NCBI GenBank assembly: GCA_019239825.1 | Contig: JAFAZK010000247.1 | Coordinates: forward strand, 1-64,000 | Source: Verrucomicrobiota bacterium | GTDB lineage: Bacteria > Verrucomicrobiota > Verrucomicrobiia > Chthoniobacterales > JAFAMB01 | Direction: 5' to 3' | Length of the DNA stretch: 64,000 bases | Shown here: piece by piece, positions 1 to 64,000 of the stretch | How positions within the stretch are numbered: position 1 is the stretch's first letter | How the letters are laid out: the number at the start of each line of letters is the position of its first letter | Translations under genes and position numbers: made by a program | The notes under the pieces: generated by a model | The model's database searches: none | What the model saw: only the letters and a program-made list of their open reading frames with translations | What the model was told of the DNA's origin: nothing

Positions 1-16
1 GGGACATGGCGACACC

Positions 17-89
17 AGCAGACGCTCCCGGGAGCCGCTTGCAGCAACGCGATAGACCTGCCACGCGATAAAGCGGCTCCCCTCCAGGC
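17..89. repeat. Palindromic GGAGCCGC element, copy A (half element)
   Basis: This is a half copy of the dispersed palindromic family. It contains CCCGGGAGCCGC on the left and AAAGCGGCTCCCCTCCAGG on the right, which pair with a loop of about 35 nt. The text to its left (catggcgac..agcagacg) matches the right half of the copy near 19.6 kb, so the other half probably lies upstream of the window. It sits directly upstream of the aldolase gene and leaves little room for a separate promoter. Confidence 0.7.
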
Positions 90-126
90 ATTGATCTCAT
101 GAAGTCGCGGTGATTCATTTGACAGA

Positions 127-762
127 ATGAGTGCATTCTTAGCCGACCTGCATGCTGCTCCAGTAGTAGCGATCGTGAGGCGTCCGCGCGTGGATATCGA
201 GCTGTGCGCGGGCGCTTTAATTGAGGCCGGGGTACGTTTTGTCGAGGTGACGATCGATTCTCCGGCTGCTGTGCCGTTCTTAGAGTCGGCCACCAAGAAA
301 TTCAAAGGGGCGATGTTTGGGGCAGGGACTGTAACGGTTCCCCAGCTGGCCGAGAAAGCGATTCAAGCTGGAGCAGAGTTCTTAGTGACACCGAATTTTA
401 ACCGGGAGGTAATCCATGTGGCGCGGTCACATGTGATACCGATTTTCTGTGGAGCGATGACGCCGACCGAGATTTTTTCCGCATATGAAGCCGGCGCGGA
501 AGTCGTCAAAGTGTTCCCGGCAGCAACGTTGGGAAGCGCTTATTTTAAGGAGCTGCGCGGTCCTTTCCCTGAAATTCCGCTGATGGCGACAGGAGGCATC
601 ACTGTGGATAATGCGCCTGTTTTTTTTGCCGCCGGCGTCACCGCGTTGGGAGTGGGAGGCTCGTTGGCGTTGAAAGACGAGACGCCGTCTTCGGTCGCGG
701 CATGTCAGGAGGCCGCTCGAAAATTGCTGGCAGCGGGACAAGGGAAGGTCAGGAAGATCTAA
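127..762 (+). CDS. eda: 2-dehydro-3-deoxy-phosphogluconate/4-hydroxy-2-oxoglutarate aldolase (KDPG/KHG aldolase)
   Basis: Class I aldolase that splits 2-keto-3-deoxy-6-phosphogluconate into pyruvate and glyceraldehyde-3-phosphate (Entner-Doudoroff and sugar-acid catabolism), acting in the cytoplasm. The 211-residue length is normal for a single (beta/alpha)8 barrel. Visible family features are Glu40 in FVEVTIDSP, the GAGTV turn at 66-69, Lys128 in VVKVFPA as the Schiff-base lysine and the phosphate-binding ATGGI segment near 154-158. The ATG at 127 is the first in frame; no strong Shine-Dalgarno sequence precedes it. The gene stands alone, with no edd or KDG kinase nearby, so which keto-acid it serves is not fixed by context. 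Its stop codon is the first base pair of a long palindrome (762-863) shared with the convergent small gene. Confidence 0.93.
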   Translation: MSAFLADLHAAPVVAIVRRPRVDIELCAGALIEAGVRFVEVTIDSPAAVPFLESATKKFKGAMFGAGTVTVPQLAEKAIQAGAEFLVTPNFNREVIHVARSHVIPIFCGAMTPTEIFSAYEAGAEVVKVFPAATLGSAYFKELRGPFPEIPLMATGGITVDNAPVFFAAGVTALGVGGSLALKDETPSSVAACQEAARKLLAAGQGKVRKI

Positions 763-863
763 ATAGCCGCAAAAAGGCGCAAAAAGCGCAAAAAACGAAG
801 AAGAGGGTGAGGGATCGAGTGGCTCGTGACTCATTGCGTTTTTTGCGCCTTTTTGCGGCTATT
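762..863. repeat. A-rich palindrome (AATAGCCGCAAAAAGGCGC arms)
   Basis: The left arm at 762-797 and the right arm at 837-863 are reverse complements over about 27 bp; the left arm has one extra 9-nt GCGCAAAAA unit. The left arm starts inside the eda stop codon. The element could fold as a long hairpin in transcripts from either side and may end transcription of eda, although it has no classic stem plus U-tract. Function is inferred only. Confidence 0.75.
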
Positions 864-952
864 CCTTCTGTTCAGCTTTTCGAGATCGGAGTGGGGTCCG
901 GAATGCGGCGTGGTGCAGTCCGGACCGTTCCGGTCCGAGAACCGTGCGCAGA

Positions 953-1418
953 TCACTGCCTGATGGCCGTTTTTTCACCGTTCTGCTGGTGATTTTCCGT
1001 GGCGGCTTGTGCGCGAATTCCTTGCATGAAGGACTCGGTGCTGGTGCGTTTCGGGGTCGGGGCTTTGGAGGCCGTCTTCTCTAGTTTGGTGGGGTCGCCC
1101 TCGATTTGGTCGAGGATCATATTGGCGCCGTCTAGGGTCAGAGAAGCTGCAGTACCTTCGGCTGGACCTTGAGCTAAGACGGTGCTCACTGCTTTGAATA
1201 AGGCCCGTCTTCCATGGATGGCGGCGGCGCGACTGGCTGCCGAGCGTTCTTGTTCGGTGAGTTCAGGATCGTTGGCGCGCTCCAGCGCCTTTTTCTGCCT
1301 GCTGTGCTTCCTTCACTGATTCGGTAAGGCCGGCGGCAATACCTAAGACAGGGATTTTAGTTTCGCCGGCTTTAGCGGCTGGTTCGACGACTTTTTCTGT
1401 AGGTTTTTCGGAGTCCAT
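953..1418 (-). pseudogene. Small hypothetical protein, frameshifted
   Basis: Two minus-strand frames join into one coherent Ala/Glu/Thr-rich protein of about 154 residues. The first runs from the ATG at 1418 (MDSEKPTEKVVEPAAKAG...) through 43 codons. The second continues from ALERANDPELTEQERSAASR to the TGA at 953. They are out of register by one base at a run of five A (plus-strand T at 1290-1294); removing one A gives ...QQAEKALERAND... without interruption. I recognise no domain. The continued frame contains SRAAAIHGRRALFKAVSTVL and ends hydrophilic. A TATAAT hexamer lies on the minus strand at 1482-1487, about 65 bp upstream of the start. A sequencing slip, a real mutation or recoding are all possible; no standard slippery heptamer is seen. 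Confidence 0.5.
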
Positions 1419-1724
1419 GTGGCGGACGTTAATGAACGAGATAGGGAATAGCAAGATAAAATAACGTTTTATAAATGAGTAATTATATCTGCCTAAATTT
1501 GTGACATAGGATCTTCGCGACCGGTAACTACCAGAGAAAGTGGCTCGGCATCCTGTTCGGAGCTTTGTTCCAAGCGCGCCTTAGCTGTAGCGCTTCGGTG
1601 ATAATCTGTGAGCGTTACCGGATGCTCGCCCACCGGCACCCGAGACTACGCCGAGTGCCCCCCAGCTGCTAGCTCCTGATTTCCACTTGCTCCTGGGCAA
1701 GCTTTGTGTCACAAAGCCGGGACG
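1419..1724. other. Divergent spacer between the frameshifted gene and the membrane protein
   Basis: About 300 bp without a convincing gene. The left third is AT-rich and probably holds the promoter of the minus-strand gene (TATAAT at 1482-1487, minus). The right end carries the 15-bp dyad listed separately. Nothing else is recognised. Confidence 0.4.
1702..1716. promoter_or_regulatory. 15-bp dyad CTTTGTG-T-CACAAAG before the membrane protein start
   Basis: A perfect 7-1-7 inverted repeat that ends 8 nt before the ATG at 1725. A related dyad of the same length and the same 8-nt spacing precedes ispH at 2759-2773. It could be an operator or a small translation-gating hairpin. The nearest candidate binder is the winged-helix protein encoded two genes downstream, but this is only inference. 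Confidence 0.45.
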
Positions 1725-2372
1725 ATGAATCGGTCTGCAGCGGAAGAGCATTTGCGCGTGATTCGGGAATTGATGGAGCGGGCCACCGTCTATCGCGCGC
1801 TCTCCGCGCCCGCAGCTCTCTTCTGTGGATTGGTGGCTCTATTGGTTTCCGGGCTAGCGCTGATCCCGGGACCGTTTCAAGCTTTGTTCCAGCATAACTT
1901 TGTCCTGGTCTGGATCGTGGTCTGCCTTTTGAGCGCGACGGCAAATACCTTTTTCCTCTTTCGTTCCACAGAGCGGCGTCAAGAACGGTTTGCCTCCTAT
2001 CGTTTACATACGGCGTTGCTGGCGATCGCACCCGCCTTCATCGTGGCGATCGCTTTGACATTCTTTCTCGCTCGTGCGGCGGGGACGGAACTGTTCATCG
2101 CGGTCTGCTGGATGGCATTGTACGGGCTGGCGCTGATGTCGACGATGACATTTGCACCTCGGTCACTTGTGATCCTCGGTTGGGCCTTCATCCTGACGAG
2201 CGTTGTGATCCTTTGCGTGATGACGCCCGTTTTGGTGGTCGCGGTTCCCGACCGGCCGAGCTCGATGTTGGAACAACTGGGATATTTCGCCATGGCCGGG
2301 AGCTTCGGCCTCTACCACACCATCTACGGTGTGCTAGTGATGTTCTCCGCTCGGCAAAACGAGCATGGTTGA
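1725..2372 (+). CDS. Hypothetical multi-pass membrane protein, partner of winged-helix regulator
   Basis: A 215-residue integral membrane protein of unknown function. After a charged N-terminal segment (MNRSAAEEHLRVIRELMERAT) it shows about six hydrophobic spans, at roughly 30-52, 62-82, 105-128, 130-147, 152-175 and 190-208. The ATG at 1725 was preferred over an upstream in-frame start at 1704 because a GGGACG stretch precedes it and the upstream residues would be encoded by the operator-like dyad. Its stop overlaps the start of the downstream regulator by 8 bp, so the two are almost certainly co-translated. Pairs of this shape (short membrane protein plus MarR/ArsR-like winged helix) are common in soil Acidobacteria and Verrucomicrobia. 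The membrane protein may sense or modulate, but no sequence motif shows how. Confidence 0.7.
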   Translation: MNRSAAEEHLRVIRELMERATVYRALSAPAALFCGLVALLVSGLALIPGPFQALFQHNFVLVWIVVCLLSATANTFFLFRSTERRQERFASYRLHTALLAIAPAFIVAIALTFFLARAAGTELFIAVCWMALYGLALMSTMTFAPRSLVILGWAFILTSVVILCVMTPVLVVAVPDRPSSMLEQLGYFAMAGSFGLYHTIYGVLVMFSARQNEHG

Positions 2373-2661
2373 CTTCAACAAACTTGATCGGACGATCCAC
2401 GAGAAAGGACGGCTTGCCATCATGACCTTGTTAGCGACCCGATCCCGGTGGGCTTTCCAAGAGTTGAAGAATGCCCTGCAAATGAGCGACGGTAATTTGG
2501 TAACCCATCTACGGACGTTGCACCAGGCCGGCTACGTTGCCGTGACGAAAGAAGTATTGGATCGGCCGCTAACCAGCTACTCGATGACAGAGCGCGGACG
2601 GACTGCATTCAAACTCTACATCGAGATGCTGGAGGAAATCGTGAAACTCGGAAGGGGATAG
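2365..2661 (+). CDS. Winged-helix DNA-binding protein (MarR-like, PF13601-type)
   Basis: A 98-residue transcriptional regulator. It begins with an RLAIMTLLATRSRWAFQELKNAL segment (helices 1-2), followed by a recognition-helix region (SDGNLVTHLRTLHQAGYV) and a beta-hairpin wing (LDRPLTSYSMTERGRTAF). This layout is typical of the single-domain wHTH family that binds DNA as a dimer. It overlaps the membrane-protein gene by 8 bp, which indicates translational coupling. No ligand-binding residues such as a metal-binding Cys/His cluster are visible. It may autoregulate through the 15-bp dyad at 1702-1716, and a like dyad lies before ispH downstream. Confidence 0.82.
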   Translation: MVDFNKLDRTIHEKGRLAIMTLLATRSRWAFQELKNALQMSDGNLVTHLRTLHQAGYVAVTKEVLDRPLTSYSMTERGRTAFKLYIEMLEEIVKLGRG

Positions 2662-2758
2662 GCCCTCTAACTCGGTGAAAAGTGAAAGGTAGAAAAGTAA
2701 ATGGTCCGGTCGAGACTGCGAAAAAACGGGCGACTTTAGAAAGATTTTTAACCTAAAA

Positions 2759-2773
2759 CTTTGTTCCACAAAG
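2759..2773. promoter_or_regulatory. 15-bp dyad CTTTGT-TCC-ACAAAG before ispH
   Basis: A 6-3-6 inverted repeat ending 8 nt before the preferred ispH ATG at 2782. It has the same flanking CC and the same spacing as the dyad at 1702-1716. The repeated geometry suggests a shared regulatory role or a shared leader origin. Confidence 0.45.
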
Positions 2774-2781
2774 CCAAGCAC

Positions 2782-3615
2782 ATGAAGGTAATTTTAGCTC
2801 AACATTACGGCGTCTGTTTCGGTGTTCGGGATGCGATTAAACAGGCGGAAGATCTTGCCCGTCGCGACGAACTCACCATTTTAGGCGAGCTTGTTCACAA
2901 TCCGATTGCTAAGGAACGGCTCGGGGCCCTGGGAGCGGTTGAGGGTTCCTTGGATGCGCCGTCAGCGACGACTAAGAAAGTGATGATCACCGCCCACGGT
3001 GCGTCCGATCGAGCGGTTGCCCAGTGGCAAGAACGCGGGCACGAAGTAATCGATGGGACGTGTCCTTTGGTTCATCAGGCCCATCAGACATTATTTGACC
3101 TGGCTAGAGCCGGATTTCATCCTACCGTCATTGGCAAACGTGGCCATGTTGAGGTACGGGGATTGATCGGTGATTTGCCAGAAGCCAGTGTAATCGAAAG
3201 CGCCGCAGACATAGCTTCATTGCCGGCGAAGCCCAGGTTTGGGGTGGTGTCTCAGACCACTCAGCCAATTGATCACGTGAATGCGTTGGTGGCCGCATTA
3301 AAAGAGAAACGGCCAGAGGCGGTGGTAGAATTTCGAGATACGGTTTGCCAGCCAACCAAGAATCGGCAAACTGCCCTGCGGACGTTATTAGATCAGGTTG
3401 AAACGGTGGTAGTAGTCGGAGGCCGGAACAGCAACAACACTCTTCAGCTGTTAAAGGCGTGCCAGGCAGCCGGTAAACGCAGCTTTCATATCGAACGCAC
3501 CGCAGAACTGCAGGCCGGCTGGTTCGATGGGGTCGACAGGGTGGGGGTTACGGCTGGGACATCGACGCTGAAAGAGACAGTCGCGTCGGTTAAGGAGTGG
3601 CTCGAACGGTTATAA
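2782..3615 (+). CDS. ispH: 4-hydroxy-3-methylbut-2-enyl diphosphate reductase (LytB/IspH)
   Basis: Last enzyme of the non-mevalonate isoprenoid pathway, reducing HMBPP to IPP and DMAPP with a [4Fe-4S] cluster. From the ATG at 2782 the protein has 277 residues, a little short for the family. The three cluster cysteines are C12 (GVCFGV), C94 (DGTCPLV) and C189 (DTVCQPTKNRQ). Substrate-binding residues are H39 (GELVHNP), H72 (TAHGAS), H122 and E124 (GHVEV), T160 (SQTTQP), the SNN at 217-219 and TAGTSTL near 258-264. An in-frame ATG at 2761 would place the dyad inside the coding region, so the later start is preferred. Other isoprenoid genes are not adjacent. The convergent treY gene follows across a palindromic spacer. 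Confidence 0.92.
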   Translation: MKVILAQHYGVCFGVRDAIKQAEDLARRDELTILGELVHNPIAKERLGALGAVEGSLDAPSATTKKVMITAHGASDRAVAQWQERGHEVIDGTCPLVHQAHQTLFDLARAGFHPTVIGKRGHVEVRGLIGDLPEASVIESAADIASLPAKPRFGVVSQTTQPIDHVNALVAALKEKRPEAVVEFRDTVCQPTKNRQTALRTLLDQVETVVVVGGRNSNNTLQLLKACQAAGKRSFHIERTAELQAGWFDGVDRVGVTAGTSTLKETVASVKEWLERL

Positions 3616-3750
3616 GTTTTAAGTTCCAGGTTGGCCGGCTAGCCGGCCTCGGACTTAGATTACCGAACGTGACGGCATAGCCTTCCCCCCAGGGAGGTCG
3701 CCTTGCGCCTAACTTACAACTGGAACTTAGAAATTAGAACCTGGAACCGT
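3616..3750. repeat. ispH/treY convergent spacer palindrome
   Basis: The 135-bp spacer has inverted arms AGTTCCAGGTT (3622-3632) and AACCTGGAAC(C) (3738-3748). It also has a perfect 16-bp palindrome, GGCCGGCTAGCCGGCC, at 3633-3648. No T-tract follows the GC palindrome. It may serve as a bidirectional terminator for the two convergent genes, but that is inference. Confidence 0.6.
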
Positions 3751-6579
3751 TTAGAAGTTGCTAAATACGGCGAACGGGAAATTCTGCAGGCCTTTCAACG
3801 GAACGCTGTCTTGGCCTTTGGTTAGCTTACGGCTGCCGAGTAGATCGCGCATCGCTGGCAGTGATTCATCGATGAGGAGCTGCGTGTCTCCCCAATCGAA
3901 GGGGTGATTAGCGCTTCCTAATCGAGTGGTGAATCGAGGAACGATCACTAGAACATCCTTGTCTTCGAAGCGCCGGTGGAAGGCGATACAACAGTCGCGT
4001 TTGGTGCCGGTCGCATAGAGCGAAGAATAAGTGCCGGTTTCGAACAAGCGAGGCGCACGCCGGCGAAGCTGGAGCAGAACGCTAACGATGGAGATTTTTA
4101 TGGCGCCATCTTTCCACGACGGCAACAAAGTTTCTATTGGTTTACCATTTACCTCTTGTAAGGCGTTTTCGCGAACGGTGTAATCAATTGGCCCCCGATT
4201 GTCGGGATCAACCAGGCGGAGATCCCAGAGTTCCGAGCCTTGGAAAAAATCGGGTACACCGGGGCAGGTAAGCTTCAAGATGGTCTGAGATAACGAGTTC
4301 AACATGCCGTGCCAAGCAACGCCTTCGGCGGCTTTGGCAACTGCCTGTCGAAAAATGTGATCAGGTTCCAAGGTCGCGGCCACGTATCGCAGAACCGCGT
4401 TCTCCCAGACCTCATTGGGTGAAATCCAACTACTGTTGACTTTAGCCTCCTTAATCGCTTTCACCATGTACCGCTGGATCCGCTCAATGTAGGTCTGATC
4501 GACCTCTTGGGGCGATACGGGCCAAGTTCCTAACAGTGTCTGGTAGTATAGATATTCTTCGTTCGGGCTCGGGGCGATTTCGCCTTCCAGATCGGACTTC
4601 GCACCAGCAGTGAGTTTTCGCCATTCTTCCAGCCAGCTCTGCCACTGGTCCGGGATTTCACTGAGCACCGCGATGCGAGCCCGGACGTCTTCGCTTCGTT
4701 TGGTGTCGTGGGTAGTCAGGGTGAGGAGCGTGTTAGGAGTGGCCGCCAAGCGGAGCCGGTTCCGTTCGTGAAACCTTTCCAGCGACATCCCGAATTGTTG
4801 CGGTGTACCACCAACTTCGTTCAAAGCGGTCAAACGATGGAAGATATAAAAAGCGGTATCCTCCAACCCTTTGGCCATGATGGGGCCGGTGCTTTGTTGA
4901 AATTTATTAACGAAATCGAGCTGAAGTTGCCTGGTGATCTCGTCTGCGGAGTCGAAGTTCTCCAGCAGCAATATCCCCCGCAAGAAATCGAAGATCGATG
5001 GTTCCATGGCCGCGTTCCGGCGTTTGGCAGCGCGAATCGCTCGCAGAACGACGTGACGATCGATCTCGGAGACGCCGCTCTCTGCGGTGATATAGGTCCG
5101 ATAAACCGGGAAGCAGGCAATGAGTTCGCTTACGACGGCGCTAAGCGAATCCAGGGTAAAGTCCCGATGGAGGCGGTCGCGCTCGGCGACCTCGCTCAAC
5201 ATGTGGCCAAGAGTTTCGATGTCGCTGGACAAGGTGACCTCCATGACCAGCTTTTTCTTCTCGTAGATAAGGGATTCGACATGAACGTATCGATCGATGA
5301 ACTCCCGATAGATACGGGAGAATCGGTCCCCGTTGCTGGAATCGACTAGCAATTGAGTCGCTTCGTAAACGAAGTCATATCCGGTGGTGCCATGTACGGG
5401 CCAATCGGTCCGCAACTGTTCACTTTCCTCTAAGATCTTCTCTACGATCAAATAGCATCCGTTGTCCGGACTTAGATGAGCAGCCGCTTCCTCGTCGGTG
5501 CCATCTTGGCAATGCTTTTGAAGGTCAAAGAGATACTTCTTCGGGTTTTGCAATCCGTCGATGTGATCGATCCGAACACCGGTGACACTCCCATCCTTCA
5601 AGAGGCTGAACAGCAGACGGTGAATCGTCGTGAAGACCTTCGGGTTCTCCACTTTGATGCCGGCGAGCTCATTAACATCGAAAAAACGGCGATAATTAAT
5701 CTCCTCCGCGGCAACGCGCCAGTAGCTGAGCCGGTAAGGCTGAGAATTTAACAGTGTGTCGAGCAAGTCGAACGATCTTGGGTTGCCTTGCTTTCCTTCC
5801 AAGATGTTTAGCGAGCGTTGGATGGCATCGCCGACTTGAGGACACTCGATGCAGAGACGGGAGATCCGGCGTTTAGCGACCTCCTTTTCTCGAGAACGCT
5901 CTCTGACCTTGTCATCTTCGACTTCGGTTCGGAACGGCAGATGTTCTAGAGCGGTTATGATGCTCTCAAGCTCCAGATACATCTCTTCTTCGTTGTAGCC
6001 TTGGAGTTTTTCGAGCGCGATCCGTAGGATTTGGGGATACGTTCTGGGATTGAGCGGGAAGACCCAATCAAAGTATTTCACAAAGAAAGCCCCGTCGCGA
6101 AACTCGAGCTCAAACTGACCGCTTTCGAGCACCTTACCGTACTGATCCCCCAGGATGGGCAATAGAACCTTGTTCTGTAGCTGCGGCTTAACCGGGTCCC
6201 AATCGATATCAAAGAACGAGGCGTAGACGGAACCGGGACCATTTTCTAAGACGTCCATCCACCACTCGTTGTCGGGATCCGCAATCCCCATATGGTTGGG
6301 AACGAAATCCGCGATATGCCCCATACCACGCTGCTTCAGGGCGTCAGCAAAGGCTTTGAAATCTTCTTCGGTGCCAAGGACCGGATTGAGTTCGTTGTGG
6401 TTGATCACGTCATAGCCGTGATCGGTTTTGTCACGCGAGCGATAAAAGGGAGAACTGTAAATGTCGCTGATCCCGAGTTTCTCTAGGTAGGGAATAACTT
6501 GAATCGCATCCTTAAAGGTAAAATTGCGGCTGAATTGCAGCCGGTAAGTCGCGGTGGGAATTCGGGGTTTAGCAGCCAT
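3751..6579 (-). CDS. treY: Malto-oligosyltrehalose synthase (TreY)
   Basis: Glycoside hydrolase family 13 enzyme that isomerises the reducing-end alpha-1,4 bond of maltodextrins to the alpha,alpha-1,1 bond of trehalose. The 942-residue protein (ATG at 6579, preferred over 6618 because MAAKPRIPTATYRLQF is the usual TreY start and GGAGG lies upstream) has all four GH13 regions. These are DFVPNHMG at 91-98, VRIDHIDGL with nucleophile D338, LIVEK with acid/base E380, and TTHDTKRSEDVR with the THD at 622-625. It lies 22 bp downstream of treZ and in the same direction as glgX, forming a trehalose-from-glycogen cluster: glgX debranches, TreY rearranges the end and TreZ releases trehalose. The product serves desiccation and osmotic protection in the cytoplasm. 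Confidence 0.95.
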   Translation of the reverse strand: MAAKPRIPTATYRLQFSRNFTFKDAIQVIPYLEKLGISDIYSSPFYRSRDKTDHGYDVINHNELNPVLGTEEDFKAFADALKQRGMGHIADFVPNHMGIADPDNEWWMDVLENGPGSVYASFFDIDWDPVKPQLQNKVLLPILGDQYGKVLESGQFELEFRDGAFFVKYFDWVFPLNPRTYPQILRIALEKLQGYNEEEMYLELESIITALEHLPFRTEVEDDKVRERSREKEVAKRRISRLCIECPQVGDAIQRSLNILEGKQGNPRSFDLLDTLLNSQPYRLSYWRVAAEEINYRRFFDVNELAGIKVENPKVFTTIHRLLFSLLKDGSVTGVRIDHIDGLQNPKKYLFDLQKHCQDGTDEEAAAHLSPDNGCYLIVEKILEESEQLRTDWPVHGTTGYDFVYEATQLLVDSSNGDRFSRIYREFIDRYVHVESLIYEKKKLVMEVTLSSDIETLGHMLSEVAERDRLHRDFTLDSLSAVVSELIACFPVYRTYITAESGVSEIDRHVVLRAIRAAKRRNAAMEPSIFDFLRGILLLENFDSADEITRQLQLDFVNKFQQSTGPIMAKGLEDTAFYIFHRLTALNEVGGTPQQFGMSLERFHERNRLRLAATPNTLLTLTTHDTKRSEDVRARIAVLSEIPDQWQSWLEEWRKLTAGAKSDLEGEIAPSPNEEYLYYQTLLGTWPVSPQEVDQTYIERIQRYMVKAIKEAKVNSSWISPNEVWENAVLRYVAATLEPDHIFRQAVAKAAEGVAWHGMLNSLSQTILKLTCPGVPDFFQGSELWDLRLVDPDNRGPIDYTVRENALQEVNGKPIETLLPSWKDGAIKISIVSVLLQLRRRAPRLFETGTYSSLYATGTKRDCCIAFHRRFEDKDVLVIVPRFTTRLGSANHPFDWGDTQLLIDESLPAMRDLLGSRKLTKGQDSVPLKGLQNFPFAVFSNF

Positions 6580-6601
6580 CGTTCGGTTTCGCCTCCATGT
6601 T

Positions 6602-8452
6602 TTATGAGTGTGCCACAAACATGATTGTTTCCGGCTGGATCAAAAAAATTGCTTCTTTCTTCGGGTCGCAGAAGCCCGGTTGTTCGCCGCCATACTCAGA
6701 TTCGTTGGAAGAAAGGGAGAATTTCCATGGGTGACCTTGAGAAGGCCGGAGGATGGGGATGTTAAGGTCCAACGTAGTCTTGGCGGGCACGAGTTGAACC
6801 AAAATAAGGACTTCTGCGTTTTCGGGTGGCGAATAGCGCAGAGCGAGCGTTTGATCGGAAACTAATTCGGCCAGCCAGATCCCACGGCGCCGGTCCTTGA
6901 GCTTGGCTTGACGAAATCGGATACAATCCTGGTAAAGCCGGAGCACGGTCTGATGTTCGCCCCTCGCGACCTCATCCCACTTTAGCTTTGATGATAGAAA
7001 GGTTTGTTCGGCCTGTGGGTCCGGAATTTTCTCCCTTTTCTCCGGATCGCGGAACGCTGAGAATTGTTCGAACTCTTTTCTGCGGCCCTTGGCAATATTG
7101 TGGCCGAGGACTGGCTCATGGTCCGTGAAATAACAGAACGGTGAGGAGGAAGCCCACTCCTGACCCATAAAGAGCATGGGCGTGTATGGCACCAGCAGAC
7201 AGAGCGCCGAGGCAGCCCGATACGCTTCCGGCGAAATGATCGCGTGCAAGCGATCGCCAAAAGCGCGATTCCCAACCTGGTCATGATTGGAGATGCAGAC
7301 GACAAAATGTTCGGGATCGATATCGACTCCTCGAGTACCGCGAGGAATGCCATCTTTTTGCAGCTGCCCGGTGAATAGCCAACCTTCTTGAATGGCAGTC
7401 AACAACTGCTCGGCTGTTCCTTCGAAGTAGCCGAGGTACCCCTCGTCCTCCCCGGTCATCAGCGTACGCACCACGTGATGAAAATCGTCAGCCCAAACCG
7501 CATCGCAACCGTAACCACCGGACGAACGCGGCAAAACGATCCGACGTTCGTTGCGGGGATCTTCACAAATTACCAAGCCTCCGCGGGCCTGAACTGCTTC
7601 GGTAATTTCTTGGATAATGTGTCTTTTCGAGGTGTCAGGAATCGCTTGGGTCGCGTCCAGGCGGAACCCGTCAAAGTGAAAGTCTTCCCGCCAATAAATC
7701 GGGTTCTCCAAGAAAAATGAGCGGACCGGGGCGCAATCGCTGCAATCAAAATTAAACGCGAGTCCCCAGGGAGTATGATGTTCCGGATTAAAGTAGGTCT
7801 TGGAATAAGATCCCAGATAGTTTCCATCCGGGCCAAGGTGGTTGTAGACGACATCGAGGATGACAGCTAGTCCGGCCCGATGCGCCTCATTGACGAAGAA
7901 GCGTAAATCGTCCGGACTTCCGTACGCCCGACAGGGAGCGAAAATTTCCACTCCGTCGTAACCCCAATTGCGGTTGCCAGGAAAATCTCCGATCGGCATC
8001 AGCTCGATAGTGTTCACTCCTAACCGGAGCAAATGATCGAAATGATCGATGATAGATCGGAAAGATCCCTCCCGGGTGAAAGTACCCACGTGCAGCTCGT
8101 AAATGACGAGTTCGGCTAATGTAGGTGGTCTCCAGCCTTCATCGGACCAGGCAAACCCATTGCTATCGACGATTTGAGAAGGTCCATGAACTCCATACGG
8201 CTGAAACCTCGAGGCAGGATCGGGCAAGAGCTGTCCATCCAATCGATATTGGTAAAGCATACCCGCCTTGGCTTGTGGATCCTCGACAGTATAGTAGCCC
8301 TCCTGATCGAGGCTGAGCGGCAATTCGCGGATTGGCTGCCGGTCTGAATCCAGAACAACCAGGGAGACCGATTTCTTGTTCGTGGCCCACGTTCGGAAAG
8401 AAACGCCGTTTTGAGTGACCTCGGCTCCTTGAGAATAGCGTCGATGTTTCAT
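6602..8452 (-). CDS. treZ: Malto-oligosyltrehalose trehalohydrolase (TreZ)
   Basis: GH13 enzyme that cleaves free trehalose from the maltooligosyl-trehalose made by TreY. The 616-residue protein starts with the expected N-terminal carbohydrate-binding/E-set domain (about 1-100). The catalytic barrel follows with region I DVVYNHLGPDG (200-210), region II GFRLD with nucleophile D266, region III ICEDPR with E297 and region IV SNHDQVGNR with H390-D391. GYDGVEIFAP and the VIYELHVGTFT segment are also typical. It is followed after 22 bp by treY and preceded by glgX after a 91-bp spacer containing a CTCGTGCTCGTCCTCG tract. Co-transcription of glgX-treZ-treY is likely. Confidence 0.95.
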   Translation of the reverse strand: MKHRRYSQGAEVTQNGVSFRTWATNKKSVSLVVLDSDRQPIRELPLSLDQEGYYTVEDPQAKAGMLYQYRLDGQLLPDPASRFQPYGVHGPSQIVDSNGFAWSDEGWRPPTLAELVIYELHVGTFTREGSFRSIIDHFDHLLRLGVNTIELMPIGDFPGNRNWGYDGVEIFAPCRAYGSPDDLRFFVNEAHRAGLAVILDVVYNHLGPDGNYLGSYSKTYFNPEHHTPWGLAFNFDCSDCAPVRSFFLENPIYWREDFHFDGFRLDATQAIPDTSKRHIIQEITEAVQARGGLVICEDPRNERRIVLPRSSGGYGCDAVWADDFHHVVRTLMTGEDEGYLGYFEGTAEQLLTAIQEGWLFTGQLQKDGIPRGTRGVDIDPEHFVVCISNHDQVGNRAFGDRLHAIISPEAYRAASALCLLVPYTPMLFMGQEWASSSPFCYFTDHEPVLGHNIAKGRRKEFEQFSAFRDPEKREKIPDPQAEQTFLSSKLKWDEVARGEHQTVLRLYQDCIRFRQAKLKDRRRGIWLAELVSDQTLALRYSPPENAEVLILVQLVPAKTTLDLNIPILRPSQGHPWKFSLSSNESEYGGEQPGFCDPKKEAIFLIQPETIMFVAHS

Positions 8453-8474
8453 GTGGTTGGCGCGTGTGCGAATA

Positions 8475-8530
8475 GACTACTCCTCGTGCTCGTCCTCGAA
8501 CGCCGGAATGATGGAGTGATGGAGTAACGG
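8475..8530. repeat. Simple-sequence tract CTCGTGCTCGTCCTCG and GATGGAGT repeats
   Basis: The spacer between treZ and glgX carries the CTCGTGCTCGTCCTCG trinucleotide-like motif followed by short GATGGAGTGATGGAG repeats. The same motifs form palindrome arms elsewhere in the window (12.6, 45.1, 54.5, 55.6 and 59.4 kb). Here only one arm is evident, so it may be a decayed copy. Confidence 0.5.
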
Positions 8531-8543
8531 AGTGTTGTATTTC

Positions 8544-10769
8544 TCATCCCTGACTCTCCTTTTGTGTAGGCATCTTGGTGGGTATCTTTCCTTCTCGGGT
8601 CGAGCGCGATTCTTCGTGTGCGAATGACTGATCGCCCTCCGAGAGTCGTAGTAGCGACAGGCTTCTTTCGATGAGCTCAACCTCATCGCCGGCGGCCACA
8701 ATCTCCCCAGGCTTAACAAAACCGGTCTCGGTGGCTGTGTTAATTACCGTTTCCCAGCGAATCTCTTCTCGTCCGGGCACAATAAAGGTCAACGGTTCGT
8801 AGTGGGCGTTGAAAAGGAGCAGGAAAGTATCGTCTCGCACCGGTTCTCCGACTGAGTTTCTTATATCCGAAGCTGTGCCGCTAAACAGGGCGCCGATGCA
8901 CTTGGCAAAACCATTTTGCCAGTCCGCCTCTTTCATCTCCGCTCCGTTGGGAGCAAACCACGTGAGATCTTTTACATCGTAGCCCCGAATCCTGCGACCG
9001 GTAAAATATTTTGGACGACGAAACAACGGATGTTCCCGACGGAAGTGGGCGAGTTGGCTGGTAAACCGCTGGAGCTGCTGTTGCTTCGGGGTCCATTGCC
9101 AATTGAACCAGGTCAGCTCGTTATCCTGGCAGTAGGTATTGTTATTACCGTTTTGGGTACGCGAAAACTCATCGCCGCCGTTTAACAGAGGAACCCCCTC
9201 CGATAAAAAGAGAGTGGCTAGGAAATTTCGTTTCTGACGCTCGCGTAGCTCATTGACTTTGACGTCGTTGGTCAAGCCTTCAATGCCGCAATTCCAAGAA
9301 TTGTTGTGGCTATCCCCGTCACGATTTCCTTCACCGTTTGCTTCGTTGTGCTTCTCGTTATAGGTAACGAGGTCATTCAAGGTAAAACCGTCATGAACGG
9401 TAACGAAATTGATGCTGGCTCGCGGTGCTTTGCCTTGATGTTGATAAAGATCCGGGCTGCCGGTTAATCGATAGGCAAACTCCGCGAGCAAACCGTCGTC
9501 TCCCTTCCAGTAGCGGCGGATACAGTCCCGATACTTCCCATTCCACTCCGACCATGGAACGGGGAATTTTCCAACCATGTAACCACCTTCGCCGAGGTCC
9601 CAGGGTTCCGCGATCAGTTTCACCTGCGAGAGGATAGGATCCTGCAACAGGATGTCGAAAAAACCGGACTGCTCATCGACCAAGTGCTCTTCTCGGCCGA
9701 GTGCAGACGCCAAGTCAAAGCGAAATCCATCGACATGCATTTCTGTGACCCAGTATCGGAGGCTATCCATGATCAACTGGAGCACGCGCGGATTCTGGGT
9801 GTTGGGCGTGTTACCGCACCCGGTGTAATCCATATAATAGCGCCGGTTATCTGGGACCAGCCGGTAGTACGATGCGTTGTCGATACCCTTGAACGACAGG
9901 GTTGGACCGAGATGATTCCCTTCGGCAGTATGGTTATAAACCACATCAAGGATCACTTCGATCCCGGCCCGGTGAAGATTTCGCACCATCGTCTTGAACT
10001 CGGTGACTTGTTCACCCAGAACCCCGGCGCTTGAATAACTACTCTCGGGAGCGAAAAAGCCAATCGTGTTGTATCCCCAGTAATTCGTGACGCCGCGATC
10101 AAGCAAAAAACCTTCGTCGCAATGCTCGTGGACCGGCAAAAGTTCCGCTGCGGTCACACCCAGTTCCTGTAAATATTCAATGGCTTCTGGCGAACCAAGC
10201 CCGGCGTAAGTACCGCGGATCTCTTTAGGAATCGTCTCCAACAGCTTTGTGAATCCGCGGACATGAACCTCATACACCACCGTTTCTTCAAGAGGAGTGC
10301 GGAGGAGCTGGTCTTGTTCCCAATCAAATGCCGGATTAGTCACGACACATTTCGGTACGGAGGCAACGTTGTCCTGATAATCGCGCTTCATGTCCTCGGC
10401 AGCGTTCCCGAGAGGATAACCGAACATGTCCGGTCCCCACAGCACCTTGCCTGCTATGGCCCTTGCATAGGGATCGATGACCACTTTCGATGCGTTGAAT
10501 CTCTGGCCCGCAGCAGGTTCATATGCGCCGTAAACGCGATAACCGTAGAGTTGGCCGGGTTGCGCATCCGGCAGAAAAACGTGCCAGACATGATCGGTTG
10601 CTTCGCGCAGTCTGATGCGGACGTCTTCCCGGTCGGTATCATGAGTTTCGAACAAACATAAATCGACACCCGTCGCGTTGGCAGAGTAGAGAGCGAAATT
10701 GACGCCTTTACCCGTCCATGTCGCCCCTAGGGGATAGGACTGTCCTGGCCATACCTGCACTTTATCCAT
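8544..10769 (-). CDS. glgX: Glycogen debranching enzyme (isoamylase type, GlgX/TreX)
   Basis: GH13 isoamylase-type enzyme that hydrolyses alpha-1,6 branches of glycogen or limit dextrins. The 741-residue protein opens with the CBM48 domain (YPLGATWTGKGVNFALYS). The catalytic barrel shows DVVYNH at 275-280, GFRFDLASALGR with nucleophile D352, LIAEPWDLG with acid/base E388 and VTVHDGFTLNDLV with H459-D460. The C-terminus extends about 30 residues past the usual end with a charged, low-complexity tail (EGDQSFAHEESRSTREGK). Placement upstream of treZ-treY matches the treX-treZ-treY arrangement. It would supply linear maltodextrins to TreY. Confidence 0.94.
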   Translation of the reverse strand: MDKVQVWPGQSYPLGATWTGKGVNFALYSANATGVDLCLFETHDTDREDVRIRLREATDHVWHVFLPDAQPGQLYGYRVYGAYEPAAGQRFNASKVVIDPYARAIAGKVLWGPDMFGYPLGNAAEDMKRDYQDNVASVPKCVVTNPAFDWEQDQLLRTPLEETVVYEVHVRGFTKLLETIPKEIRGTYAGLGSPEAIEYLQELGVTAAELLPVHEHCDEGFLLDRGVTNYWGYNTIGFFAPESSYSSAGVLGEQVTEFKTMVRNLHRAGIEVILDVVYNHTAEGNHLGPTLSFKGIDNASYYRLVPDNRRYYMDYTGCGNTPNTQNPRVLQLIMDSLRYWVTEMHVDGFRFDLASALGREEHLVDEQSGFFDILLQDPILSQVKLIAEPWDLGEGGYMVGKFPVPWSEWNGKYRDCIRRYWKGDDGLLAEFAYRLTGSPDLYQHQGKAPRASINFVTVHDGFTLNDLVTYNEKHNEANGEGNRDGDSHNNSWNCGIEGLTNDVKVNELRERQKRNFLATLFLSEGVPLLNGGDEFSRTQNGNNNTYCQDNELTWFNWQWTPKQQQLQRFTSQLAHFRREHPLFRRPKYFTGRRIRGYDVKDLTWFAPNGAEMKEADWQNGFAKCIGALFSGTASDIRNSVGEPVRDDTFLLLFNAHYEPLTFIVPGREEIRWETVINTATETGFVKPGEIVAAGDEVELIERSLSLLRLSEGDQSFAHEESRSTREGKIPTKMPTQKESQG

Positions 10770-10837
10770 AGCTGTCTAGTATCGGTTACGGACGTCTGGG
10801 CGGTTGTCGAACGATTTCGATTGGGGGGTGATTGTTT

Positions 10838-11110
10838 GGAGGGGAGCCGCTTTGATCTGTGGCCCTAACGACCTCACGCCATTCGTCCCTACACGTGTCT
10901 GGCCGGACACTATGGCAGCAGGCGGCTCCCGGGAACGTCTCAACGCGTGTTACCGGTCTGCCGCGTAGGTGATTCCCAAATCGGCGCCGGATAGCACACA
11001 TCACGCTGGGTAGCTTGCGGGAGCCGCCTGTTGCCACGATTTTCGGCGGGTCAGACGCGGGGACGAACGGCGTGAGGTCGTTGGGCCGTGTTCCAAAGCG
11101 GCTCCCCTCC
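10838..11110. repeat. Palindromic GGAGCCGC element, copy B (full, 273 bp)
   Basis: A complete palindromic element between divergent glgX and the UDPGP gene. The outer arms GGAGGGGAGCCGCTTTG (10838-10854) and CAAAGCGGCTCCCCTCC (11094-11110) are perfect 17-bp reverse complements. Inside them, 10861-10888 and 11061-11087 form a second near-perfect pair of about 27 bp. Third-level copies GCAGGCGGCTCCCGGGAACG and GCGGGAGCCGCCTGTTGCC face each other in the centre. No open frame of interest or transposase is present. The element fills most of the divergent spacer, so promoters of both genes must lie in or right beside it. Confidence 0.85.
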
Positions 11111-11164
11111 AAACCGTCTCCTCGAACTCCTTGAACTCCTCGAACTCCTCTTGTTTGTTGCCTA

Positions 11165-12557
11165 ATGAGCGAAGGGATTGCTTTGATCGAGAAGAAGATG
11201 CGCTCGGCTGGATTAAGCGAGATCGCCATACAAGCGTTTGTTTTTCAGTATCAGAAGCTTCTGGATAATGACACTGGGTTGATTCCTGAAGAGGCCATTC
11301 AACCGGTCGCTCAGTTGCCATCGTTGGACGAGCGGGAACTCCCGGAACTCACCGGGGACTATTTGCACCAGACCCTGGTCTTGAAATTGAACGGCGGGCT
11401 AGGGACTAGCATGGGCTTGGAAAAAGCTAAAAGCCTGCTGCGAGTCCGTGGCGATCTGACGTTTCTCGACATTATCGTGAAGCAGTTTCTGCAACTGCGC
11501 GCGAGTACGGCGCCGGGCTTGGGCCTGTTTTTTATGAACAGTTTCAGCACTGCCGACGACACCATCGAGGCCCTGCAGTCGTACCGGGAATTGGGGGACC
11601 CAAAGCACATGCAGCTACTGCAAAATCGGGTACCAAAGATTGATAAGGAAACGCTTTTGCCGATCTCTTGGCCGTCTCATCCGGCATTGGAATGGTGTCC
11701 ACCGGGACACGCTGATCTTTATGTCTGCCTATACGGTTCGGGTTTGCTTAAGCAACTTTTGGATGAGGGCAAGAAATATCTGTTTGTTTCAAATGCGGAT
11801 AACCTGGGCGCCAGTTTGGACCCGAATCTGCTTCGATTCTTTGCTGAATCTGACGCGCCCTTTCTAATGGAAGTAACTCGTCGCACGCCATCCGATCGTA
11901 AAGGAGGCCATCTGGCGCGCCGGCTGGATTCCAAGCGATTGGTCTTGCGAGAGTCAGCGCAGTGCCCAGAGAAAGATCTGGACTATTTTCAAGACATTGA
12001 TCGTCATCGCTACTTCAACACGAATAATCTCTGGATAAGGTTAGACAGATTGTTCGATAAACTGACCGCAGGGGGCGGGTACATTCCTTTGCCACTGATT
12101 CGGAACGAGAAAAATGTTGATCCGCGAGATAAGAAGAGCCCGAAAGTTTTTCAGTTGGAGGCGGCAATGGGCGCCGCCATCGAATGCTTTGACGGCGCGG
12201 CGGCAGTAGAAGTTCCACGATCGCGTTTTTCGCCGGTCAAAACCACGAATGACCTATTGGCCGTCCGTTCGGATGCTTATGAGCTCGATGAATCGTTTCG
12301 GGTCGGCTTGCTGGCTGAGCGCCGAGGTGTTCCTCCTAAGATCGAGTTGTCGGACGATTACAAATTGGTGGATCAACTTGAGAAGCTGGTTGCTGGGGGA
12401 GTCCCGTCTTTGATTCGCAGCCGCTCGCTAACGGTAAAGGGGCCATGGCGTTTCCTTGCGGGGGTCGAGATCGTGGGAGACGTGCGGTTTGAAAATGATT
12501 CCGGTGAGGTGCGGGAAGTGAAGCCGGGGGTGTATGAGGATCGCGTGGTAGAAGGAT

Positions 12558-12559
<2 letters not shown>
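11165..12559 (+). CDS. UTP--glucose-1-phosphate uridylyltransferase, eukaryotic-type (UDPGP family)
   Basis: Makes UDP-glucose from UTP and glucose-1-phosphate. The 464-residue protein belongs to the UDPGP family (PF01704), not the bacterial GalU family. Visible features are the nucleotide-binding loop KLNGGLGTSMG (74-84), a typical lysine-containing follow-on (GLEKAKSLL), the LFVSNADNLGASLDPNLL segment with the metal/uridine-binding NADN, the NTNNLWI motif and a C-terminal left-handed beta-helix-like tail. UDP-glucose would feed polysaccharide synthesis and possibly glycogen turnover, consistent with the neighbouring glgX-treZ-treY. It is transcribed divergently from glgX across palindromic element B. 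Its stop codon is the first base of a hexamer-repeat palindrome. Confidence 0.88.
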
Positions 12560-12763
<204 letters not shown>

Positions 12764-12767
12764 TTTC

Positions 12768-13586
12768 TTAGGTCATGCGCACGAAGTCGAGCAGGAAACG
12801 GGACCAGAGATACAACATGCCGCGCCAGGTGTAACGAACCTCGCGATTGCCGGCGGGGGTGAGTAGCCCGGATCTCACGTTGTGTTCGATTTGATCTTTT
12901 AGGTCTTGCTCCAGCAAATCCCGCATTTGATCGGGAACCAATGGTTGCACATCGACACTGTCGAGATGGGCTTTCGAGAGCATTGAACGATGGGCGTCAC
13001 AGATTTGTTCGATTGAGAGATCGGATCTGACGCGTTGTACGCGAGTGCTGGGCAAGAATTTGAGGGAGTACGCAAAAGGATAAGTCCAAGTCAAATACAC
13101 CTGACCATCTCGGGAACGGGTCATCAAGCTGACGTAGCAAAAGGCGATTCGGCCTTGGTGGATCAGGCAGACCGCCATTTGGCTCTGATCGGTGCTCCGA
13201 TGAAAAAGGCGGACGAATTGGCGCTGGTTTTGCCAGTGACAACTGACTTCGTCGGCTAAAGCAAAATCTTGGCTCTCGATCTCTTCGGTCAACAAATTCA
13301 GAAAGGGAAAGAGCTCATCCCGGGGAGCGGACGATTCGGAGAACACGCGTTCTATCGGCAGGCGTAGCTTGCGGACCCTCGCGATTATTTCAACCCAGGG
13401 CAGCAATATCCAAAAAGCAACCAGGATCACGCCCACCGCCCAGCTGCCCGTTGGCAAGTAACCGATAAGAAATGAGGTGAACAGGAGACAAGCCACGCTC
13501 AACCGTCGAAAGATCGGCTGGCGGAAGGTGCGAAGTCCGAGGCCTAGGACGGCGACACCCAACACTAATAAGAGGGACGAGAACAT
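12768..13586 (-). CDS. Hypothetical membrane protein
   Basis: I do not recognise this 272-residue protein. It begins with two or three hydrophobic segments (about 3-20, 30-45 and 48-64), and the remaining 200 residues are soluble and probably cytoplasmic. The soluble part contains aromatic stretches such as VYLTWTYPFAYSLKFLP and ends with a basic/aromatic RGMLYLWSRFLLDFVRMT helix that could contact the membrane. No catalytic motif is visible. It lies 69 bp downstream of the glutaredoxin-like gene in the same direction, so it may be the last gene of the parB-peptidase-glutaredoxin run. A small hairpin (CGTTCAG/CTGAACG, 13608-13627) sits in that gap. Confidence 0.65.
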   Translation of the reverse strand: MFSSLLLVLGVAVLGLGLRTFRQPIFRRLSVACLLFTSFLIGYLPTGSWAVGVILVAFWILLPWVEIIARVRKLRLPIERVFSESSAPRDELFPFLNLLTEEIESQDFALADEVSCHWQNQRQFVRLFHRSTDQSQMAVCLIHQGRIAFCYVSLMTRSRDGQVYLTWTYPFAYSLKFLPSTRVQRVRSDLSIEQICDAHRSMLSKAHLDSVDVQPLVPDQMRDLLEQDLKDQIEHNVRSGLLTPAGNREVRYTWRGMLYLWSRFLLDFVRMT

Positions 13587-13655
13587 TAAACGGGACTATA
13601 AAGATTTCGTTCAGACGAAGCTGAACGAGATTTGTACGCGGATAGCGACAAAAAG

Positions 13656-13910
13656 CTATGGATGAATTTCGTGTATTTTTAAAAAGTGCTCCAACTCTTC
13701 GGGACCAAAATCAGGAAGAACTTCATCTCCGACCACGAGTGTAGGAGCATAGGTTTGGCCGGATATCCGCCGCATTTCGTCGTAAGCGACTCGATCCCTG
13801 AGAACATCGATCCGGCGAAACTTGTATCCGTGTTCTTCAAGGTATTCTTCGGCCATATCGCACCACGGGCAACCGGCCTTTACGTAAAGAAGCAACTCAG
13901 GCTTATCCAT
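13656..13910 (-). CDS. Glutaredoxin-like thiol-disulfide protein
   Basis: A small 84-residue thioredoxin-fold protein. It has the redox motif CPWC at positions 14-17 (KAGCPWCDMAEEYLEEHG), a cis-proline in TYAPTLVVGDEVLPDFG and the final helix EELEHFLKIHEI, all as in NrdH/GrxC-type glutaredoxins. It probably reduces protein disulfides or glutathione mixed disulfides in the cytoplasm. Its ATG overlaps the stop codon of the upstream peptidase gene by one base (TAATG), which indicates translational coupling. Confidence 0.85.
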   Translation of the reverse strand: MDKPELLLYVKAGCPWCDMAEEYLEEHGYKFRRIDVLRDRVAYDEMRRISGQTYAPTLVVGDEVLPDFGPEELEHFLKIHEIHP

Positions 13911-14965
13911 TAATTCTTCCCTTTAGTCTGTCGCAGCGCTTGCTCCGAAAGAGCGGTTTGAGTCGGACCCGGCGCAGGTGAAATGTTTTGTTCTGATAAA
14001 AAATAAAGAACCAATTGACCCGCTTGCGCAAGTGCATCGCGACTAAGACGGCTAGCGTTATCGTCGGCCGAGTTCAAATAGGACTCATCGAGGTCCATTA
14101 ACGCGATGGCGGGAGTACCCGCGTTTTGGAAGGGAACATGATCTAAAAGCAAGGGACGTTTGCCACTTTCGAGATTGAATTTTAGTGCTTCGGCAGCGGA
14201 TCGGAATTGTTGGATTAAGCCGGCATCCGAATTCATAGCGTAACCCAAGGGCGATCCGGATCCTCCCATATGTTCGAGCACAACTGCGGCGCTGGCTGCA
14301 TCGGTGCTCCGGTTGATTTGTAACATTTGGATATAAAATCGGCTGCCGAAAAGGCCGTCGTTAGAGGTGATTTGATGAAACGGCATGTGCCCATCGAGAA
14401 ACAGCAATTCCACGTGTGCAGCCAGGCGTGGATCGAGAGCAAGAGCATGGGCTATTTCAAGGAGGACGGCGGTGTTAGCAGCTCCATCGGTCGCCCCGGG
14501 ATCTATGGCAAATCCTAGATTAAGAGAATCGAAGTGGGCAGCCACTAAGTAGAGAGGTTTGGCAAGAGGGACTCGTTGATACCGTCCGATGAGACTGGAG
14601 AAACGGATTTCTTGCCCACCGGGGGCCTGTTCAGTGAAAGGCTGTTCCGTTACTTCCCAACCAGCAGTGATCAGGTTGGATTTCAGATAACCGCGAACCT
14701 GATCGAGGGCTGTGCTGCCCGCGATCCGATTGCCAAAGTTCAAGACTGCTTGCGCAGTCGAAAGGGAACGCTCGCTGTCGAAGTCCTTCCAGATTGCCTG
14801 GCGCCGAGGAGGGAGAGGCGGGGTCGGTGTCGCGGGAGACTGATTTGCTGAAGGCCCTCCAGATTCCTGGCTAACCGGCTTACATGAAATAAGCAGTGCC
14901 AGCGTGAAACCGACTAGTAACGGAGAAAGAAGCGATCGAAATGGAATCGCGCTGCGGGATGCCAT
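13910..14965 (-). CDS. M28-family lipoprotein, glutaminyl-cyclase-like, with altered metal site
   Basis: A 351-residue exported protein. Residues 1-28 form a lipoprotein signal peptide ending LLISC (lipid-modified Cys28), followed by a Pro/Ser-rich linker to about 55. The rest resembles M28 zinc hydrolases, closest in pattern to glutaminyl-peptide cyclotransferases: VAAHFDS (144-146), GATDGAANTAVLLE (zinc Asp160), a LFLDGHMPF block followed by NDGLFGSR, VVLEHMGG and DHVPFQNAGTP (zinc His276). In active cyclases the third block reads DGEEAF, with catalytic and zinc-binding glutamates. Here those two positions are His193 and Met194, and the later catalytic Asp is Glu231. The protein may be inactive or bind metal differently. 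It is coupled to the downstream glutaredoxin-like gene. Confidence 0.75.
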   Translation of the reverse strand: MASRSAIPFRSLLSPLLVGFTLALLISCKPVSQESGGPSANQSPATPTPPLPPRRQAIWKDFDSERSLSTAQAVLNFGNRIAGSTALDQVRGYLKSNLITAGWEVTEQPFTEQAPGGQEIRFSSLIGRYQRVPLAKPLYLVAAHFDSLNLGFAIDPGATDGAANTAVLLEIAHALALDPRLAAHVELLFLDGHMPFHQITSNDGLFGSRFYIQMLQINRSTDAASAAVVLEHMGGSGSPLGYAMNSDAGLIQQFRSAAEALKFNLESGKRPLLLDHVPFQNAGTPAIALMDLDESYLNSADDNASRLSRDALAQAGQLVLYFLSEQNISPAPGPTQTALSEQALRQTKGKN

Positions 14966-14976
14966 GAATACGGACT

Positions 14977-15864
14977 TTAATGCGATGTGACTCCTAAGAG
15001 CGATAGGATCCGCTCTAAGTCATCGTTGCCGTAGTATTGGATCTCGATTTTGCCCCGCTTATCGTTGTGGTGAACTACCACGTGCGTGGCCAGTCTGTCT
15101 CGAAGCCGATTTTCAATCTGCGCCACGGCATGATTGGTCGTGTTCTGCGCAGCTACTGGACGGGAACCGGTTTTTCCGGTCTTGGTCAGCCCATGTCGGG
15201 CCAATTGTTCGGCGACTAATTTCTCGGTTATGCGGACGGTTGCAGATTGGCGAATGATGACCTCCGCGATCGCGAGTTGTTCGGCTCGGTTCTCTAAGCT
15301 CAATAAGACTTTTGCATGTCCAACACTCAATAGGTCCTGGGAAAGATAACTTTGGATCTGGGGGTGCAACTCGAGCAATCGGAGCGAGTTGGCGATGACC
15401 GATCGACTCTTACTTACGCGCACCGCGATATCCTCTTGTCGCATAGAGAATTCTTGGGAGAGCCGCCGATAAGCTTGAGCTTCTTCGATCGGATTCAGGT
15501 CCTCGCGCTGGAGATTCTCAATCAATGCCATCTCCAAAACGTCACGATCAGATGCATCTCGGAGGATGACCGGTGCTTCGCTCAGGCCCAGTTGGTTGGC
15601 AGCTCGCCAGCGGCGTTCGCCAGCGATTAACTCACATTTCCCGTTAACCCGACGGACAATGAGCGGCTGGATTATTCCGTGCTCCCGGATCGAATCTACT
15701 AGCTCTTGTAACTGGTCGGCATTGAACGCTTTTCTCGGTTGGAGCGGGCTTGGAACGATATCAGAGAGTGGAACACGTTCGACGCGATCTCCTGGTTCAA
15801 GTGCGGGCGGTTTTGGTGTGTTGATCAGAGCACTAAGGCCCTTACCGAGAACTACCTTTGCCAT
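14977..15864 (-). CDS. parB: Chromosome-partitioning protein ParB
   Basis: CTP-dependent DNA clamp that loads at parS and helps segregate the origin region. The 295-residue protein starts at the ATG at 15864 (MAKVVLGKGLSALI, the typical ParB N-terminus); an upstream in-frame ATG at 15981 would add unrelated residues. The N-terminal ParB/Srx domain has PSPLQPRKAF (box I) and the CTP-binding GERRWRA at 82-88. The central helix-turn-helix (about 125-180, MRQEDIAVRVSKSRSVIANS) follows, then a C-terminal dimerisation domain after a basic linker. parA is not adjacent on the coding side and no TGTTTCACGTGAAACA-like parS site was seen in the window. The M28 gene follows 11 bp downstream. Confidence 0.93.
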   Translation of the reverse strand: MAKVVLGKGLSALINTPKPPALEPGDRVERVPLSDIVPSPLQPRKAFNADQLQELVDSIREHGIIQPLIVRRVNGKCELIAGERRWRAANQLGLSEAPVILRDASDRDVLEMALIENLQREDLNPIEEAQAYRRLSQEFSMRQEDIAVRVSKSRSVIANSLRLLELHPQIQSYLSQDLLSVGHAKVLLSLENRAEQLAIAEVIIRQSATVRITEKLVAEQLARHGLTKTGKTGSRPVAAQNTTNHAVAQIENRLRDRLATHVVVHHNDKRGKIEIQYYGNDDLERILSLLGVTSH

Positions 15865-15900
15865 AACCGATTGGAAGCTACTGGACCTACCTTGGTAAAG

Positions 15901-16145
15901 CAAGGAGTTCAGGAGTTTGGTAGAGCGAGGCTCCCAAACCGCCAAAGGCTCTATCGTCGCCGTTGGCGCCGAACACTTCATAAAATGTTGTTACACCAAT
16001 TCTTGTGCCGAGCCGAAACCCCGTGCAGACCACGGCTCGGCGCGTGTCAAGGCGCAGCAACACTCTCCAGTGAGCATTCCTGATTTCCCTGTTTACATTA
16101 CAGATCGCTTGGGAGCCTCGCTCTACCGGAGTCCTTGAACTCCTG
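15901..16145. repeat. parB/MFS divergent spacer palindrome
   Basis: GGTAGAGCGAGGCTCCCA (15919-15936) and TGGGAGCCTCGCTCTACC (16110-16127) are perfect 18-bp reverse complements. Pairing continues outward through CAAGGAGTTCAGGAG and CCTTGAACTCCTG. An inner hairpin, GCCGAGCCG/CGGCTCGGC, lies near 16011-16041. This is a structure like the other spacer palindromes but with its own private arm sequence. It occupies the whole divergent promoter region. Confidence 0.8.
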
Positions 16146-16153
16146 CTTTGCCA

Positions 16154-17395
16154 ATGCTCTTAAAGATGGTGACTATTTGGTCCGATCCAAAAGCGCGGCT
16201 GATCTTGACCGGCAATTTCCTGCTGGTGGTTGGTGCCGGCATCACCTTTATGGCGGTCCCGTGGCTGCTCATTCAAAAACCGAATGGGAACGCTATTCTC
16301 GGCTACAGCAATGTGGCGGTAACGCTTTTGATTCTTTTTCTGCTACCTTATTTTGGCAAAATCGTTGATCGCTATTCGAGAAAGCGAGTGGTTCTGGTCT
16401 ACCTGGGATCAGCGGTTGTCTTGGACGCGCTGATCGTTGCGGTAATCCTGGGAGAAGGCTCAACTAAAATCTGGGAACTCTTGACTGTATTTTGTTTTGG
16501 TTCGCTGGGGGCAAGTGTTTATTACCCAGCCCAGTTTGCGCTCAGCCAAGAAGTGATTGCGCCGGAGCGCTACGAGAGTCTGAGTGGCGCCATCGAAATA
16601 CAGTGGCAAGCAGGATCGATGTTCGCTGGCGCACTGGGAGCCTGGTTGATTGCCGTGATCCCATTCTCTGGCGTCTTGTGTATTGATGCCGCAGCTTATC
16701 TGTCCGCTTTCCTCATCATGTCCAGGCTGCAGTACCAGAGAGCTCAGGAGCGATCAACGGCGCCGGCTTCTGCTTGGGCAATGTTGATTGAAGGTTTGCA
16801 GTATTTGCGGGGGCGGCCGCGACTATCGGTTGTCATGTTGGCAAGTTACTTACCGTTTCTTGCCATCATGGTGGGGAATTTCCTTTCACCGATCTTTGTG
16901 CGCGAGGTGCTCCGAGGAGGACCGCAGATCTATGGCATTGGGGAAGTAAGTTATGCCGTTGGTGCGACTCTGGCGGGCCTTACGGTTCCCGCAATTAACG
17001 CGCGCATTGGGTTGGTGCCGACTTTGTTATGCACAGTCGCGGTCTACGGAGTAGCGGCTTCCCTGAATCCGATGGCACCGATCGCCATCGTCTTCTTCGT
17101 TTCATATGTGCTCCAAGGTTGGGGCAACGCGGGTTCTCGAGTGGCGCGTACGATCCTCGTTTTGAAGACGGTACCAAACGCTGTCGTTGGCCGCGTGAAC
17201 CTCTTCTATTCCGCATTTGAGAGAATGTTGCGATCCACTGCCCTGGCTCTGATCACCGCGATGCTACCAACCTGGGGAGCTGCCAATTCGTATTGGGTTC
17301 TCGCGGTGATCGCGGCGGCGGCCTGGTTGATGGTATGGAGCGCTCGCCATGTACGCGCCTATCCCGTCGAGACGGTTTCGGTTGGAGAATCTTGA
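16154..17395 (+). CDS. Major facilitator superfamily transporter
   Basis: A 413-residue MFS permease of the MFS_3 (enterobactin-exporter/EntS-like) type, with about 12 hydrophobic spans spaced through the sequence. The conserved loop between helices 2 and 3 reads GKIVDRYSRKRVVLVY, matching the family G-x-x-x-D-R-x-x-R-K pattern. The central cytoplasmic loop falls near YQRAQERSTAPAS. Substrate is not evident. The start is uncertain: ATG at 16154 or 16166, with an upstream TTG at 16148. The lipoate-ligase-like gene follows 19 bp downstream and may be co-transcribed. The divergent promoter region lies in a palindromic spacer. Confidence 0.82.
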   Translation: MLLKMVTIWSDPKARLILTGNFLLVVGAGITFMAVPWLLIQKPNGNAILGYSNVAVTLLILFLLPYFGKIVDRYSRKRVVLVYLGSAVVLDALIVAVILGEGSTKIWELLTVFCFGSLGASVYYPAQFALSQEVIAPERYESLSGAIEIQWQAGSMFAGALGAWLIAVIPFSGVLCIDAAAYLSAFLIMSRLQYQRAQERSTAPASAWAMLIEGLQYLRGRPRLSVVMLASYLPFLAIMVGNFLSPIFVREVLRGGPQIYGIGEVSYAVGATLAGLTVPAINARIGLVPTLLCTVAVYGVAASLNPMAPIAIVFFVSYVLQGWGNAGSRVARTILVLKTVPNAVVGRVNLFYSAFERMLRSTALALITAMLPTWGAANSYWVLAVIAAAAWLMVWSARHVRAYPVETVSVGES

Positions 17396-17414
17396 TGTTA
17401 AATGGAGAACATAG

Positions 17415-18086
17415 ATGTTCAGGCGCTTGACATGGGTCATTGATGAAACCCCGCATCGGGCCGCTTTGAATATGGCGATCGACGAGGCGCTGCTTATGGG
17501 CGGCGGTGATTGTCCGCTGTTTCGGGCCTACCAGTGGCTGCGGCACCCGGTCTCAATTGGTTATTTCAGCTCTTGGGAGCGGACCAACGCACTCTATCCG
17601 GACAGGGAAATTGTCCGTCGCTGGACCGGTGGCGGCGTGGTCGAACACGGAGCTGACTTCACTTACTCGTTGTTACTGCCATCGGACGCTGGACCGCCTC
17701 CGAATCGAGATCTCTATAGAGGAATGCACGCTGCTATCGCACGGACCCTAACGGCCACGGGGTGCGCCGGTGCGGTGGTGGTCACAGGTTCCGAAGCGCC
17801 ACCCGGGACAGATCCGGTTGCCGCTTGTTTTGCGAAATCTGTGGAAAACGATGTCGAAGTTGACGGGGTTAAGGTTGCGGGCGCGGCCATCCGGCGGTTA
17901 CGCACCGGCGTCATTCTTCAAGGGAGCATCCAGCAAATTTCGGTCGAATCCGGATTCGCAGCCCAGCTTGCGCACACCTTGTCGCTAGCCGTAGAGAAAA
18001 GGATGCTTTCGACCGTGACAACGTCGTTAGCCGAGCGTATCGCTAACGTGAAGTACGGCACCGAGTCATGGACACGCAGGTATTGA
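17415..18086 (+). CDS. Lipoate--protein ligase A-family protein
   Basis: A 223-residue protein of the biotin/lipoate A/B ligase family, which attaches lipoyl or octanoyl groups to lysines of E2 and GcvH proteins. Family hallmarks are RRWTGGGVVEHG (68-79; lipoyl-AMP pocket), DFTYSLLLP, and the ENDVEVDGVKVAGAAIRR segment with the conserved Lys153. GGAG lies about 8 nt before the ATG. The protein is shorter than LplA, lacks its C-terminal domain and is near LipM/LipL-type length, so it could be an octanoyltransferase/amidotransferase rather than a ligase. The cNMP-kinase gene follows directly. Confidence 0.82.
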   Translation: MFRRLTWVIDETPHRAALNMAIDEALLMGGGDCPLFRAYQWLRHPVSIGYFSSWERTNALYPDREIVRRWTGGGVVEHGADFTYSLLLPSDAGPPPNRDLYRGMHAAIARTLTATGCAGAVVVTGSEAPPGTDPVAACFAKSVENDVEVDGVKVAGAAIRRLRTGVILQGSIQQISVESGFAAQLAHTLSLAVEKRMLSTVTTSLAERIANVKYGTESWTRRY

Positions 18087-18116
18087 GTGCTTGTTATCGG
18101 ACCCGGGGGCGTGGCC

Positions 18117-19250
18117 ATGAATCCAGTCTTTTTCCAGAACCGTTTATTTGCTGATATCCCGGTCGATGTCTTGGAGGCAACCCCGGTGCGCGAGCGGGTC
18201 TTTGCTCCCGAGACGGTGATTTTTCGGGAAGGCGACCATGGCGACACGCTGATGTTGGTGGGTTCCGGGTTAGTCAAGATCTCAAAGGCCGGGTGGCAGG
18301 GTCACGAAGTCGTCCTTTCGCTGATTGAGGCCAACGATTTTTTTGGCGAGCTGGCATTGCTCGATCGCGAACCGCGCTCAGCCAGTGCAATCGCTCTTAA
18401 GAATACGGTTATCGGCGAGATTGACCGCTCGGCGCTTGACTTTCTGATGGAGAAAGCTCCGCGAGTTCTGCCGGTCAACTTCACGCAAGTTGCAATCGCG
18501 AGACTCAGATCGACCAATGCTAGCTTTGTTCAACACATACTCCGAAGCGAACGCCTTGCTGTTCTCGGGACGATGTTGAGTTCGATCGTTCACGATCTCA
18601 AAAACCCATTGGCCGCGATTACGTCGTCGGTCAGTTATCTTGAGCAAAAGGCTCCCGATGATTTCACGAAGAGTGCGGCCCATATAATAAAAAGCTCGGC
18701 GGATCGAGTAGTGCTTCTAACCGAAGAGCTGTTGGATTTCGCTCGGGGTACCGCGCGGTTGTCTCCTACTTGGACAACGTCAAACCGGTTGTTGGATCTG
18801 CTTGAGACCGAGATTTTAGATCAGGTTCGGCGTACGACCATATCGGTTGAGGTCGAGAACAGGACTAAGGACTCGTTCTGGATCGATGAAATGCGGGTGA
18901 CTCGATGTTTAGCGAACGTTGTGAAGAACGCATGGGAGGCAATGCGGGATCGAGGCAAGTTACGGTTGGAATTCGAAGGGCGCGATAGTGGACTATTCAT
19001 TTCGGTTGCCGACTCCGGGCCAGGTATCCCGGAAGAATTTCGCAGCCAGATATTCGAGCCATTCATGACCTACCGGAAACGGACTGGAACGGGCCTTGGC
19101 CTATCGATCGCGAAATCGTGCGTGGAAGCGCATGAAGGTAAGATTTCCTTCGAGTCTCGGCCTGGAGAGGGCACGACATTTTTTATTTGGTTACCCAAGC
19201 AGAGTCAGAAGTGGCTGAGAGCTAGTCTCGAGGAAACCGCGAAGCGGTAA
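18117..19250 (+). CDS. Sensor histidine kinase with N-terminal cyclic-nucleotide-binding domain
   Basis: A soluble two-component sensor of 378 residues with no transmembrane span. Residues about 15-125 form a cNMP-binding beta-barrel with the phosphate-binding cassette FGELALLDREPRSASAIA (FGE 77-79, RSA 87-89). The HisKA dimerisation helix holds the phospho-acceptor H159 in SSIVHDLKNPLAAI. The HATPase_c domain shows the N-box NVVKNAWEAM (N271), the G1 box VADSGPGIPEEF and the G2 box GTGLGLS (324-330). It should bind cAMP/cGMP or a related ligand and phosphorylate a partner. No response regulator is encoded nearby, so it is an orphan. ATG 18117 was preferred; a GTG at 18087 abuts the upstream stop. 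Confidence 0.88.
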   Translation: MNPVFFQNRLFADIPVDVLEATPVRERVFAPETVIFREGDHGDTLMLVGSGLVKISKAGWQGHEVVLSLIEANDFFGELALLDREPRSASAIALKNTVIGEIDRSALDFLMEKAPRVLPVNFTQVAIARLRSTNASFVQHILRSERLAVLGTMLSSIVHDLKNPLAAITSSVSYLEQKAPDDFTKSAAHIIKSSADRVVLLTEELLDFARGTARLSPTWTTSNRLLDLLETEILDQVRRTTISVEVENRTKDSFWIDEMRVTRCLANVVKNAWEAMRDRGKLRLEFEGRDSGLFISVADSGPGIPEEFRSQIFEPFMTYRKRTGTGLGLSIAKSCVEAHEGKISFESRPGEGTTFFIWLPKQSQKWLRASLEETAKR

Positions 19251-19300
19251 TTTTCCATGCGAGGCCTGCCAGGGACGCAGGTTAATTCCGTCCGAAAACC

Positions 19301-19712
19301 CCTGGAGGAGAGCCGCTTTGTAACGTTGCAGCTCTGTAGCCCTGGAGCGGGGAGCCGCTTCATACGGTAGCAGCTCTATGGGTCTGCAGCGGGCGGTTCC
19401 CGGGCACGTCTCCTGGCGGTGCCATTACCCAGCGGGCTCCGTGCGCAGTTGTCAGCTCGATTTACGAATTAGAATAACCCAAACTATCTATGTTTCGACA
19501 TTGATCGACCGCAAATACCCTTGAGCATTCGGATGATTCGGGGTTTCAAGAATGGTCGTGGTAGAGATGCTCAAAACGGGCGTTGGGGTCATGGCGACGC
19601 TAGCAGACGTTTCCGGGAGCCGCCTGCTGCAGACCCTTAGAGCTGCTACCTTACAAAGCGGCTCCCCTCCAGACTCGCAGAGCTGCAACGTTATAAAGCG
19701 GCCCCCCTCCAG
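19301..19712. repeat. Palindromic GGAGCCGC element, copy C (two nested palindromes)
   Basis: The outer arms at 19301-19335 and 19678-19712 pair over about 35 bp (CCTGGAGGAGAGCCGCTTTG... with its reverse complement). Immediately inside lies a second full pair, 19341-19409 with 19603-19671, each with the family core plus the inner GGGCGGTTCCCGGG/CCGGGAGCCGCCTGCTGC part. The centre (19410-19600) holds no recognised gene. The arrangement looks like one copy inserted between the arms of another. It separates the convergent histidine-kinase and metG genes. Confidence 0.85.
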
Positions 19713-19733
19713 GCGGTGGGCGAAAGCGCTTTC

Positions 19734-21269
19734 CTACCTTTCATCGAATCGGGGAAATACCGGTGTCGGTTCTCCTAACCGGTGCTCGGCCGGAAGCTTA
19801 CCCCAAGCTAATTCTCGGTAACCGGCGGCGTTCAATTGCTCGAGAATCTTCGCCGCAGAGTTTGGAATTACCGGTTCAATCAAGGCTGCCACCAGCCGCG
19901 AAGTCTCTGCTAACGTGTAAAGAACGTCCTGCAGGAGGTCACTTTGGGCTGGTTCCTTGGCTAGTTTCCAAGGCGCTTTTAACTCCACCAGACCGTTAGC
20001 CTGAGTAACCAGGTCGGAAACCGCTTCTAACGCGGCATGAGGCTGGAATTGGGCAAAGGCTTCGTGGTACCGATTCAGGACTAAGCCGGCGGTGGACTTA
20101 ATCGCTTCGAGCTCGGCGTCGTTCGTGTTGGTCTTTTTCACCAAACCGGAATGATATCGCTGCACCATATTGATGGCGCGATTAACCAGGTTCCCGAGAC
20201 CGTTTGCCAGGTCGCTATGGTAGCGGATCAAGAGACGTTCGCTGCTAAAATCGGCATCGTGTCCGGTGGCAATATCCCGCATTAAATAATACCGAAGCGC
20301 GTCCGCTCCATATTGATCGGCCAGTTGGGCCGGATCAACGACGTTGCCCAGGCTCTTGCTCATCTTCGCCCCTTCTACGTTCCACCAACCATGCACCGTC
20401 AAACGCGGCATCTGGTCATCCGAAAACCCCATGGCATGCAACATGATCGGCCAATAAATGCCGTGAGCGGGCACCATGATGTCTTTGCCGATTACGTGTG
20501 CCTTGCACGGCCACAAATCCGCGAAGTCAGGCAGGTTGCTGCCCGGATCTGCTTCATAGCCGGCAAACGTTACATAGTTAAGCAGCGCATCGAACCAGAC
20601 ATAGGTCACGTATTCGTGATCAAAGGGGAATTCAATACCCCAGGAGAGCCGCTCCTGTGGCCGAGAGACGCACAGATCTCCGCTCAGTCGCTCGATAGCA
20701 TTCAGCAATTCAACCTGGCGAAATGCCGGGGTCACGAAATCCGGATGGGTGCGGACAAAGTTTTGCAGCCAGTCCTTGTGCTTAGCTAAACGGAAATACC
20801 AGTTCTCTTCTTCGAGCAGAACTACCTCGCCCCATTCAGGACCAAATTCGCCTTCAGCGTTTCGCTCTTTATCAGTCAGGAATTGTTCTTGGCGGACGCT
20901 GTAATAGCCGGAGTATTTCGCTTTGTACAGTTCGCCTTTATCCTGGAGAGCCTGCAATACCTTTTGGACGGCGCGTTTATGCCGCGGATCGGTGGTAGCA
21001 GCCCAGCCGTCACGCTGGATATTCAGTTTGTCCCAAAGAGACAGGAATTGTGCGGTGACTCGTTCGGCAAAAGCTGCCGGAGCGATGTTTTCTTTTTGGG
21101 CCGCCTGCTGCACCTTTTGACCGTGTTGATCAACGCCGATCAACAGAAACGCAGGACCTTGCGTTCGGCGATAGCGGATAATCACGTCGGCCAAGATTTT
21201 CTCGTAGGCATGCCCGATGTGCGGCGCCGCGTTCGTATAATCGATTGCCGTGGTAACGAAGTATTTCAC
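19734..21269 (-). CDS. metG: Methionyl-tRNA synthetase
   Basis: Charges tRNA-Met with methionine in the cytoplasm. The 511-residue protein is the short form without the C-terminal tRNA-binding/dimerisation domain. The class I signatures are HIGH at 17-20 (NAAPHIGHAYEK) and KMSKS at 302-306 (AKMSKSLGNVV). The connective-peptide region (GYYSVRQEQFLTDKER, then NWYFRLAKHKDWL) lacks the paired Cys knuckles, so it is the zinc-free type. The anticodon-binding helical bundle follows from about residue 350. The gene converges with the cNMP-kinase gene across nested repeat C. Confidence 0.95.
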   Translation of the reverse strand: MKYFVTTAIDYTNAAPHIGHAYEKILADVIIRYRRTQGPAFLLIGVDQHGQKVQQAAQKENIAPAAFAERVTAQFLSLWDKLNIQRDGWAATTDPRHKRAVQKVLQALQDKGELYKAKYSGYYSVRQEQFLTDKERNAEGEFGPEWGEVVLLEEENWYFRLAKHKDWLQNFVRTHPDFVTPAFRQVELLNAIERLSGDLCVSRPQERLSWGIEFPFDHEYVTYVWFDALLNYVTFAGYEADPGSNLPDFADLWPCKAHVIGKDIMVPAHGIYWPIMLHAMGFSDDQMPRLTVHGWWNVEGAKMSKSLGNVVDPAQLADQYGADALRYYLMRDIATGHDADFSSERLLIRYHSDLANGLGNLVNRAINMVQRYHSGLVKKTNTNDAELEAIKSTAGLVLNRYHEAFAQFQPHAALEAVSDLVTQANGLVELKAPWKLAKEPAQSDLLQDVLYTLAETSRLVAALIEPVIPNSAAKILEQLNAAGYRELAWGKLPAEHRLGEPTPVFPRFDER

Positions 21270-21290
21270 CTGATGGAACTTTCCCTAAAA

Positions 21291-21489
21291 TTGCACAACA
21301 AGATCGCAGAGATTACAAAGACAAACAATTTTAACAGGAAGGCCACAAAGCGATAACAATTTTACGACAAGTCACGATTCCACGAATAACCGAGTTTTTT
21401 TAGCGGTTAGGTCTTATCTTGGCGGCTTTTGCGGCCTCGCTGTGAGAATTTCCTGTCTTCGTGTTCTTGCGGTGCTTGTTGTGTGCAAA
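21291..21489. repeat. metG/TPR spacer palindrome
   Basis: The left arm (21291-21350, TTGCACAACAAG... GGCCACAAAG) aligns with the reverse complement of the right arm (21423-21489, ...CTTGTTGTGTGCAA) over about 60 bp with several mismatches. It sits between codirectional genes and overlaps the end of the TPR gene coding strand only at its edge (stop near 21490). The arms are private to this spacer. Confidence 0.6.
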
Positions 21490-21858
21490 TCATTCTTTTG
21501 TGTCTCGAACGATTTTTCCTCCCCAGGATAGGATGCGAGCTTTGCCGCTGGCAGCCTCGGCTTCTTTGATCTGATGATTCCTGACGTAAAACAAAGATAA
21601 ACTTGACCAGGCCAATTGGTCATTTGGCCGGAGCTCGACCGCTTTGTTCCCGGCTTCGATCGCTTCTTGGTACTGCCCGTTTTTCATTAGTGCCATTCCC
21701 AGAGCATGCCAGCCGTCGAAAAAGGTCGGCTCTATTTCGGTGCATTTCCGATACTTTTCGACTGCCGCCGCCAAATCGCCGACCGCCAAATCGCCATTGG
21801 CGTCATCGAAAAGCTCAGCCACACTCTCAGGAATTTCTTCCATAGTGAAATCTCGCAT
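21490..21858 (-). CDS. Small tetratricopeptide-repeat protein
   Basis: A 122-residue soluble protein built mainly of TPR units, likely a protein-protein interaction adaptor. Two or three repeats are visible: AVEKYRKCTEIEPTFFDGWHALG, MALMKNGQYQEAIEAGNKAVELRPNDQLAWSSL and LFYVRNHQIKEAEAASGKAR. Each shows the W/G/Y-A-P spacing of TPR helices. There is no signal peptide. ATG 21858 was used; MEEIP at 21843 is an alternative. Neighbouring genes (metG and a PpiD-like protein) do not reveal its partner. Confidence 0.75.
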   Translation of the reverse strand: MRDFTMEEIPESVAELFDDANGDLAVGDLAAAVEKYRKCTEIEPTFFDGWHALGMALMKNGQYQEAIEAGNKAVELRPNDQLAWSSLSLFYVRNHQIKEAEAASGKARILSWGGKIVRDTKE

Positions 21859-22143
21859 GAGGGAGACCGATTGTCCTGGATGGAGTTGAAGAGCGGATGG
21901 CCCTGTCCAAAGTAGCTAAAGGGGAAACTGAGCGCGACGCTCCCTAACGGAGGGTAGCCGCATTACGAAGGTTATCTCCTTGGACCGAGAACAGCACTTA
22001 TTGTGAGGCTGGCACAAACGTGTGCACTGCCGCGGCTCCGTGGATGCGGGAATTACCGAGAGACGTTTTTAAGCCCAGCGTGTTGAGCGCGTTTAGTCCC
22101 CGAACTGGGTCGTGGTTGACCACTACTGACTCTACACAGAAGC
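21859..22143. other. Spacer between TPR and PpiD-like genes
   Basis: About 285 bp. No supported gene, RNA or long inverted repeat was seen. The sequence is ordinary in composition and may hold the TPR promoter. Confidence 0.4.
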
Positions 22144-23625
22144 CTAGCTAGTTTGATATCTGGCCAGCGGAGAGCCGCCGGCTTTCTGCAGCGCCACCCT
22201 GAGCCATTCTTTGAAAACCAGATTGCCGTAGAACTGCTCGATGGCGCTCGAATTCTTCTTTTTGTACTCAGCAAACTTAGCCTCATCGATTGGCTCCCTG
22301 CTAAGCATGCCCACGAATACGTAGTCTTGGCCCTGGGGTAGAACGTCCGACGTTTCCCCTGGAGATAATTCCAGGCCGTTCTGGCTAATTAGCGTAGCAA
22401 TCGCCGTTTGTTGGCCTGGATCGGCCAAAGCGAAAGCGGGCGGGGTTTCTGGTGTAACACCGGCTTTCTTCGCGGCATCCAGGAAGCTAGCGCCAGCTTT
22501 CATCTCTTTGAGAATGTCCGCGTGAACGGCGTCGGCTTTCATGGCTGCGATCACTTGACCGCGTACATCTGCCAAGGGCGCTACGTGCACCGGGTCAACA
22601 TCTCCCAACTTCGCGACATAGAAACCGTCGGCGCCTTGAATTACATCGGTTATGGGTTGTTCTTTGCTCAGGTTGTTGGCTGCCGTCACCAGACCTTGCT
22701 CCTTAGCGATCAAAGGATCGGGATCGTTGCTGGTGAACATACCGGTCTGCTCAACCTTCAGATCTTTTTCTTTAGCTTTATTATTGAAATCGTTGGGGTG
22801 GTCGGAGACTTCTTGCTGAAAAGCTTCCGCGCTATCCGCGAGCGATTTCAGTACGGTCTGTTTTTCTTTGTCAGCCAGCTTCTTCTGATTGTCGGTCAAG
22901 GTGAAGGCGACGTATTCAATCTTCCGCTTCTCCGGCAACTCATACCGAAAGCTGTGGTCCTGATAGTAGGAATTGACCGCGGCATCGGGAAAATCGTGAT
23001 TATCTTTGAAGTCGGCGGCTTTGAACGACAGCACAGCAAGATTCATCTTCGCCTGGCTCAATTCATAATCGTGTCGCAATATCGATTCGGGCATCGGAGC
23101 TGCAGCCGTAACCAACCGGTAGACGTCTTGAACCCGAAGATTGTCCGCAACCACATTGTCGATATCCGCGGGCGTCAGGCCTCTCGTGTTCGCAAACGCC
23201 ACGATTTGTTGATATTTAGCCTGGTCAAAGTGGCCGTCGGTTTGGAAAGCGTTCAACTTCATTTCGGCGTTCCGGATCTCGTTATCGGACGGTTCGATTT
23301 GAAGGGCCTTGGCTTCGTCCCTCAGTAAAAGAAGGTTCCACGCTAGTCCGAGGTTCTCCTCGTCCCTGCTACGGGCTTCATTCTGCCCCGGCATTAAATG
23401 CCTTAGCAAATCAATGAGACCAAGACCATAGGCAAGTTCTGACACGTTGCTCAGCTTTTGCACGTCCTCGAGGGAGATCGACCGGCCGTTGATTGTCCCG
23501 ATCACCGATTGGGCGCCTCCTCGCATCCTCGTCGAGGGGTTCAGGAACACGATGAAGGTTACGATGGTAACGATCGTGATGATGATCAGCAGGGATCGTT
23601 GCCGTTTACGGAGGGTGTCGAGCAT
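22144..23625 (-). CDS. PpiD/SurA-like membrane-anchored periplasmic chaperone
   Basis: A 493-residue protein with one N-terminal transmembrane anchor (about 12-30, LLIIITIVTIVTFIVFL) and a long periplasmic region, as in PpiD. After the anchor comes the SurA N-like segment (GTINGRSISLEDVQKLSNVSELAYG), in which helices surround an embedded region rich in Lys/Glu/Gln (EKRKIEYVAFTLTDNQKKLADKEKQ). A parvulin-like block (GADGFYVAKLGDVDPVHVAPLADVRGQV) follows. The usual parvulin active-site signature is not clear, so isomerase activity is uncertain and chaperone function is more likely. The gene lies 187 bp downstream of nuoN in the same direction and may be read from the nuo operon at a low level. 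Confidence 0.75.
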   Translation of the reverse strand: MLDTLRKRQRSLLIIITIVTIVTFIVFLNPSTRMRGGAQSVIGTINGRSISLEDVQKLSNVSELAYGLGLIDLLRHLMPGQNEARSRDEENLGLAWNLLLLRDEAKALQIEPSDNEIRNAEMKLNAFQTDGHFDQAKYQQIVAFANTRGLTPADIDNVVADNLRVQDVYRLVTAAAPMPESILRHDYELSQAKMNLAVLSFKAADFKDNHDFPDAAVNSYYQDHSFRYELPEKRKIEYVAFTLTDNQKKLADKEKQTVLKSLADSAEAFQQEVSDHPNDFNNKAKEKDLKVEQTGMFTSNDPDPLIAKEQGLVTAANNLSKEQPITDVIQGADGFYVAKLGDVDPVHVAPLADVRGQVIAAMKADAVHADILKEMKAGASFLDAAKKAGVTPETPPAFALADPGQQTAIATLISQNGLELSPGETSDVLPQGQDYVFVGMLSREPIDEAKFAEYKKKNSSAIEQFYGNLVFKEWLRVALQKAGGSPLARYQTS

Positions 23626-23628
23626 AAA

Positions 23629-23795
23629 GTAGTAATCAGTAAACAGTAATCAGTAATCAGTAAAGCGGTTGCTAATGGCTTCGGCGGCCATCAGACGGCC
23701 AGCGGCATGGCTTGTCAGAGCTCCTTGGTACTCAGAAAAGACCGCTGCCGCTGGAGAATAAATACTGATTACTGACTTACTGATTACTGGTTACT
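23629..23795. repeat. PpiD/nuoN spacer palindrome (AGTAATCAGT arms)
   Basis: Tandem AGTAATCAGTAA units at 23629-23663 face their reverse complements (ACTGATTACTGACTTACTG) at 23763-23795. They enclose about 100 bp containing GCGGC-rich inner repeats. The arms are short tandem repeats like the GAGCAC and AATCGTCCTCG arms elsewhere. Confidence 0.75.
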
Positions 23796-23812
23796 CCGGG
23801 TTTTAGGGGGAG

Positions 23813-25246
23813 CTAGCTTAGCAACCCCGCTCCCAACTGCGGGAAGATTCCAAAAAGGAAAATCAGAACCACGAGTGCTCCGATCGTGATCGTGGAGAGC
23901 AGGCTGACGGGAATGGCCGTCTGGGTTCCGGTCGTTGTTTGCCAATACATGGCTCGCACCACCTTCAGATAATAGTAGAACCCACAACCGACCGTAATAA
24001 TGGCCACCACGATGAGCAGAAATTGTTGCGATTCGAAGGCCACTTTAAAAACGAGGAATTTACCTAGGAAGCCGGCAGTTAGCGGGACGCCGGCCAGAGA
24101 CGCCATCGCAATTAGCAGGCTAAAGGCTAGAAAAGGTGAGCGCTTACTCAGACCGTTGAAATGGGTGATATCGTCGCCTTCCGAATTTTTCGCCACGATG
24201 ATCAAGACGATGAAGGAAAGCAGTGTCATTAGTAGATAAGCTGCCAGGTAAACCACCACGGCGAGACCGGCATCAAGAGCGCCGAAGCTGGCGACCGCCA
24301 TCAGAAGGTAACCGGCATGCCCAATACTGGAGTAAGCCAATAGCCGCTTGAAATTTGTTTGCGGCAGAGCGGCCAGGTTTCCGTAAACGAGCGTAGCGGC
24401 GGCCAGTAATACAATGGCAAAGGACAGTTTAGACTCGATCGCCGGCAAACTTTGAAAGGCCTCGAGTACTCTTAGCAAAACGATAAATCCTGCCGCCTTC
24501 GACCCGACAGACAGAAAAGCCGTAATCGGCGTTGGCGCTCCTTGATACACGTCTGGGACCCAGAACTGAAAAGGTGCCGCAGCTACTTTGAAGCCGAGAC
24601 CGACGATCACGAGCATCGCGCCGAACAGAAGGCCAGTTTGATTTGAAACCGGAATTGACGGCAGCACTTTGGCGATGCTGGTCAAATTCGTGTTCTGGGT
24701 GATCCCGTAGATCCAGGTAATGCCATAGACGAAGAACCCTGTGGATAGTGCGCCCAGGATCAAATATTTGGCACCTGCTTCCAGCGAAGCCGGATTACGC
24801 CGAGTAAACGCGACTAGCGTATAAAAGGAGACGGTGACCAGTTCCAGCGAGATGAAGATGATCACGAAATCTGTAGCCGACGCCATCCACATCAAGCCGG
24901 CGCAGGTCAGGATCGGGAGCGAGTAAAATTCGCCGATGCCGGCCTGGGGAGTGATCCCATGAACAAATTTTCTAACGGTATCGGAATAGTCGATCGACAT
25001 GATCAGCACGATGATCGTGGTGATTAAGGCGAACTTTTTGAAAAAGAGAGCGGCTTTATCTTGGGTATAACCGGCGACCTCCGAGGCAGGGAAACTGCCG
25101 AACTGGAGCAGCAGAAAAACGAAGGCCAGGCCGATGATACCGATTATCGCAATAATATTACGGTTGAGGCGGTCGGCGAACGACTCAATGAGCAACAAAC
25201 CGAGGCCTAAGGCCAGAACAATCAGTTCAAGGAGTATCGGGGACAT
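23813..25246 (-). CDS. nuoN: NADH-quinone oxidoreductase subunit N
   Basis: Antiporter-like proton-pumping subunit of complex I in the inner membrane. From the preferred ATG at 25246 (MSPILLELIV) the protein has 477 residues and about 14 hydrophobic spans. The proton-antiporter helices carry expected features such as AGLMWMASATDFVIIFISLELVTVSFYTLVAF (Glu in helix 5) and a VWVPDVYQGAPTPITAFLSVGSKAAGF block with conserved Lys. It is the last gene of the nuo run, beginning 4 bp after nuoM. A 187-bp spacer with its own palindrome separates it from the PpiD-like gene. Confidence 0.93.
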   Translation of the reverse strand: MSPILLELIVLALGLGLLLIESFADRLNRNIIAIIGIIGLAFVFLLLQFGSFPASEVAGYTQDKAALFFKKFALITTIIVLIMSIDYSDTVRKFVHGITPQAGIGEFYSLPILTCAGLMWMASATDFVIIFISLELVTVSFYTLVAFTRRNPASLEAGAKYLILGALSTGFFVYGITWIYGITQNTNLTSIAKVLPSIPVSNQTGLLFGAMLVIVGLGFKVAAAPFQFWVPDVYQGAPTPITAFLSVGSKAAGFIVLLRVLEAFQSLPAIESKLSFAIVLLAAATLVYGNLAALPQTNFKRLLAYSSIGHAGYLLMAVASFGALDAGLAVVVYLAAYLLMTLLSFIVLIIVAKNSEGDDITHFNGLSKRSPFLAFSLLIAMASLAGVPLTAGFLGKFLVFKVAFESQQFLLIVVAIITVGCGFYYYLKVVRAMYWQTTTGTQTAIPVSLLSTITIGALVVLIFLFGIFPQLGAGLLS

Positions 25247-25250
25247 AAAG

Positions 25251-26729
25251 TCATTTCCAGAAGAGGGCCATACCGGGCTCGATCTTTTGTAGGACGGCCT
25301 GGGGCGCAAAACCGAATACGATCAAACCGGCAAGAAGCAATACGACCGGCCAGCCCAGACCCAGAGTGACGTCTTTTACGTTGGCCCACCGGCTGGGGCG
25401 ATCGCCGAAAAAGATGCTGCGATAAGCACGCAGCATATAAACCGCGGAGATGACCAAACCCCAGAGAGCGCAAACCGTTGCGATCTGGTAACCGTTAAAG
25501 GCAGCGCCGGGGCTTGCAGTTTTGAACGCGCCAAAAAAGACTAGAAGCTCAGAAGCAAAATTCGCGAAGCCGGGCAAGCCAATCGAAGCGTAGAGCGCCA
25601 ACCCAAACAGGAAACTAAGTAATGGCATTGACTTGGCTAGGCCTCCCAAATCCCGATAATCGAGCGTTCCTGTCTGTTTGCGCAGTTCGCCGGAAATCGC
25701 GAACAATGCCGCGATGGACAGACCATGCGCGAGCATCAAGAGAGCTGCTCCGTCGACACCGATCAGGTTGGTGGTAGCGAGTCCTAAGAAAATGTAGCCC
25801 ATGTGCATCACGCTGGAATACCCCAGGGTCAGGTCGAGCTGTTTCTGATTAATGGTAGCGAGGCCAACGAATATGATGTTGCCGACCAGCAAGGTCAGAA
25901 GCAGCCAGGTAAAGTTGTGAGCGGCTTCCGGCATTAATGGAAGCGCGAGTCGTAGAAGACCGTACAAGCCGAATTTTTTTAGCACGCCCGCATGCAACAT
26001 TGCCACGGGGACCGGAGCGGCCGCATAAGCCTGGGGAGCCCAGGTGTGAAAGGGAAACAATGAAACCAGAGTGCCGAAGCCGAAAAGCATGAGCAAAAAG
26101 ACCCAATTGGCACTAGGCCCGGTGAAGACCGCGTGAGTAGCCATCGCCTGCAGCTTGACGATATCGAAGGTCCGATCCTTGTCGGGAACCATCAAATAAA
26201 GCCCGATCAAGCCGACCAGCAGGACGATGCTCCCGATCGACAGATAAATCGTTATCTTCCAGGCAGCCGCTTGCCGGTTACCGCTGCCCCAGATACCGAT
26301 CATCAGGAACGTGGGGATGAGCGCCAACTCGTGAAACGCGTAGAAGAAGAACAGATCCAGAGAAGCAAAAGCACCAGCCGCACCCGCCGCAATGGCCATT
26401 ACGCAGGCCATATACCGATGCAGGTTCTCTTCGGTGCGAGGAGACATCCAGGCTGCGGCTAGCGCAACCAAGGAGGTGAGAAAGAGCATCGTCGCATTCA
26501 ATCCGTCGACACCCACGTAAAACTTCAAGTCCCAGGCCGGGACCAAAGGCAGGGCGGAGGTGAATTGGTATCCTCCGGCCGCATGATCGTAGCCCAAGAA
26601 AAGAATCAGCGAAGAAATCAGTGCGACGACGGCGCCCGTGATCGCGGTCCTTCGCGGCGCAAGTCCAAATAGGATCAGGATAGCGGCGACTAACGGTCCC
26701 AAATAGGTGAGATGTACTAGTACGTTCAT
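25251..26729 (-). CDS. nuoM: NADH-quinone oxidoreductase subunit M
   Basis: Second antiporter-like membrane subunit of complex I, 492 residues with about 14 transmembrane helices. Recognisable blocks include DLFFFYAFHELALIPTFLMIGIWG (conserved Glu in helix 5), LFPFHTWAPQAYAAAPVPVAMLHAGVLKKFGLYGLLRL (Lys-bearing helices 7-8) and GYSSVMHMGYIFLGL. The start overlaps the nuoL stop by 4 bp, and nuoN follows after 4 bp. A long apparent antisense frame within it is a shadow. Confidence 0.95.
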   Translation of the reverse strand: MNVLVHLTYLGPLVAAILILFGLAPRRTAITGAVVALISSLILFLGYDHAAGGYQFTSALPLVPAWDLKFYVGVDGLNATMLFLTSLVALAAAWMSPRTEENLHRYMACVMAIAAGAAGAFASLDLFFFYAFHELALIPTFLMIGIWGSGNRQAAAWKITIYLSIGSIVLLVGLIGLYLMVPDKDRTFDIVKLQAMATHAVFTGPSANWVFLLMLFGFGTLVSLFPFHTWAPQAYAAAPVPVAMLHAGVLKKFGLYGLLRLALPLMPEAAHNFTWLLLTLLVGNIIFVGLATINQKQLDLTLGYSSVMHMGYIFLGLATTNLIGVDGAALLMLAHGLSIAALFAISGELRKQTGTLDYRDLGGLAKSMPLLSFLFGLALYASIGLPGFANFASELLVFFGAFKTASPGAAFNGYQIATVCALWGLVISAVYMLRAYRSIFFGDRPSRWANVKDVTLGLGWPVVLLLAGLIVFGFAPQAVLQKIEPGMALFWK

Positions 26730-28513
26730 GCGGCGAAAAGGATTAAGTAAAGGAGAAGCACCACTCCGAAACCGAAGAGAAAAGCGTAGGCTTGGAGGTT
26801 ACCGATTTGCAGAAAACGAAGCGCGAATCCGAACCCCCAGGTCGTCCCACCCAGGCCGCGGACCAGTCCGCCATCGATAATCCAGCGGTCGACGAAGGCC
26901 GCGACTCCAGCCAGCGCGTCTTGGGTCCATTTGATAAGGACGGAATAAAACTGATCGATGTAGAAACGGTTGGCGAATAAAGGGACGCTGACGGGATCGC
27001 TGTTTTTGCCGCGGTAAAGAACAAATCCGGCGCCTATTCCGGCGATGAAAACCGCCACAGAAACCAGCATCGCCGGGATTGACGGTCCTGCCTCCTCTGC
27101 CATCGGGAAGAAGATATGTTCGATGGGCGGGAAGCCGGCTATGAGGCTGGGAATCGCTAAAAGAACCAGCGGAACCGCCATTACCGGAGGCGATTCGTGG
27201 GCATGTTCAGCAGCTTCCGAACGAGCAGAGCCCAGAAACGTCACCACAAAGAGGCGCATCATGTAAAAAGCGGTGAAGAAATTGATCACCGTGATTACCA
27301 AACCCGCGGCAGCATTGTGTTCGAACGCCGCAGCCACGATACCGTCCTTACTCCAGAAGCCCGCCAGGGGAGGACACCCGGACAATGCCAGGGTTGCTGT
27401 TAAAAAAGTCCAAAACGTGAGCGGCATCTTCTTCTTCAGTCCACCCATCTGCCACATGTTCTGTTCGTTGTGCAGTGAGTGAATCACCGAACCCGCGCCG
27501 AGGAAGAGCAGAGCTTTGAAAAAGGCATGCGTGAACAGATGAAAAAGGGCAGAGACGGGGACTCCCAAACCAACGGCGCCCACCATCAAGCCCAACTGAG
27601 ACAACGTCGAATAAGCCAAAACCCGTTTGATGTCGGACTGCTGGGTGGCCATTAACGCCGCTAGCAGCGAGGTAAATACCCCGATCCAAAGAACGACAGC
27701 TAGCGCGGCAGCGGAACTGGCAAAGAGGAAATAAACCCGCGCCAGCATGTAGACACCGGCGGCCACCATGGTTGCCGCGTGAATCAAGGCAGAAACTGGG
27801 GTCGGACCTTCCATCGCGTCCGGTAACCACACGTGCAACGGGAATTGAGCGGACTTACCGACCGCGCCGCAAAAGACAAAGAGCGCAGCAATCGTCGCGT
27901 AGGTTCCTAATCCAAGGGTGGGCCATTTCGACGATAATTCGCCAAACATCACCGTGCCCGACGCCGACCAGACCATCAAAATGCCGAGCATGAAGCCGAA
28001 ATCGCCGACGCGATTGGCTAGCAAAGCTTTATTGGCTGCGTCTGCGGCCGAGGGTCGCTCGAACCAATGGCCCACCAAGATGTAGGAGCTTACCCCGACC
28101 AGCTCCCAAAAGATGAACATCATGATGAAGTTATTGGCCAAGACGATGCCGAGCATCGAAAACATGAAGAGTGACAACCCGGCGAAATAGCGGGAGCGGC
28201 CTCGGTCGTCGTGCATGTACCCGATCGAATAGACGTGGATCAAGAGACCGACGCCGGTGACCACCAGCAGCATCATCTTGCTGAAGCCGTCTATCAGGTA
28301 GCCTATCCGGACCTGAAAAACTCCAAGGTCGATCCAATTAAAACTGACGTCCTGATCGGGGCTGCCAAATACGCTCAGACTGAAAAGAAACGAAATGGCG
28401 ACCGCCGCTACCGACAGGTAGGAACTGAGTTTCTTCAGAGGCTGAGTCGCGATCACGATCACAGCCGCAGCCAGAAGGGGAGAAAAAAGAATAATCCAGG
28501 GAGCCGAGTTCAT
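26726..28513 (-). CDS. nuoL: NADH-quinone oxidoreductase subunit L
   Basis: The distal proton-pumping subunit of complex I, 595 residues and about 16 membrane spans, near the lower end of the family's length. The ND5-type core is clear: IFWELVGVSSYILVGHWF (Glu in helix 5), QFPLHVWLPDAMEGPTPVSALIHAATMVAAGVYMLAR (Lys/His helices 7-8), STLSQLGLMVGAVGLG and GCPPLAGFWSKDGI. The shortened C-terminus still has a long lateral amphipathic helix region leading to the final transmembrane span (AYAFLFGFGVVLLLYLILFAA). It overlaps nuoM by 4 bp and follows nuoK after 3 bp. Confidence 0.96.
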   Translation of the reverse strand: MNSAPWIILFSPLLAAAVIVIATQPLKKLSSYLSVAAVAISFLFSLSVFGSPDQDVSFNWIDLGVFQVRIGYLIDGFSKMMLLVVTGVGLLIHVYSIGYMHDDRGRSRYFAGLSLFMFSMLGIVLANNFIMMFIFWELVGVSSYILVGHWFERPSAADAANKALLANRVGDFGFMLGILMVWSASGTVMFGELSSKWPTLGLGTYATIAALFVFCGAVGKSAQFPLHVWLPDAMEGPTPVSALIHAATMVAAGVYMLARVYFLFASSAAALAVVLWIGVFTSLLAALMATQQSDIKRVLAYSTLSQLGLMVGAVGLGVPVSALFHLFTHAFFKALLFLGAGSVIHSLHNEQNMWQMGGLKKKMPLTFWTFLTATLALSGCPPLAGFWSKDGIVAAAFEHNAAAGLVITVINFFTAFYMMRLFVVTFLGSARSEAAEHAHESPPVMAVPLVLLAIPSLIAGFPPIEHIFFPMAEEAGPSIPAMLVSVAVFIAGIGAGFVLYRGKNSDPVSVPLFANRFYIDQFYSVLIKWTQDALAGVAAFVDRWIIDGGLVRGLGGTTWGFGFALRFLQIGNLQAYAFLFGFGVVLLLYLILFAA

Positions 28514-28516
28514 TCG

Positions 28517-28834
28517 TCAGAATTTCAGCGAATTGAGATCTTCAACGTGGGTGGTCTGTTTGGCTCGGAAAAGAGCCACGATCACTGCCAAACCGACTGC
28601 GACCTCGGCCGCTGCCACCGTGATGATAAAGAAAACTAACACCTGCGCGTTATAATCCGGCAGCCCGGCCTGGGTATGGAATCGCGAAAAACCGACTAAC
28701 GACAAATTGGCGGCGTTGAGCATCAACTCCAACGCCATAAAAATGATGATGATGTTCCGTCTTAATAGGACTCCAGCGAATCCGACAGTAAACAGGAGGC
28801 CGCTAGCCAGCAGATAGTCATTCAGGGTAGCCAT
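28517..28834 (-). CDS. nuoK: NADH-quinone oxidoreductase subunit K
   Basis: A small three-helix subunit of the complex I membrane arm, 105 residues, normal for the family. The second helix region [21 protein letters not shown] carries the Glu that lines the E-channel/quinone-coupling path. The third helix carries a second conserved Glu ([22 protein letters not shown]). The neighbour nuoJ ends 79 bp upstream, with a direct repeat between them. Confidence 0.95.
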
Positions 28835-28869
28835 ATTTCATTCATCTAATTCGCCTCTGTTCCCGATTT

Positions 28870-28913
28870 ACATTCGTGTCCATTCGCGGTTCACATTCGT
28901 GTCCATTCGCGGT
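28870..28913. repeat. Tandem direct repeat in the nuoJ-nuoK gap
   Basis: Two 21-bp copies of ACATTCGTGTCCATTCGCGGT at 28870-28890 and 28893-28913 (period 23). On the coding strand they read as tandem ACCGCGAATGGACACGAAT units. The second copy touches the nuoJ stop at 28914. This is the only spacer longer than 12 bp inside the nuo operon. Confidence 0.8.
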
Positions 28914-29420
28914 CTATTTCAATTCTCTCTTACTGAGCAGAACAGCGCCGACGGAAGCGACGACTATTAACGCGCCAATAATCTGCAACGGCAGCTTGTA
29001 CTGCTGAAAAAGCGCCATCCCAACCTGCCAGGTATCACCATGCTCAGCGTTGTGGGTGATGGCGGGAAAGACCGCGTTACCGCCTTGAAAGCCATAGCAG
29101 ACATCGAACAGGACCTTAACAAATAGGACAACCACAACCAGGCCGCCAAACATCGCGATCAGATTGAAGTGTCGCCGCTGCTCGGCTTTGAGGTCCAGCA
29201 GCATGATAATGAAAAGGAACAACACCATCACGGCGCCGGCGTAGACCAGGATCTGAATGACTCCGAGGAAAAACGCATCCAGCGAAATATAGAGAGCGGC
29301 TAGCCCAAGAAAGCACACGACCAAACTCATGGCGCTGGCCACCGGGCTTCGGTTAACCACCACCATCCCGCCGAAGAACAGCATGATTAAAACAAAAATC
29401 CAAAACAGAGGTGCGGGCAT
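28914..29420 (-). CDS. nuoJ: NADH-quinone oxidoreductase subunit J
   Basis: Complex I membrane subunit of 168 residues with about five hydrophobic spans. The third helix contains the conserved LVYAGAVMVLFLFIIML block with its glycine. The C-terminal helix (IIGALIVVASVGAVLLSKR) is also typical. It starts 4 bp after nuoI. Confidence 0.93.
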   Translation of the reverse strand: MPAPLFWIFVLIMLFFGGMVVVNRSPVASAMSLVVCFLGLAALYISLDAFFLGVIQILVYAGAVMVLFLFIIMLLDLKAEQRRHFNLIAMFGGLVVVVLFVKVLFDVCYGFQGGNAVFPAITHNAEHGDTWQVGMALFQQYKLPLQIIGALIVVASVGAVLLSKRELK

Positions 29421-29424
29421 TGGT

Positions 29425-29955
29425 CTACTTTTTCTCGTTCCACTTGAAAACCAGACCAGTCATAACCCCGCCGAGCTCGTAGAGACGAGCTTTCTTATGG
29501 ACCATCTCTGCTCGGCTTAGCCCGGTAATCGCATAGTCTTTCCGCAAGAAAATTGCTTGTTCAGGACAGACCTCCTCACAAAGCCCGCAGTAGATACAGC
29601 GGACCATATCGATCTCAAATTCTTTAGGAAACTTCTCTACCTTGCGCCAGCGATCACCTTCCGGGATCTCGCCCGGCTTGATGGTAATCGCCCGGGGCGG
29701 ACAAATGAACTCACAAAGCTGGCAGGCCACGCAGCGTTCGCGTCCATGTTCGTCTGTAACTAGGGTAGGAGCGCCGCGATAATGCTCGGGCAAATGCGCA
29801 TCCCAACGTTGTTCCGGATACTGCATGGTCACCTTGGTTTTGCCGGTGAGAACTTTGATTAAGTGACCGATGGTGATCTTTAATCCGGCCAAAACGGCTG
29901 GCAGATAAAGCTTTTCACCAAAGGTTAGTTTCGGACGGGCGACAGTGTAAGCCAT
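29425..29955 (-). CDS. nuoI: NADH-quinone oxidoreductase subunit I
   Basis: Ferredoxin-like peripheral subunit that carries clusters N6a and N6b between NuoG and NuoB. The 176-residue protein contains two CxxCxxCxxxCP motifs: CVACQLCEFICPPRAI and CIYCGLCEEVCPEQAI. An amphipathic N-terminal part contacts the membrane arm. A conserved PPRAITI extension and ENW-free C-terminus are also seen. It is 11 bp downstream of nuoH and 4 bp before nuoJ. Confidence 0.96.
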   Translation of the reverse strand: MAYTVARPKLTFGEKLYLPAVLAGLKITIGHLIKVLTGKTKVTMQYPEQRWDAHLPEHYRGAPTLVTDEHGRERCVACQLCEFICPPRAITIKPGEIPEGDRWRKVEKFPKEFEIDMVRCIYCGLCEEVCPEQAIFLRKDYAITGLSRAEMVHKKARLYELGGVMTGLVFKWNEKK

Positions 29956-29966
29956 AAGCAGCGCGT

Positions 29967-31109
29967 TTATTTGGGCGCGAACGCCAGGATCAATGCGACG
30001 AGTAAGATGTTGGCTAACGCGATTTCAAAGAAGAAATACCAGCCCAAACGCATGAGCTGGTCATAACGAAACCGCGGTAAGGTCCAGCGGACCCAGATGA
30101 AGAAAAAGAGCAAAATCGAGACCTTAACGAAGAAGGCCACGATGTGAAGAAGGCCTAGTAATACTCCCCACCAGAAAGGAAGCTGTTGGGGATCGGTAGG
30201 TAAGAATGGGATGTGCCAAGCGCCAAAGAACAAGGTTACAATCACGGCGCTGCCGGTAATCATGGCCGCATATTCGCCAAGGAAGAAAAGGGCGAACTTC
30301 ATTGAGGAGTATTCGGTGTGATAGCCGCCGACTAGCTCCGTCTCCGACTCCGGCAAATCAAAGGGCAGCCGGTTAGTCTCAGCAAACATGGACACCATGA
30401 ACACGATGAAGGAAATAAACAGCGGAATCCAAAGGAGAATCTTAACTAAGGCGTTCACGCTGAAGATCGAACTGGCCAGAAGCGAAAAATCGATGCCGCT
30501 GAAGGAGATGCCTTTTATCCAAATCGGCGCAATGAGCCAACCGTTCTGGATTTGATACTGCACGATGGCCGGCAAGTTTAAGGTTCCGCAGATCAAGAAG
30601 ATCGGGATTACGGAGAGCCCGAGTGATAACTCGTACGAAATCATCTGCGAACTCGACCGGATACCTCCAAGGAACGGGTACTTTGAATTCGAAGACCAGC
30701 CAGCCAGGACGATACCGTAGACGCCTAGAGAAGATACTGCGAACACCCACAAAACGCCGATGTCCACGTTCGCCACTACCATCTGTTGGCCGAACCAGTT
30801 ACTGCCGAAAGGGACTACCGCGAGCGCCATCAGCGATGGGGCCATAGCGCAGGCAGGCGCGAGCCAATAATAGAACTTGTTAACGCTGGCCGGAGTGAAG
30901 TCTTCTTTAAGCAATAATTTCACCGCGTCGGCAATGGGTTGAAGTAGCCCCATTGGTCCCACGCGATTTGGCCCCAGACGATCCTGAATCATCGCGCTGA
31001 CCCGGCGCTCGGCATAAACCGTATAAGACACCATGGGCAGGATAATCACGAAGACCAGCCCAACGGCCTTAACCAAGGCCCAAAGCAACTGAAATAGGAT
31101 GTCCGTCAT
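29967..31109 (-). CDS. nuoH: NADH-quinone oxidoreductase subunit H
   Basis: Complex I membrane subunit forming the quinone chamber with NuoB and NuoD, 380 residues with about eight helices. The signature cytosolic loop AETNRLPFDLPESETELVGGYHTEYS (quoted here in two parts: AETNRLPFDLPE and SETELVGGYHTEYS) is intact with its acidic residues. The first loop (RRVSAMIQDRLGPNRVGP) is also typical. It begins 4 bp after nuoG and ends 11 bp before nuoI. Confidence 0.96.
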   Translation of the reverse strand: MTDILFQLLWALVKAVGLVFVIILPMVSYTVYAERRVSAMIQDRLGPNRVGPMGLLQPIADAVKLLLKEDFTPASVNKFYYWLAPACAMAPSLMALAVVPFGSNWFGQQMVVANVDIGVLWVFAVSSLGVYGIVLAGWSSNSKYPFLGGIRSSSQMISYELSLGLSVIPIFLICGTLNLPAIVQYQIQNGWLIAPIWIKGISFSGIDFSLLASSIFSVNALVKILLWIPLFISFIVFMVSMFAETNRLPFDLPESETELVGGYHTEYSSMKFALFFLGEYAAMITGSAVIVTLFFGAWHIPFLPTDPQQLPFWWGVLLGLLHIVAFFVKVSILLFFFIWVRWTLPRFRYDQLMRLGWYFFFEIALANILLVALILAFAPK

Positions 31110-31113
31110 AGTC

Positions 31114-32790
31114 TTAGGCCGACGCTGTTACCGGTTCAGCCGAAACTACCCCCTCCAGTTTTACTCCCAGGTCACCAATCCTGCTCAAGCTTAGCCCTTG
31201 AAATTGTGGAACGTTGTCGGCCATTTGTTTGAACACGTCTTCGATCAGATAAACGCCGTTTGCTCCCGTCAATTGCTGGATGATGTCCCGCAGTATTTCC
31301 CAATCTTCCCGCGCGTTGCCAGGGGATTGAATGGCGTGGTTTAATCGTTGTAACCGGCCTTTAACGTTGATCATCGATCCACGTTTTTCGGCGAACGACG
31401 CCGACGGCAAAAGTGTGGTTGCTCGTTTGCTGGTTTCGTTCGGCAAAATGTCCATCACGATTAGCGCACCCAATTTTTCAAGATCTGCCGCCTTGAAGCC
31501 GGCCTCAGTTAGGTCCTCTTGAAGGGCGACGACGGCCTTGATGTGGCCCTGGCTGACTCCCTCTGTAATTTGTTGAAGCGTAGCCCCGGGTTGATCCGAG
31601 CAGAGCCCTAAGAGCTGGGCGCCGTTGGTGTTGGGGTTACGGATGGAATTGAGCAGAAGGTCATCGGCTGGCCCAGTTCTCGGCACAATGTCGTAGTTCG
31701 GCGTCTTGAGGGAATCGACCAGCTTCTTGGCGAACCAGAGCTCTTCGTTGGTCATCCGACCGGAAGCGATCACCGCAATCTCAGTTGGCTGGAACCGTTT
31801 CAGATCTTCTGCTGCCCGAGAAACAGCCGTTGTCCAACTGGTATTTTCCAGGTTGGATAAATGCCGGATCTGCGGCTCCGTCAGACGGTCGGTCGAATTG
31901 ACAAAGTGGAAGTTCAGACGGCCGTAATCGCACATCCAAGAAGAATTTACGTCGTCGTTCTCGCGCGGAGTTTGGCGGTAGAGAACATTTTGCCGGCTAC
32001 CGATTACCGTATTACAGCCGGTGGCGCAGCTCGTGCAAATGCTTTTGGTCTCCTTGAGAAACCAGACCCGCATCTTGAATCTGAAGTCGGTGCTGGTGAG
32101 TGCGCCAACTGGACAGATGTCGACCGTGTTCAGCGAGTAGTTACTGTCTAGCACTCGGCCGGGATGAGCGGTCAAATAGGAATGGCTGCCGCGACTGGCG
32201 AAACCCAGCACATCGTCGTGAGCCACTTCTTTCATGAAGCGGATGCAGCGGGAACAAAGAATGCAACGTTCATCATCCAGGGTAACCCTAGGACCGAGGT
32301 GGACGTGCTTTGGCTTCTTAACCTTTTCTTCCCGAAAGCGTGAACCTCCGGTGCCGTATTGCACGCTGAATTCCTGCAGCTCGCATTCGCCGGCTTGATC
32401 GCAGATCGGGCAATCCAGCGGATGATTGATCAAAAGAAACTCCATCACCCCGTGGCGGCAGTCTTGCACCATCGCGGAATCCGTTCTTACCCCCATTCCT
32501 TCGGCGATATCCTGCGCACAGGAAATTTGTGGCCGCGGCATCCAGTTGATCACCGGCTTACCATCCGGACCCAGCTCCGGTTTGCGGTCCGGCCCCATTC
32601 TTGGCATGCCCATCTCGATTAGGCACATGCGGCAGTTACCCGGAGAACTCAATTTGGGATGGTAACAATATCGGGGAACAAATTTGCCGGCCTGAGCACA
32701 AGCCTCGATTACGCGTGTTCCCTTAGGGAACTGGTGCCAGACGCCGTCGATCTGTACGTTGAGAAGAGGTACTGGGTCACTCATAACCAT
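31114..32790 (-). CDS. nuoG: NADH-quinone oxidoreductase subunit G (short form)
   Basis: Iron-sulfur subunit of the NADH-oxidising arm, 558 residues and so shorter than the about 900 of enteric NuoG. The N-terminal [2Fe-2S] part shows CYHP and GNCRMCLIE with a following C. The N5 His/Cys cluster is in HPLDCPICDQAGECELQ and the N4 cluster in CILCSRCIRF with DICPVGAL. A reduced molybdopterin-oxidoreductase-like domain follows, including SICTSCATGCN, which could hold the N7-type cluster. NuoF lies 6 bp upstream and nuoH 4 bp downstream. Confidence 0.95.
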   Translation of the reverse strand: MVMSDPVPLLNVQIDGVWHQFPKGTRVIEACAQAGKFVPRYCYHPKLSSPGNCRMCLIEMGMPRMGPDRKPELGPDGKPVINWMPRPQISCAQDIAEGMGVRTDSAMVQDCRHGVMEFLLINHPLDCPICDQAGECELQEFSVQYGTGGSRFREEKVKKPKHVHLGPRVTLDDERCILCSRCIRFMKEVAHDDVLGFASRGSHSYLTAHPGRVLDSNYSLNTVDICPVGALTSTDFRFKMRVWFLKETKSICTSCATGCNTVIGSRQNVLYRQTPRENDDVNSSWMCDYGRLNFHFVNSTDRLTEPQIRHLSNLENTSWTTAVSRAAEDLKRFQPTEIAVIASGRMTNEELWFAKKLVDSLKTPNYDIVPRTGPADDLLLNSIRNPNTNGAQLLGLCSDQPGATLQQITEGVSQGHIKAVVALQEDLTEAGFKAADLEKLGALIVMDILPNETSKRATTLLPSASFAEKRGSMINVKGRLQRLNHAIQSPGNAREDWEILRDIIQQLTGANGVYLIEDVFKQMADNVPQFQGLSLSRIGDLGVKLEGVVSAEPVTASA

Positions 32791-32796
32791 CTAGCC

Positions 32797-34176
32797 CTAA
32801 TGTTTGTCCTCTGGCTTGGAGGAGGCGTTTCCGTTCTTAGAAGCATATGCCTGGAATTCGTCGCGAAATTTCCCAACAAAGCTTTGTGTGGGCCAAGCGC
32901 AGGCTTCACCGAAAGCACAGATGGTTCGCCCGGCGATGCGGTCTGCAACCGACACTAATATGTCCGCATCGCCATCGGCGCCGCCTCCATCGAGCAAGCG
33001 AGTAGTGATCTTCTGCATCCAAAGCGATCCTTCCCGGCACGGAGTGCATTGGCCGCAGCTTTCATGGCCGTAAAATTGGTTGATGTTGTTCAGAGCCCAG
33101 ACCATGTCCCGGGAATCATCCATCACAATGACTCCACCGGAGCCGGCCATAGAGCCGACTGCGGCCAAGCTGTCGAAATCCATCCGAATGTCGTCGATCC
33201 CGATCTCCGCCTCGGTCGTGCTGCCATCCGGCTGCTTGGTCTTGATCTTGTAACGTTCGTCTGCCCGCAACACTTTGGCTGAGCTGCCACCGGGGATGAC
33301 GGCTTTCAATTTGCGACCAGGATGAAGGCCTCCACAAATATCGTAGATGAGCTCGCCCATGGTCACACCGCCGACTTCGAGCTCGTAATAGCCTGGTTTT
33401 TGCACATCCCCGCTTACGCACAGGATGCGGGTGCCCGTGTTATTTGGTCGCCCAATTTTTGCGAACTCGGCGCCGCCCATCTTAACGATGTGCTTAACGT
33501 CACATAAAGTCTCGACGTTGTTGACGATCGTTGGCGACATATACAAACCGAGAGCCGCTGGAAAATAAGGTGGTTTGATCCGGGGATAGGGCCGCTTCCC
33601 TTCAATTGACTCAATCAAACCGGTTTCTTCACCGCAGATGTAAGCGCCGGCGCCGCGATGAACGTAAATCTCGAGATCAAATCCGGTTCCTAGGATGTTC
33701 TTCCCAATGAAACCGTGCTCCTTAGCTTCCTGAATGGCGCGTTCTACTATCTTCGCGCCCATCGGGAACTCGCCTCTTATATAGATGTATGCCAGACGAG
33801 CATTCACCGCGTAGCAAGCGATGATCATCCCTTCCAAAAGCTGATGCGGGTCTTGATGGAGGATATACCGATCTTTGAAGGTGCCCGGTTCAGCCTCGTC
33901 CGCGTTGCAAATCAGATAGATCGGCTTCGTCTCACCTGGTCGAATAAACCCCCACTTTGCTCCGGTTGGAAATCCGGCGCCGCCTCGTCCGCGTACCCCC
34001 GAGGCTTTGACTTCGCTCACAATCTCTTGTGGCTGCATCTTGAGGGCTTTTTTCAGTTCCTCATAGCCGCCGTCCTTCAAGTAGCAGTCGATATCGGTTG
34101 TCCAGCCTTCGCGATCAATGTTCTTGAAAACGATTCGTCTTTCGCGTGGGTGGGGAGTACGAAGAATGGCTGGCAT
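32797..34176 (-). CDS. nuoF: NADH-quinone oxidoreductase subunit F
   Basis: NADH- and FMN-binding subunit of complex I, 459 residues. The FMN/NADH site GRGGAGFPTGAKWGF lies near residue 62, and a second glycine-rich loop is EFPMGAKIVERAI. The N3 [4Fe-4S] cluster motif is ESCGQCTPCREGS with the fourth Cys in CAFGEACAWPTQSF. The substrate motif GAGAYICGEETGLIESIEGKRP is present. It begins 1 bp after nuoE. Confidence 0.97.
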   Translation of the reverse strand: MPAILRTPHPRERRIVFKNIDREGWTTDIDCYLKDGGYEELKKALKMQPQEIVSEVKASGVRGRGGAGFPTGAKWGFIRPGETKPIYLICNADEAEPGTFKDRYILHQDPHQLLEGMIIACYAVNARLAYIYIRGEFPMGAKIVERAIQEAKEHGFIGKNILGTGFDLEIYVHRGAGAYICGEETGLIESIEGKRPYPRIKPPYFPAALGLYMSPTIVNNVETLCDVKHIVKMGGAEFAKIGRPNNTGTRILCVSGDVQKPGYYELEVGGVTMGELIYDICGGLHPGRKLKAVIPGGSSAKVLRADERYKIKTKQPDGSTTEAEIGIDDIRMDFDSLAAVGSMAGSGGVIVMDDSRDMVWALNNINQFYGHESCGQCTPCREGSLWMQKITTRLLDGGGADGDADILVSVADRIAGRTICAFGEACAWPTQSFVGKFRDEFQAYASKNGNASSKPEDKH

Positions 34177-34177
34177 A

Positions 34178-34672
34178 TCACTGATATTTCTTAAGTAATT
34201 CCGGGACGCTTTCTTCAGAGACCGCTTCGTAAAAATCGTCGTTGATCATGCAGACCGGAGCTGTTCCACAGCTGGCCAGGCATTCCACAAATTCAACGCT
34301 GTATTTTCCGTCCGCGCTCTTAAGAAGATGGGCGTGATGCTGGCCGTCCGGCTTTTCGATATTGGCGTGCTTACAGAACGTATCCAGCAATGCGTAACCC
34401 CCACCCAGAGCGCAGGATAAGGTCCGGCAAATTCGAATGTGATGCTTTCCGACCGGAGTTTGCCGGAGCATTGGATAGAATGTCACCAACTCGAGAACGT
34501 TGATCGGCTCTAACTCGAGCTTGGCTGCAATCCAGGTAATTGCTTCTTCGCTTATATAACCAAAATGCTCTTGTATGAGGTGGAGCAAAGGAAGCGTAGC
34601 GCTTCGTTTTGAAACCGGGTAATGAGTGATCACTTCATCGATGCGATCTGCTAACGCCTGCGGAATTTCCAT
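34178..34672 (-). CDS. nuoE: NADH-quinone oxidoreductase subunit E
   Basis: Thioredoxin-fold [2Fe-2S] subunit (N1a) of complex I, 164 residues. The four cluster cysteines are split as usual: CRTLSCALGG and ECLASCGTAPVCMIND. The N-terminal helical bundle (SKRSATLPLLHLIQEHFGYIS) precedes the LEPINVLELVTFYPML segment. The lipoprotein gene lies 2 bp upstream and nuoF 1 bp downstream. Confidence 0.96.
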   Translation of the reverse strand: MEIPQALADRIDEVITHYPVSKRSATLPLLHLIQEHFGYISEEAITWIAAKLELEPINVLELVTFYPMLRQTPVGKHHIRICRTLSCALGGGYALLDTFCKHANIEKPDGQHHAHLLKSADGKYSVEFVECLASCGTAPVCMINDDFYEAVSEESVPELLKKYQ

Positions 34673-34674
34673 GC

Positions 34675-34968
34675 CTAGTGTTCGTTTAAAAGATCCGGTT
34701 CGCGAACCAGACGACCGTTGAAAAACTGAAGAGCGATCTTCTGTCCATCCTGCACATAGTAGTAAGTGATCAACCCTGCATACTTTTTTTCGCCGTCACC
34801 ATCATCGTCTTTTCGATCTGTCGAGTCCGGTTGCCCGAGGATCGTCTCCACTTCCTTCGGGCTCATGTTCTTCTTCACCTGCAGCAGGTTGCGATTCGCA
34901 ATTTCTCGTTTGCAACCTACGACTAATAACGCCGCGCATAACCCGACGATTAGGTACGCGCTCCGCAT
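34675..34968 (-). CDS. Small BamE/SmpA-like lipoprotein inside the nuo operon
   Basis: A 97-residue exported protein with a lipobox (LLVVGC, Cys at about 19 of the ATG form), so it is probably anchored in the outer or inner membrane. The mature part has the SmpA/OmlA-like start NLLQVKKNMSPKEVETILGQPD, a pattern shared with BamE-type small lipoproteins. A charged loop (DRKDDDGDGEKK) and a final beta-rich part (ITYYYVQDGQKIALQFFNGRL) follow. The ATG at 34968 is 4 bp after the nuoD stop; a GTG at 34983 is possible. It has no known role in complex I and its position between nuoD and nuoE is unusual. Confidence 0.75.
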   Translation of the reverse strand: MRSAYLIVGLCAALLVVGCKREIANRNLLQVKKNMSPKEVETILGQPDSTDRKDDDGDGEKKYAGLITYYYVQDGQKIALQFFNGRLVREPDLLNEH

Positions 34969-34972
34969 ATAC

Positions 34973-36223
34973 CTAGCGATCACATTCGCCCATCACAAAA
35001 TCAAGACTGCCTAGTATCGCCACCACGTCCGACATCATGTGACCTGGCAAAATCTTTGGCAGGACGCTTAGGTTTACAAAGGAAGGAGCCCTAATTTTTA
35101 ACCGGTACGGAACGCCTCCTCCCTTGCTGTTAATATAAAAGCCCAACTCTCCTTTTGGATTCTCTGCGCCGAAATAAACCTCGCCGACCGGCGCATCAAT
35201 CCCTTCGGTATGAATGATGAAGTGATGGATTAACTCTTCCATTTTCATCAACACCTCCGGTTTAGGCGGAGGCATGTTCTTCGGATCGTGAACGGCGATG
35301 GGACCGTCCGGTAATTTTTGAATCACTTGCCGGAGGATCTTTACGCTTTGCCGCATCTCTTCGTTCCTCACCAGATAACGGTCGTAGGCATCCCCGACCG
35401 TGCCGATGGGAACATCGAAATCGTATTTGTCGTAATCGAGATACGGGCGAGCTTTGCGGACGTCGTAGTCGATGCCCGAGCCGCGGATATTCGGGCCAGT
35501 CATGGCAAAGCTGATGGCGTCTTCCTTGGAGATCACACCGAGACCTTTGGTCCGGTCAACCCAGATCCGGTTACGAGTTAGTAGCCGATCGAGTTCGTCC
35601 AATTGGGGGACGAATTCGTCGAGAAATTTGGTAAGAGCGGGGATAAAGCCATCAGGCAAATCGCGGATTTGCCCTCCGATCCGGGTATAGGAAGTCGTGA
35701 ATCTAGCTCCGGTAAGAAGCTCGATCAGGTTATACAGTTTCTCTCGCTCGGTGAAGGTATAGAGGAAAACGGTGGTGGCCCCCACATCCATCGCGAACGC
35801 GCCCAGACCCAAAAGATGAGAGGATATCCGCGCTACTTCACACGCAATAACCCGAATCGCTTTTCCTCTGGGCGGCAGCTCCCAACCCATTAGCTTCTCG
35901 ACCGCTAACGCGTAAGCGACATTATTCGCGAGCGGGGCGAGATAATCCAGCCGGTCGGTATAAGGAACAAACTGGTTGAACTGCATGTTCTCGGCGATCT
36001 TCTCGTCGCCGCGATGCAGATAACCGATGTCCGGTATGGCCTTAGTGATGATTTCGCCATCGAGCTCGAGGACAATTCTCAGGACCCCATGGGTGGCCGG
36101 ATGGGAGGGGCCCATATTGATCACGAGCTTCTCGCCGAGGAGCTCCGAATCATTGATTGTTTCCAACGACTTGGCCGTGCGCGCCAAGGTATCCGGAGTT
36201 TCAATTGTATGCGGGGTAGCCAT
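34973..36223 (-). CDS. nuoD: NADH-quinone oxidoreductase subunit D
   Basis: 49-kDa-like subunit that forms the quinone-binding site of complex I with NuoB. From the preferred ATG at 36223 (MATPHTIETPD) it has 416 residues. Visible features are the N-terminal INMGPSHPATHG, the conserved DIGYLHRG segment, the EELIHHFIIHTEG motif and the C-terminal SLDFVMGECDR. It is the first gene of the minus-strand run here; nuoA, nuoB and nuoC are not in the window. The spacer to the divergent ndh gene holds a Rex-type operator. Confidence 0.96.
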   Translation of the reverse strand: MATPHTIETPDTLARTAKSLETINDSELLGEKLVINMGPSHPATHGVLRIVLELDGEIITKAIPDIGYLHRGDEKIAENMQFNQFVPYTDRLDYLAPLANNVAYALAVEKLMGWELPPRGKAIRVIACEVARISSHLLGLGAFAMDVGATTVFLYTFTEREKLYNLIELLTGARFTTSYTRIGGQIRDLPDGFIPALTKFLDEFVPQLDELDRLLTRNRIWVDRTKGLGVISKEDAISFAMTGPNIRGSGIDYDVRKARPYLDYDKYDFDVPIGTVGDAYDRYLVRNEEMRQSVKILRQVIQKLPDGPIAVHDPKNMPPPKPEVLMKMEELIHHFIIHTEGIDAPVGEVYFGAENPKGELGFYINSKGGGVPYRLKIRAPSFVNLSVLPKILPGHMMSDVVAILGSLDFVMGECDR

Positions 36224-36308
36224 AAGGTTCAAAGGACGCCCGGTCCGACGGGCGCAGAGCCAGCCTATCAACAGTTAAGGATCACCAAACAGAGCCGCAA
36301 GCGATTAT

Positions 36309-36326
36309 TTGTGAAAACTTTCACAA
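36309..36326. promoter_or_regulatory. Rex-type operator TTGTGAAA-AC-TTTCACAA
   Basis: A perfect 8-2-8 palindrome that matches the established Rex consensus TTGTGAAnnnnTTCACAA at every defined position. Rex is an NADH-sensing repressor: when NADH/NAD+ is high it leaves the operator. The site lies 85 bp upstream of the nuoD ATG and 86 bp upstream of the ndh ATG, so one dimer could control both divergent promoters. No rex gene is in the window. Confidence 0.8.
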
Positions 36327-36412
36327 GCAGTAGAAATTCGTTCGTTACCGAGTCACCATAATAAATTAAGGGCGACCCGCACGTCCTGAGTTTCGGTCGC
36401 GAATTAATTTCT

Positions 36413-37738
36413 ATGAATGCTGAGTCTGTTGAACGCAAGAAAACACCGCGAATTGTCATTATCGGTGGCGGTTTCGGAGGACTTTATGCAGCCAAAGAAT
36501 TGGCGAACCAACCGGTTTCGATGATTCTGTTGGATCGGACCAATCATCATTTGTTCCAGCCACTGCTATACCAAGTCGCCACAGCAGCGCTTTCTCCCGG
36601 AGATATCGCCCAACCTATTCGGCATATTTTAAAGCACGCCAAGAACCTGGAGGTAGTGCTGGCGAAGGTTGATCGCGTGGACGTTGCCAACAAGCGGGTG
36701 ATCTGCGGAGACCGAGAGGTTTCTTATGACTATCTGATCGTCGCCGCCGGGGCCCGGCATTCCTACTTTGGGCACGATGAATGGGAGCAATTCGCACCCG
36801 GCCTGAAAAGCATGGAAGATGTCCTGGAATTGCGGCGACGGATTCTTTTTGCGTTCGAGGCAGCTGAAATTGCGGAGACCCCAGAAGAGCGCAAGAAGGC
36901 GTTGACCTTTGTGGTGGTGGGTGCGGGACCGACCGGCGTCGAAATGGCCGGCGCGATTGCGGAGCTCGCGCATAAAAGCTTGGCGGACGAGTTCCATCAC
37001 GTTAACCCGCGAGATGCCCGGGTGGTGCTAGTGGACGCGGCTCCCCGGGTGCTGCCGGCCTTTACCTCGGGGTTATCCGAATCTGCTCGTAAACAGCTGG
37101 AACAACTTCAGGTTGAAGTCCGGACCGGGGTCATGGTGAAAAACGTGGGCCCTGAAGGTGTCCAAGTCGGTGAAGAATTGATTTCCGCCCGTACCGTTGT
37201 CTGGGCGGCCGGCAATGCGGCTTCGCCATTAGGCAAGAGTTTGGGAGCTGAACTCGATCGTGCCGGCCGGGTCAAGGTCAACGAAGACCTGACGATCCCG
37301 GGGCATCCGGAAGTGTTCGTCATCGGTGATATGGCAGTTTTTACTCATCAGACCAGTGAACCATTACCTGGAGTTTGTCCGGTCGCGATGCAGATGGGCC
37401 GGCACGCTGCCCGGAACATCCTGGCTACGATCGAAGGCCGGCCGATGACGCCTTTCCACTACCGGGACAAAGGTCAGATGGCCACCATCGGACGCAATCG
37501 AGCGATTGCCGATCTGAAAGTGGTTCGGTTCGGCGGATTTTTCGCTTGGCTGAGTTGGCTCTTTATCCATTTGATTTTCCTGATTGGGTTCCGCAATCAG
37601 GTCTTCGTTTTCTTTCAATGGATGTGGGCGTACCTGACGTATTCGAAAGGTGCGCGGCTGATTTATGGGGTGTTCAAGCCGGGGGTGAGTCGGACAGAAC
37701 CACAGATAGCAGATAGCAAATCGAGGGTTGGGCCTTGA
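36413..37738 (+). CDS. ndh: Type II NADH dehydrogenase (NDH-2)
   Basis: Non-proton-pumping FAD enzyme that passes electrons from NADH to quinone at the inner membrane face. The 441-residue protein has two Rossmann motifs: IVIIGGGFGGLYAAKEL for FAD near 15-31 and VVVGAGPTGVEMAGAIAEL for NADH near 168-186. The quinone-side signature VCPVAMQMGRHAA and an amphipathic/hydrophobic C-terminal anchor (AWLSWLFIHLIFLIGFRNQ, then FFQWMWAYLTYSKGARL) are present. It is transcribed divergently from the complex I operon with a Rex-like operator in between. It converges with the Hsp70 gene over a short spacer containing inverted GATAGCAGATAGC/GCTATT parts. Confidence 0.94.
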   Translation: MNAESVERKKTPRIVIIGGGFGGLYAAKELANQPVSMILLDRTNHHLFQPLLYQVATAALSPGDIAQPIRHILKHAKNLEVVLAKVDRVDVANKRVICGDREVSYDYLIVAAGARHSYFGHDEWEQFAPGLKSMEDVLELRRRILFAFEAAEIAETPEERKKALTFVVVGAGPTGVEMAGAIAELAHKSLADEFHHVNPRDARVVLVDAAPRVLPAFTSGLSESARKQLEQLQVEVRTGVMVKNVGPEGVQVGEELISARTVVWAAGNAASPLGKSLGAELDRAGRVKVNEDLTIPGHPEVFVIGDMAVFTHQTSEPLPGVCPVAMQMGRHAARNILATIEGRPMTPFHYRDKGQMATIGRNRAIADLKVVRFGGFFAWLSWLFIHLIFLIGFRNQVFVFFQWMWAYLTYSKGARLIYGVFKPGVSRTEPQIADSKSRVGP

Positions 37739-37773
37739 GGAGAGCGTCACGCCATTTGCGCCAGACCAATCTG

Positions 37774-40590
37774 CTATTCGCGAAGCGCCAGGCCCGGGGG
37801 AAGCGACTCGCCGAACAGGTTTGCGCGCTCTGATCCAGCGACGGGCACGAACGTTTGTAATTTCGCCAGCTTCACCCGACTAACGCCGGATTTTTCTAAT
37901 TTCGAGGCGATCCTATCGCGAAGCGCTCTTGGCAGATCGATTTCCGGAGCATCCATGATACGGCCGGCTCGGAGAAAAAGCGTCTGCATCTCCGAAAATT
38001 CCGGCGCGCTCCAATCCAGATCTGAAAATGCCTCAAACGCGCGTTCGACATACACCGACGGAACCACGTAATCAGGCCCAGCGTAGAACAGCGCGCGATT
38101 GAGCAGGAGTCCAAGCGCAACCAGGTAGGGAGCGCAATGTTGTTTGTTGATCGCCAGCTGCCGTGCACTCCTAAGAAAGAGTTCGATTACCTCCGTTTTT
38201 GTATCGGATCTGATTCGTTCGAGCGAGCCGGTTAGGCGAACGAGCTCGGGCGGTAGATTCTTTTGAGAGCGAAGTCTGGGCAGCTCTGGCATCAAGATCA
38301 TTTCCTGGCGTTCCTGATTCAAGCCGCCTGCAATGCGTCTCCAGAGAATGTATTGCTGAATTTGGGTGCGCTTACCCGGGTAGACGAACGGCTCGCTCTG
38401 CAACTGCCAGACTTGATTAATCCGAGTGTTATCTCCTTCCGCGCCAAATCCTGGTCGAAGGAGGAACCCAGCTAGAATCAACCAGGTTTCCTCATGTTCG
38501 ACTGATTCAGCCCGCCCCGAGAAACTCTCCTTGAGAGCAGGCCAGAGGTCCCGAATCAGCCGCAGGTTCCACTCGGACTTCGGCAGTTGAAGAATCTTTT
38601 CGAGGCTCTTCAGAAGATTGTTAGCTGTCAATTTGTCCCGTGGATCCAAAGCGCGGGAGAAGAGCGTTGTGATGCGATTCCGGGCAGCGTCTAACTTCGC
38701 CGGGTCAAATCCAAGGTCGACTGTTGTAGTCTCTTCAGACCTGTCGCTCCGGACCGAAGCGAAGGAGGATTCCGTGTCTTCGTCCCCAGCCGGGTGCATG
38801 CGAAGATTAAAATCTAGCGGCCATGACTCGCGTATGGCCGGGTCAGCACTTACACAGGCTACGCGGAGCAACCCAAGCTCGTTCATTCGCGCGGTAAGCG
38901 TGACGGGGATTCGGTTGTCCTTGGGAGCACGTCCGACGACCCGAGCGGTCGCTTGAAGGGGAGGCATTTTAAAAAAATCGCGATCATTCCAGACTACCAG
39001 CGACCCGGCTTTATCATTGGAACGACGAGTTGAGTAGTAGGGCTGAAAGCGGACTGGATGATTTACACGAAGCTCCAGACCGGACTCCGAAATTTGAAAT
39101 TCCTCTTCGGATGCCGCATTACGGGGCAAAACACAGACCAGCGCCGGCGCACCGGACTCCTCCGCGGCTCGGCGGTGGACTTCGAGGTAGATTGCGCGGG
39201 CGGCCCCGGCTTCGATGCGTTGGGCCTGGCGGTGAAGGATACCACCAAAATCCGCGGCGCCTAAAGCAACCGCGAGGTCTAGTGCGGAGTTATGCAGGAT
39301 TCGCGGTTCAACACCGCCCTGCCAATGGGTGATCCGTTGCTGAAGCCGGCGCCGTAACATTTCGGGGTAAAGCGATCCGCCGTTGAAGAGGATCGCATCT
39401 ATAGGCGGTCGGCCCCGAAGAAATTCAGCCAGATAACGTGTGACCGCGCTGTCAGCGGCATAAGGAAGCGCCCACTCTCTTAAGCCGGCCTGGGTGCGTA
39501 CGGGCTGAGCATCGGCATCGCACTCCGGAAAAAATCCATCCAGCACGATCGATTCAATTTCCGGACGCTTGATCTGGCCGCCGAGTGTGCCACCTAGCAA
39601 GCTCGACCCTCGCCCGGGAATCGACACCGGAAACGAATCTCCGGTGGGATCGCTGAGGCAGCGTTCCTTTAAATCGCGACAGCTTGCCACTAGAAAGTTC
39701 CATTGCGTTGGGGCCAGTTCGCCCGTCACGAGTCGTGACTTGATGTGGTGTGCCAGTGCGAGGTCAATGTTGTCGCCTCCGAGCAGCAGGTGGTCGCCAA
39801 CCGCGATCCGTTTGATCTGCGGAAGAGCGAATTGGGCATGGGATGCGCCGTAGCCGAGCGAAGAAGGTCCGATTTCAAAAAGGCTGAAATCGGTTGTGCC
39901 GCCCCCAATGTCGATGACGAGTACATGATGGGAGCCGTTTCCTGGCAACCCACTTAAGATCTCCTCCGAAGCGCGGTTCTGTTGCAGCCAGCGATAAAAT
40001 GCTGCCTGCGGTTCCTCCAAAAGACGGACTGATTCCGGAAAGCCGGCCTCAGATGCAGCGTCTAAAGTAAGGCGCTGTGCGGCAGCATCGAAGGATGCAG
40101 GCACCGTGACGGTTATCTCCTGCTCGTCAAAACGAATCCCCTCGCTAGCAAACTTCGCATCCCAAGCCACACGCAGGTATTCAAGCAGGAGCGCGGATGC
40201 TCGGATGGGTGAGATCCTTTTCTCGACCGGAATCTCGTCCGATCGCCAAGGCAGAAATGCCGCGGTCCGATCCACCGCGTGATGGCAAAGCCAGGACTTG
40301 GCGGAGTGCACCACTCGACCAGGCAATTCCCCCGCTTTTTTCCGGGCGAATCGACCAGGAACCCACTCTCCTGGGGTCGCGCCTTGTTCTGTCATCTGCG
40401 CCGCTTCCTGGTCCGTCGGCAGGTAAAGAAACGACGGCAAAGCGCTCAGTTCTGAGAACCCGGTTACGCTCTCCCATTGTGGGATAAGAAATGCCGCAGA
40501 ACTCCGATTCATCCCGTCAAGGGCTTGGAGCGCCATAGCGCAGTTCGTAGTCCCAAGATCGATTCCGATGCTGAATTTCGGGCCGGGCAT
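37774..40590 (-). CDS. Hsp70-family protein, large (938 aa)
   Basis: An Hsp70/actin-fold ATPase of 938 residues, much longer than DnaK. The N-terminal ATPase part has phosphate-1 GIDLGTTNCA (9-18), phosphate-2 VIDIGGGTTDFSL and the adenosine-side LFNGGSLYPEMLRRR. After about residue 480 comes a short beta domain and then about 350 residues of helical sequence with repeated Leu/Arg-rich parts, for which I recognise no named domain. It is transcribed after a related 627-residue Hsp70 and the DUF2760 gene. No dnaJ or grpE is nearby, so its co-chaperones and client are unknown. The 376-bp gap to its upstream neighbour suggests separate expression. Confidence 0.85.
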   Translation of the reverse strand: MPGPKFSIGIDLGTTNCAMALQALDGMNRSSAAFLIPQWESVTGFSELSALPSFLYLPTDQEAAQMTEQGATPGEWVPGRFARKKAGELPGRVVHSAKSWLCHHAVDRTAAFLPWRSDEIPVEKRISPIRASALLLEYLRVAWDAKFASEGIRFDEQEITVTVPASFDAAAQRLTLDAASEAGFPESVRLLEEPQAAFYRWLQQNRASEEILSGLPGNGSHHVLVIDIGGGTTDFSLFEIGPSSLGYGASHAQFALPQIKRIAVGDHLLLGGDNIDLALAHHIKSRLVTGELAPTQWNFLVASCRDLKERCLSDPTGDSFPVSIPGRGSSLLGGTLGGQIKRPEIESIVLDGFFPECDADAQPVRTQAGLREWALPYAADSAVTRYLAEFLRGRPPIDAILFNGGSLYPEMLRRRLQQRITHWQGGVEPRILHNSALDLAVALGAADFGGILHRQAQRIEAGAARAIYLEVHRRAAEESGAPALVCVLPRNAASEEEFQISESGLELRVNHPVRFQPYYSTRRSNDKAGSLVVWNDRDFFKMPPLQATARVVGRAPKDNRIPVTLTARMNELGLLRVACVSADPAIRESWPLDFNLRMHPAGDEDTESSFASVRSDRSEETTTVDLGFDPAKLDAARNRITTLFSRALDPRDKLTANNLLKSLEKILQLPKSEWNLRLIRDLWPALKESFSGRAESVEHEETWLILAGFLLRPGFGAEGDNTRINQVWQLQSEPFVYPGKRTQIQQYILWRRIAGGLNQERQEMILMPELPRLRSQKNLPPELVRLTGSLERIRSDTKTEVIELFLRSARQLAINKQHCAPYLVALGLLLNRALFYAGPDYVVPSVYVERAFEAFSDLDWSAPEFSEMQTLFLRAGRIMDAPEIDLPRALRDRIASKLEKSGVSRVKLAKLQTFVPVAGSERANLFGESLPPGLALRE

Positions 40591-40599
40591 GTTGGCGTT

Positions 40600-40962
40600 T
40601 TGGCGTTTGGAGTTCGGCGTTTGGCGTCGGGTTGTTGCTGCGAAGCGGTTACGGGGCTCTGCCTTAGATCAGGCACTCCGATACGATAAGACCTGACATT
40701 GGCGTCCGAATAAACGTCGTAAAGCTGGAGACCATTTCATGTCGTATACCTCTTCCGGCAAACCACGCCGTTGAAACAACTGTCAGGCCACGTTTAGGGC
40801 TCTGCATCTAAATGGTTAAAGCCTGGATAACCCTGGGTTAAGTCTTTTGTCCCTTCGGGACACCCATCGCCCAGCTGCACCACTCCAAAGCTTCATCTCC
40901 CCATCACGTCCCACACGCTGATACGCCCCGCGCCCCGCGCCGAACGCCAAACGCCAAACGCC
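40600..40962. repeat. Spacer between the two Hsp70 genes, palindrome with GGCGTTTGGCG arms
   Basis: TTGGCGTTTTGGCGTTTGG...GTTCGGCGTTTGGCGT (40592-40627) faces CGAACGCCAAACGCCAAACGCC at 40941-40962, a pair of tandem-repeat arms enclosing about 310 bp. The interior includes a small GTCCCTTCGGGAC hairpin. No gene is supported in it. The arms lie close to both gene ends. Confidence 0.75.
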
Positions 40963-40966
40963 GAGC

Positions 40967-42850
40967 TCACTCCATTCGGAGCTGGAAGTCGAGTTTCCAG
41001 CGACGATCCGATCGGGTATGTTTCATCCAGAGCTCCAGGTTTCCCAGCTCAGTCACCACCGGATTGATCATCACCGGAATCATTTGACCTTCAGGAAATC
41101 CTTCGACTGCGGCTAACAACACCTCGACTCTGCTGGTTTCTTCCAGCTCCCGTTCGGCATTCGAGATGATCTGACCAGGCACATCTCCGCTGCGCATTTC
41201 GGATGCGAAAAAGCGAAAATCTGCCGGTTGACCAACCGTGAGCCCGAACTCCTCTTGATTGATCAGCAATTCGCTCCCTTCTTCCATTCCCTGCGGCACG
41301 ACACACACGGCTTTAATTGCCGGCTTGAATCCTGGGATCGCGGGCATCGTCGATTCCAAACCAATATAGTAAGACCGCGCCGTACCCGCCTTAATCCGAA
41401 TCCCTTTGCCGGTGGAGCGGTTTCGACCGTAAAAGGCAGCTCCTTTAGCAACCGCGAGGTCTGGTTGGAATCCCTCCAGTTCTCGAACCGGGATCCCATT
41501 ATTCCACGAAGTGAGCAGGTCGATGACGCGCTTTCGAATTGGCGCCGCGTTGAATACGCCCCCATTAAAAAGCACGGCAGTGGGCGTGATGTATTCGCTT
41601 CCGAGTGCCTGCGATTTCATCAGCGAAACCAGCGTTTCACTGCCTTTCACGTTGATCAGGCTGCGCCTCAGGAAACGCGCGAGATGCTTGCTAACGACCG
41701 GATCAGCCGCATAGGGAAGCCCTAACTCCCGAAGTCCTGCCGCCACAGCTTGCTGCGGTAGCTCGGACGGCTTGGTCAGCGGAAAAAAACCATCAAGGAC
41801 CACTTGCTCAAGTGTGGCGCGCTCCAGTGTTACCGAGACTGTCTTAGCGAGTAAGCTCGAGCCTCTGGATGGAACCGCAATCTGAGTTTCCGGCAATGAT
41901 GAGTCTGTGAACAAACGGACCTTGGCATTACTCGCTGTATGAATCAGAGAAAGAAACTGCCATTCGTCGATCGTTTTTCCGGCCGCTTCCAGTTGGCTCC
42001 TGAGCGTATAAGCCAAGGCCAGGTCCATGTTGTCGCCGCCCAAAAGGATGTGTTCGCCAACACTGATCCGTTCGACTTCAAGGTTCCCATCGTTTTCGGC
42101 AATCGCGATCAGACTGAAATCCGAAGTGCCACCTCCGACGTCGCAGACGAGAACGATGTCCCCAGGGCCGACCTGCTTGCGCCAATCTGATCCGGACTGT
42201 TCCATCCACGCATAAAAGGCGGCTTGCGGTTCTTCAAGGAGGACCAGCTTAGGAAAACCCGCAGCCTGTGCAGCTTCGAGCGTCAGATTCCGCGCCACCT
42301 CGTCAAATGAGGCGGGAACGGTGATGACAACCTGGCCATCATCGATATTCCATGATCGGTCTCGCGCCCGTTCAGCGTTTAAGAACCCTAGCTTCATATG
42401 CTCGAGATAAAGCCGGGAACATTCGAGTGCGGAGAGCTTTGGCTCGTCGATGTCCGATTTCCATGGCAGAACTGGTTTCCTCGGATCCACATGGAAGTTC
42501 GATAACCAAGACTTGGCCGAGGTGATCAACCGATCTGGAATCAGGGCACCGTGATCTCGTGCAAAATGGCCCACGATCACCCCATTGCTTCTCTCCTCCC
42601 AAGGAAGACGGAGCTGTTCTTTCGGAAACTCGTCTGGATGCGGAATATAGACGGCAGACGGGAGAGTTGGCTTTTCCCCGATCCGGTTTGGACCAAGGAG
42701 TTGGGTCATCTCGACCATCCCGGTCCAGCCGGTCTCCAGATCCTCGAGAGCAACCGCACTGTTAGTGGTTCCCAGATCAATTCCGAGGCTGAAGCGCGCG
42801 CCGGCTTGGATGTCGACTGCAGATTCCGAATTCTGAACGGCAAATTCCAC
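40967..42850 (-). CDS. Hsp70-family protein (627 aa)
   Basis: A DnaK-like ATPase of 627 residues. The ATPase motifs are GIDLGTTNSA (23-32), VCDVGGGTSDFSL near 240 and VLFNGGVFNAAPIRKR near 425. The substrate-binding domain is shorter than in DnaK and ends with a beta-rich part (GNLELWMKHTRSDRRWKLDFQLRME) rather than a helical lid. It is the middle gene of the DUF2760-Hsp70-Hsp70 set, which is a recurring arrangement in Planctomycetes and Verrucomicrobia. The function of the set is not established. An element D palindrome sits upstream, between it and the DUF2760 gene. Confidence 0.86.
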   Translation of the reverse strand: MEFAVQNSESAVDIQAGARFSLGIDLGTTNSAVALEDLETGWTGMVEMTQLLGPNRIGEKPTLPSAVYIPHPDEFPKEQLRLPWEERSNGVIVGHFARDHGALIPDRLITSAKSWLSNFHVDPRKPVLPWKSDIDEPKLSALECSRLYLEHMKLGFLNAERARDRSWNIDDGQVVITVPASFDEVARNLTLEAAQAAGFPKLVLLEEPQAAFYAWMEQSGSDWRKQVGPGDIVLVCDVGGGTSDFSLIAIAENDGNLEVERISVGEHILLGGDNMDLALAYTLRSQLEAAGKTIDEWQFLSLIHTASNAKVRLFTDSSLPETQIAVPSRGSSLLAKTVSVTLERATLEQVVLDGFFPLTKPSELPQQAVAAGLRELGLPYAADPVVSKHLARFLRRSLINVKGSETLVSLMKSQALGSEYITPTAVLFNGGVFNAAPIRKRVIDLLTSWNNGIPVRELEGFQPDLAVAKGAAFYGRNRSTGKGIRIKAGTARSYYIGLESTMPAIPGFKPAIKAVCVVPQGMEEGSELLINQEEFGLTVGQPADFRFFASEMRSGDVPGQIISNAERELEETSRVEVLLAAVEGFPEGQMIPVMINPVVTELGNLELWMKHTRSDRRWKLDFQLRME

Positions 42851-42946
42851 TGGAGTAAAATTAGAGTGTCATAACACAACCTGACCGCAAGAGAAGTGTC
42901 ATGGTCGAAAACCGGAGCGGCGGAGTAATGGAGTGACGGGAGTAAT

Positions 42947-43013
42947 GGAGGGGAGCCGCTTTAGCACATGGCAGCTCTATCAGTTGGCAGCAGGCGGCTC
43001 CCGCGAAAGTTTC
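42947..43013. repeat. Palindromic GGAGCCGC element, copy D (half element)
   Basis: GGAGGGGAGCCGCTTT (42947-42962) pairs with GCAGGCGGCTCCCGCG (42989-43004) around a loop with two copies of the TGGCAG motif, as in copies F and G. It is one half element. Just left of it lie GGAGTAATGGAGTGACGG simple repeats, and to the right, at about 43070-43140, GGTTGGTAG/CTACCAACC inverted parts. Confidence 0.75.
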
Positions 43014-43204
43014 GACGTGTGGCAGTTCGATGCTTCGGTGTCCCCTCCTGCACAGAGTGGAGGCTTAGCGGTTGGTAGTTTACCGTTTGCGTTTGGGGAG
43101 TAGACGTTCCGGAGTCGCGTCTGCGTCCTACCAACCACCCATTCGACGCGCCCGAGGCTTGCTCAGGACAGGCCTGTCATTTCTTAGCCGGAAAACACCT
43201 CCGT

Positions 43205-43837
43205 CTACGCAAGTTCCACCTCCGCGGGCGCTATCGCAGGAAGACGGTCGCTTTTAACGGTTCTTGGGAGTTTTACGTATTCGGTTCTCCAGCCCTTGTG
43301 AATCAGCTTGCCGCTGAAGGGTGGATTTCCGCTGATCTTCCCGATGAGCCGGTACTCGTCGGCAGCGTACCCGGCCGGCACGGTGACTCTAGAACCTTCT
43401 TCCGCGGCGGAAACGGGAGTGATACTGAAGTGTTCTGCCAGCACCTCTTTACAACCCTGATGAATTACTCTGGCCGCCGCGCCGACTTGTGCGTCGTCAT
43501 AGGTGGTTACATCCTCCATAAGAAAATCTACCAGCCGGCCCTTCTCCTGAAGAAGAGCCAGAAAAGCCGCAATCTCTCCTTCGGCCTGGCCTGCAACCGG
43601 AGCGGGAGGCGCGACCGTCAGAGGCGCCGGCGAAGGAACGCCCGTTGATGCCGGACCGGGCGCTGAACTTGAGTTGGCCTTTGACCTCCCGGCAAGCGAA
43701 AGCGCAAACACCAGAATCGCCACCAAAAGGGCCACGATCGCAATTGGAATTGTGTAGGCATGGGCTCCGGGAACGAGCAGCAAACCGTTCAGCACTACCA
43801 GAACGACGGCAGCAATTGGTAGATAAGGCTTCATCAT
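43205..43837 (-). CDS. DUF2760 protein
   Basis: A 210-residue protein with two adjacent N-terminal hydrophobic spans (about 6-27 and 30-50), a Ser/Pro/Ala-rich linker (55-85) and a C-terminal DUF2760 domain. The domain shows ALLQEKGRLVDFLMEDVTTYDDAQVGAAARVIHQGCKEVL (split here: LLQEKGRLVDFLMEDV and YDDAQVGAAARVIHQGC) and the beta-rich GNPPFSGKLIHKGWR end. It is found next to Hsp70 genes in related bacteria, so a membrane link to the two Hsp70 proteins is plausible. Its biochemical role is unknown. Confidence 0.8.
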   Translation of the reverse strand: MMKPYLPIAAVVLVVLNGLLLVPGAHAYTIPIAIVALLVAILVFALSLAGRSKANSSSAPGPASTGVPSPAPLTVAPPAPVAGQAEGEIAAFLALLQEKGRLVDFLMEDVTTYDDAQVGAAARVIHQGCKEVLAEHFSITPVSAAEEGSRVTVPAGYAADEYRLIGKISGNPPFSGKLIHKGWRTEYVKLPRTVKSDRLPAIAPAEVELA

Positions 43838-44242
43838 AACATCTACTTTAGCTGGGAATGTACACGGATTAGGCAGAACGCGAATGAACGGAAGCCCCGG
43901 AGTGAAGCCAGTGTCGCCAACTCCATGAACTGATATTTCTTTATCAAGCCCACCGACTTTGGCCAGTGGGCGTACAAATATTGGCGTCCTCTCAGCCGAA
44001 ACAATCCGGAGCGGTCACGAGATGCTTGAGGCCGATGGTATACAGGGCAAGCCGGTCTATTCAGTGCCGTAAAACTAGGAGCGGGCCCGGTCGCAGAATC
44101 GGAACCTTCTGGTTTTGCAACTCGCTATCCGGCGCTCCGCCACACCCCCCTGTCGTCCTACGCGTGAGCGTCGCTGAGTAGACCAGGAAAGGGCGAGCCC
44201 TTTTGATTTGCTAATTGCTATCTGCTATTTGGTATTCAGGAA
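43838..44242. other. Spacer between DUF2760 and the prenyltransferase
   Basis: About 405 bp with no supported gene or RNA. A small hairpin AAAGGG-cgag-CCCTTT followed by TG lies at 44188-44203 and could be a weak terminator on the plus strand. Divergent promoters for both neighbours should be here, but no strong consensus was found. Confidence 0.4.
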
Positions 44243-45091
44243 GTGTTACAGAGGATTCTCAAATTCATTCGTTTCTCTCACACCGTTTTCGCGTTGCCGT
44301 TCGCTGTCGGGTCGATGCTAGTGGCAGCGAAAGGGTTTCCGAGTTTGGTGATAATAGGTCTGATTCTTTTGGCCATGGTCTTCGCGAGAACCGCGGCGAT
44401 GGCGTTCAATCGGGTCGCTGACTGGGAAACAGATAAGCTTAATCCGCGGACTGCCGGACGGCATAAGCTCGTGTCTAAAGGCACGGCCTACACTCTGGTC
44501 GGTTTTTCGAGTGTCGCTTTTGTCCTGGTCTGTTCCTTGATTAATCCGATTTGTTTTCTTTTGTCTCCAGTTGCTCTAGCTGTGATCTTTTTTTATTCGT
44601 ACACGAAAAGATTCACGTCCTACACGCAGTTTTTCTTAGGGCTGTCATTGGCGATTGCTCCAGTGGGCGCCTGGTTAGCCGTCCGGGGAGAATTCGCATG
44701 GCCGCCGATTATCCTGGCGCTGGGCGTTATTTTCTGGGTTGGTGGTTTCGACCTGATTTACGCGACTCAGGATTATGACTTCGACCGGAAGCAGGGTCTG
44801 CATTCGATGGTCGTTCGATTTGGTGTTCCCGCGAGTCTTAGGCTGGCGCAAGGAATGCACGCCGTTTTACTGCTCTGCCTACTCGGTTTCGGTGTGGTGG
44901 CTAATCTGGGCTGGATTTATTATCTCTCGTTGGTAGCGGTCGGTGGCGCGCTGTTCTATGAGCACAGAGCGGCGGCCAATCTCGACTTGGCTGGAATCAA
45001 CCGTGCTTTCTTCCAAAGCAACGCCTTCGTAAGTGTGATCTTTGTTTTGGCCGTCGGGATGGATGTATTGTTGCTGGGCATACCTTCGTAA
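44243..45091 (+). CDS. UbiA-family prenyltransferase (4-hydroxybenzoate/menaquinone-precursor type)
   Basis: An integral membrane prenyltransferase of 282 residues with about eight helices. Both Asp-rich motifs that bind the prenyl diphosphate magnesium ions are present: NRVADWETDKLNPRTAGR near 58-75 and the second DYDFDRKQGLHS near 182. It could be UbiA or MqnP (futalosine-route menaquinone); UbiE, MqnA or other pathway genes are not adjacent, so no symbol is given. It starts with a GTG at 44243. Its stop codon is part of the left arm of repeat E. Confidence 0.85.
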   Translation: MLQRILKFIRFSHTVFALPFAVGSMLVAAKGFPSLVIIGLILLAMVFARTAAMAFNRVADWETDKLNPRTAGRHKLVSKGTAYTLVGFSSVAFVLVCSLINPICFLLSPVALAVIFFYSYTKRFTSYTQFFLGLSLAIAPVGAWLAVRGEFAWPPIILALGVIFWVGGFDLIYATQDYDFDRKQGLHSMVVRFGVPASLRLAQGMHAVLLLCLLGFGVVANLGWIYYLSLVAVGGALFYEHRAAANLDLAGINRAFFQSNAFVSVIFVLAVGMDVLLLGIPS

Positions 45092-45443
45092 TCGTCCTCG
45101 TCGTCGAAGGGTGTGAATCGCAGGGCGTGCGTATCAATACCCCAGCGCGCCTGGAGGGGAGCCGCTTTGGAGCGTATCTGGCCACCCTCGCAACCTTCGC
45201 CTCAATGTTGGTGCCGCGGAAACATGCGAAAACAAGCGGCTCCCGGGAACGTCTCAGAGCGTTGCCACACCGTGGGTTATTCGCGGGAGCCGCCTGTTAA
45301 AAGCCTCTCTGCGAAACATGGGTGCCGAGAATAAATAGAGTGCGGTCGTCTCAGACGTGACAAAGCGGCTCCCTCCAGGTCCTGAGAGCAAAGACGTCTG
45401 ACCTCAATTCCACCCCTTTCGAGCACGCGGACGATTACGAGTC
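45090..45443. repeat. Palindromic GGAGCCGC element, copy E (full)
   Basis: The outer arms (45090-45125 and 45405-45443, TAATCGTCCTCGTCGTCGAA type) begin in the prenyltransferase stop codon. Inside them, CCTGGAGGGGAGCCGCTTTGG (45150-45170) faces CAAAGCGGCTCCCTCCAGG (45361-45379). A central facing pair is CAAGCGGCTCCCGGGAACG and CGGGAGCCGCCTGTTAAAA. About 230 bp of its core is nearly identical to copy H at 62 kb. It precedes metH. Confidence 0.85.
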
Positions 45444-45498
45444 AGCGGGCTTTGGTGTCACTTTGGGAAACGATTTATGGCGGAGACTAATCTCGTGC

Positions 45499-45527
45499 TT
45501 GAGTAACCCATCAAGCCATCATGATAA
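45499..45527 (+). promoter_or_regulatory. Possible sigma-70-like promoter for metH
   Basis: TTGAGT (45499-45504) and TGATAA (45522-45527) are separated by 17 bp, about 55 bp before the metH ATG. The -10 match is partial. It is the best candidate seen outside element E, and no cobalamin or SAM riboswitch structure was recognised in the leader. Confidence 0.3.
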
Positions 45528-45581
45528 ATCAATCTATTCATTGCACCGCCGTCCTCCAAGTGTTAGAGGTTTTCTCAGGAT

Positions 45582-49295
<3,714 letters not shown>

Positions 49296-49304
49296 CTTTT
49301 GCTC

Positions 49305-49415
49305 GAATAGGACCTATAGGGCGGATAGGACCTATAGGTTTGCTGCAGGTAGGATCGATGGGGGCCTCCATCGATAAATGGCTAACCGTAAACGGCTGAC
49401 TGTTTAACCGTTAAT
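49305..49415. repeat. metH 3' spacer: GGACCTATAGGG repeats and hairpin
   Basis: Two AATAGGACCTATAGG-type units lie near 49305-49339 and a hairpin ATCGATGGGGGCCTCCATCGAT lies at about 49355-49376. The TTAACCGTT at its right end mirrors AACGGTTAA at the end of metH. GACCTATAGG units also occur at about 12618. A role as terminator is inferred. Confidence 0.55.
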
Positions 49416-49418
49416 TCA

Positions 49419-49652
49419 TTAGGGGCACGGAGGAAACGGCGCCGGCACCACTACTACTTGCCAGAATCGGCAACCGTTGTGCCAGTACCAATAACCGTAG
49501 TGGCCACCGTAGTAGCAGTAGCTATGTCCGCAACCATGATATCCACCACCATAGTGATATCCACAGTGGTAGCCCGGATGCGCCTGGGCGGAAGTTGCTA
49601 GACCACCAAGGCCGCCGACGGCCATAGTAAGTGTTAAGAGGAGTCTTTTCAT
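49419..49652 (-). CDS. Small secreted Cys/His/Gly/Tyr-rich peptide
   Basis: A 77-residue precursor. Residues 1-24 are a clean signal peptide (MKRLLLTLTMAVGGLGG... ending AQA). The mature about 53 residues are dominated by His, Gly, Tyr and Cys (HPGYHCGYHYGGGYHGCGH, then CYYGGHYGYWYWHNGC), with six Cys and eight His. The end is PAPFPPCP. Such a composition suggests metal binding, cross-linking or matrix formation, but I recognise no family. No Shine-Dalgarno is visible. It stands alone, converging on metH. Confidence 0.65.
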   Translation of the reverse strand: MKRLLLTLTMAVGGLGGLATSAQAHPGYHCGYHYGGGYHGCGHSYCYYGGHYGYWYWHNGCRFWQVVVVPAPFPPCP

Positions 49653-49878
49653 TTTGTATGCGTGTTTTCTGATTTGGGTGTTAGAGAGTATTGCCTCTCA
49701 AGCGCCTATTAAGCACCGCGGATGCCAACCTGGTCCTGGTCAGGATAAGCGGTCACTGGGGTAGCTGATTCGGCCAAAAGGTGGACTCAGCCGGGATCGA
49801 CGTTATGTCAGGTGGGCCAAAGCGGAGAAATCGCCGTTTCACTTCTGGGACAAGTTCGGTCGGAAATGGGAAACGCTT

Positions 49879-50127
49879 AGCTCCGTAGGAGCGACGTCTT
49901 TATAGCTAAGCAAAAAGGCAAATGCAGCTCCGTGGGAGCGACATCTGATCCGGTGTGACCTGTACGACGGACCTATTAGGAAATTAAGCGGCACTAACAA
50001 AGGAAGCCGTGGATGCCGCTCCTACGGAGCTGCCGGCTTTTCTAACGCTTTACCTATAAAGATGTCGCTCCTACGGAGCTGGCATTTGTTTCTGGGCGGT
50101 TCTGTAAAGACTTCGCTCCTACGGAGC
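49879..50127. repeat. REP-like GCTCCGTAGGAGC repeat cluster (five copies)
   Basis: Five copies of a short palindromic motif (AGCTCCGTAGGAGCGACATC with an ATCTTTATAG-like tail) lie between the secreted peptide and lysA. Two are in forward orientation (49879-49905 and 49926-49946), and three are inverted (about 50005-50031, 50054-50080 and 50103-50127). Each core, GCTCCTACGGAGC, is self-complementary. Motifs of this look are frequent in planctomycete/verrucomicrobial spacers. The rest of the spacer (49653-49878) shows no supported feature. Confidence 0.8.
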
Positions 50128-50143
50128 TCGGGCGATTCGCGCC

Positions 50144-51442
50144 CTAATCTTCATCAACGCCCAGCTCGAACTCCACCAGATCCGCGTAATTCTGGCGCCG
50201 GCGGATTAGTTGAGCACTGTTGCCGTCGACGAGGACTTCCGCCGGTAATGGACGAGAATTATAATTCGACGCCATAGCGAATCCATAGGCGCCGGCGCTC
50301 ATCACGGCGAGTAGATCGCCGGATTGGCATCCGGAGATCTTGCGATCCAGAGCAAAAAAGTCTCCGCTCTCGCAGACCGGGCCGACTACGTCGGCCACCA
50401 TTGGATCCAACTTGGGGTTCCGTTCAACTGCAACGATTTCGTGGAAACCCTCGTATAGAGCAGGCCGGATAAGGTCATTCATTCCGGCGTCGACAATTAC
50501 AAATCGTTTGGCCGGAGTTTCTTTTATGTACAGCACCTGACAAAGCAGTACGCCGGCGTTGCCCACCAGGAAGCGGCCAGGCTCGAGCAATACGCGTACC
50601 CCAATCTCTTGCAGCAGTGGTTCGACGGCGGTCACATATTCCTCGATGGTCATACCCTGTTTGGTGGTCTCGTCCGACCACCATTCTTCGCGGCCGCTCT
50701 CCAGCGACCCGTGATAGACAATGCCAATGCCTCCGCCAATGCTGAAGAATTCTATCCCGTAACGGTCGCGGAACCGCTTTACCAGCGGAACCAGCTTGTG
50801 CAACGCTTCGACGAATGGTTTGCTTTCCCTAATCTGAGAACCGATGTGAGTTTGGATACCGACGATCTTTATGTGACTTAACCCTGCGGCCAATTCGTAT
50901 ACCGCTTCGATTCGGTCCAAACCGATTCCGAACTTGTTCTGGCTTTTGCCGGTCGAAATATATTTGTGAGTAGCAGCATCGACATCCGGATTCACTCTAA
51001 TTGCGACTGGGGCGATCTTTCCGAGGGATTTGGCTACGTCCTGGATTGCCAACAGCTCTTCCTCAGACTCAACGTTAAAACTTAAGACTTCGTTATGGAG
51101 CGCGTAGGCGATCTCTTCCCGGGTCTTACCAACACCGGCAAAAGTGCATTTAGAAGCGGACCCGCCGCTGCTGAGAACTTTGTAGAGTTCACCTCCCGAG
51201 ACGATATCAAATCCTGCGCCGGCGTTAGCCAAGAGACGTAGTAAGTTAAGATTTGAGTTGGCCTTTACGGCATAGCAGATCTCGTGATCAAGACCCTTAA
51301 GGGCGGCGTTTAGCCTCTGGAAATGATCCAGCACGGTATGCTGGCTGTAAACATAGAGCGGCGTGCCATAAGTCTCAGCGATCTGCGCCAGATCGGAGTC
51401 CTCACAGAAGAGCCGGCTGTCACGATAGTGGAAGCTATGCAT
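50144..51442 (-). CDS. lysA: Diaminopimelate decarboxylase
   Basis: PLP enzyme that converts meso-diaminopimelate to L-lysine, the last step of lysine synthesis. The 432-residue protein has the PLP-lysine K60 in CYAVKANSNLNLL, the HIGSQI segment, GGGIG phosphate loop, EPGRFLVGNAG and the C-terminal active-site part CESGDFFALDRKI. It shares a direction with folD and gnd upstream. A short palindrome separates it from folD. Confidence 0.95.
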   Translation of the reverse strand: MHSFHYRDSRLFCEDSDLAQIAETYGTPLYVYSQHTVLDHFQRLNAALKGLDHEICYAVKANSNLNLLRLLANAGAGFDIVSGGELYKVLSSGGSASKCTFAGVGKTREEIAYALHNEVLSFNVESEEELLAIQDVAKSLGKIAPVAIRVNPDVDAATHKYISTGKSQNKFGIGLDRIEAVYELAAGLSHIKIVGIQTHIGSQIRESKPFVEALHKLVPLVKRFRDRYGIEFFSIGGGIGIVYHGSLESGREEWWSDETTKQGMTIEEYVTAVEPLLQEIGVRVLLEPGRFLVGNAGVLLCQVLYIKETPAKRFVIVDAGMNDLIRPALYEGFHEIVAVERNPKLDPMVADVVGPVCESGDFFALDRKISGCQSGDLLAVMSAGAYGFAMASNYNSRPLPAEVLVDGNSAQLIRRRQNYADLVEFELGVDED

Positions 51443-51447
51443 GGAAA

Positions 51448-51520
51448 ATAGCCAATAGCCTATAGCCGATAGCCAATGTTAAGCAACAGGGCGACATCGC
51501 TCTCCTCGGCTATTGGCTAT
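51448..51520. repeat. lysA/folD spacer palindrome
   Basis: ATAGCCAATAGCC units at 51448-51479 face CTCGGCTATTGGCTAT at 51506-51520. The right arm includes the folD stop codon (51517-51519). The pair can fold as a hairpin of about 15 bp with a loop of about 45 nt. Confidence 0.7.
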
Positions 51521-52404
51521 ACGAAGAGTCCTGTCTGCTGCTGGCAGGCTTTTAGGGTGTTCTGCATCAGCATAGCGATTGTCATCGGTCCAACACCGCC
51601 TGGCACCGGCGTAATCGCGCGGGTTTTTGGAGCGACTTCATCGAAATCGACGTCGCCCGCGATGCGGAACCCTTTTTTCCGACTGGGGTCCTCAACGCGA
51701 GTGGTGCCTACATCGATCACAATAGCCCCCTCGCGAACGTGCTCCTTCTTTACAAAGCCGGGTTGCCCCATGGCCGCGATAAGAATTTCGGCAGATGAGC
51801 AGATCTCAACCAGATCCCGGCTTCGTGAATGGACGACGGTAACGGTAGCGTCGCCGCCCGGTCCTTTAGCCATCAATAAAAAGGCAAGCGGCTTTCCCAC
51901 TAACATGCTTCGCCCGAGGATCGCGACCCGGCTGCCCGCAATGTTCGCTCCGCTCTGGAGCAGCAATCTTTGGCAGCCTAACGGCGTGCAGGGAACGATC
52001 CCAGAGGGGTCACCCATGGCAAGTTTCCCTACATTGATAGGATGGAATCCATCCACGTCCTTTGTCGGGTTCAAAGCCAGAGTGATCTTTGCCTCGTCGA
52101 TATGCTTTGGTAGAGGTGATTGCACCAGGATCGCGTGGATCTGCGGATCGGCGTTTAACTCTTTTACGATCTGAAGCAGATCCGCCTCGCCGGTTTGTTC
52201 TGGTAGCTCGATCTTTCGTGAGTGGAACCCGAGATCTTGAGATACACGGTCTTTGCTGCGGACGTAAGACACCGAGGCCGGATCGGTTCCAACCAACACG
52301 ACGGCTAGCCCTGGAACCACGCCGTGCCGTTTTAGATCCTCGGTTTTGAGCTTCGTCTCTTCGTTGATCTTTTCGCCGATTGCTTTTCCGTCGATCAGTT
52401 GCAT
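51517..52404 (-). CDS. folD: Methylenetetrahydrofolate dehydrogenase/cyclohydrolase
   Basis: Bifunctional enzyme of one-carbon metabolism that converts 5,10-methylene-THF to 10-formyl-THF with NADP. The 295-residue protein shows the catalytic Tyr-x-x-x-Lys (Y47, K51 in SYVRSKDRVSQDLG), VQSPLPKHID, DVDGFHPINVGKL, PCTPLGCQRLL and the NADP loop GRSMLVGKPLA. It could supply one-carbon units for the neighbouring metH. Its upstream neighbour gnd is 86 bp away in the same direction. Confidence 0.95.
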   Translation of the reverse strand: MQLIDGKAIGEKINEETKLKTEDLKRHGVVPGLAVVLVGTDPASVSYVRSKDRVSQDLGFHSRKIELPEQTGEADLLQIVKELNADPQIHAILVQSPLPKHIDEAKITLALNPTKDVDGFHPINVGKLAMGDPSGIVPCTPLGCQRLLLQSGANIAGSRVAILGRSMLVGKPLAFLLMAKGPGGDATVTVVHSRSRDLVEICSSAEILIAAMGQPGFVKKEHVREGAIVIDVGTTRVEDPSRKKGFRIAGDVDFDEVAPKTRAITPVPGGVGPMTIAMLMQNTLKACQQQTGLFV

Positions 52405-52490
52405 GGATTCACTTATCTTCCCGCCACGTGGGCTTCGTCCTCGTCCTTACACCTTCGCCGATGTTCCTTTTGTGGAGCGCGGCTATCCCA

Positions 52491-53909
<1,419 letters not shown>

Positions 53910-54264
53910 ATTGGGAAATTCTTGGTTTATCAGTGCGAACCTTTTAAACTCCGACTTCGCCTCGTCGTCTGAAATTCCAGACTTCGCCTCCGTCGTTTTC
54001 AGAAATCCGGGAAGCTAGGTCGGACCAGCTAGGCGGCTAGATCGGACAAGCAGGAACAAATGGCAGTACGCTAGGCGAATTCGTTGTGCAAGTGAGGGGA
54101 CGAAGTGGCCGATCCAAAGGTCGCGCCCCACCACCCAGGTCGGAAGGGAGCCGCATTCCCTTATCTCGGGCTCCGATTAGGGTGTTCCACGCATGGCGCC
54201 TGTCTTCCGATCCACCTTTTTTAGCCGCGGCTCCTGGAGAACGTGGCCTCACGACTCGTAGCAA

Positions 54265-54523
54265 ATCGCTCTTGTCCTCGATTGGGTTTGCGGCGTGGGA
54301 GGTGAACGACGATCGTGACCTGAATCGAGCGCTCTTCATCGGTCTGTGGATCTCAAGCGAAGCCTTAAAACTGCCACGCGAGCAGACGTTCCCCGGGAGC
54401 CGCCTGCTGCCAACGTATATAGCTGCCAACTCATAAAGCGGCTCCCCTCCAGGTGCTGGGTGTGCAGACATTTAGTCGTCGTAACCCGATCGAGGACGAG
54501 GACAATGACGAGTATGAGGACGA
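54265..54523 (-). repeat. Palindromic GGAGCCGC element, copy F (inverted partner of G)
   Basis: Read on the minus strand, this 259-bp segment aligns with copy G at about 85 percent identity over about 245 bp (by eye). It includes the core half element (54380-54452: CCCCGGGAGCCGCCTGCTGC to AAAGCGGCTCCCCTCCAGG) and the GACGAGGAC tract at 54488-54521. With G it brackets moaE-pgsA in opposite orientation. A degenerate further half (GGAAGGGAGCCGCATTCCC) lies near 54140. The small open frames across it are not supported as genes. The remaining spacer 53910-54264 shows only short GACTTCGCCTCGTCGT repeats near 53950-54000. Confidence 0.85.
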
Positions 54524-54540
54524 TTTTTTGCAGCAACGCC

Positions 54541-54560
54541 GTTTGGGCTTTAGCCCAACG
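54541..54560. repeat. TTGGGCT-TT-AGCCCAA hairpin
   Basis: A 7-bp stem with a 2-nt loop (54543-54558) sits 70 bp before moaE. It resembles the GGGCTAAAGCCC-type short palindromes common in this group of bacteria. Function unknown. Confidence 0.6.
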
Positions 54561-54628
54561 CAGCTTCGATTCGACAACGCCTTTAACTGGCTTTGCAAAT
54601 CGTAGCGGAACCGGCGTAAAATGATGTC

Positions 54629-55027
54629 GTGTACCGATGCGAGGTCAAAGTTACGCGGGAGCCTTTGCTCTCCTTGCCTTGCGTTTTTTCGACAGAGCAC
54701 GGCGCAGTAGTGGATTTCTTTGGAGTGGTCCGAGAAAATGAGAACGATACAACTATCTCGGGTCTCGAGTACGAGGCTTTTGTGGAGATGGCGGAGGCTG
54801 AACTCGGACGAATTTCCGAGGAGACGGCCCAAAAGTTCTCGTTAGGATCTGTTATTGTCCACCATCGAATCGGTTTTGTCCCTGCCGGGGAAGCCTCGCT
54901 GTTTGTCCGAGTTAGCGCTCGTCATCGCGGGGCCGCGTTCGCAGGCAGCCAACAGCTCGTAGAGCTGCTAAAGGCTCGAGTGCCTATTTGGAAACGTCCG
55001 ATTCCCGCACAAGCGCACTCGGCATGA
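54629..55027 (+). CDS. moaE: Molybdopterin synthase catalytic subunit
   Basis: Large subunit of molybdopterin synthase, which adds dithiolene sulfur to cyclic pyranopterin monophosphate with MoaD. The 132-residue protein carries GAVVDFFGVVRENENDTTISGLEYEAF, HHRIGFVPAGEASLFVRVSARHRGAAF and KARVPIWKRP with the catalytic Lys (here shown as RVPIWKRP). The start is a GTG at 54629, and the stop overlaps the pgsA ATG (ATGA). No moaD or other moa genes are adjacent, so the subunit partner is encoded elsewhere. It lies between inverted repeat copies F and G. Confidence 0.9.
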   Translation: MYRCEVKVTREPLLSLPCVFSTEHGAVVDFFGVVRENENDTTISGLEYEAFVEMAEAELGRISEETAQKFSLGSVIVHHRIGFVPAGEASLFVRVSARHRGAAFAGSQQLVELLKARVPIWKRPIPAQAHSA

Positions 55028-55596
55028 ATTTGCCAAATCAGCTTACTCTTTGGCGGCTGGGGTTGGTCTTTCCTTTTGTTTGGCTGCTGAGCGTGGACTG
55101 GCACTGGAGCAAAAGCATTGCGCTACTCTTGTTCCTCGTCGCCAGCTTTACCGACTACGCCGACGGCTATATTGCTCGCCGATATCAGTTGGTGACCGTT
55201 TTCGGTCAATTAATGGATCCGCTGGTCGACAAGATCATGGTTGTGTCGGCTTTTATCTGTCTGGTGGCAACCAAGGACATTCCTGCCTGGACAGTCATCA
55301 TCATCGTGAGCCGAGAATTTCTGATTACCGGTCTCCGCTTGATTGGCGTTTCCCGAGGCAGGACACTCCCAGCCGAGCGCCTTGGCAAACACAAAACCGT
55401 ATGGCAGATGGTGACCGTTGTTTATTACCTCCTTTTGAAAAGTATTAACGAGGCTTCCTGGGTTCACCTCTCGCCTACCGCCGAAACCATCGCTTCCGGG
55501 ATCGGGACCATCGTGCTTTCGGTCGCGGTGATATTGACTCTTTTCTCCGGCCTTTCATATCTGGCCAAGAATCGGGATCTGGTGAGTGATGTGTGA
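55024..55596 (+). CDS. pgsA: CDP-diacylglycerol--glycerol-3-phosphate 3-phosphatidyltransferase
   Basis: Membrane enzyme that makes phosphatidylglycerol-phosphate from CDP-diacylglycerol and glycerol-3-phosphate. From the ATG at 55024 the protein has 190 residues and about five or six membrane spans. The CDP-alcohol phosphotransferase motif D-G-x2-A-R-x8-G-x3-D-x3-D is exact: D47, G48, A51, R52, G61, D65, D69. It overlaps moaE by 4 bp. A GGLT-type glycerol-phosphate preference cannot be proven by sequence alone, and related CLS/PssA enzymes share the motif, but the N-terminal NLPNQLTLWRL fits PgsA. Confidence 0.88.
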   Translation: MNLPNQLTLWRLGLVFPFVWLLSVDWHWSKSIALLLFLVASFTDYADGYIARRYQLVTVFGQLMDPLVDKIMVVSAFICLVATKDIPAWTVIIIVSREFLITGLRLIGVSRGRTLPAERLGKHKTVWQMVTVVYYLLLKSINEASWVHLSPTAETIASGIGTIVLSVAVILTLFSGLSYLAKNRDLVSDV

Positions 55597-55600
55597 AGGC

Positions 55601-55908
55601 AGGAGCTAGGAGGGGGCGTCGCTGCATGAATCGTCCTCGTCCTCGATTTGGTTACGCTGACTAAACGTCTGAACACCCAGCGGCCTGGAGGGGAGCCGCT
55701 TTGCAAGTTGGCAGCTATATAGGTTGGCAGCAGGCGGCTCCCGAGAACGTCTGCTTGTGCGGCAGTTTTAAGACTTTGATTGGGATTCGCAGACCGACGA
55801 AGGGCGCTCGGTTCAAGTCCTATGGGCGTTCACCTAACCCCACGCCGCAAACTCAATCGACGACGAGTACGAGGACGATTCATACAGCGACGCCCCTCCT
55901 AGCTCCTA
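55601..55908. repeat. Palindromic GGAGCCGC element, copy G, filling the pgsA/export-gene spacer
   Basis: The whole convergent spacer is one long palindrome. The outer arms 55601-55645 and 55863-55908 pair over about 46 bp (AGGAGCTAGGAGGGGGCGTC... ATCGTCCTCGTCCTCG). They start 5 bp after the pgsA stop and end 3 bp before the export-gene stop. Inside is the family core (GGAGGGGAGCCGCTTTG, 55687-55703; GGCGGCTCCCGAGAACG, 55733-55749) with a TTGGCAG direct repeat. The segment 55628-55882 is the inverted partner of copy F. Confidence 0.85.
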
Positions 55909-55910
55909 CC

Positions 55911-56507
55911 TTAATTCCTGCCGCCAACCAGCGGAGTTTCCTCTCGCGGGACTTCGATGTGGTCGCCGGGTTCTAAGGGGATATCGAGCGAGGGATTGGC
56001 GCGGATCTTCTTGGTGTCGATGATCATTACCTCATCGGCCCGCACGAGCCGTACTTTTTCCTGATCGGCGGATGACGAAAAACCGCCGGCAGAATCGATA
56101 CTGGTTAAGACGGTTAAGTCGGGTTTATAGGCGATATTTTGTGGAGTTCTCACCGCCCCGCCGATGCTGACCCAGCGATGCACTGTCCCCATCGTGATCG
56201 TGATTGTCGGACTAGAATAGACGTCGTGAGATCGATAACTGGCTTCGACTACGATCTGAGCTCCGGTTAACGTCAGCCCGGCAATCTTGATTCGTCCCAG
56301 GTTGGGCAGGCTGATGTAGCCTTGCCCGTCGATTACGTATTCACCGGTGACAGCTTTGGCGTCGTTAACCGGAACATCGCCAATTTTGAGTTGAACCGTA
56401 TCACTTGGACGCAGAAGGAATTCTTCAGCCGAGGCAGGGAACGAAGCCGATGAAAGCAAGGTACCCAGAAGAGCGCAGCATAAACATTTAGTAAGCGTCA
56501 TCTCCAC
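55911..56507 (-). CDS. Polysaccharide export protein (Wza/Poly_export family)
   Basis: A 198-residue exported protein with a signal peptide (about 1-27, ending ASA) and no lipobox Cys at the cleavage site. The Poly_export domain (LLRPSDTVQLKIGDVPVNDAKAVTGEYVIDGQGYISLPNLGRIKIAGLT, shown here in parts: LLRPSDTVQLKIG and YVIDGQGYISLPNLGRI) is followed by one SLBB-like segment (VSIGGAVRTPQN) and a terminal LEPGDHIEVPRE. This is a short family member, so it may need a partner for the outer-membrane channel. The ATG overlaps the upstream kinase gene by 20 bp, so the two are one operon. Confidence 0.85.
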   Translation of the reverse strand: MEMTLTKCLCCALLGTLLSSASFPASAEEFLLRPSDTVQLKIGDVPVNDAKAVTGEYVIDGQGYISLPNLGRIKIAGLTLTGAQIVVEASYRSHDVYSSPTITITMGTVHRWVSIGGAVRTPQNIAYKPDLTVLTSIDSAGGFSSSADQEKVRLVRADEVMIIDTKKIRANPSLDIPLEPGDHIEVPREETPLVGGRN

Positions 56508-58605
56508 GTAGTCGATTTGAAGCAGCTTGAAACTCGACCGCCAGCTCCCCCCTGGGCCTTTCCCGGACAGCTACATTGGGCAGCGATTTCTTCTTTTGGC
56601 GTTTCATGTAGGCACTGTTCAATACAACGCCTAGTACTTCAGTACCAAGATTGTGCAAAGCTTCCTTCGTTTTGAACACCATTGAACGAGGAGACCGGCG
56701 GTGTTGGGCTACAATAATGGCGGCTTCCGCCAGCTCACAAATCACCAAGGAATCGTCTGATGGCCCGAGCGGGGGACAGTCGAAGATTACCACATCAAAC
56801 CACTCCTTCGCGTTGTTGACCAATTCAACGTATTTCAGTGAAGCAAAGAGCTTCATCGGGCCGGTTGGTGATGAGCCTGAGCCGCTGGTAATAACAAATA
56901 AGTTTGGAGTACCGCTATCCCGAATGATTTCTTCGAAAGATTTTTCCCCGCTCACGTAATCGCTGAGACCGACTCGGTTATCGAGTCCGAAAAACTTATG
57001 TTGGGCGGGATGGTGCAGATCCGCATCGATAACTAAAGTTTGCTGCTCACTGGCTGCGTAAGCCGCTGCTAACTTTGCTGTTGTCATCGACCTACCCGTC
57101 CCGGAGCCGCTGCCTAGCACCGTCAGCACAGAAGCGGCCACTCTCTGGCGCGCGGTCTGGACGTTCGTCTTTAGTACTTGAAATGCCTCGTCACTCGGAT
57201 CGTGCCAAGCTACTCTCGATGCCTCACCCTTAGGTTTCGGAATTACCGCCAGCAGAGGAAGGCGAAACCGTTTCTCAACCTCTTTTGGCGTTTTTATGCT
57301 CCTATCCAAGGTCCCGGCCAGCAAAGCTAACAGAATCCCAAGCAGCAGGCCGACGGCTCCGCCACCCAAAAGAATGAGAGAATTGCTAATACCCTCACTT
57401 CTCGAAGCGTTTGCTGCCGGTCTCCTGATCACCGCGGCCTTAGGCTGTTTCGCGGTCTCGGTTGTTACGGATTCTAGCTTGGCTTTTGTCGTTGCCAGAG
57501 CTGCCTGCGCCGCATCGTAGCGTTGCTTGGCCTCAAGGTATTGAGCGTTGGCCTCCTTTCTTTGTTGTCTGTTTTGGTTTGCGTTGAGGTTCGTCTCAAG
57601 GGCGACTAAATTTTCCTCAGCGGCTGCTAGTTGAGCGGATAACGCTTTTCTAATATTGGCGACCTCATGACGTATCTGTTCTTCGATCGCGTCAATCTGC
57701 CCCTGAATATTGCGTACGTCGGGGTGGTTGCGGCCGAGGCCGGAGCTCAGCAAGCGACCCTTCTCTACCAAAGCATTTTCATGAAGCGGCAACTTCTGCT
57801 CGAGCACCGGGTCGTTCAAATTCAACAGACCCACTGACTCTACCAAATTGTCGGACTGCAAATGGTCCAGCGCATCCAGTCGGCTTTTGAGGTTCGCTAT
57901 GTTCGCTTGAATTTCCTTCACCTTGTCCGCGCCAATCGGAGTTGTTGATTCTTCTGGCTGCAAGGAAGTATCACTACTGTCCGGGTTCGGATCTATGTAG
58001 CCCGCCGCGGTTCTTAGCCGAGCTGTTTCGGCGAACAGCTTACTGACACCAGTTTCCGAGTGCCGCAAATCGTTCTGTAATTGTTCCAACTGCTTGTCGG
58101 AGGTCGCTTGCTGCTGCGAGGCTTGGTAATCGACAAATTCTTGAGCAATGGTGGTAGCGAGAAGGATTGCGTCTTGCGGACTACTGCTTGAGACGCTGAA
58201 CCGCATTGAGTGCGGGGACACTACATCAGGAATGATCAAGCCAGCCAATTTGTCGTAAGCGGTGTCTAGAGAAAGCTCGGCGCCATTTTCGGACCATTTC
58301 CTCTGCAGATCCAACTGCCGAATAACCGGATCTAGCACTTCGTGGCTAAAAATGGACTCGAGTTGGCTTTCAGCCAGATTCGAGTCCTTCGTAGATTCGG
58401 TAGTTGAGTCTTTGGCGGCAAATTGCTGGAGGTTGTCCGGTTGGACATCGATTGTCGCAGACGCAGTATAGTTCGACGGACGTAAATAGGTGAAGATGGC
58501 GGCACCGCCGAGAGTCAGGAGAAAAACAGAGATTACCAATCCAACCCGACCCCGGATGATGCACCAATGATCGAGATGCGATGTGGCATCAAGCAAGGCA
58601 TTCAT
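56488..58605 (-). CDS. Exopolysaccharide chain-length regulator with BY-kinase-like domain (Wzc-like)
   Basis: A 705-residue polysaccharide co-polymerase. It has an N-terminal Wzz domain with TM1 (about 21-41), a long periplasmic region rich in coiled coil (about 150-395, including EENLVALETNLNANQNRQ), TM2 (about 407-431) and a cytoplasmic kinase-like ATPase. Walker A' is LVIDADLHHP (D527, D529) and Walker B is VVIFDCPP (D609). The Walker A loop, however, reads GSGTGRSMT: the essential Lys is Arg505. The usual C-terminal Tyr cluster is missing, with only one terminal Tyr. The domain may bind nucleotide poorly or not autophosphorylate. The export gene follows by overlap. Confidence 0.85.
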   Translation of the reverse strand: MNALLDATSHLDHWCIIRGRVGLVISVFLLTLGGAAIFTYLRPSNYTASATIDVQPDNLQQFAAKDSTTESTKDSNLAESQLESIFSHEVLDPVIRQLDLQRKWSENGAELSLDTAYDKLAGLIIPDVVSPHSMRFSVSSSSPQDAILLATTIAQEFVDYQASQQQATSDKQLEQLQNDLRHSETGVSKLFAETARLRTAAGYIDPNPDSSDTSLQPEESTTPIGADKVKEIQANIANLKSRLDALDHLQSDNLVESVGLLNLNDPVLEQKLPLHENALVEKGRLLSSGLGRNHPDVRNIQGQIDAIEEQIRHEVANIRKALSAQLAAAEENLVALETNLNANQNRQQRKEANAQYLEAKQRYDAAQAALATTKAKLESVTTETAKQPKAAVIRRPAANASRSEGISNSLILLGGGAVGLLLGILLALLAGTLDRSIKTPKEVEKRFRLPLLAVIPKPKGEASRVAWHDPSDEAFQVLKTNVQTARQRVAASVLTVLGSGSGTGRSMTTAKLAAAYAASEQQTLVIDADLHHPAQHKFFGLDNRVGLSDYVSGEKSFEEIIRDSGTPNLFVITSGSGSSPTGPMKLFASLKYVELVNNAKEWFDVVIFDCPPLGPSDDSLVICELAEAAIIVAQHRRSPRSMVFKTKEALHNLGTEVLGVVLNSAYMKRQKKKSLPNVAVRERPRGELAVEFQAASNRLRGDDAY

Positions 58606-58640
58606 GTAAAAAAGCGGGTCAAGGCGGTGGAAACTGGAAG

Positions 58641-58646
58641 ATTATA
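58641..58646 (-). promoter_or_regulatory. TATAAT -10 element for the exopolysaccharide operon
   Basis: A perfect TATAAT on the minus strand lies 36 bp upstream of the kinase-like gene ATG, in an AT-rich 186-bp spacer. A weak -35 candidate (TTGTCG) lies 19 bp further upstream. The leader would be about 30 nt. Confidence 0.4.
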
Positions 58647-58791
58647 TCATAGAACTAATTTATATCGACAACGAGGTACTAACAAAATAGCGGATCATAA
58701 ATAACAAATTTGCTTCCGGTAATTTTGAGGGGAATACTTACCGAATTGCAGCTAATAATTTCCATATTTACCCTATTGGTTGCCAATTAGC

Positions 58792-59385
58792 TTAGTTTGG
58801 TTCTAAATCTCTGATCGCGTGAAGCGCGCCGCCCCGCCACTCGAAAAGCTCGGTTGAGACCGGCCATACGCTGTTATGGTAAATCCCCCGCAAGGGAATG
58901 GAGAACTGCTCCATGTTACTGCCTAACCGCGGGAACAGAAACACGGTTTGACGATTGGGCACGCATGCCAGGCAGTCCTTTCCTAAAAGGTTCTCGAAAC
59001 GGTCCGTAAAGCCAGGCGTTAACAAAACGGAGGAAAGGGCTGGGTCCTGGTTTTCAAGCCGAATGGCCACAATTACCCCGTGCCGGTCACGAATAATTTT
59101 TGGGCTGATTTGTTTCAGGATCGATTGAGCGTATGCGACCGCTAACGTGCGCAGCTCAGAAATCGTTAGGCGGGGAGGATCCGGGAGTGGTGTGACTTTG
59201 CCGTCGGTTTCATCGTAGTAACCCAAAACCGTTTTGGCGGACCCGTCGATAGCTTCGGATACCGGCGTTCTATAAAAGTAGGGATCCAGAATGATCACGG
59301 ATTCAGCCACTGTGGGGTGGGTCAGTTGGAACGAGAGAAGAAGCAAAAGGGCGAGAATGCTGCGGGCTCTCGTCCTCGTACTCAT
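58792..59385 (-). CDS. Secreted hypothetical protein
   Basis: From the ATG at 59385 (MSTRTRARSILALLLLL) this is a 197-residue exported protein with a clear signal peptide (about 1-27). The frame extends upstream to 59628, but that stretch is repeat sequence and arginine-rich, so the later start is preferred. The mature part has IILDPYFYRTP, ISELRTLAVAYAQSILKQISPK and a VSTELFEWRGGALHAIRDLEPN end. I recognise no family. The Arg-rich signal n-region (STRTRARS) is encoded by a GAGTACGAGGACGAG tract that is one arm of a palindrome. Confidence 0.65.
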   Translation of the reverse strand: MSTRTRARSILALLLLLSFQLTHPTVAESVIILDPYFYRTPVSEAIDGSAKTVLGYYDETDGKVTPLPDPPRLTISELRTLAVAYAQSILKQISPKIIRDRHGVIVAIRLENQDPALSSVLLTPGFTDRFENLLGKDCLACVPNRQTVFLFPRLGSNMEQFSIPLRGIYHNSVWPVSTELFEWRGGALHAIRDLEPN

Positions 59386-59542
59386 CCCCGAATTCTGTGG
59401 CGCGGCGTGATGGAGTCGTGGAATTCCGCTTTCCGTCGGTGTTGTGTCTCTGCTGTGATTAGTGTCAAATCGCTTGGACGACTTAGGCCGAAATCCACGA
59501 CTCTCGCCGAACAATCGCTTTCGAGGACGCGGACGAGTACGA
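59370..59542. repeat. Palindrome with TCGTCCTCGTACTC arms
   Basis: TCGTCCTCGTACTC (59370-59383) faces GAGGACGCGGACGAGTACGA (59523-59542), the same motif family as the AATCGTCCTCG arms at 12.6, 45.1 and 55.6 kb. The left arm overlaps the first codons of the secreted hypothetical gene. GTGATGGAGTCGTGG-type simple repeats lie next to it. Confidence 0.65.
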
Positions 59543-59626
59543 ACTACCCAATGCGCCACAATCCAAACCCTTATCGTTCGGCGGGATTTGAAGTTTGGGA
59601 GCGACCGCGTACTTCTATAGCTCAAC

Positions 59627-60223
59627 ATGATTGCTTTTCTGGATGGTGAGCTAGCCGAGGCTTGGCCGACTCAGGTTATTGTTTCTGTACACGGGGTTGG
59701 TTACTTGGCGCAAATTCCGCTCTCCAGTTTTGAACACCTGCCTCAAGTGGGTCAGAGGGTGCGGTTGCTGACTCATCTGGTAGTACGCGAAGACGCGCAT
59801 CTTTTGTTCGGATTTCTGAGCTCTGGGGAGAGGGACCTGTTCCGTTTGTTGCTTCAACACGTAACCGGAGTGGGCCCAAAGCTGGCCTTGGCCGTGCTTA
59901 GCGGCATGAGCGTTTCCCAATTCAAGGCCGCAGTTGTGCACCAGGATATCGCAGGGTTGGCCAGAATCAGCGGCCTCGGGAAGAAAACCGCGGAACGAAT
60001 CGTTCTAGAACTTAAGGATAAGGTGGGTGTCGCCGCGGCCTGGGAAGCAGCGGCTGCCGGCCGGCAAGATGGCGCCGGGAAGGTGAATGATGCTGTGCTT
60101 GCATTGATCTCGCTGGGTTTTAAGCAGGTTGAAGCCCAAAAAGCGCTCCGCGAGGTGCACGATGCCGGTGAGCAATTGGAGACGGATGAGCTCGTACGTC
60201 GAGCCCTGAAAAAACTCGCGTGA
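59627..60223 (+). CDS. ruvA: Holliday junction branch-migration protein RuvA
   Basis: Tetrameric protein that binds Holliday junctions and loads RuvB. The 198-residue length is normal. An OB-fold N-domain (1-62), two helix-hairpin-helix motifs (VTGVGPKLALAVLSG near 79-93; ISGLGKKTAERIVLELKDK near 114-132) and the C-terminal UBA-like RuvB-binding domain (DAVLALISLGFKQVEAQKALRE) are visible. ruvB and ruvC are not adjacent. The downstream 441-residue gene starts with a GTG that overlaps the ruvA stop (GTGA). Confidence 0.94.
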   Translation: MIAFLDGELAEAWPTQVIVSVHGVGYLAQIPLSSFEHLPQVGQRVRLLTHLVVREDAHLLFGFLSSGERDLFRLLLQHVTGVGPKLALAVLSGMSVSQFKAAVVHQDIAGLARISGLGKKTAERIVLELKDKVGVAAAWEAAAAGRQDGAGKVNDAVLALISLGFKQVEAQKALREVHDAGEQLETDELVRRALKKLA

Positions 60224-61545
60224 GTGCCGAGAGCACATTGAATTCAATCGAGCTGGAGCGGGCCCGTGCGGTTCTCCAAAGCATGCCCTCGACCGGCCTC
60301 TTTGCCGGTAAAGAATGGCTGGTTTCTCCCGAGCCATTTCTCCTTTCGGCGGACGTGGTTGACCAGCTAGAACGCCTCGGGCACTGGCTATTCAAGTTCG
60401 TTCGAGCTACCAATCAATTGTATTTCCAAAGCTGTACGGGCAAAAAGCCGAGCTGGATCAAAGAATACTTTGAAGCTGGGAAACCTCCGGATCTTATTCG
60501 GGTCGCGCGTGCCAATCCAGATGTCCTCCCCGCCGTGATTCGGCCGGACATCATTCTCACTGAGCAGGGGTGGACCATTACCGAACTGGATTCAGTTCCG
60601 GGCGGTATCGGCCTGACCGATTGGCTGAATCGGACGTACAGCGATCTGGGATTCGATGTCATTGGGACCCGCGACGGGATGGTCGACGGGTTTGGACGGA
60701 TTTTCCCAAAAGGAGTGATCGCCGTATCCGATGAGTCAGCGACCTATCGCCCGGAAATGCAATTTTTGGCGGAGCGGTTGCACTCGCTGCGAAGTTCGGA
60801 CTGGGAAGTAGTACGCGCCGAGGATTGGGAATTTCCTCAAGAGGTGCCGGTGTACCGTTTCTTCGAACTGTTCGATCTCGGAAAACTGCGATACAAAGAC
60901 CGGCTGTTTGACGGGATCCTGAAAGGGAATCTCCAAGTCACTCCACCGCTCAAGCCGTTCCTGGAAGAAAAATTGGCGTTTGGTTTGTTCTGGTCGAGGC
61001 CCCTGACCCAGTTCTGGCGGCGTGGACTGAGTGATCGCCATTGGCGGTTGCTGCGCCGATTCTTTCCCCACACGTGGATTTTAGATCCGACCCCTTTGCC
61101 GCATAACGCGGTGATTCCTGGTCTCGAGGTACAGGATTGGAACGAGCTGAAGGAATTCAGCCAAAAGCAACGGGAGCTGGTTCTAAAAATCAGCGGGTTC
61201 TCTGAGCGGGCTTGGGGCAGCCGAGGTGTGTTTATCGCACCCGATTTGCCGCATCACATTTGGGCGGAACAAATCGAAAAGGCGTTGGCAGCTTTTTCGT
61301 CGAATCCATTTATTTTGCAGCGGTTCTATCGAGGTGGCCTCTTCGAACAGAAATACTTGGATGTGCAAACCGGGGAGATCCGGATTCTTCGAGGGAGAGT
61401 TCGCCTTTGTCCTTATTACTTCGTGGTTTCTCCGCGAGACGTAGTTCTGGGGGGCGTTCTTGCGACCATTGTTCCGCCCGATAAGAAGATCGTGCACGGA
61501 ATGCGAGACGCCATCATGGTGCCCGCGGCGGTAGCGCCGGGGTAG
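60220..61545 (+). CDS. Hypothetical protein, ATP-grasp-like
   Basis: A 441-residue soluble protein that I do not recognise as a named family. The middle part (RPDIILTEQGWTITELD, then SVPGGIGLTDWLN near 112-142) and a later stretch (LVLKISGFSERAWGSRGVFI, then FILQRFYRGG near 335-375) have the look of an ATP-grasp fold, including a nucleotide-binding Lys and a glycine-rich loop. Circularly permuted ATP-grasp enzymes of the glutathionylspermidine-synthase type are one guess. Substrate is unknown. The GTG start overlaps the ruvA stop, so it is translationally coupled to a DNA-repair gene. Confidence 0.6.
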   Translation: MSAESTLNSIELERARAVLQSMPSTGLFAGKEWLVSPEPFLLSADVVDQLERLGHWLFKFVRATNQLYFQSCTGKKPSWIKEYFEAGKPPDLIRVARANPDVLPAVIRPDIILTEQGWTITELDSVPGGIGLTDWLNRTYSDLGFDVIGTRDGMVDGFGRIFPKGVIAVSDESATYRPEMQFLAERLHSLRSSDWEVVRAEDWEFPQEVPVYRFFELFDLGKLRYKDRLFDGILKGNLQVTPPLKPFLEEKLAFGLFWSRPLTQFWRRGLSDRHWRLLRRFFPHTWILDPTPLPHNAVIPGLEVQDWNELKEFSQKQRELVLKISGFSERAWGSRGVFIAPDLPHHIWAEQIEKALAAFSSNPFILQRFYRGGLFEQKYLDVQTGEIRILRGRVRLCPYYFVVSPRDVVLGGVLATIVPPDKKIVHGMRDAIMVPAAVAPG

Positions 61546-61595
61546 GGCAGCATCGACCCTCGCCTTCTGAGGCGTCGGGATGCAGTCTGTGGTAG

Positions 61596-62180
61596 GTGAA
61601 CTTCGCTGCTCTTTCAGCCTGTGCTACTCTGCGTGGATTGAGAACTGAACGAGCCATTTTTCTGATTTCAACCACTCAGGGGGCAGGCAAATCCACCGTC
61701 GGAAGAGCGCTGGCTGAGCGTTTTGCGCGCGGCGTTTACATCGAAGCCGATCTCGTCCAGCGAATGATCGTTTCAGGGGGTGTGTGGCCCGATCCACCTG
61801 AACCGAAGGGCGAGGCGCTTCGTCAGCTTCGCCAGCGCGCTCTTCGGTCGGCCATGTTGGCAGATTCGTTCTTCGAAGCGGGGTTCACTGTTGTCATCGA
61901 TGACATCGCGATCGGTGATCAATTCGATATCTATCGAAACGGAATTCGTAGCCGCCCCTTTCTGTTGGTCAATCTCGTTCCATCGCTTGAGGTTCAGGAA
62001 AGAAGGAACAAAGAGCGACCCAACAAGAATGTGTTTCATCCCTGGGGTCCAATACTTGATCGTGCGATGCGTGAATCAATGTGCGACGTCGGAATGTGGC
62101 TCGACAATTCCGCTCTCAGCGTGACGGAAACCGTGGACGAGATCCTGCGCCGAGCCTGGGCCGAGGCTTTGCTGTCGTGA
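61596..62180 (+). CDS. P-loop kinase-like NTPase (chloramphenicol/adenylylsulfate-kinase-like fold)
   Basis: A 194-residue P-loop protein with Walker A STTQGAGKSTVGRALA near 25-40, then a VVIDDIA Walker-B-like segment near 99-105. A lid region is rich in Arg (QERRNKERPNKNVFHP). The pattern fits small-molecule or zeta-toxin/Cpt-like kinases. The substrate is unknown. The start is unclear: GTG at 61596 is used, but a TTG at 61638 (LRTERAIFL) would begin right before the first strand. It follows the ATP-grasp-like gene by 50 bp. Confidence 0.65.
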   Translation: MNFAALSACATLRGLRTERAIFLISTTQGAGKSTVGRALAERFARGVYIEADLVQRMIVSGGVWPDPPEPKGEALRQLRQRALRSAMLADSFFEAGFTVVIDDIAIGDQFDIYRNGIRSRPFLLVNLVPSLEVQERRNKERPNKNVFHPWGPILDRAMRESMCDVGMWLDNSALSVTETVDEILRRAWAEALLS

Positions 62181-62273
62181 GCCATTCCTGTGCCGGTGGA
62201 GTTAGGTTGATGTCGACCAATCCTTCCTCCACGAAAATTAGGGCCTGCAGGACGACGTATGACGCCCGTATCG

Positions 62274-62503
62274 CCTGGAGGGGAGCCGCTTTGGAGCGTC
62301 TCTGGCCACCCTCGTAGCCTTCGCCTCAATGTTGGTCCCGCGGAAACGTGCGAAAACAAGCGGCTCCCGCGAACGTCTAAGAGCGTTGCCACACCGTGGG
62401 TCATTCGCGGGAGCCGCCTGTTAAAAACCCGTCTTGTACATACCGAGCGCCGAAAAGAAATATTGTGCGGTGGTCTCAGACGTGCCAAAGCGGCTCCCCT
62501 CCA
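62274..62503. repeat. Palindromic GGAGCCGC element, copy H (near-identical to E)
   Basis: CCTGGAGGGGAGCCGCTTTGG (62274-62294 region) faces CCAAAGCGGCTCCCCTCC (about 62485-62502), with the same interior as copy E. By eye the two are about 90 percent identical over 230 bp. It separates the convergent P-loop kinase and oxidoreductase genes. Small frames inside it are not supported as genes. Confidence 0.85.
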
Positions 62504-62551
62504 AGGCCTTGGGAGCAAAGACATTATTCGCGGTTTGGAACCTTTCGAGAC

Positions 62552-63586
62552 CTACGCAATCTCGATCTCGCGACCCTGATCGATCGAATCCGCGACGGCT
62601 TGGACCACCTTCATGTACTCCAACCCTTCGCCGAAACCGGGTTGAGGTAAGATCCCGCCTGGCGACCGGACGGCGGCAATGAAATCGGCTTCGACGCGCC
62701 AGGCTTGTTCGAGTTCCGGGGGGATCGGGATGACTGCCGGTCCCGAATCGCCCAATTGTGCACCGGTTATCACGTCTTTTGAGAAATCGTATGCTAACCG
62801 TCCCCGGCTACCGTAGAGCTCTAATCGATCGGGAGCAGGGAACGGGACAATTCCGCTGAATTCCAGGACGCCCTCCGTGCCGTTGCCAAATGTGCAAAGG
62901 ACGGTCACCATGTCCGGGATACGAACTTCATAAGTCTGCCGTAAAGGCGCGATGGTTTTCCGGTGTGCTACGAGGCTGGAGATTCGACCGAACCAGCGTT
63001 GAAGGACTTCCGCGTAAATCCCGAGAGTGAGGACGTTCAGACCCGAATATTCATCTCGTTGCCGCCAGTGCGGGGGTTCGTCTGGGTCTAAGTAATCTCC
63101 CGTGAAACTATGCAGACGGAGGTGGTGCGGTCGCCCGACGTATTCGTCGGCCAGCAGTTTCTGGATCATTCGGCTTCCCCGCAAGCCGTGTGGCGGCGGG
63201 CAGAGCATGGTGACCAGATGCGGATGACGTTGTACAGCCGCGCACATCTCTTCGGCTTCTGTCAAATTCATCGCCATCCTGGCCTGACAGAACACATGTT
63301 TTCCCGCCTCCAGCGCAGAAACTGCAATCGTGGCGTGCAAATAGGGTGGTGTCCCAATCCAGATGATATCAACGTCCGCCTCAGCGACCAATTCGGCCCA
63401 ATTGGCATAAGGTTTCGCTTCCGGAAGAACGTCAGAACAAAACTTTTCGGAGCTTTCGTAGCTAGAATTGCAGACACCCACAATTTTTACATCTTCGATC
63501 TGATTCAGTGCGGGGATATGGCGTTTTCTGACGATATTTCCGGCACCGACTATTCCTATCCTCAACTTGGTGTGGCGTGATTGCAT
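62552..63586 (-). CDS. Gfo/Idh/MocA-family oxidoreductase
   Basis: An NAD(P)-dependent sugar or inositol-type dehydrogenase of 344 residues from the ATG at 63586 (a TTG at 63604 is possible). The Rossmann motif is GIVGAGNIVRKRHIPAL near 10-26, followed by the usual EAGKHVFCQARMAMN block, where EKP is replaced by QAR, and the C-terminal alpha/beta domain (HLRLHSFTGDYLDPDEPPHWR). Loss of the common EKP lysine is notable because that Lys contacts the cofactor/substrate. The substrate is unknown. Confidence 0.85.
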   Translation of the reverse strand: MQSRHTKLRIGIVGAGNIVRKRHIPALNQIEDVKIVGVCNSSYESSEKFCSDVLPEAKPYANWAELVAEADVDIIWIGTPPYLHATIAVSALEAGKHVFCQARMAMNLTEAEEMCAAVQRHPHLVTMLCPPPHGLRGSRMIQKLLADEYVGRPHHLRLHSFTGDYLDPDEPPHWRQRDEYSGLNVLTLGIYAEVLQRWFGRISSLVAHRKTIAPLRQTYEVRIPDMVTVLCTFGNGTEGVLEFSGIVPFPAPDRLELYGSRGRLAYDFSKDVITGAQLGDSGPAVIPIPPELEQAWRVEADFIAAVRSPGGILPQPGFGEGLEYMKVVQAVADSIDQGREIEIA

Positions 63587-63664
63587 GAGGTGACCGTTAG
63601 ACAAAGTTCACGGCGTGTTTGTTTAAGTCACTGGCAGAATTAGGATTATGAAGGGGGCGCACGC

Positions 63665-64000
63665 TCAAAGATAGGCAAGCTGTCGCGGGCGTTGCTGGCT
63701 GCGGGGTGCGCAAATCCGTTGTACGCATTGTTCCCAGGTTTCGTCTCCTCGCAGGATCTCGATTTCGACACGTAAATAGTACACCGGAAGCGGTAATGGA
63801 CCGATAGTTGGGAAGCGAACCGCGTCCTTTTCGGTAGTCACCACGGCGCTGACGTCACGCTTCACGCAGCGCTGAAGGAAGCTCTGGAGCTCAGCTTCCG
63901 TGTACCGATGGTGGTCAGCGAATTTACGCGAAAGCTCGATGCGTGCCCCCAGATATCGGAGCCCGTTTTCAAAGCTTTCTGGGGCGGCAATCCCACAAAC
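63665..64000 (-). CDS. lpxK: Tetraacyldisaccharide 4'-kinase, C-terminal part (cut by window edge)
   Basis: The last 111 codons of lpxK, which phosphorylates the 4' position of the lipid A disaccharide at the inner membrane. The frame runs open to the window end (64000). It includes CGIAAPESFENGL, the FADHHRYTEAEL block, VVTTEKDAVRFP and PVYYLRVEIEIL, all conserved in the LpxK C-terminal half. The P-loop start of the enzyme lies outside. It supports a Gram-negative outer membrane. Confidence 0.9.
   Translation of the reverse strand, partial: VCGIAAPESFENGLRYLGARIELSRKFADHHRYTEAELQSFLQRCVKRDVSAVVTTEKDAVRFPTIGPLPLPVYYLRVEIEILRGDETWEQCVQRICAPRSQQRPRQLAYL

Follow-up and report, generated by a model that had tools for sequence, protein, structure and literature searches.

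The 18-bp palindrome that lies between the divergent nuoD and ndh genes in the window (the whole 64,000-nucleotide stretch of DNA that was analyzed) is well supported as an operator of the repressor Rex by its sequence match, by a genome-wide excess of perfect sites, and by its conservation. Judging from the set of genes that carry this operator, the respiratory chain as a whole is probably adjusted up or down by a single NADH sensor. The features at the center of this analysis are as follows.

36309 to 36326, without strand: Rex operator, perfect palindrome TTGTGAAAACTTTCACAA
34973 to 36223, minus strand: nuoD, first gene of the nuo operon (NuoD, TIGR01962, 542 bits)
36413 to 37738, plus strand: ndh, type II NADH dehydrogenase (NDH-2), with PF07992 (Pyr_redox_2) and PF22366 (NDH2_C)

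A pattern scan of the window showed that the 18-mer at 36309-36326 matches all 14 of the 14 fixed positions of TTGTGAANNNNTTCACAA, and no second match with fewer than 3 mismatches was found in the window. The first-pass annotation had reported this palindrome in the nuoD/ndh spacer, where it is present exactly as written, and the names given there to both flanking genes are borne out by the TIGR01962 match and by the Pyr_redox_2 and NDH2_C matches, respectively. The same annotation placed the operator about equally between the two starts. This holds for the start codons, with 85 bp between the operator and the nuoD ATG (36223, minus strand) and 86 bp between the operator and the ndh ATG (36413, plus strand), but need not hold for the promoters, of which that of nuoD could be placed by conservation and that of ndh could not. 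In relatives, the distance from the operator to ndh varies widely.

Across the 6.67 Mb source genome, four perfect sites were found, compared with 0.025 expected from the dinucleotide composition of the window (probability of at least four, approximately 2e-8), whereas a reversed control pattern had no match in any of 57 genomes, the source genome included. Each of the four sites is located at a gene for NADH oxidation, the quinone pool, or ATP synthesis. Beyond the nuoD/ndh spacer, the motif anticipated at other respiratory genes was found at three genes: atpB, which opens the ATP synthase operon; mqnE, whose product scores 450 bits with TIGR03700 (cut-off 434.55) and is the aminofutalosine synthase acting in the futalosine pathway of menaquinone synthesis; and a gene for a long-chain polyprenyl-diphosphate synthase (PF00348), which presumably makes the quinone tail and for which the best NCBIfam match is of the heptaprenyl type, below that model's cut-off. 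Two of these operators are positioned as follows.

L013:7821-7838 (source genome G000, contig C242): operator of the polyprenyl-diphosphate synthase gene
L014:6250-6267 (source genome G000, contig C251): operator of mqnE

Fermentation genes (adh, ldh, pfl) were not seen among the targets. Two weaker sites in the source genome were set aside as probable chance matches: a one-mismatch site on contig C200, inside a prolyl-oligopeptidase-like coding region, and a two-mismatch site at C13:879, with no recognizable respiratory gene downstream.

Rex had originally been proposed without a regulator gene in the window; the genome does encode a homolog, as one full-length copy of 206 residues on another contig (G000:C165:11363, minus strand). 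The protein matches the Rex profile NF003995 of NCBIfam with 243.9 bits, comprises an N-terminal DNA-binding domain (PF06971) and a C-terminal Rossmann domain (PF02629), and aligns over its length with the solved structures 5zz5, 7wb3 (T. maritima), 2vt2, and 3keo, which represent Rex of T. maritima, B. subtilis, and S. agalactiae. Within this alignment the recognition-helix and wing stretch LRKDLTYFGQFGTRGLGY and the nucleotide motif GAGNLG are intact. DNA is contacted in the T. maritima protein by four residues of the recognition helix and wing, Arg48, Lys49, Arg60, and Gly61 (PMC8836258), and the residues aligned with these are R, K, R, and G.

The nuo operon itself runs in the order nuoD, a small lipoprotein gene, and nuoE-F-G-H-I-J-K-L, with the other subunits assigned by Pfam. 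The lipoprotein gene (window 34675-34983, minus strand) encodes 102 residues (VVGCKRE...MSPKEVETILGQPD) of a probable lipoprotein with no Pfam match, and a similar small lipoprotein (GCEKR...MKEVESILGAPD) is encoded 5' of nuoEF in the relatives G014 and G023 (L338, L342). This recurrence makes it a candidate accessory protein, and it may serve complex I in this role in the Chthoniobacterales. The nuoB and nuoC genes are located away from this operon (L349:866-1956, G000 contig C45), with no nuoA seen beside them on contig C45. A weak Rex-like site, AAGTGAAATATTTCACGA, matching 11 of 14 positions, lies 32-33 bp upstream of nuoB on that contig, and the nuoBC site of the sibling genome G001 matches 12 of 14. 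On the other side, ndh is adjoined (window 37774-43837, minus strand) by genes for two Hsp70-like proteins (938 aa, with DUF3731, and 627 aa) and then a DUF2760 protein. A UbiA-family prenyltransferase, possibly catalyzing a menaquinone step, is encoded at 44243-45091 of the window (plus strand), with no Rex-like site near it.

The distribution of the operator was compared across 57 genomes of the order Chthoniobacterales, 26 with rex and 31 without. Perfect sites were present in 24 of the 26 rex-bearing genomes vs. 4 of the 31 rex-less genomes (Fisher p 7e-10, ignoring shared ancestry). The same trend was seen gene by gene when sites with at most one mismatch were counted in rex-bearing vs. 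rex-less genomes, again uncorrected for shared ancestry: 19/23 vs. 3/27 for nuoD, 18/22 vs. 3/29 for atpB, 14/24 vs. 1/19 for mqnE, and 17/22 vs. 3/29 for the polyprenyl synthase. The rex-less genomes with perfect sites are G015, G029, G051, and G056. The latter three are fragmented assemblies with 4-7 sites at the usual target genes, and fellow members of their genera have rex; therefore, rex is likely missing from them through an assembly gap. The sole perfect site of G015 (L135) is at no nameable respiratory gene and was not taken as a target; likewise, no nameable respiratory gene was found at the perfect sites in L333, L334, and L335.

The palindrome, first described from a single spacer, is conserved as a perfect site between divergent nuoD and ndh in 13 rex-bearing genomes, whereas the rex-less G032, G040, G047, and G052 keep the divergent gene pair with the operator absent. 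In G056, nuoD and ndh are separated and each has its own perfect site. The spacer site is degenerate (4-5 mismatches) in G005, G007, and G028, which have both rex and the divergent pair. Relatives carry further perfect sites upstream of putative actAB genes of alternative complex III (G014, G023, G030; the multihaem cytochrome assigned by Pfam and actB by sequence resemblance), at nuoEF behind the small lipoprotein gene (G014, G023), at cydAB (G012), and at nuoB of G023 (site C49:27637, gene from 27702). Outside the phylum, sites were observed upstream of ndh relatives in Gemmatimonadaceae (L100:3839-3856, perfect) and Acidobacteria (L068:3940-3957, one mismatch), suggesting that Rex control of ndh may be wider than this phylum.

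Promoter elements were predicted by conservation in leaders aligned on the operator, using E. coli hexamer weights and shuffle controls. For nuoD these elements are as follows.

36296 to 36301, minus strand: predicted nuoD promoter, -35 box, TTGCGG, lying 8 nt beyond the operator at a position conserved in 21 non-redundant nuoD leaders
36274 to 36280, minus strand: predicted nuoD promoter, -10 region, TTAACT, lying about 16-17 nt beyond the -35

The scan at nuoD and atpB was limited to sequence downstream of the operator because a -35-like score within the operator (TTCACA / GTGAAA) merely reads its fixed sequence, and that candidate was discarded. In these leaders a -35 (TTGC) follows the operator by 5-8 nt (6-8 at nuoD, 5-7 at atpB), with a -10 approximately 17 bp further; promoter scores were 3.52 and 5.36, respectively, vs. 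shuffle maxima of 1.09 and 0.76. The center of the nuoD operator would therefore lie near -52, just upstream of the -35. The ndh promoter could not be placed by conservation of the aligned leaders; on the ndh strand, a -10-like GATTAT adjoining the operator was rejected because G006 and G008 retain it, although a divergent ndh was not found in either genome.

At the polyprenyl synthase and mqnE genes, the elements instead precede the operator, with a -35 (TTGAC/TTGnnn) 33 bases and a -10 (TAnnnT/CAnnnT) 10 bases before it, 17 bp apart (mean scores of 3.69 and 1.86 vs. shuffle maxima of -0.43 and 0.30, respectively). With these elements fixed before the operator, transcription would start within its first bases, and the GTG of TTGTGAA would then be the natural start codon; this suggests that both mRNAs are leaderless, with a probable GTG start overlapped by the operator. 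At the polyprenyl synthase, every tabulated operator is in frame with the gene, in rex-bearing and rex-less genomes alike; translation would begin with (M)-K-x-F-T or a closely similar sequence. At mqnE, the operator is in frame in the family of the source genome and in G012, but not in family f4. The aligned leaders thus suggest two promoter layouts, in which the operator lies either just upstream of the -35 (nuoD, atpB) or on the transcription start (polyprenyl synthase, mqnE). The broader reading, that Rex in Verrucomicrobiota governs a whole-respiratory-chain regulon including the quinone pathway, with operators abutting the -35 at nuoD and atpB and lying on leaderless starts elsewhere (the left half-site TTGTGAA giving the GTG at the polyprenyl synthase across the order and at mqnE in the source family), is held here as somewhat better than an even prospect.

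NADH is known to release repressors of the Rex family from DNA (PMC5355995, PMC8836258), and the following mechanism is proposed. While NAD+ is plentiful, a Rex dimer on the operator would hold down expression of complex I (nuoD operon) and of NDH-2 (divergent ndh) alike. When electron acceptor or respiratory capacity becomes limiting and NADH builds up, NADH would bind Rex, Rex would leave the DNA, and complex I and NDH-2 would both be expressed, with ATP synthase, MqnE for menaquinone, and the polyprenyl-diphosphate synthase rising alongside through the same operator. The outcome would be a coordinated rise in NADH-oxidizing and respiratory capacity with no switch between coupled and uncoupled enzymes. 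The operator, the rex gene, the regulon, and its conservation are evident from sequence, whereas we infer Rex binding, repression, the NADH response, and the effect on ndh, as well as the sign of control at nuoD. In the first-pass annotation, the use of the coupled or the uncoupled dehydrogenase was proposed to be decided by the NADH/NAD+ ratio. This choice model is not supported because opposite effects on the two sides would be needed; a single symmetric site and its further copies at atpB, mqnE, and the polyprenyl synthase instead point to joint derepression.

A version of the choice model in which Rex represses ndh and is neutral or activating on nuoD, so that NADH shifts the balance of dehydrogenases, is nevertheless worth weighing, although it appears unlikely. 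With the operator upstream of the nuoD -35, activation at this promoter is possible, and the nearly fixed spacing of 6-8 nt from the nuoD -35 (5-7 at atpB) could suit contact with polymerase; additionally, compared with the S. avermitilis footprints at -50 to -16, a center near -52 is a less common position for a repressor that acts by simple blocking, and the ndh promoter is unplaced. Activation was judged less likely on two grounds: at mqnE and the polyprenyl synthase the operator is placed on the start site, and nuo and atp of S. avermitilis are Rex-repressed, both rising in a rex deletion (PMC5355995). The like placement at atpB and the start-site operators suggest a common signal for all of these genes, and in G018, G036, G039, and G044, where at most a few tens of bases separate the operator from the ndh start, nuoD also has the site.

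The identity of the binding protein could also be questioned, as TTGTGAAN4TTCACAA contains TGTGA-N6-TCACA, the core of a CRP/FNR-family site, matched exactly. The CRP site has the form TGTGAT-N4-ATCACA, whereas of 77 target sites, 75 have A at position 7 and all 77 have T at position 12 (in part a result of selection), and at the unselected positions 8 and 11 A occurs in 69 and T in 76, which is the Rex form, as in the S. aureus Rex site TTGTGAAWWWWTTCACAA (PMC5355995). The Crp domain PF00325 is absent from the genome, while the same search was positive in 9 of 14 control genomes; this search took one helix model, and the genome may encode CRP-type proteins whose helix-turn-helix domain is of another type. 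Since the presence of the site also follows rex across genomes, a CRP/FNR-type regulator is considered very improbable. Single 18-bp palindromes do arise by chance, but the possibility that the element is fortuitous, or structural with no regulator, is refuted by the conservation of the site at the same genes within the order and by its link with rex, in addition to the four perfect sites against 0.025 expected and the empty reversed control; this explanation retains practically no weight. Rex acting through joint derepression is the preferred reading.

The nearest described system is that of S. avermitilis, a regulon of the same kind in another phylum. Its Rex targets comprise atp, nuo (nuoA1-N1), ndh2, cytochrome bd (cyd), and rex-hem, with the motif TTGTGAANNNNTTCACAA and footprints between -50 and +25; Rex represses nuo and also binds the ndh2 promoter, and repression is relieved in the rex mutant (PMC5355995). 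The motif, the complex I, NDH-2, and ATP synthase targets, and the weakening of DNA binding by NADH reported there are thus shared with the system proposed here. The two differ in that nuo and ndh2 are separate targets in S. avermitilis, whereas one perfect site serves the divergent nuoD/ndh pair here; in that the S. avermitilis sites are degenerate (none perfect, two with one mismatch); and in that its rex-hemACDB operon has its own site, whereas no site with at most three mismatches was found on the rex contig here. Quinone biosynthesis (mqnE, polyprenyl synthase) and the operators embedded in start codons are additions relative to S. avermitilis. As far as the multi-phylum survey of Ravcheev et al. 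2012 (J Bacteriol 194:1145) is represented in PMC5317091 and PMC8836258, the repressor family and the generalized consensus are also those of Rex in Bacillus, Staphylococcus, Streptococcus, and Thermotoga; in contrast to the targets seen here, Firmicutes Rex typically controls fermentation genes (adh, ldh, pfl). A literature search found no Rex paper for Verrucomicrobiota and none on Rex with leaderless operators or futalosine/menaquinone genes; Ravcheev et al. 2012 was outside this search, and the novelty of individual Rex targets is not established.

Overall, the system is ordinary in kind and the evidence for it is unusually clean. The findings extend NADH-sensing Rex control to Verrucomicrobiota and define a clean, testable regulon of complex I, NDH-2, ATP synthase, and menaquinone synthesis, with sites lost in rex-less relatives. 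They also correct the attractive notion that, by sharing an operator, the coupled and uncoupled NADH dehydrogenases become alternatives between which the cell can choose. If the proposed start-site layout is true, one 18-bp sequence would serve as operator, transcription start, and start codon at once, dictating the first residues of the protein (M-K-x-F-T); an operator built into a start codon in this way would be a neat example of regulation limiting which residues a protein can begin with.
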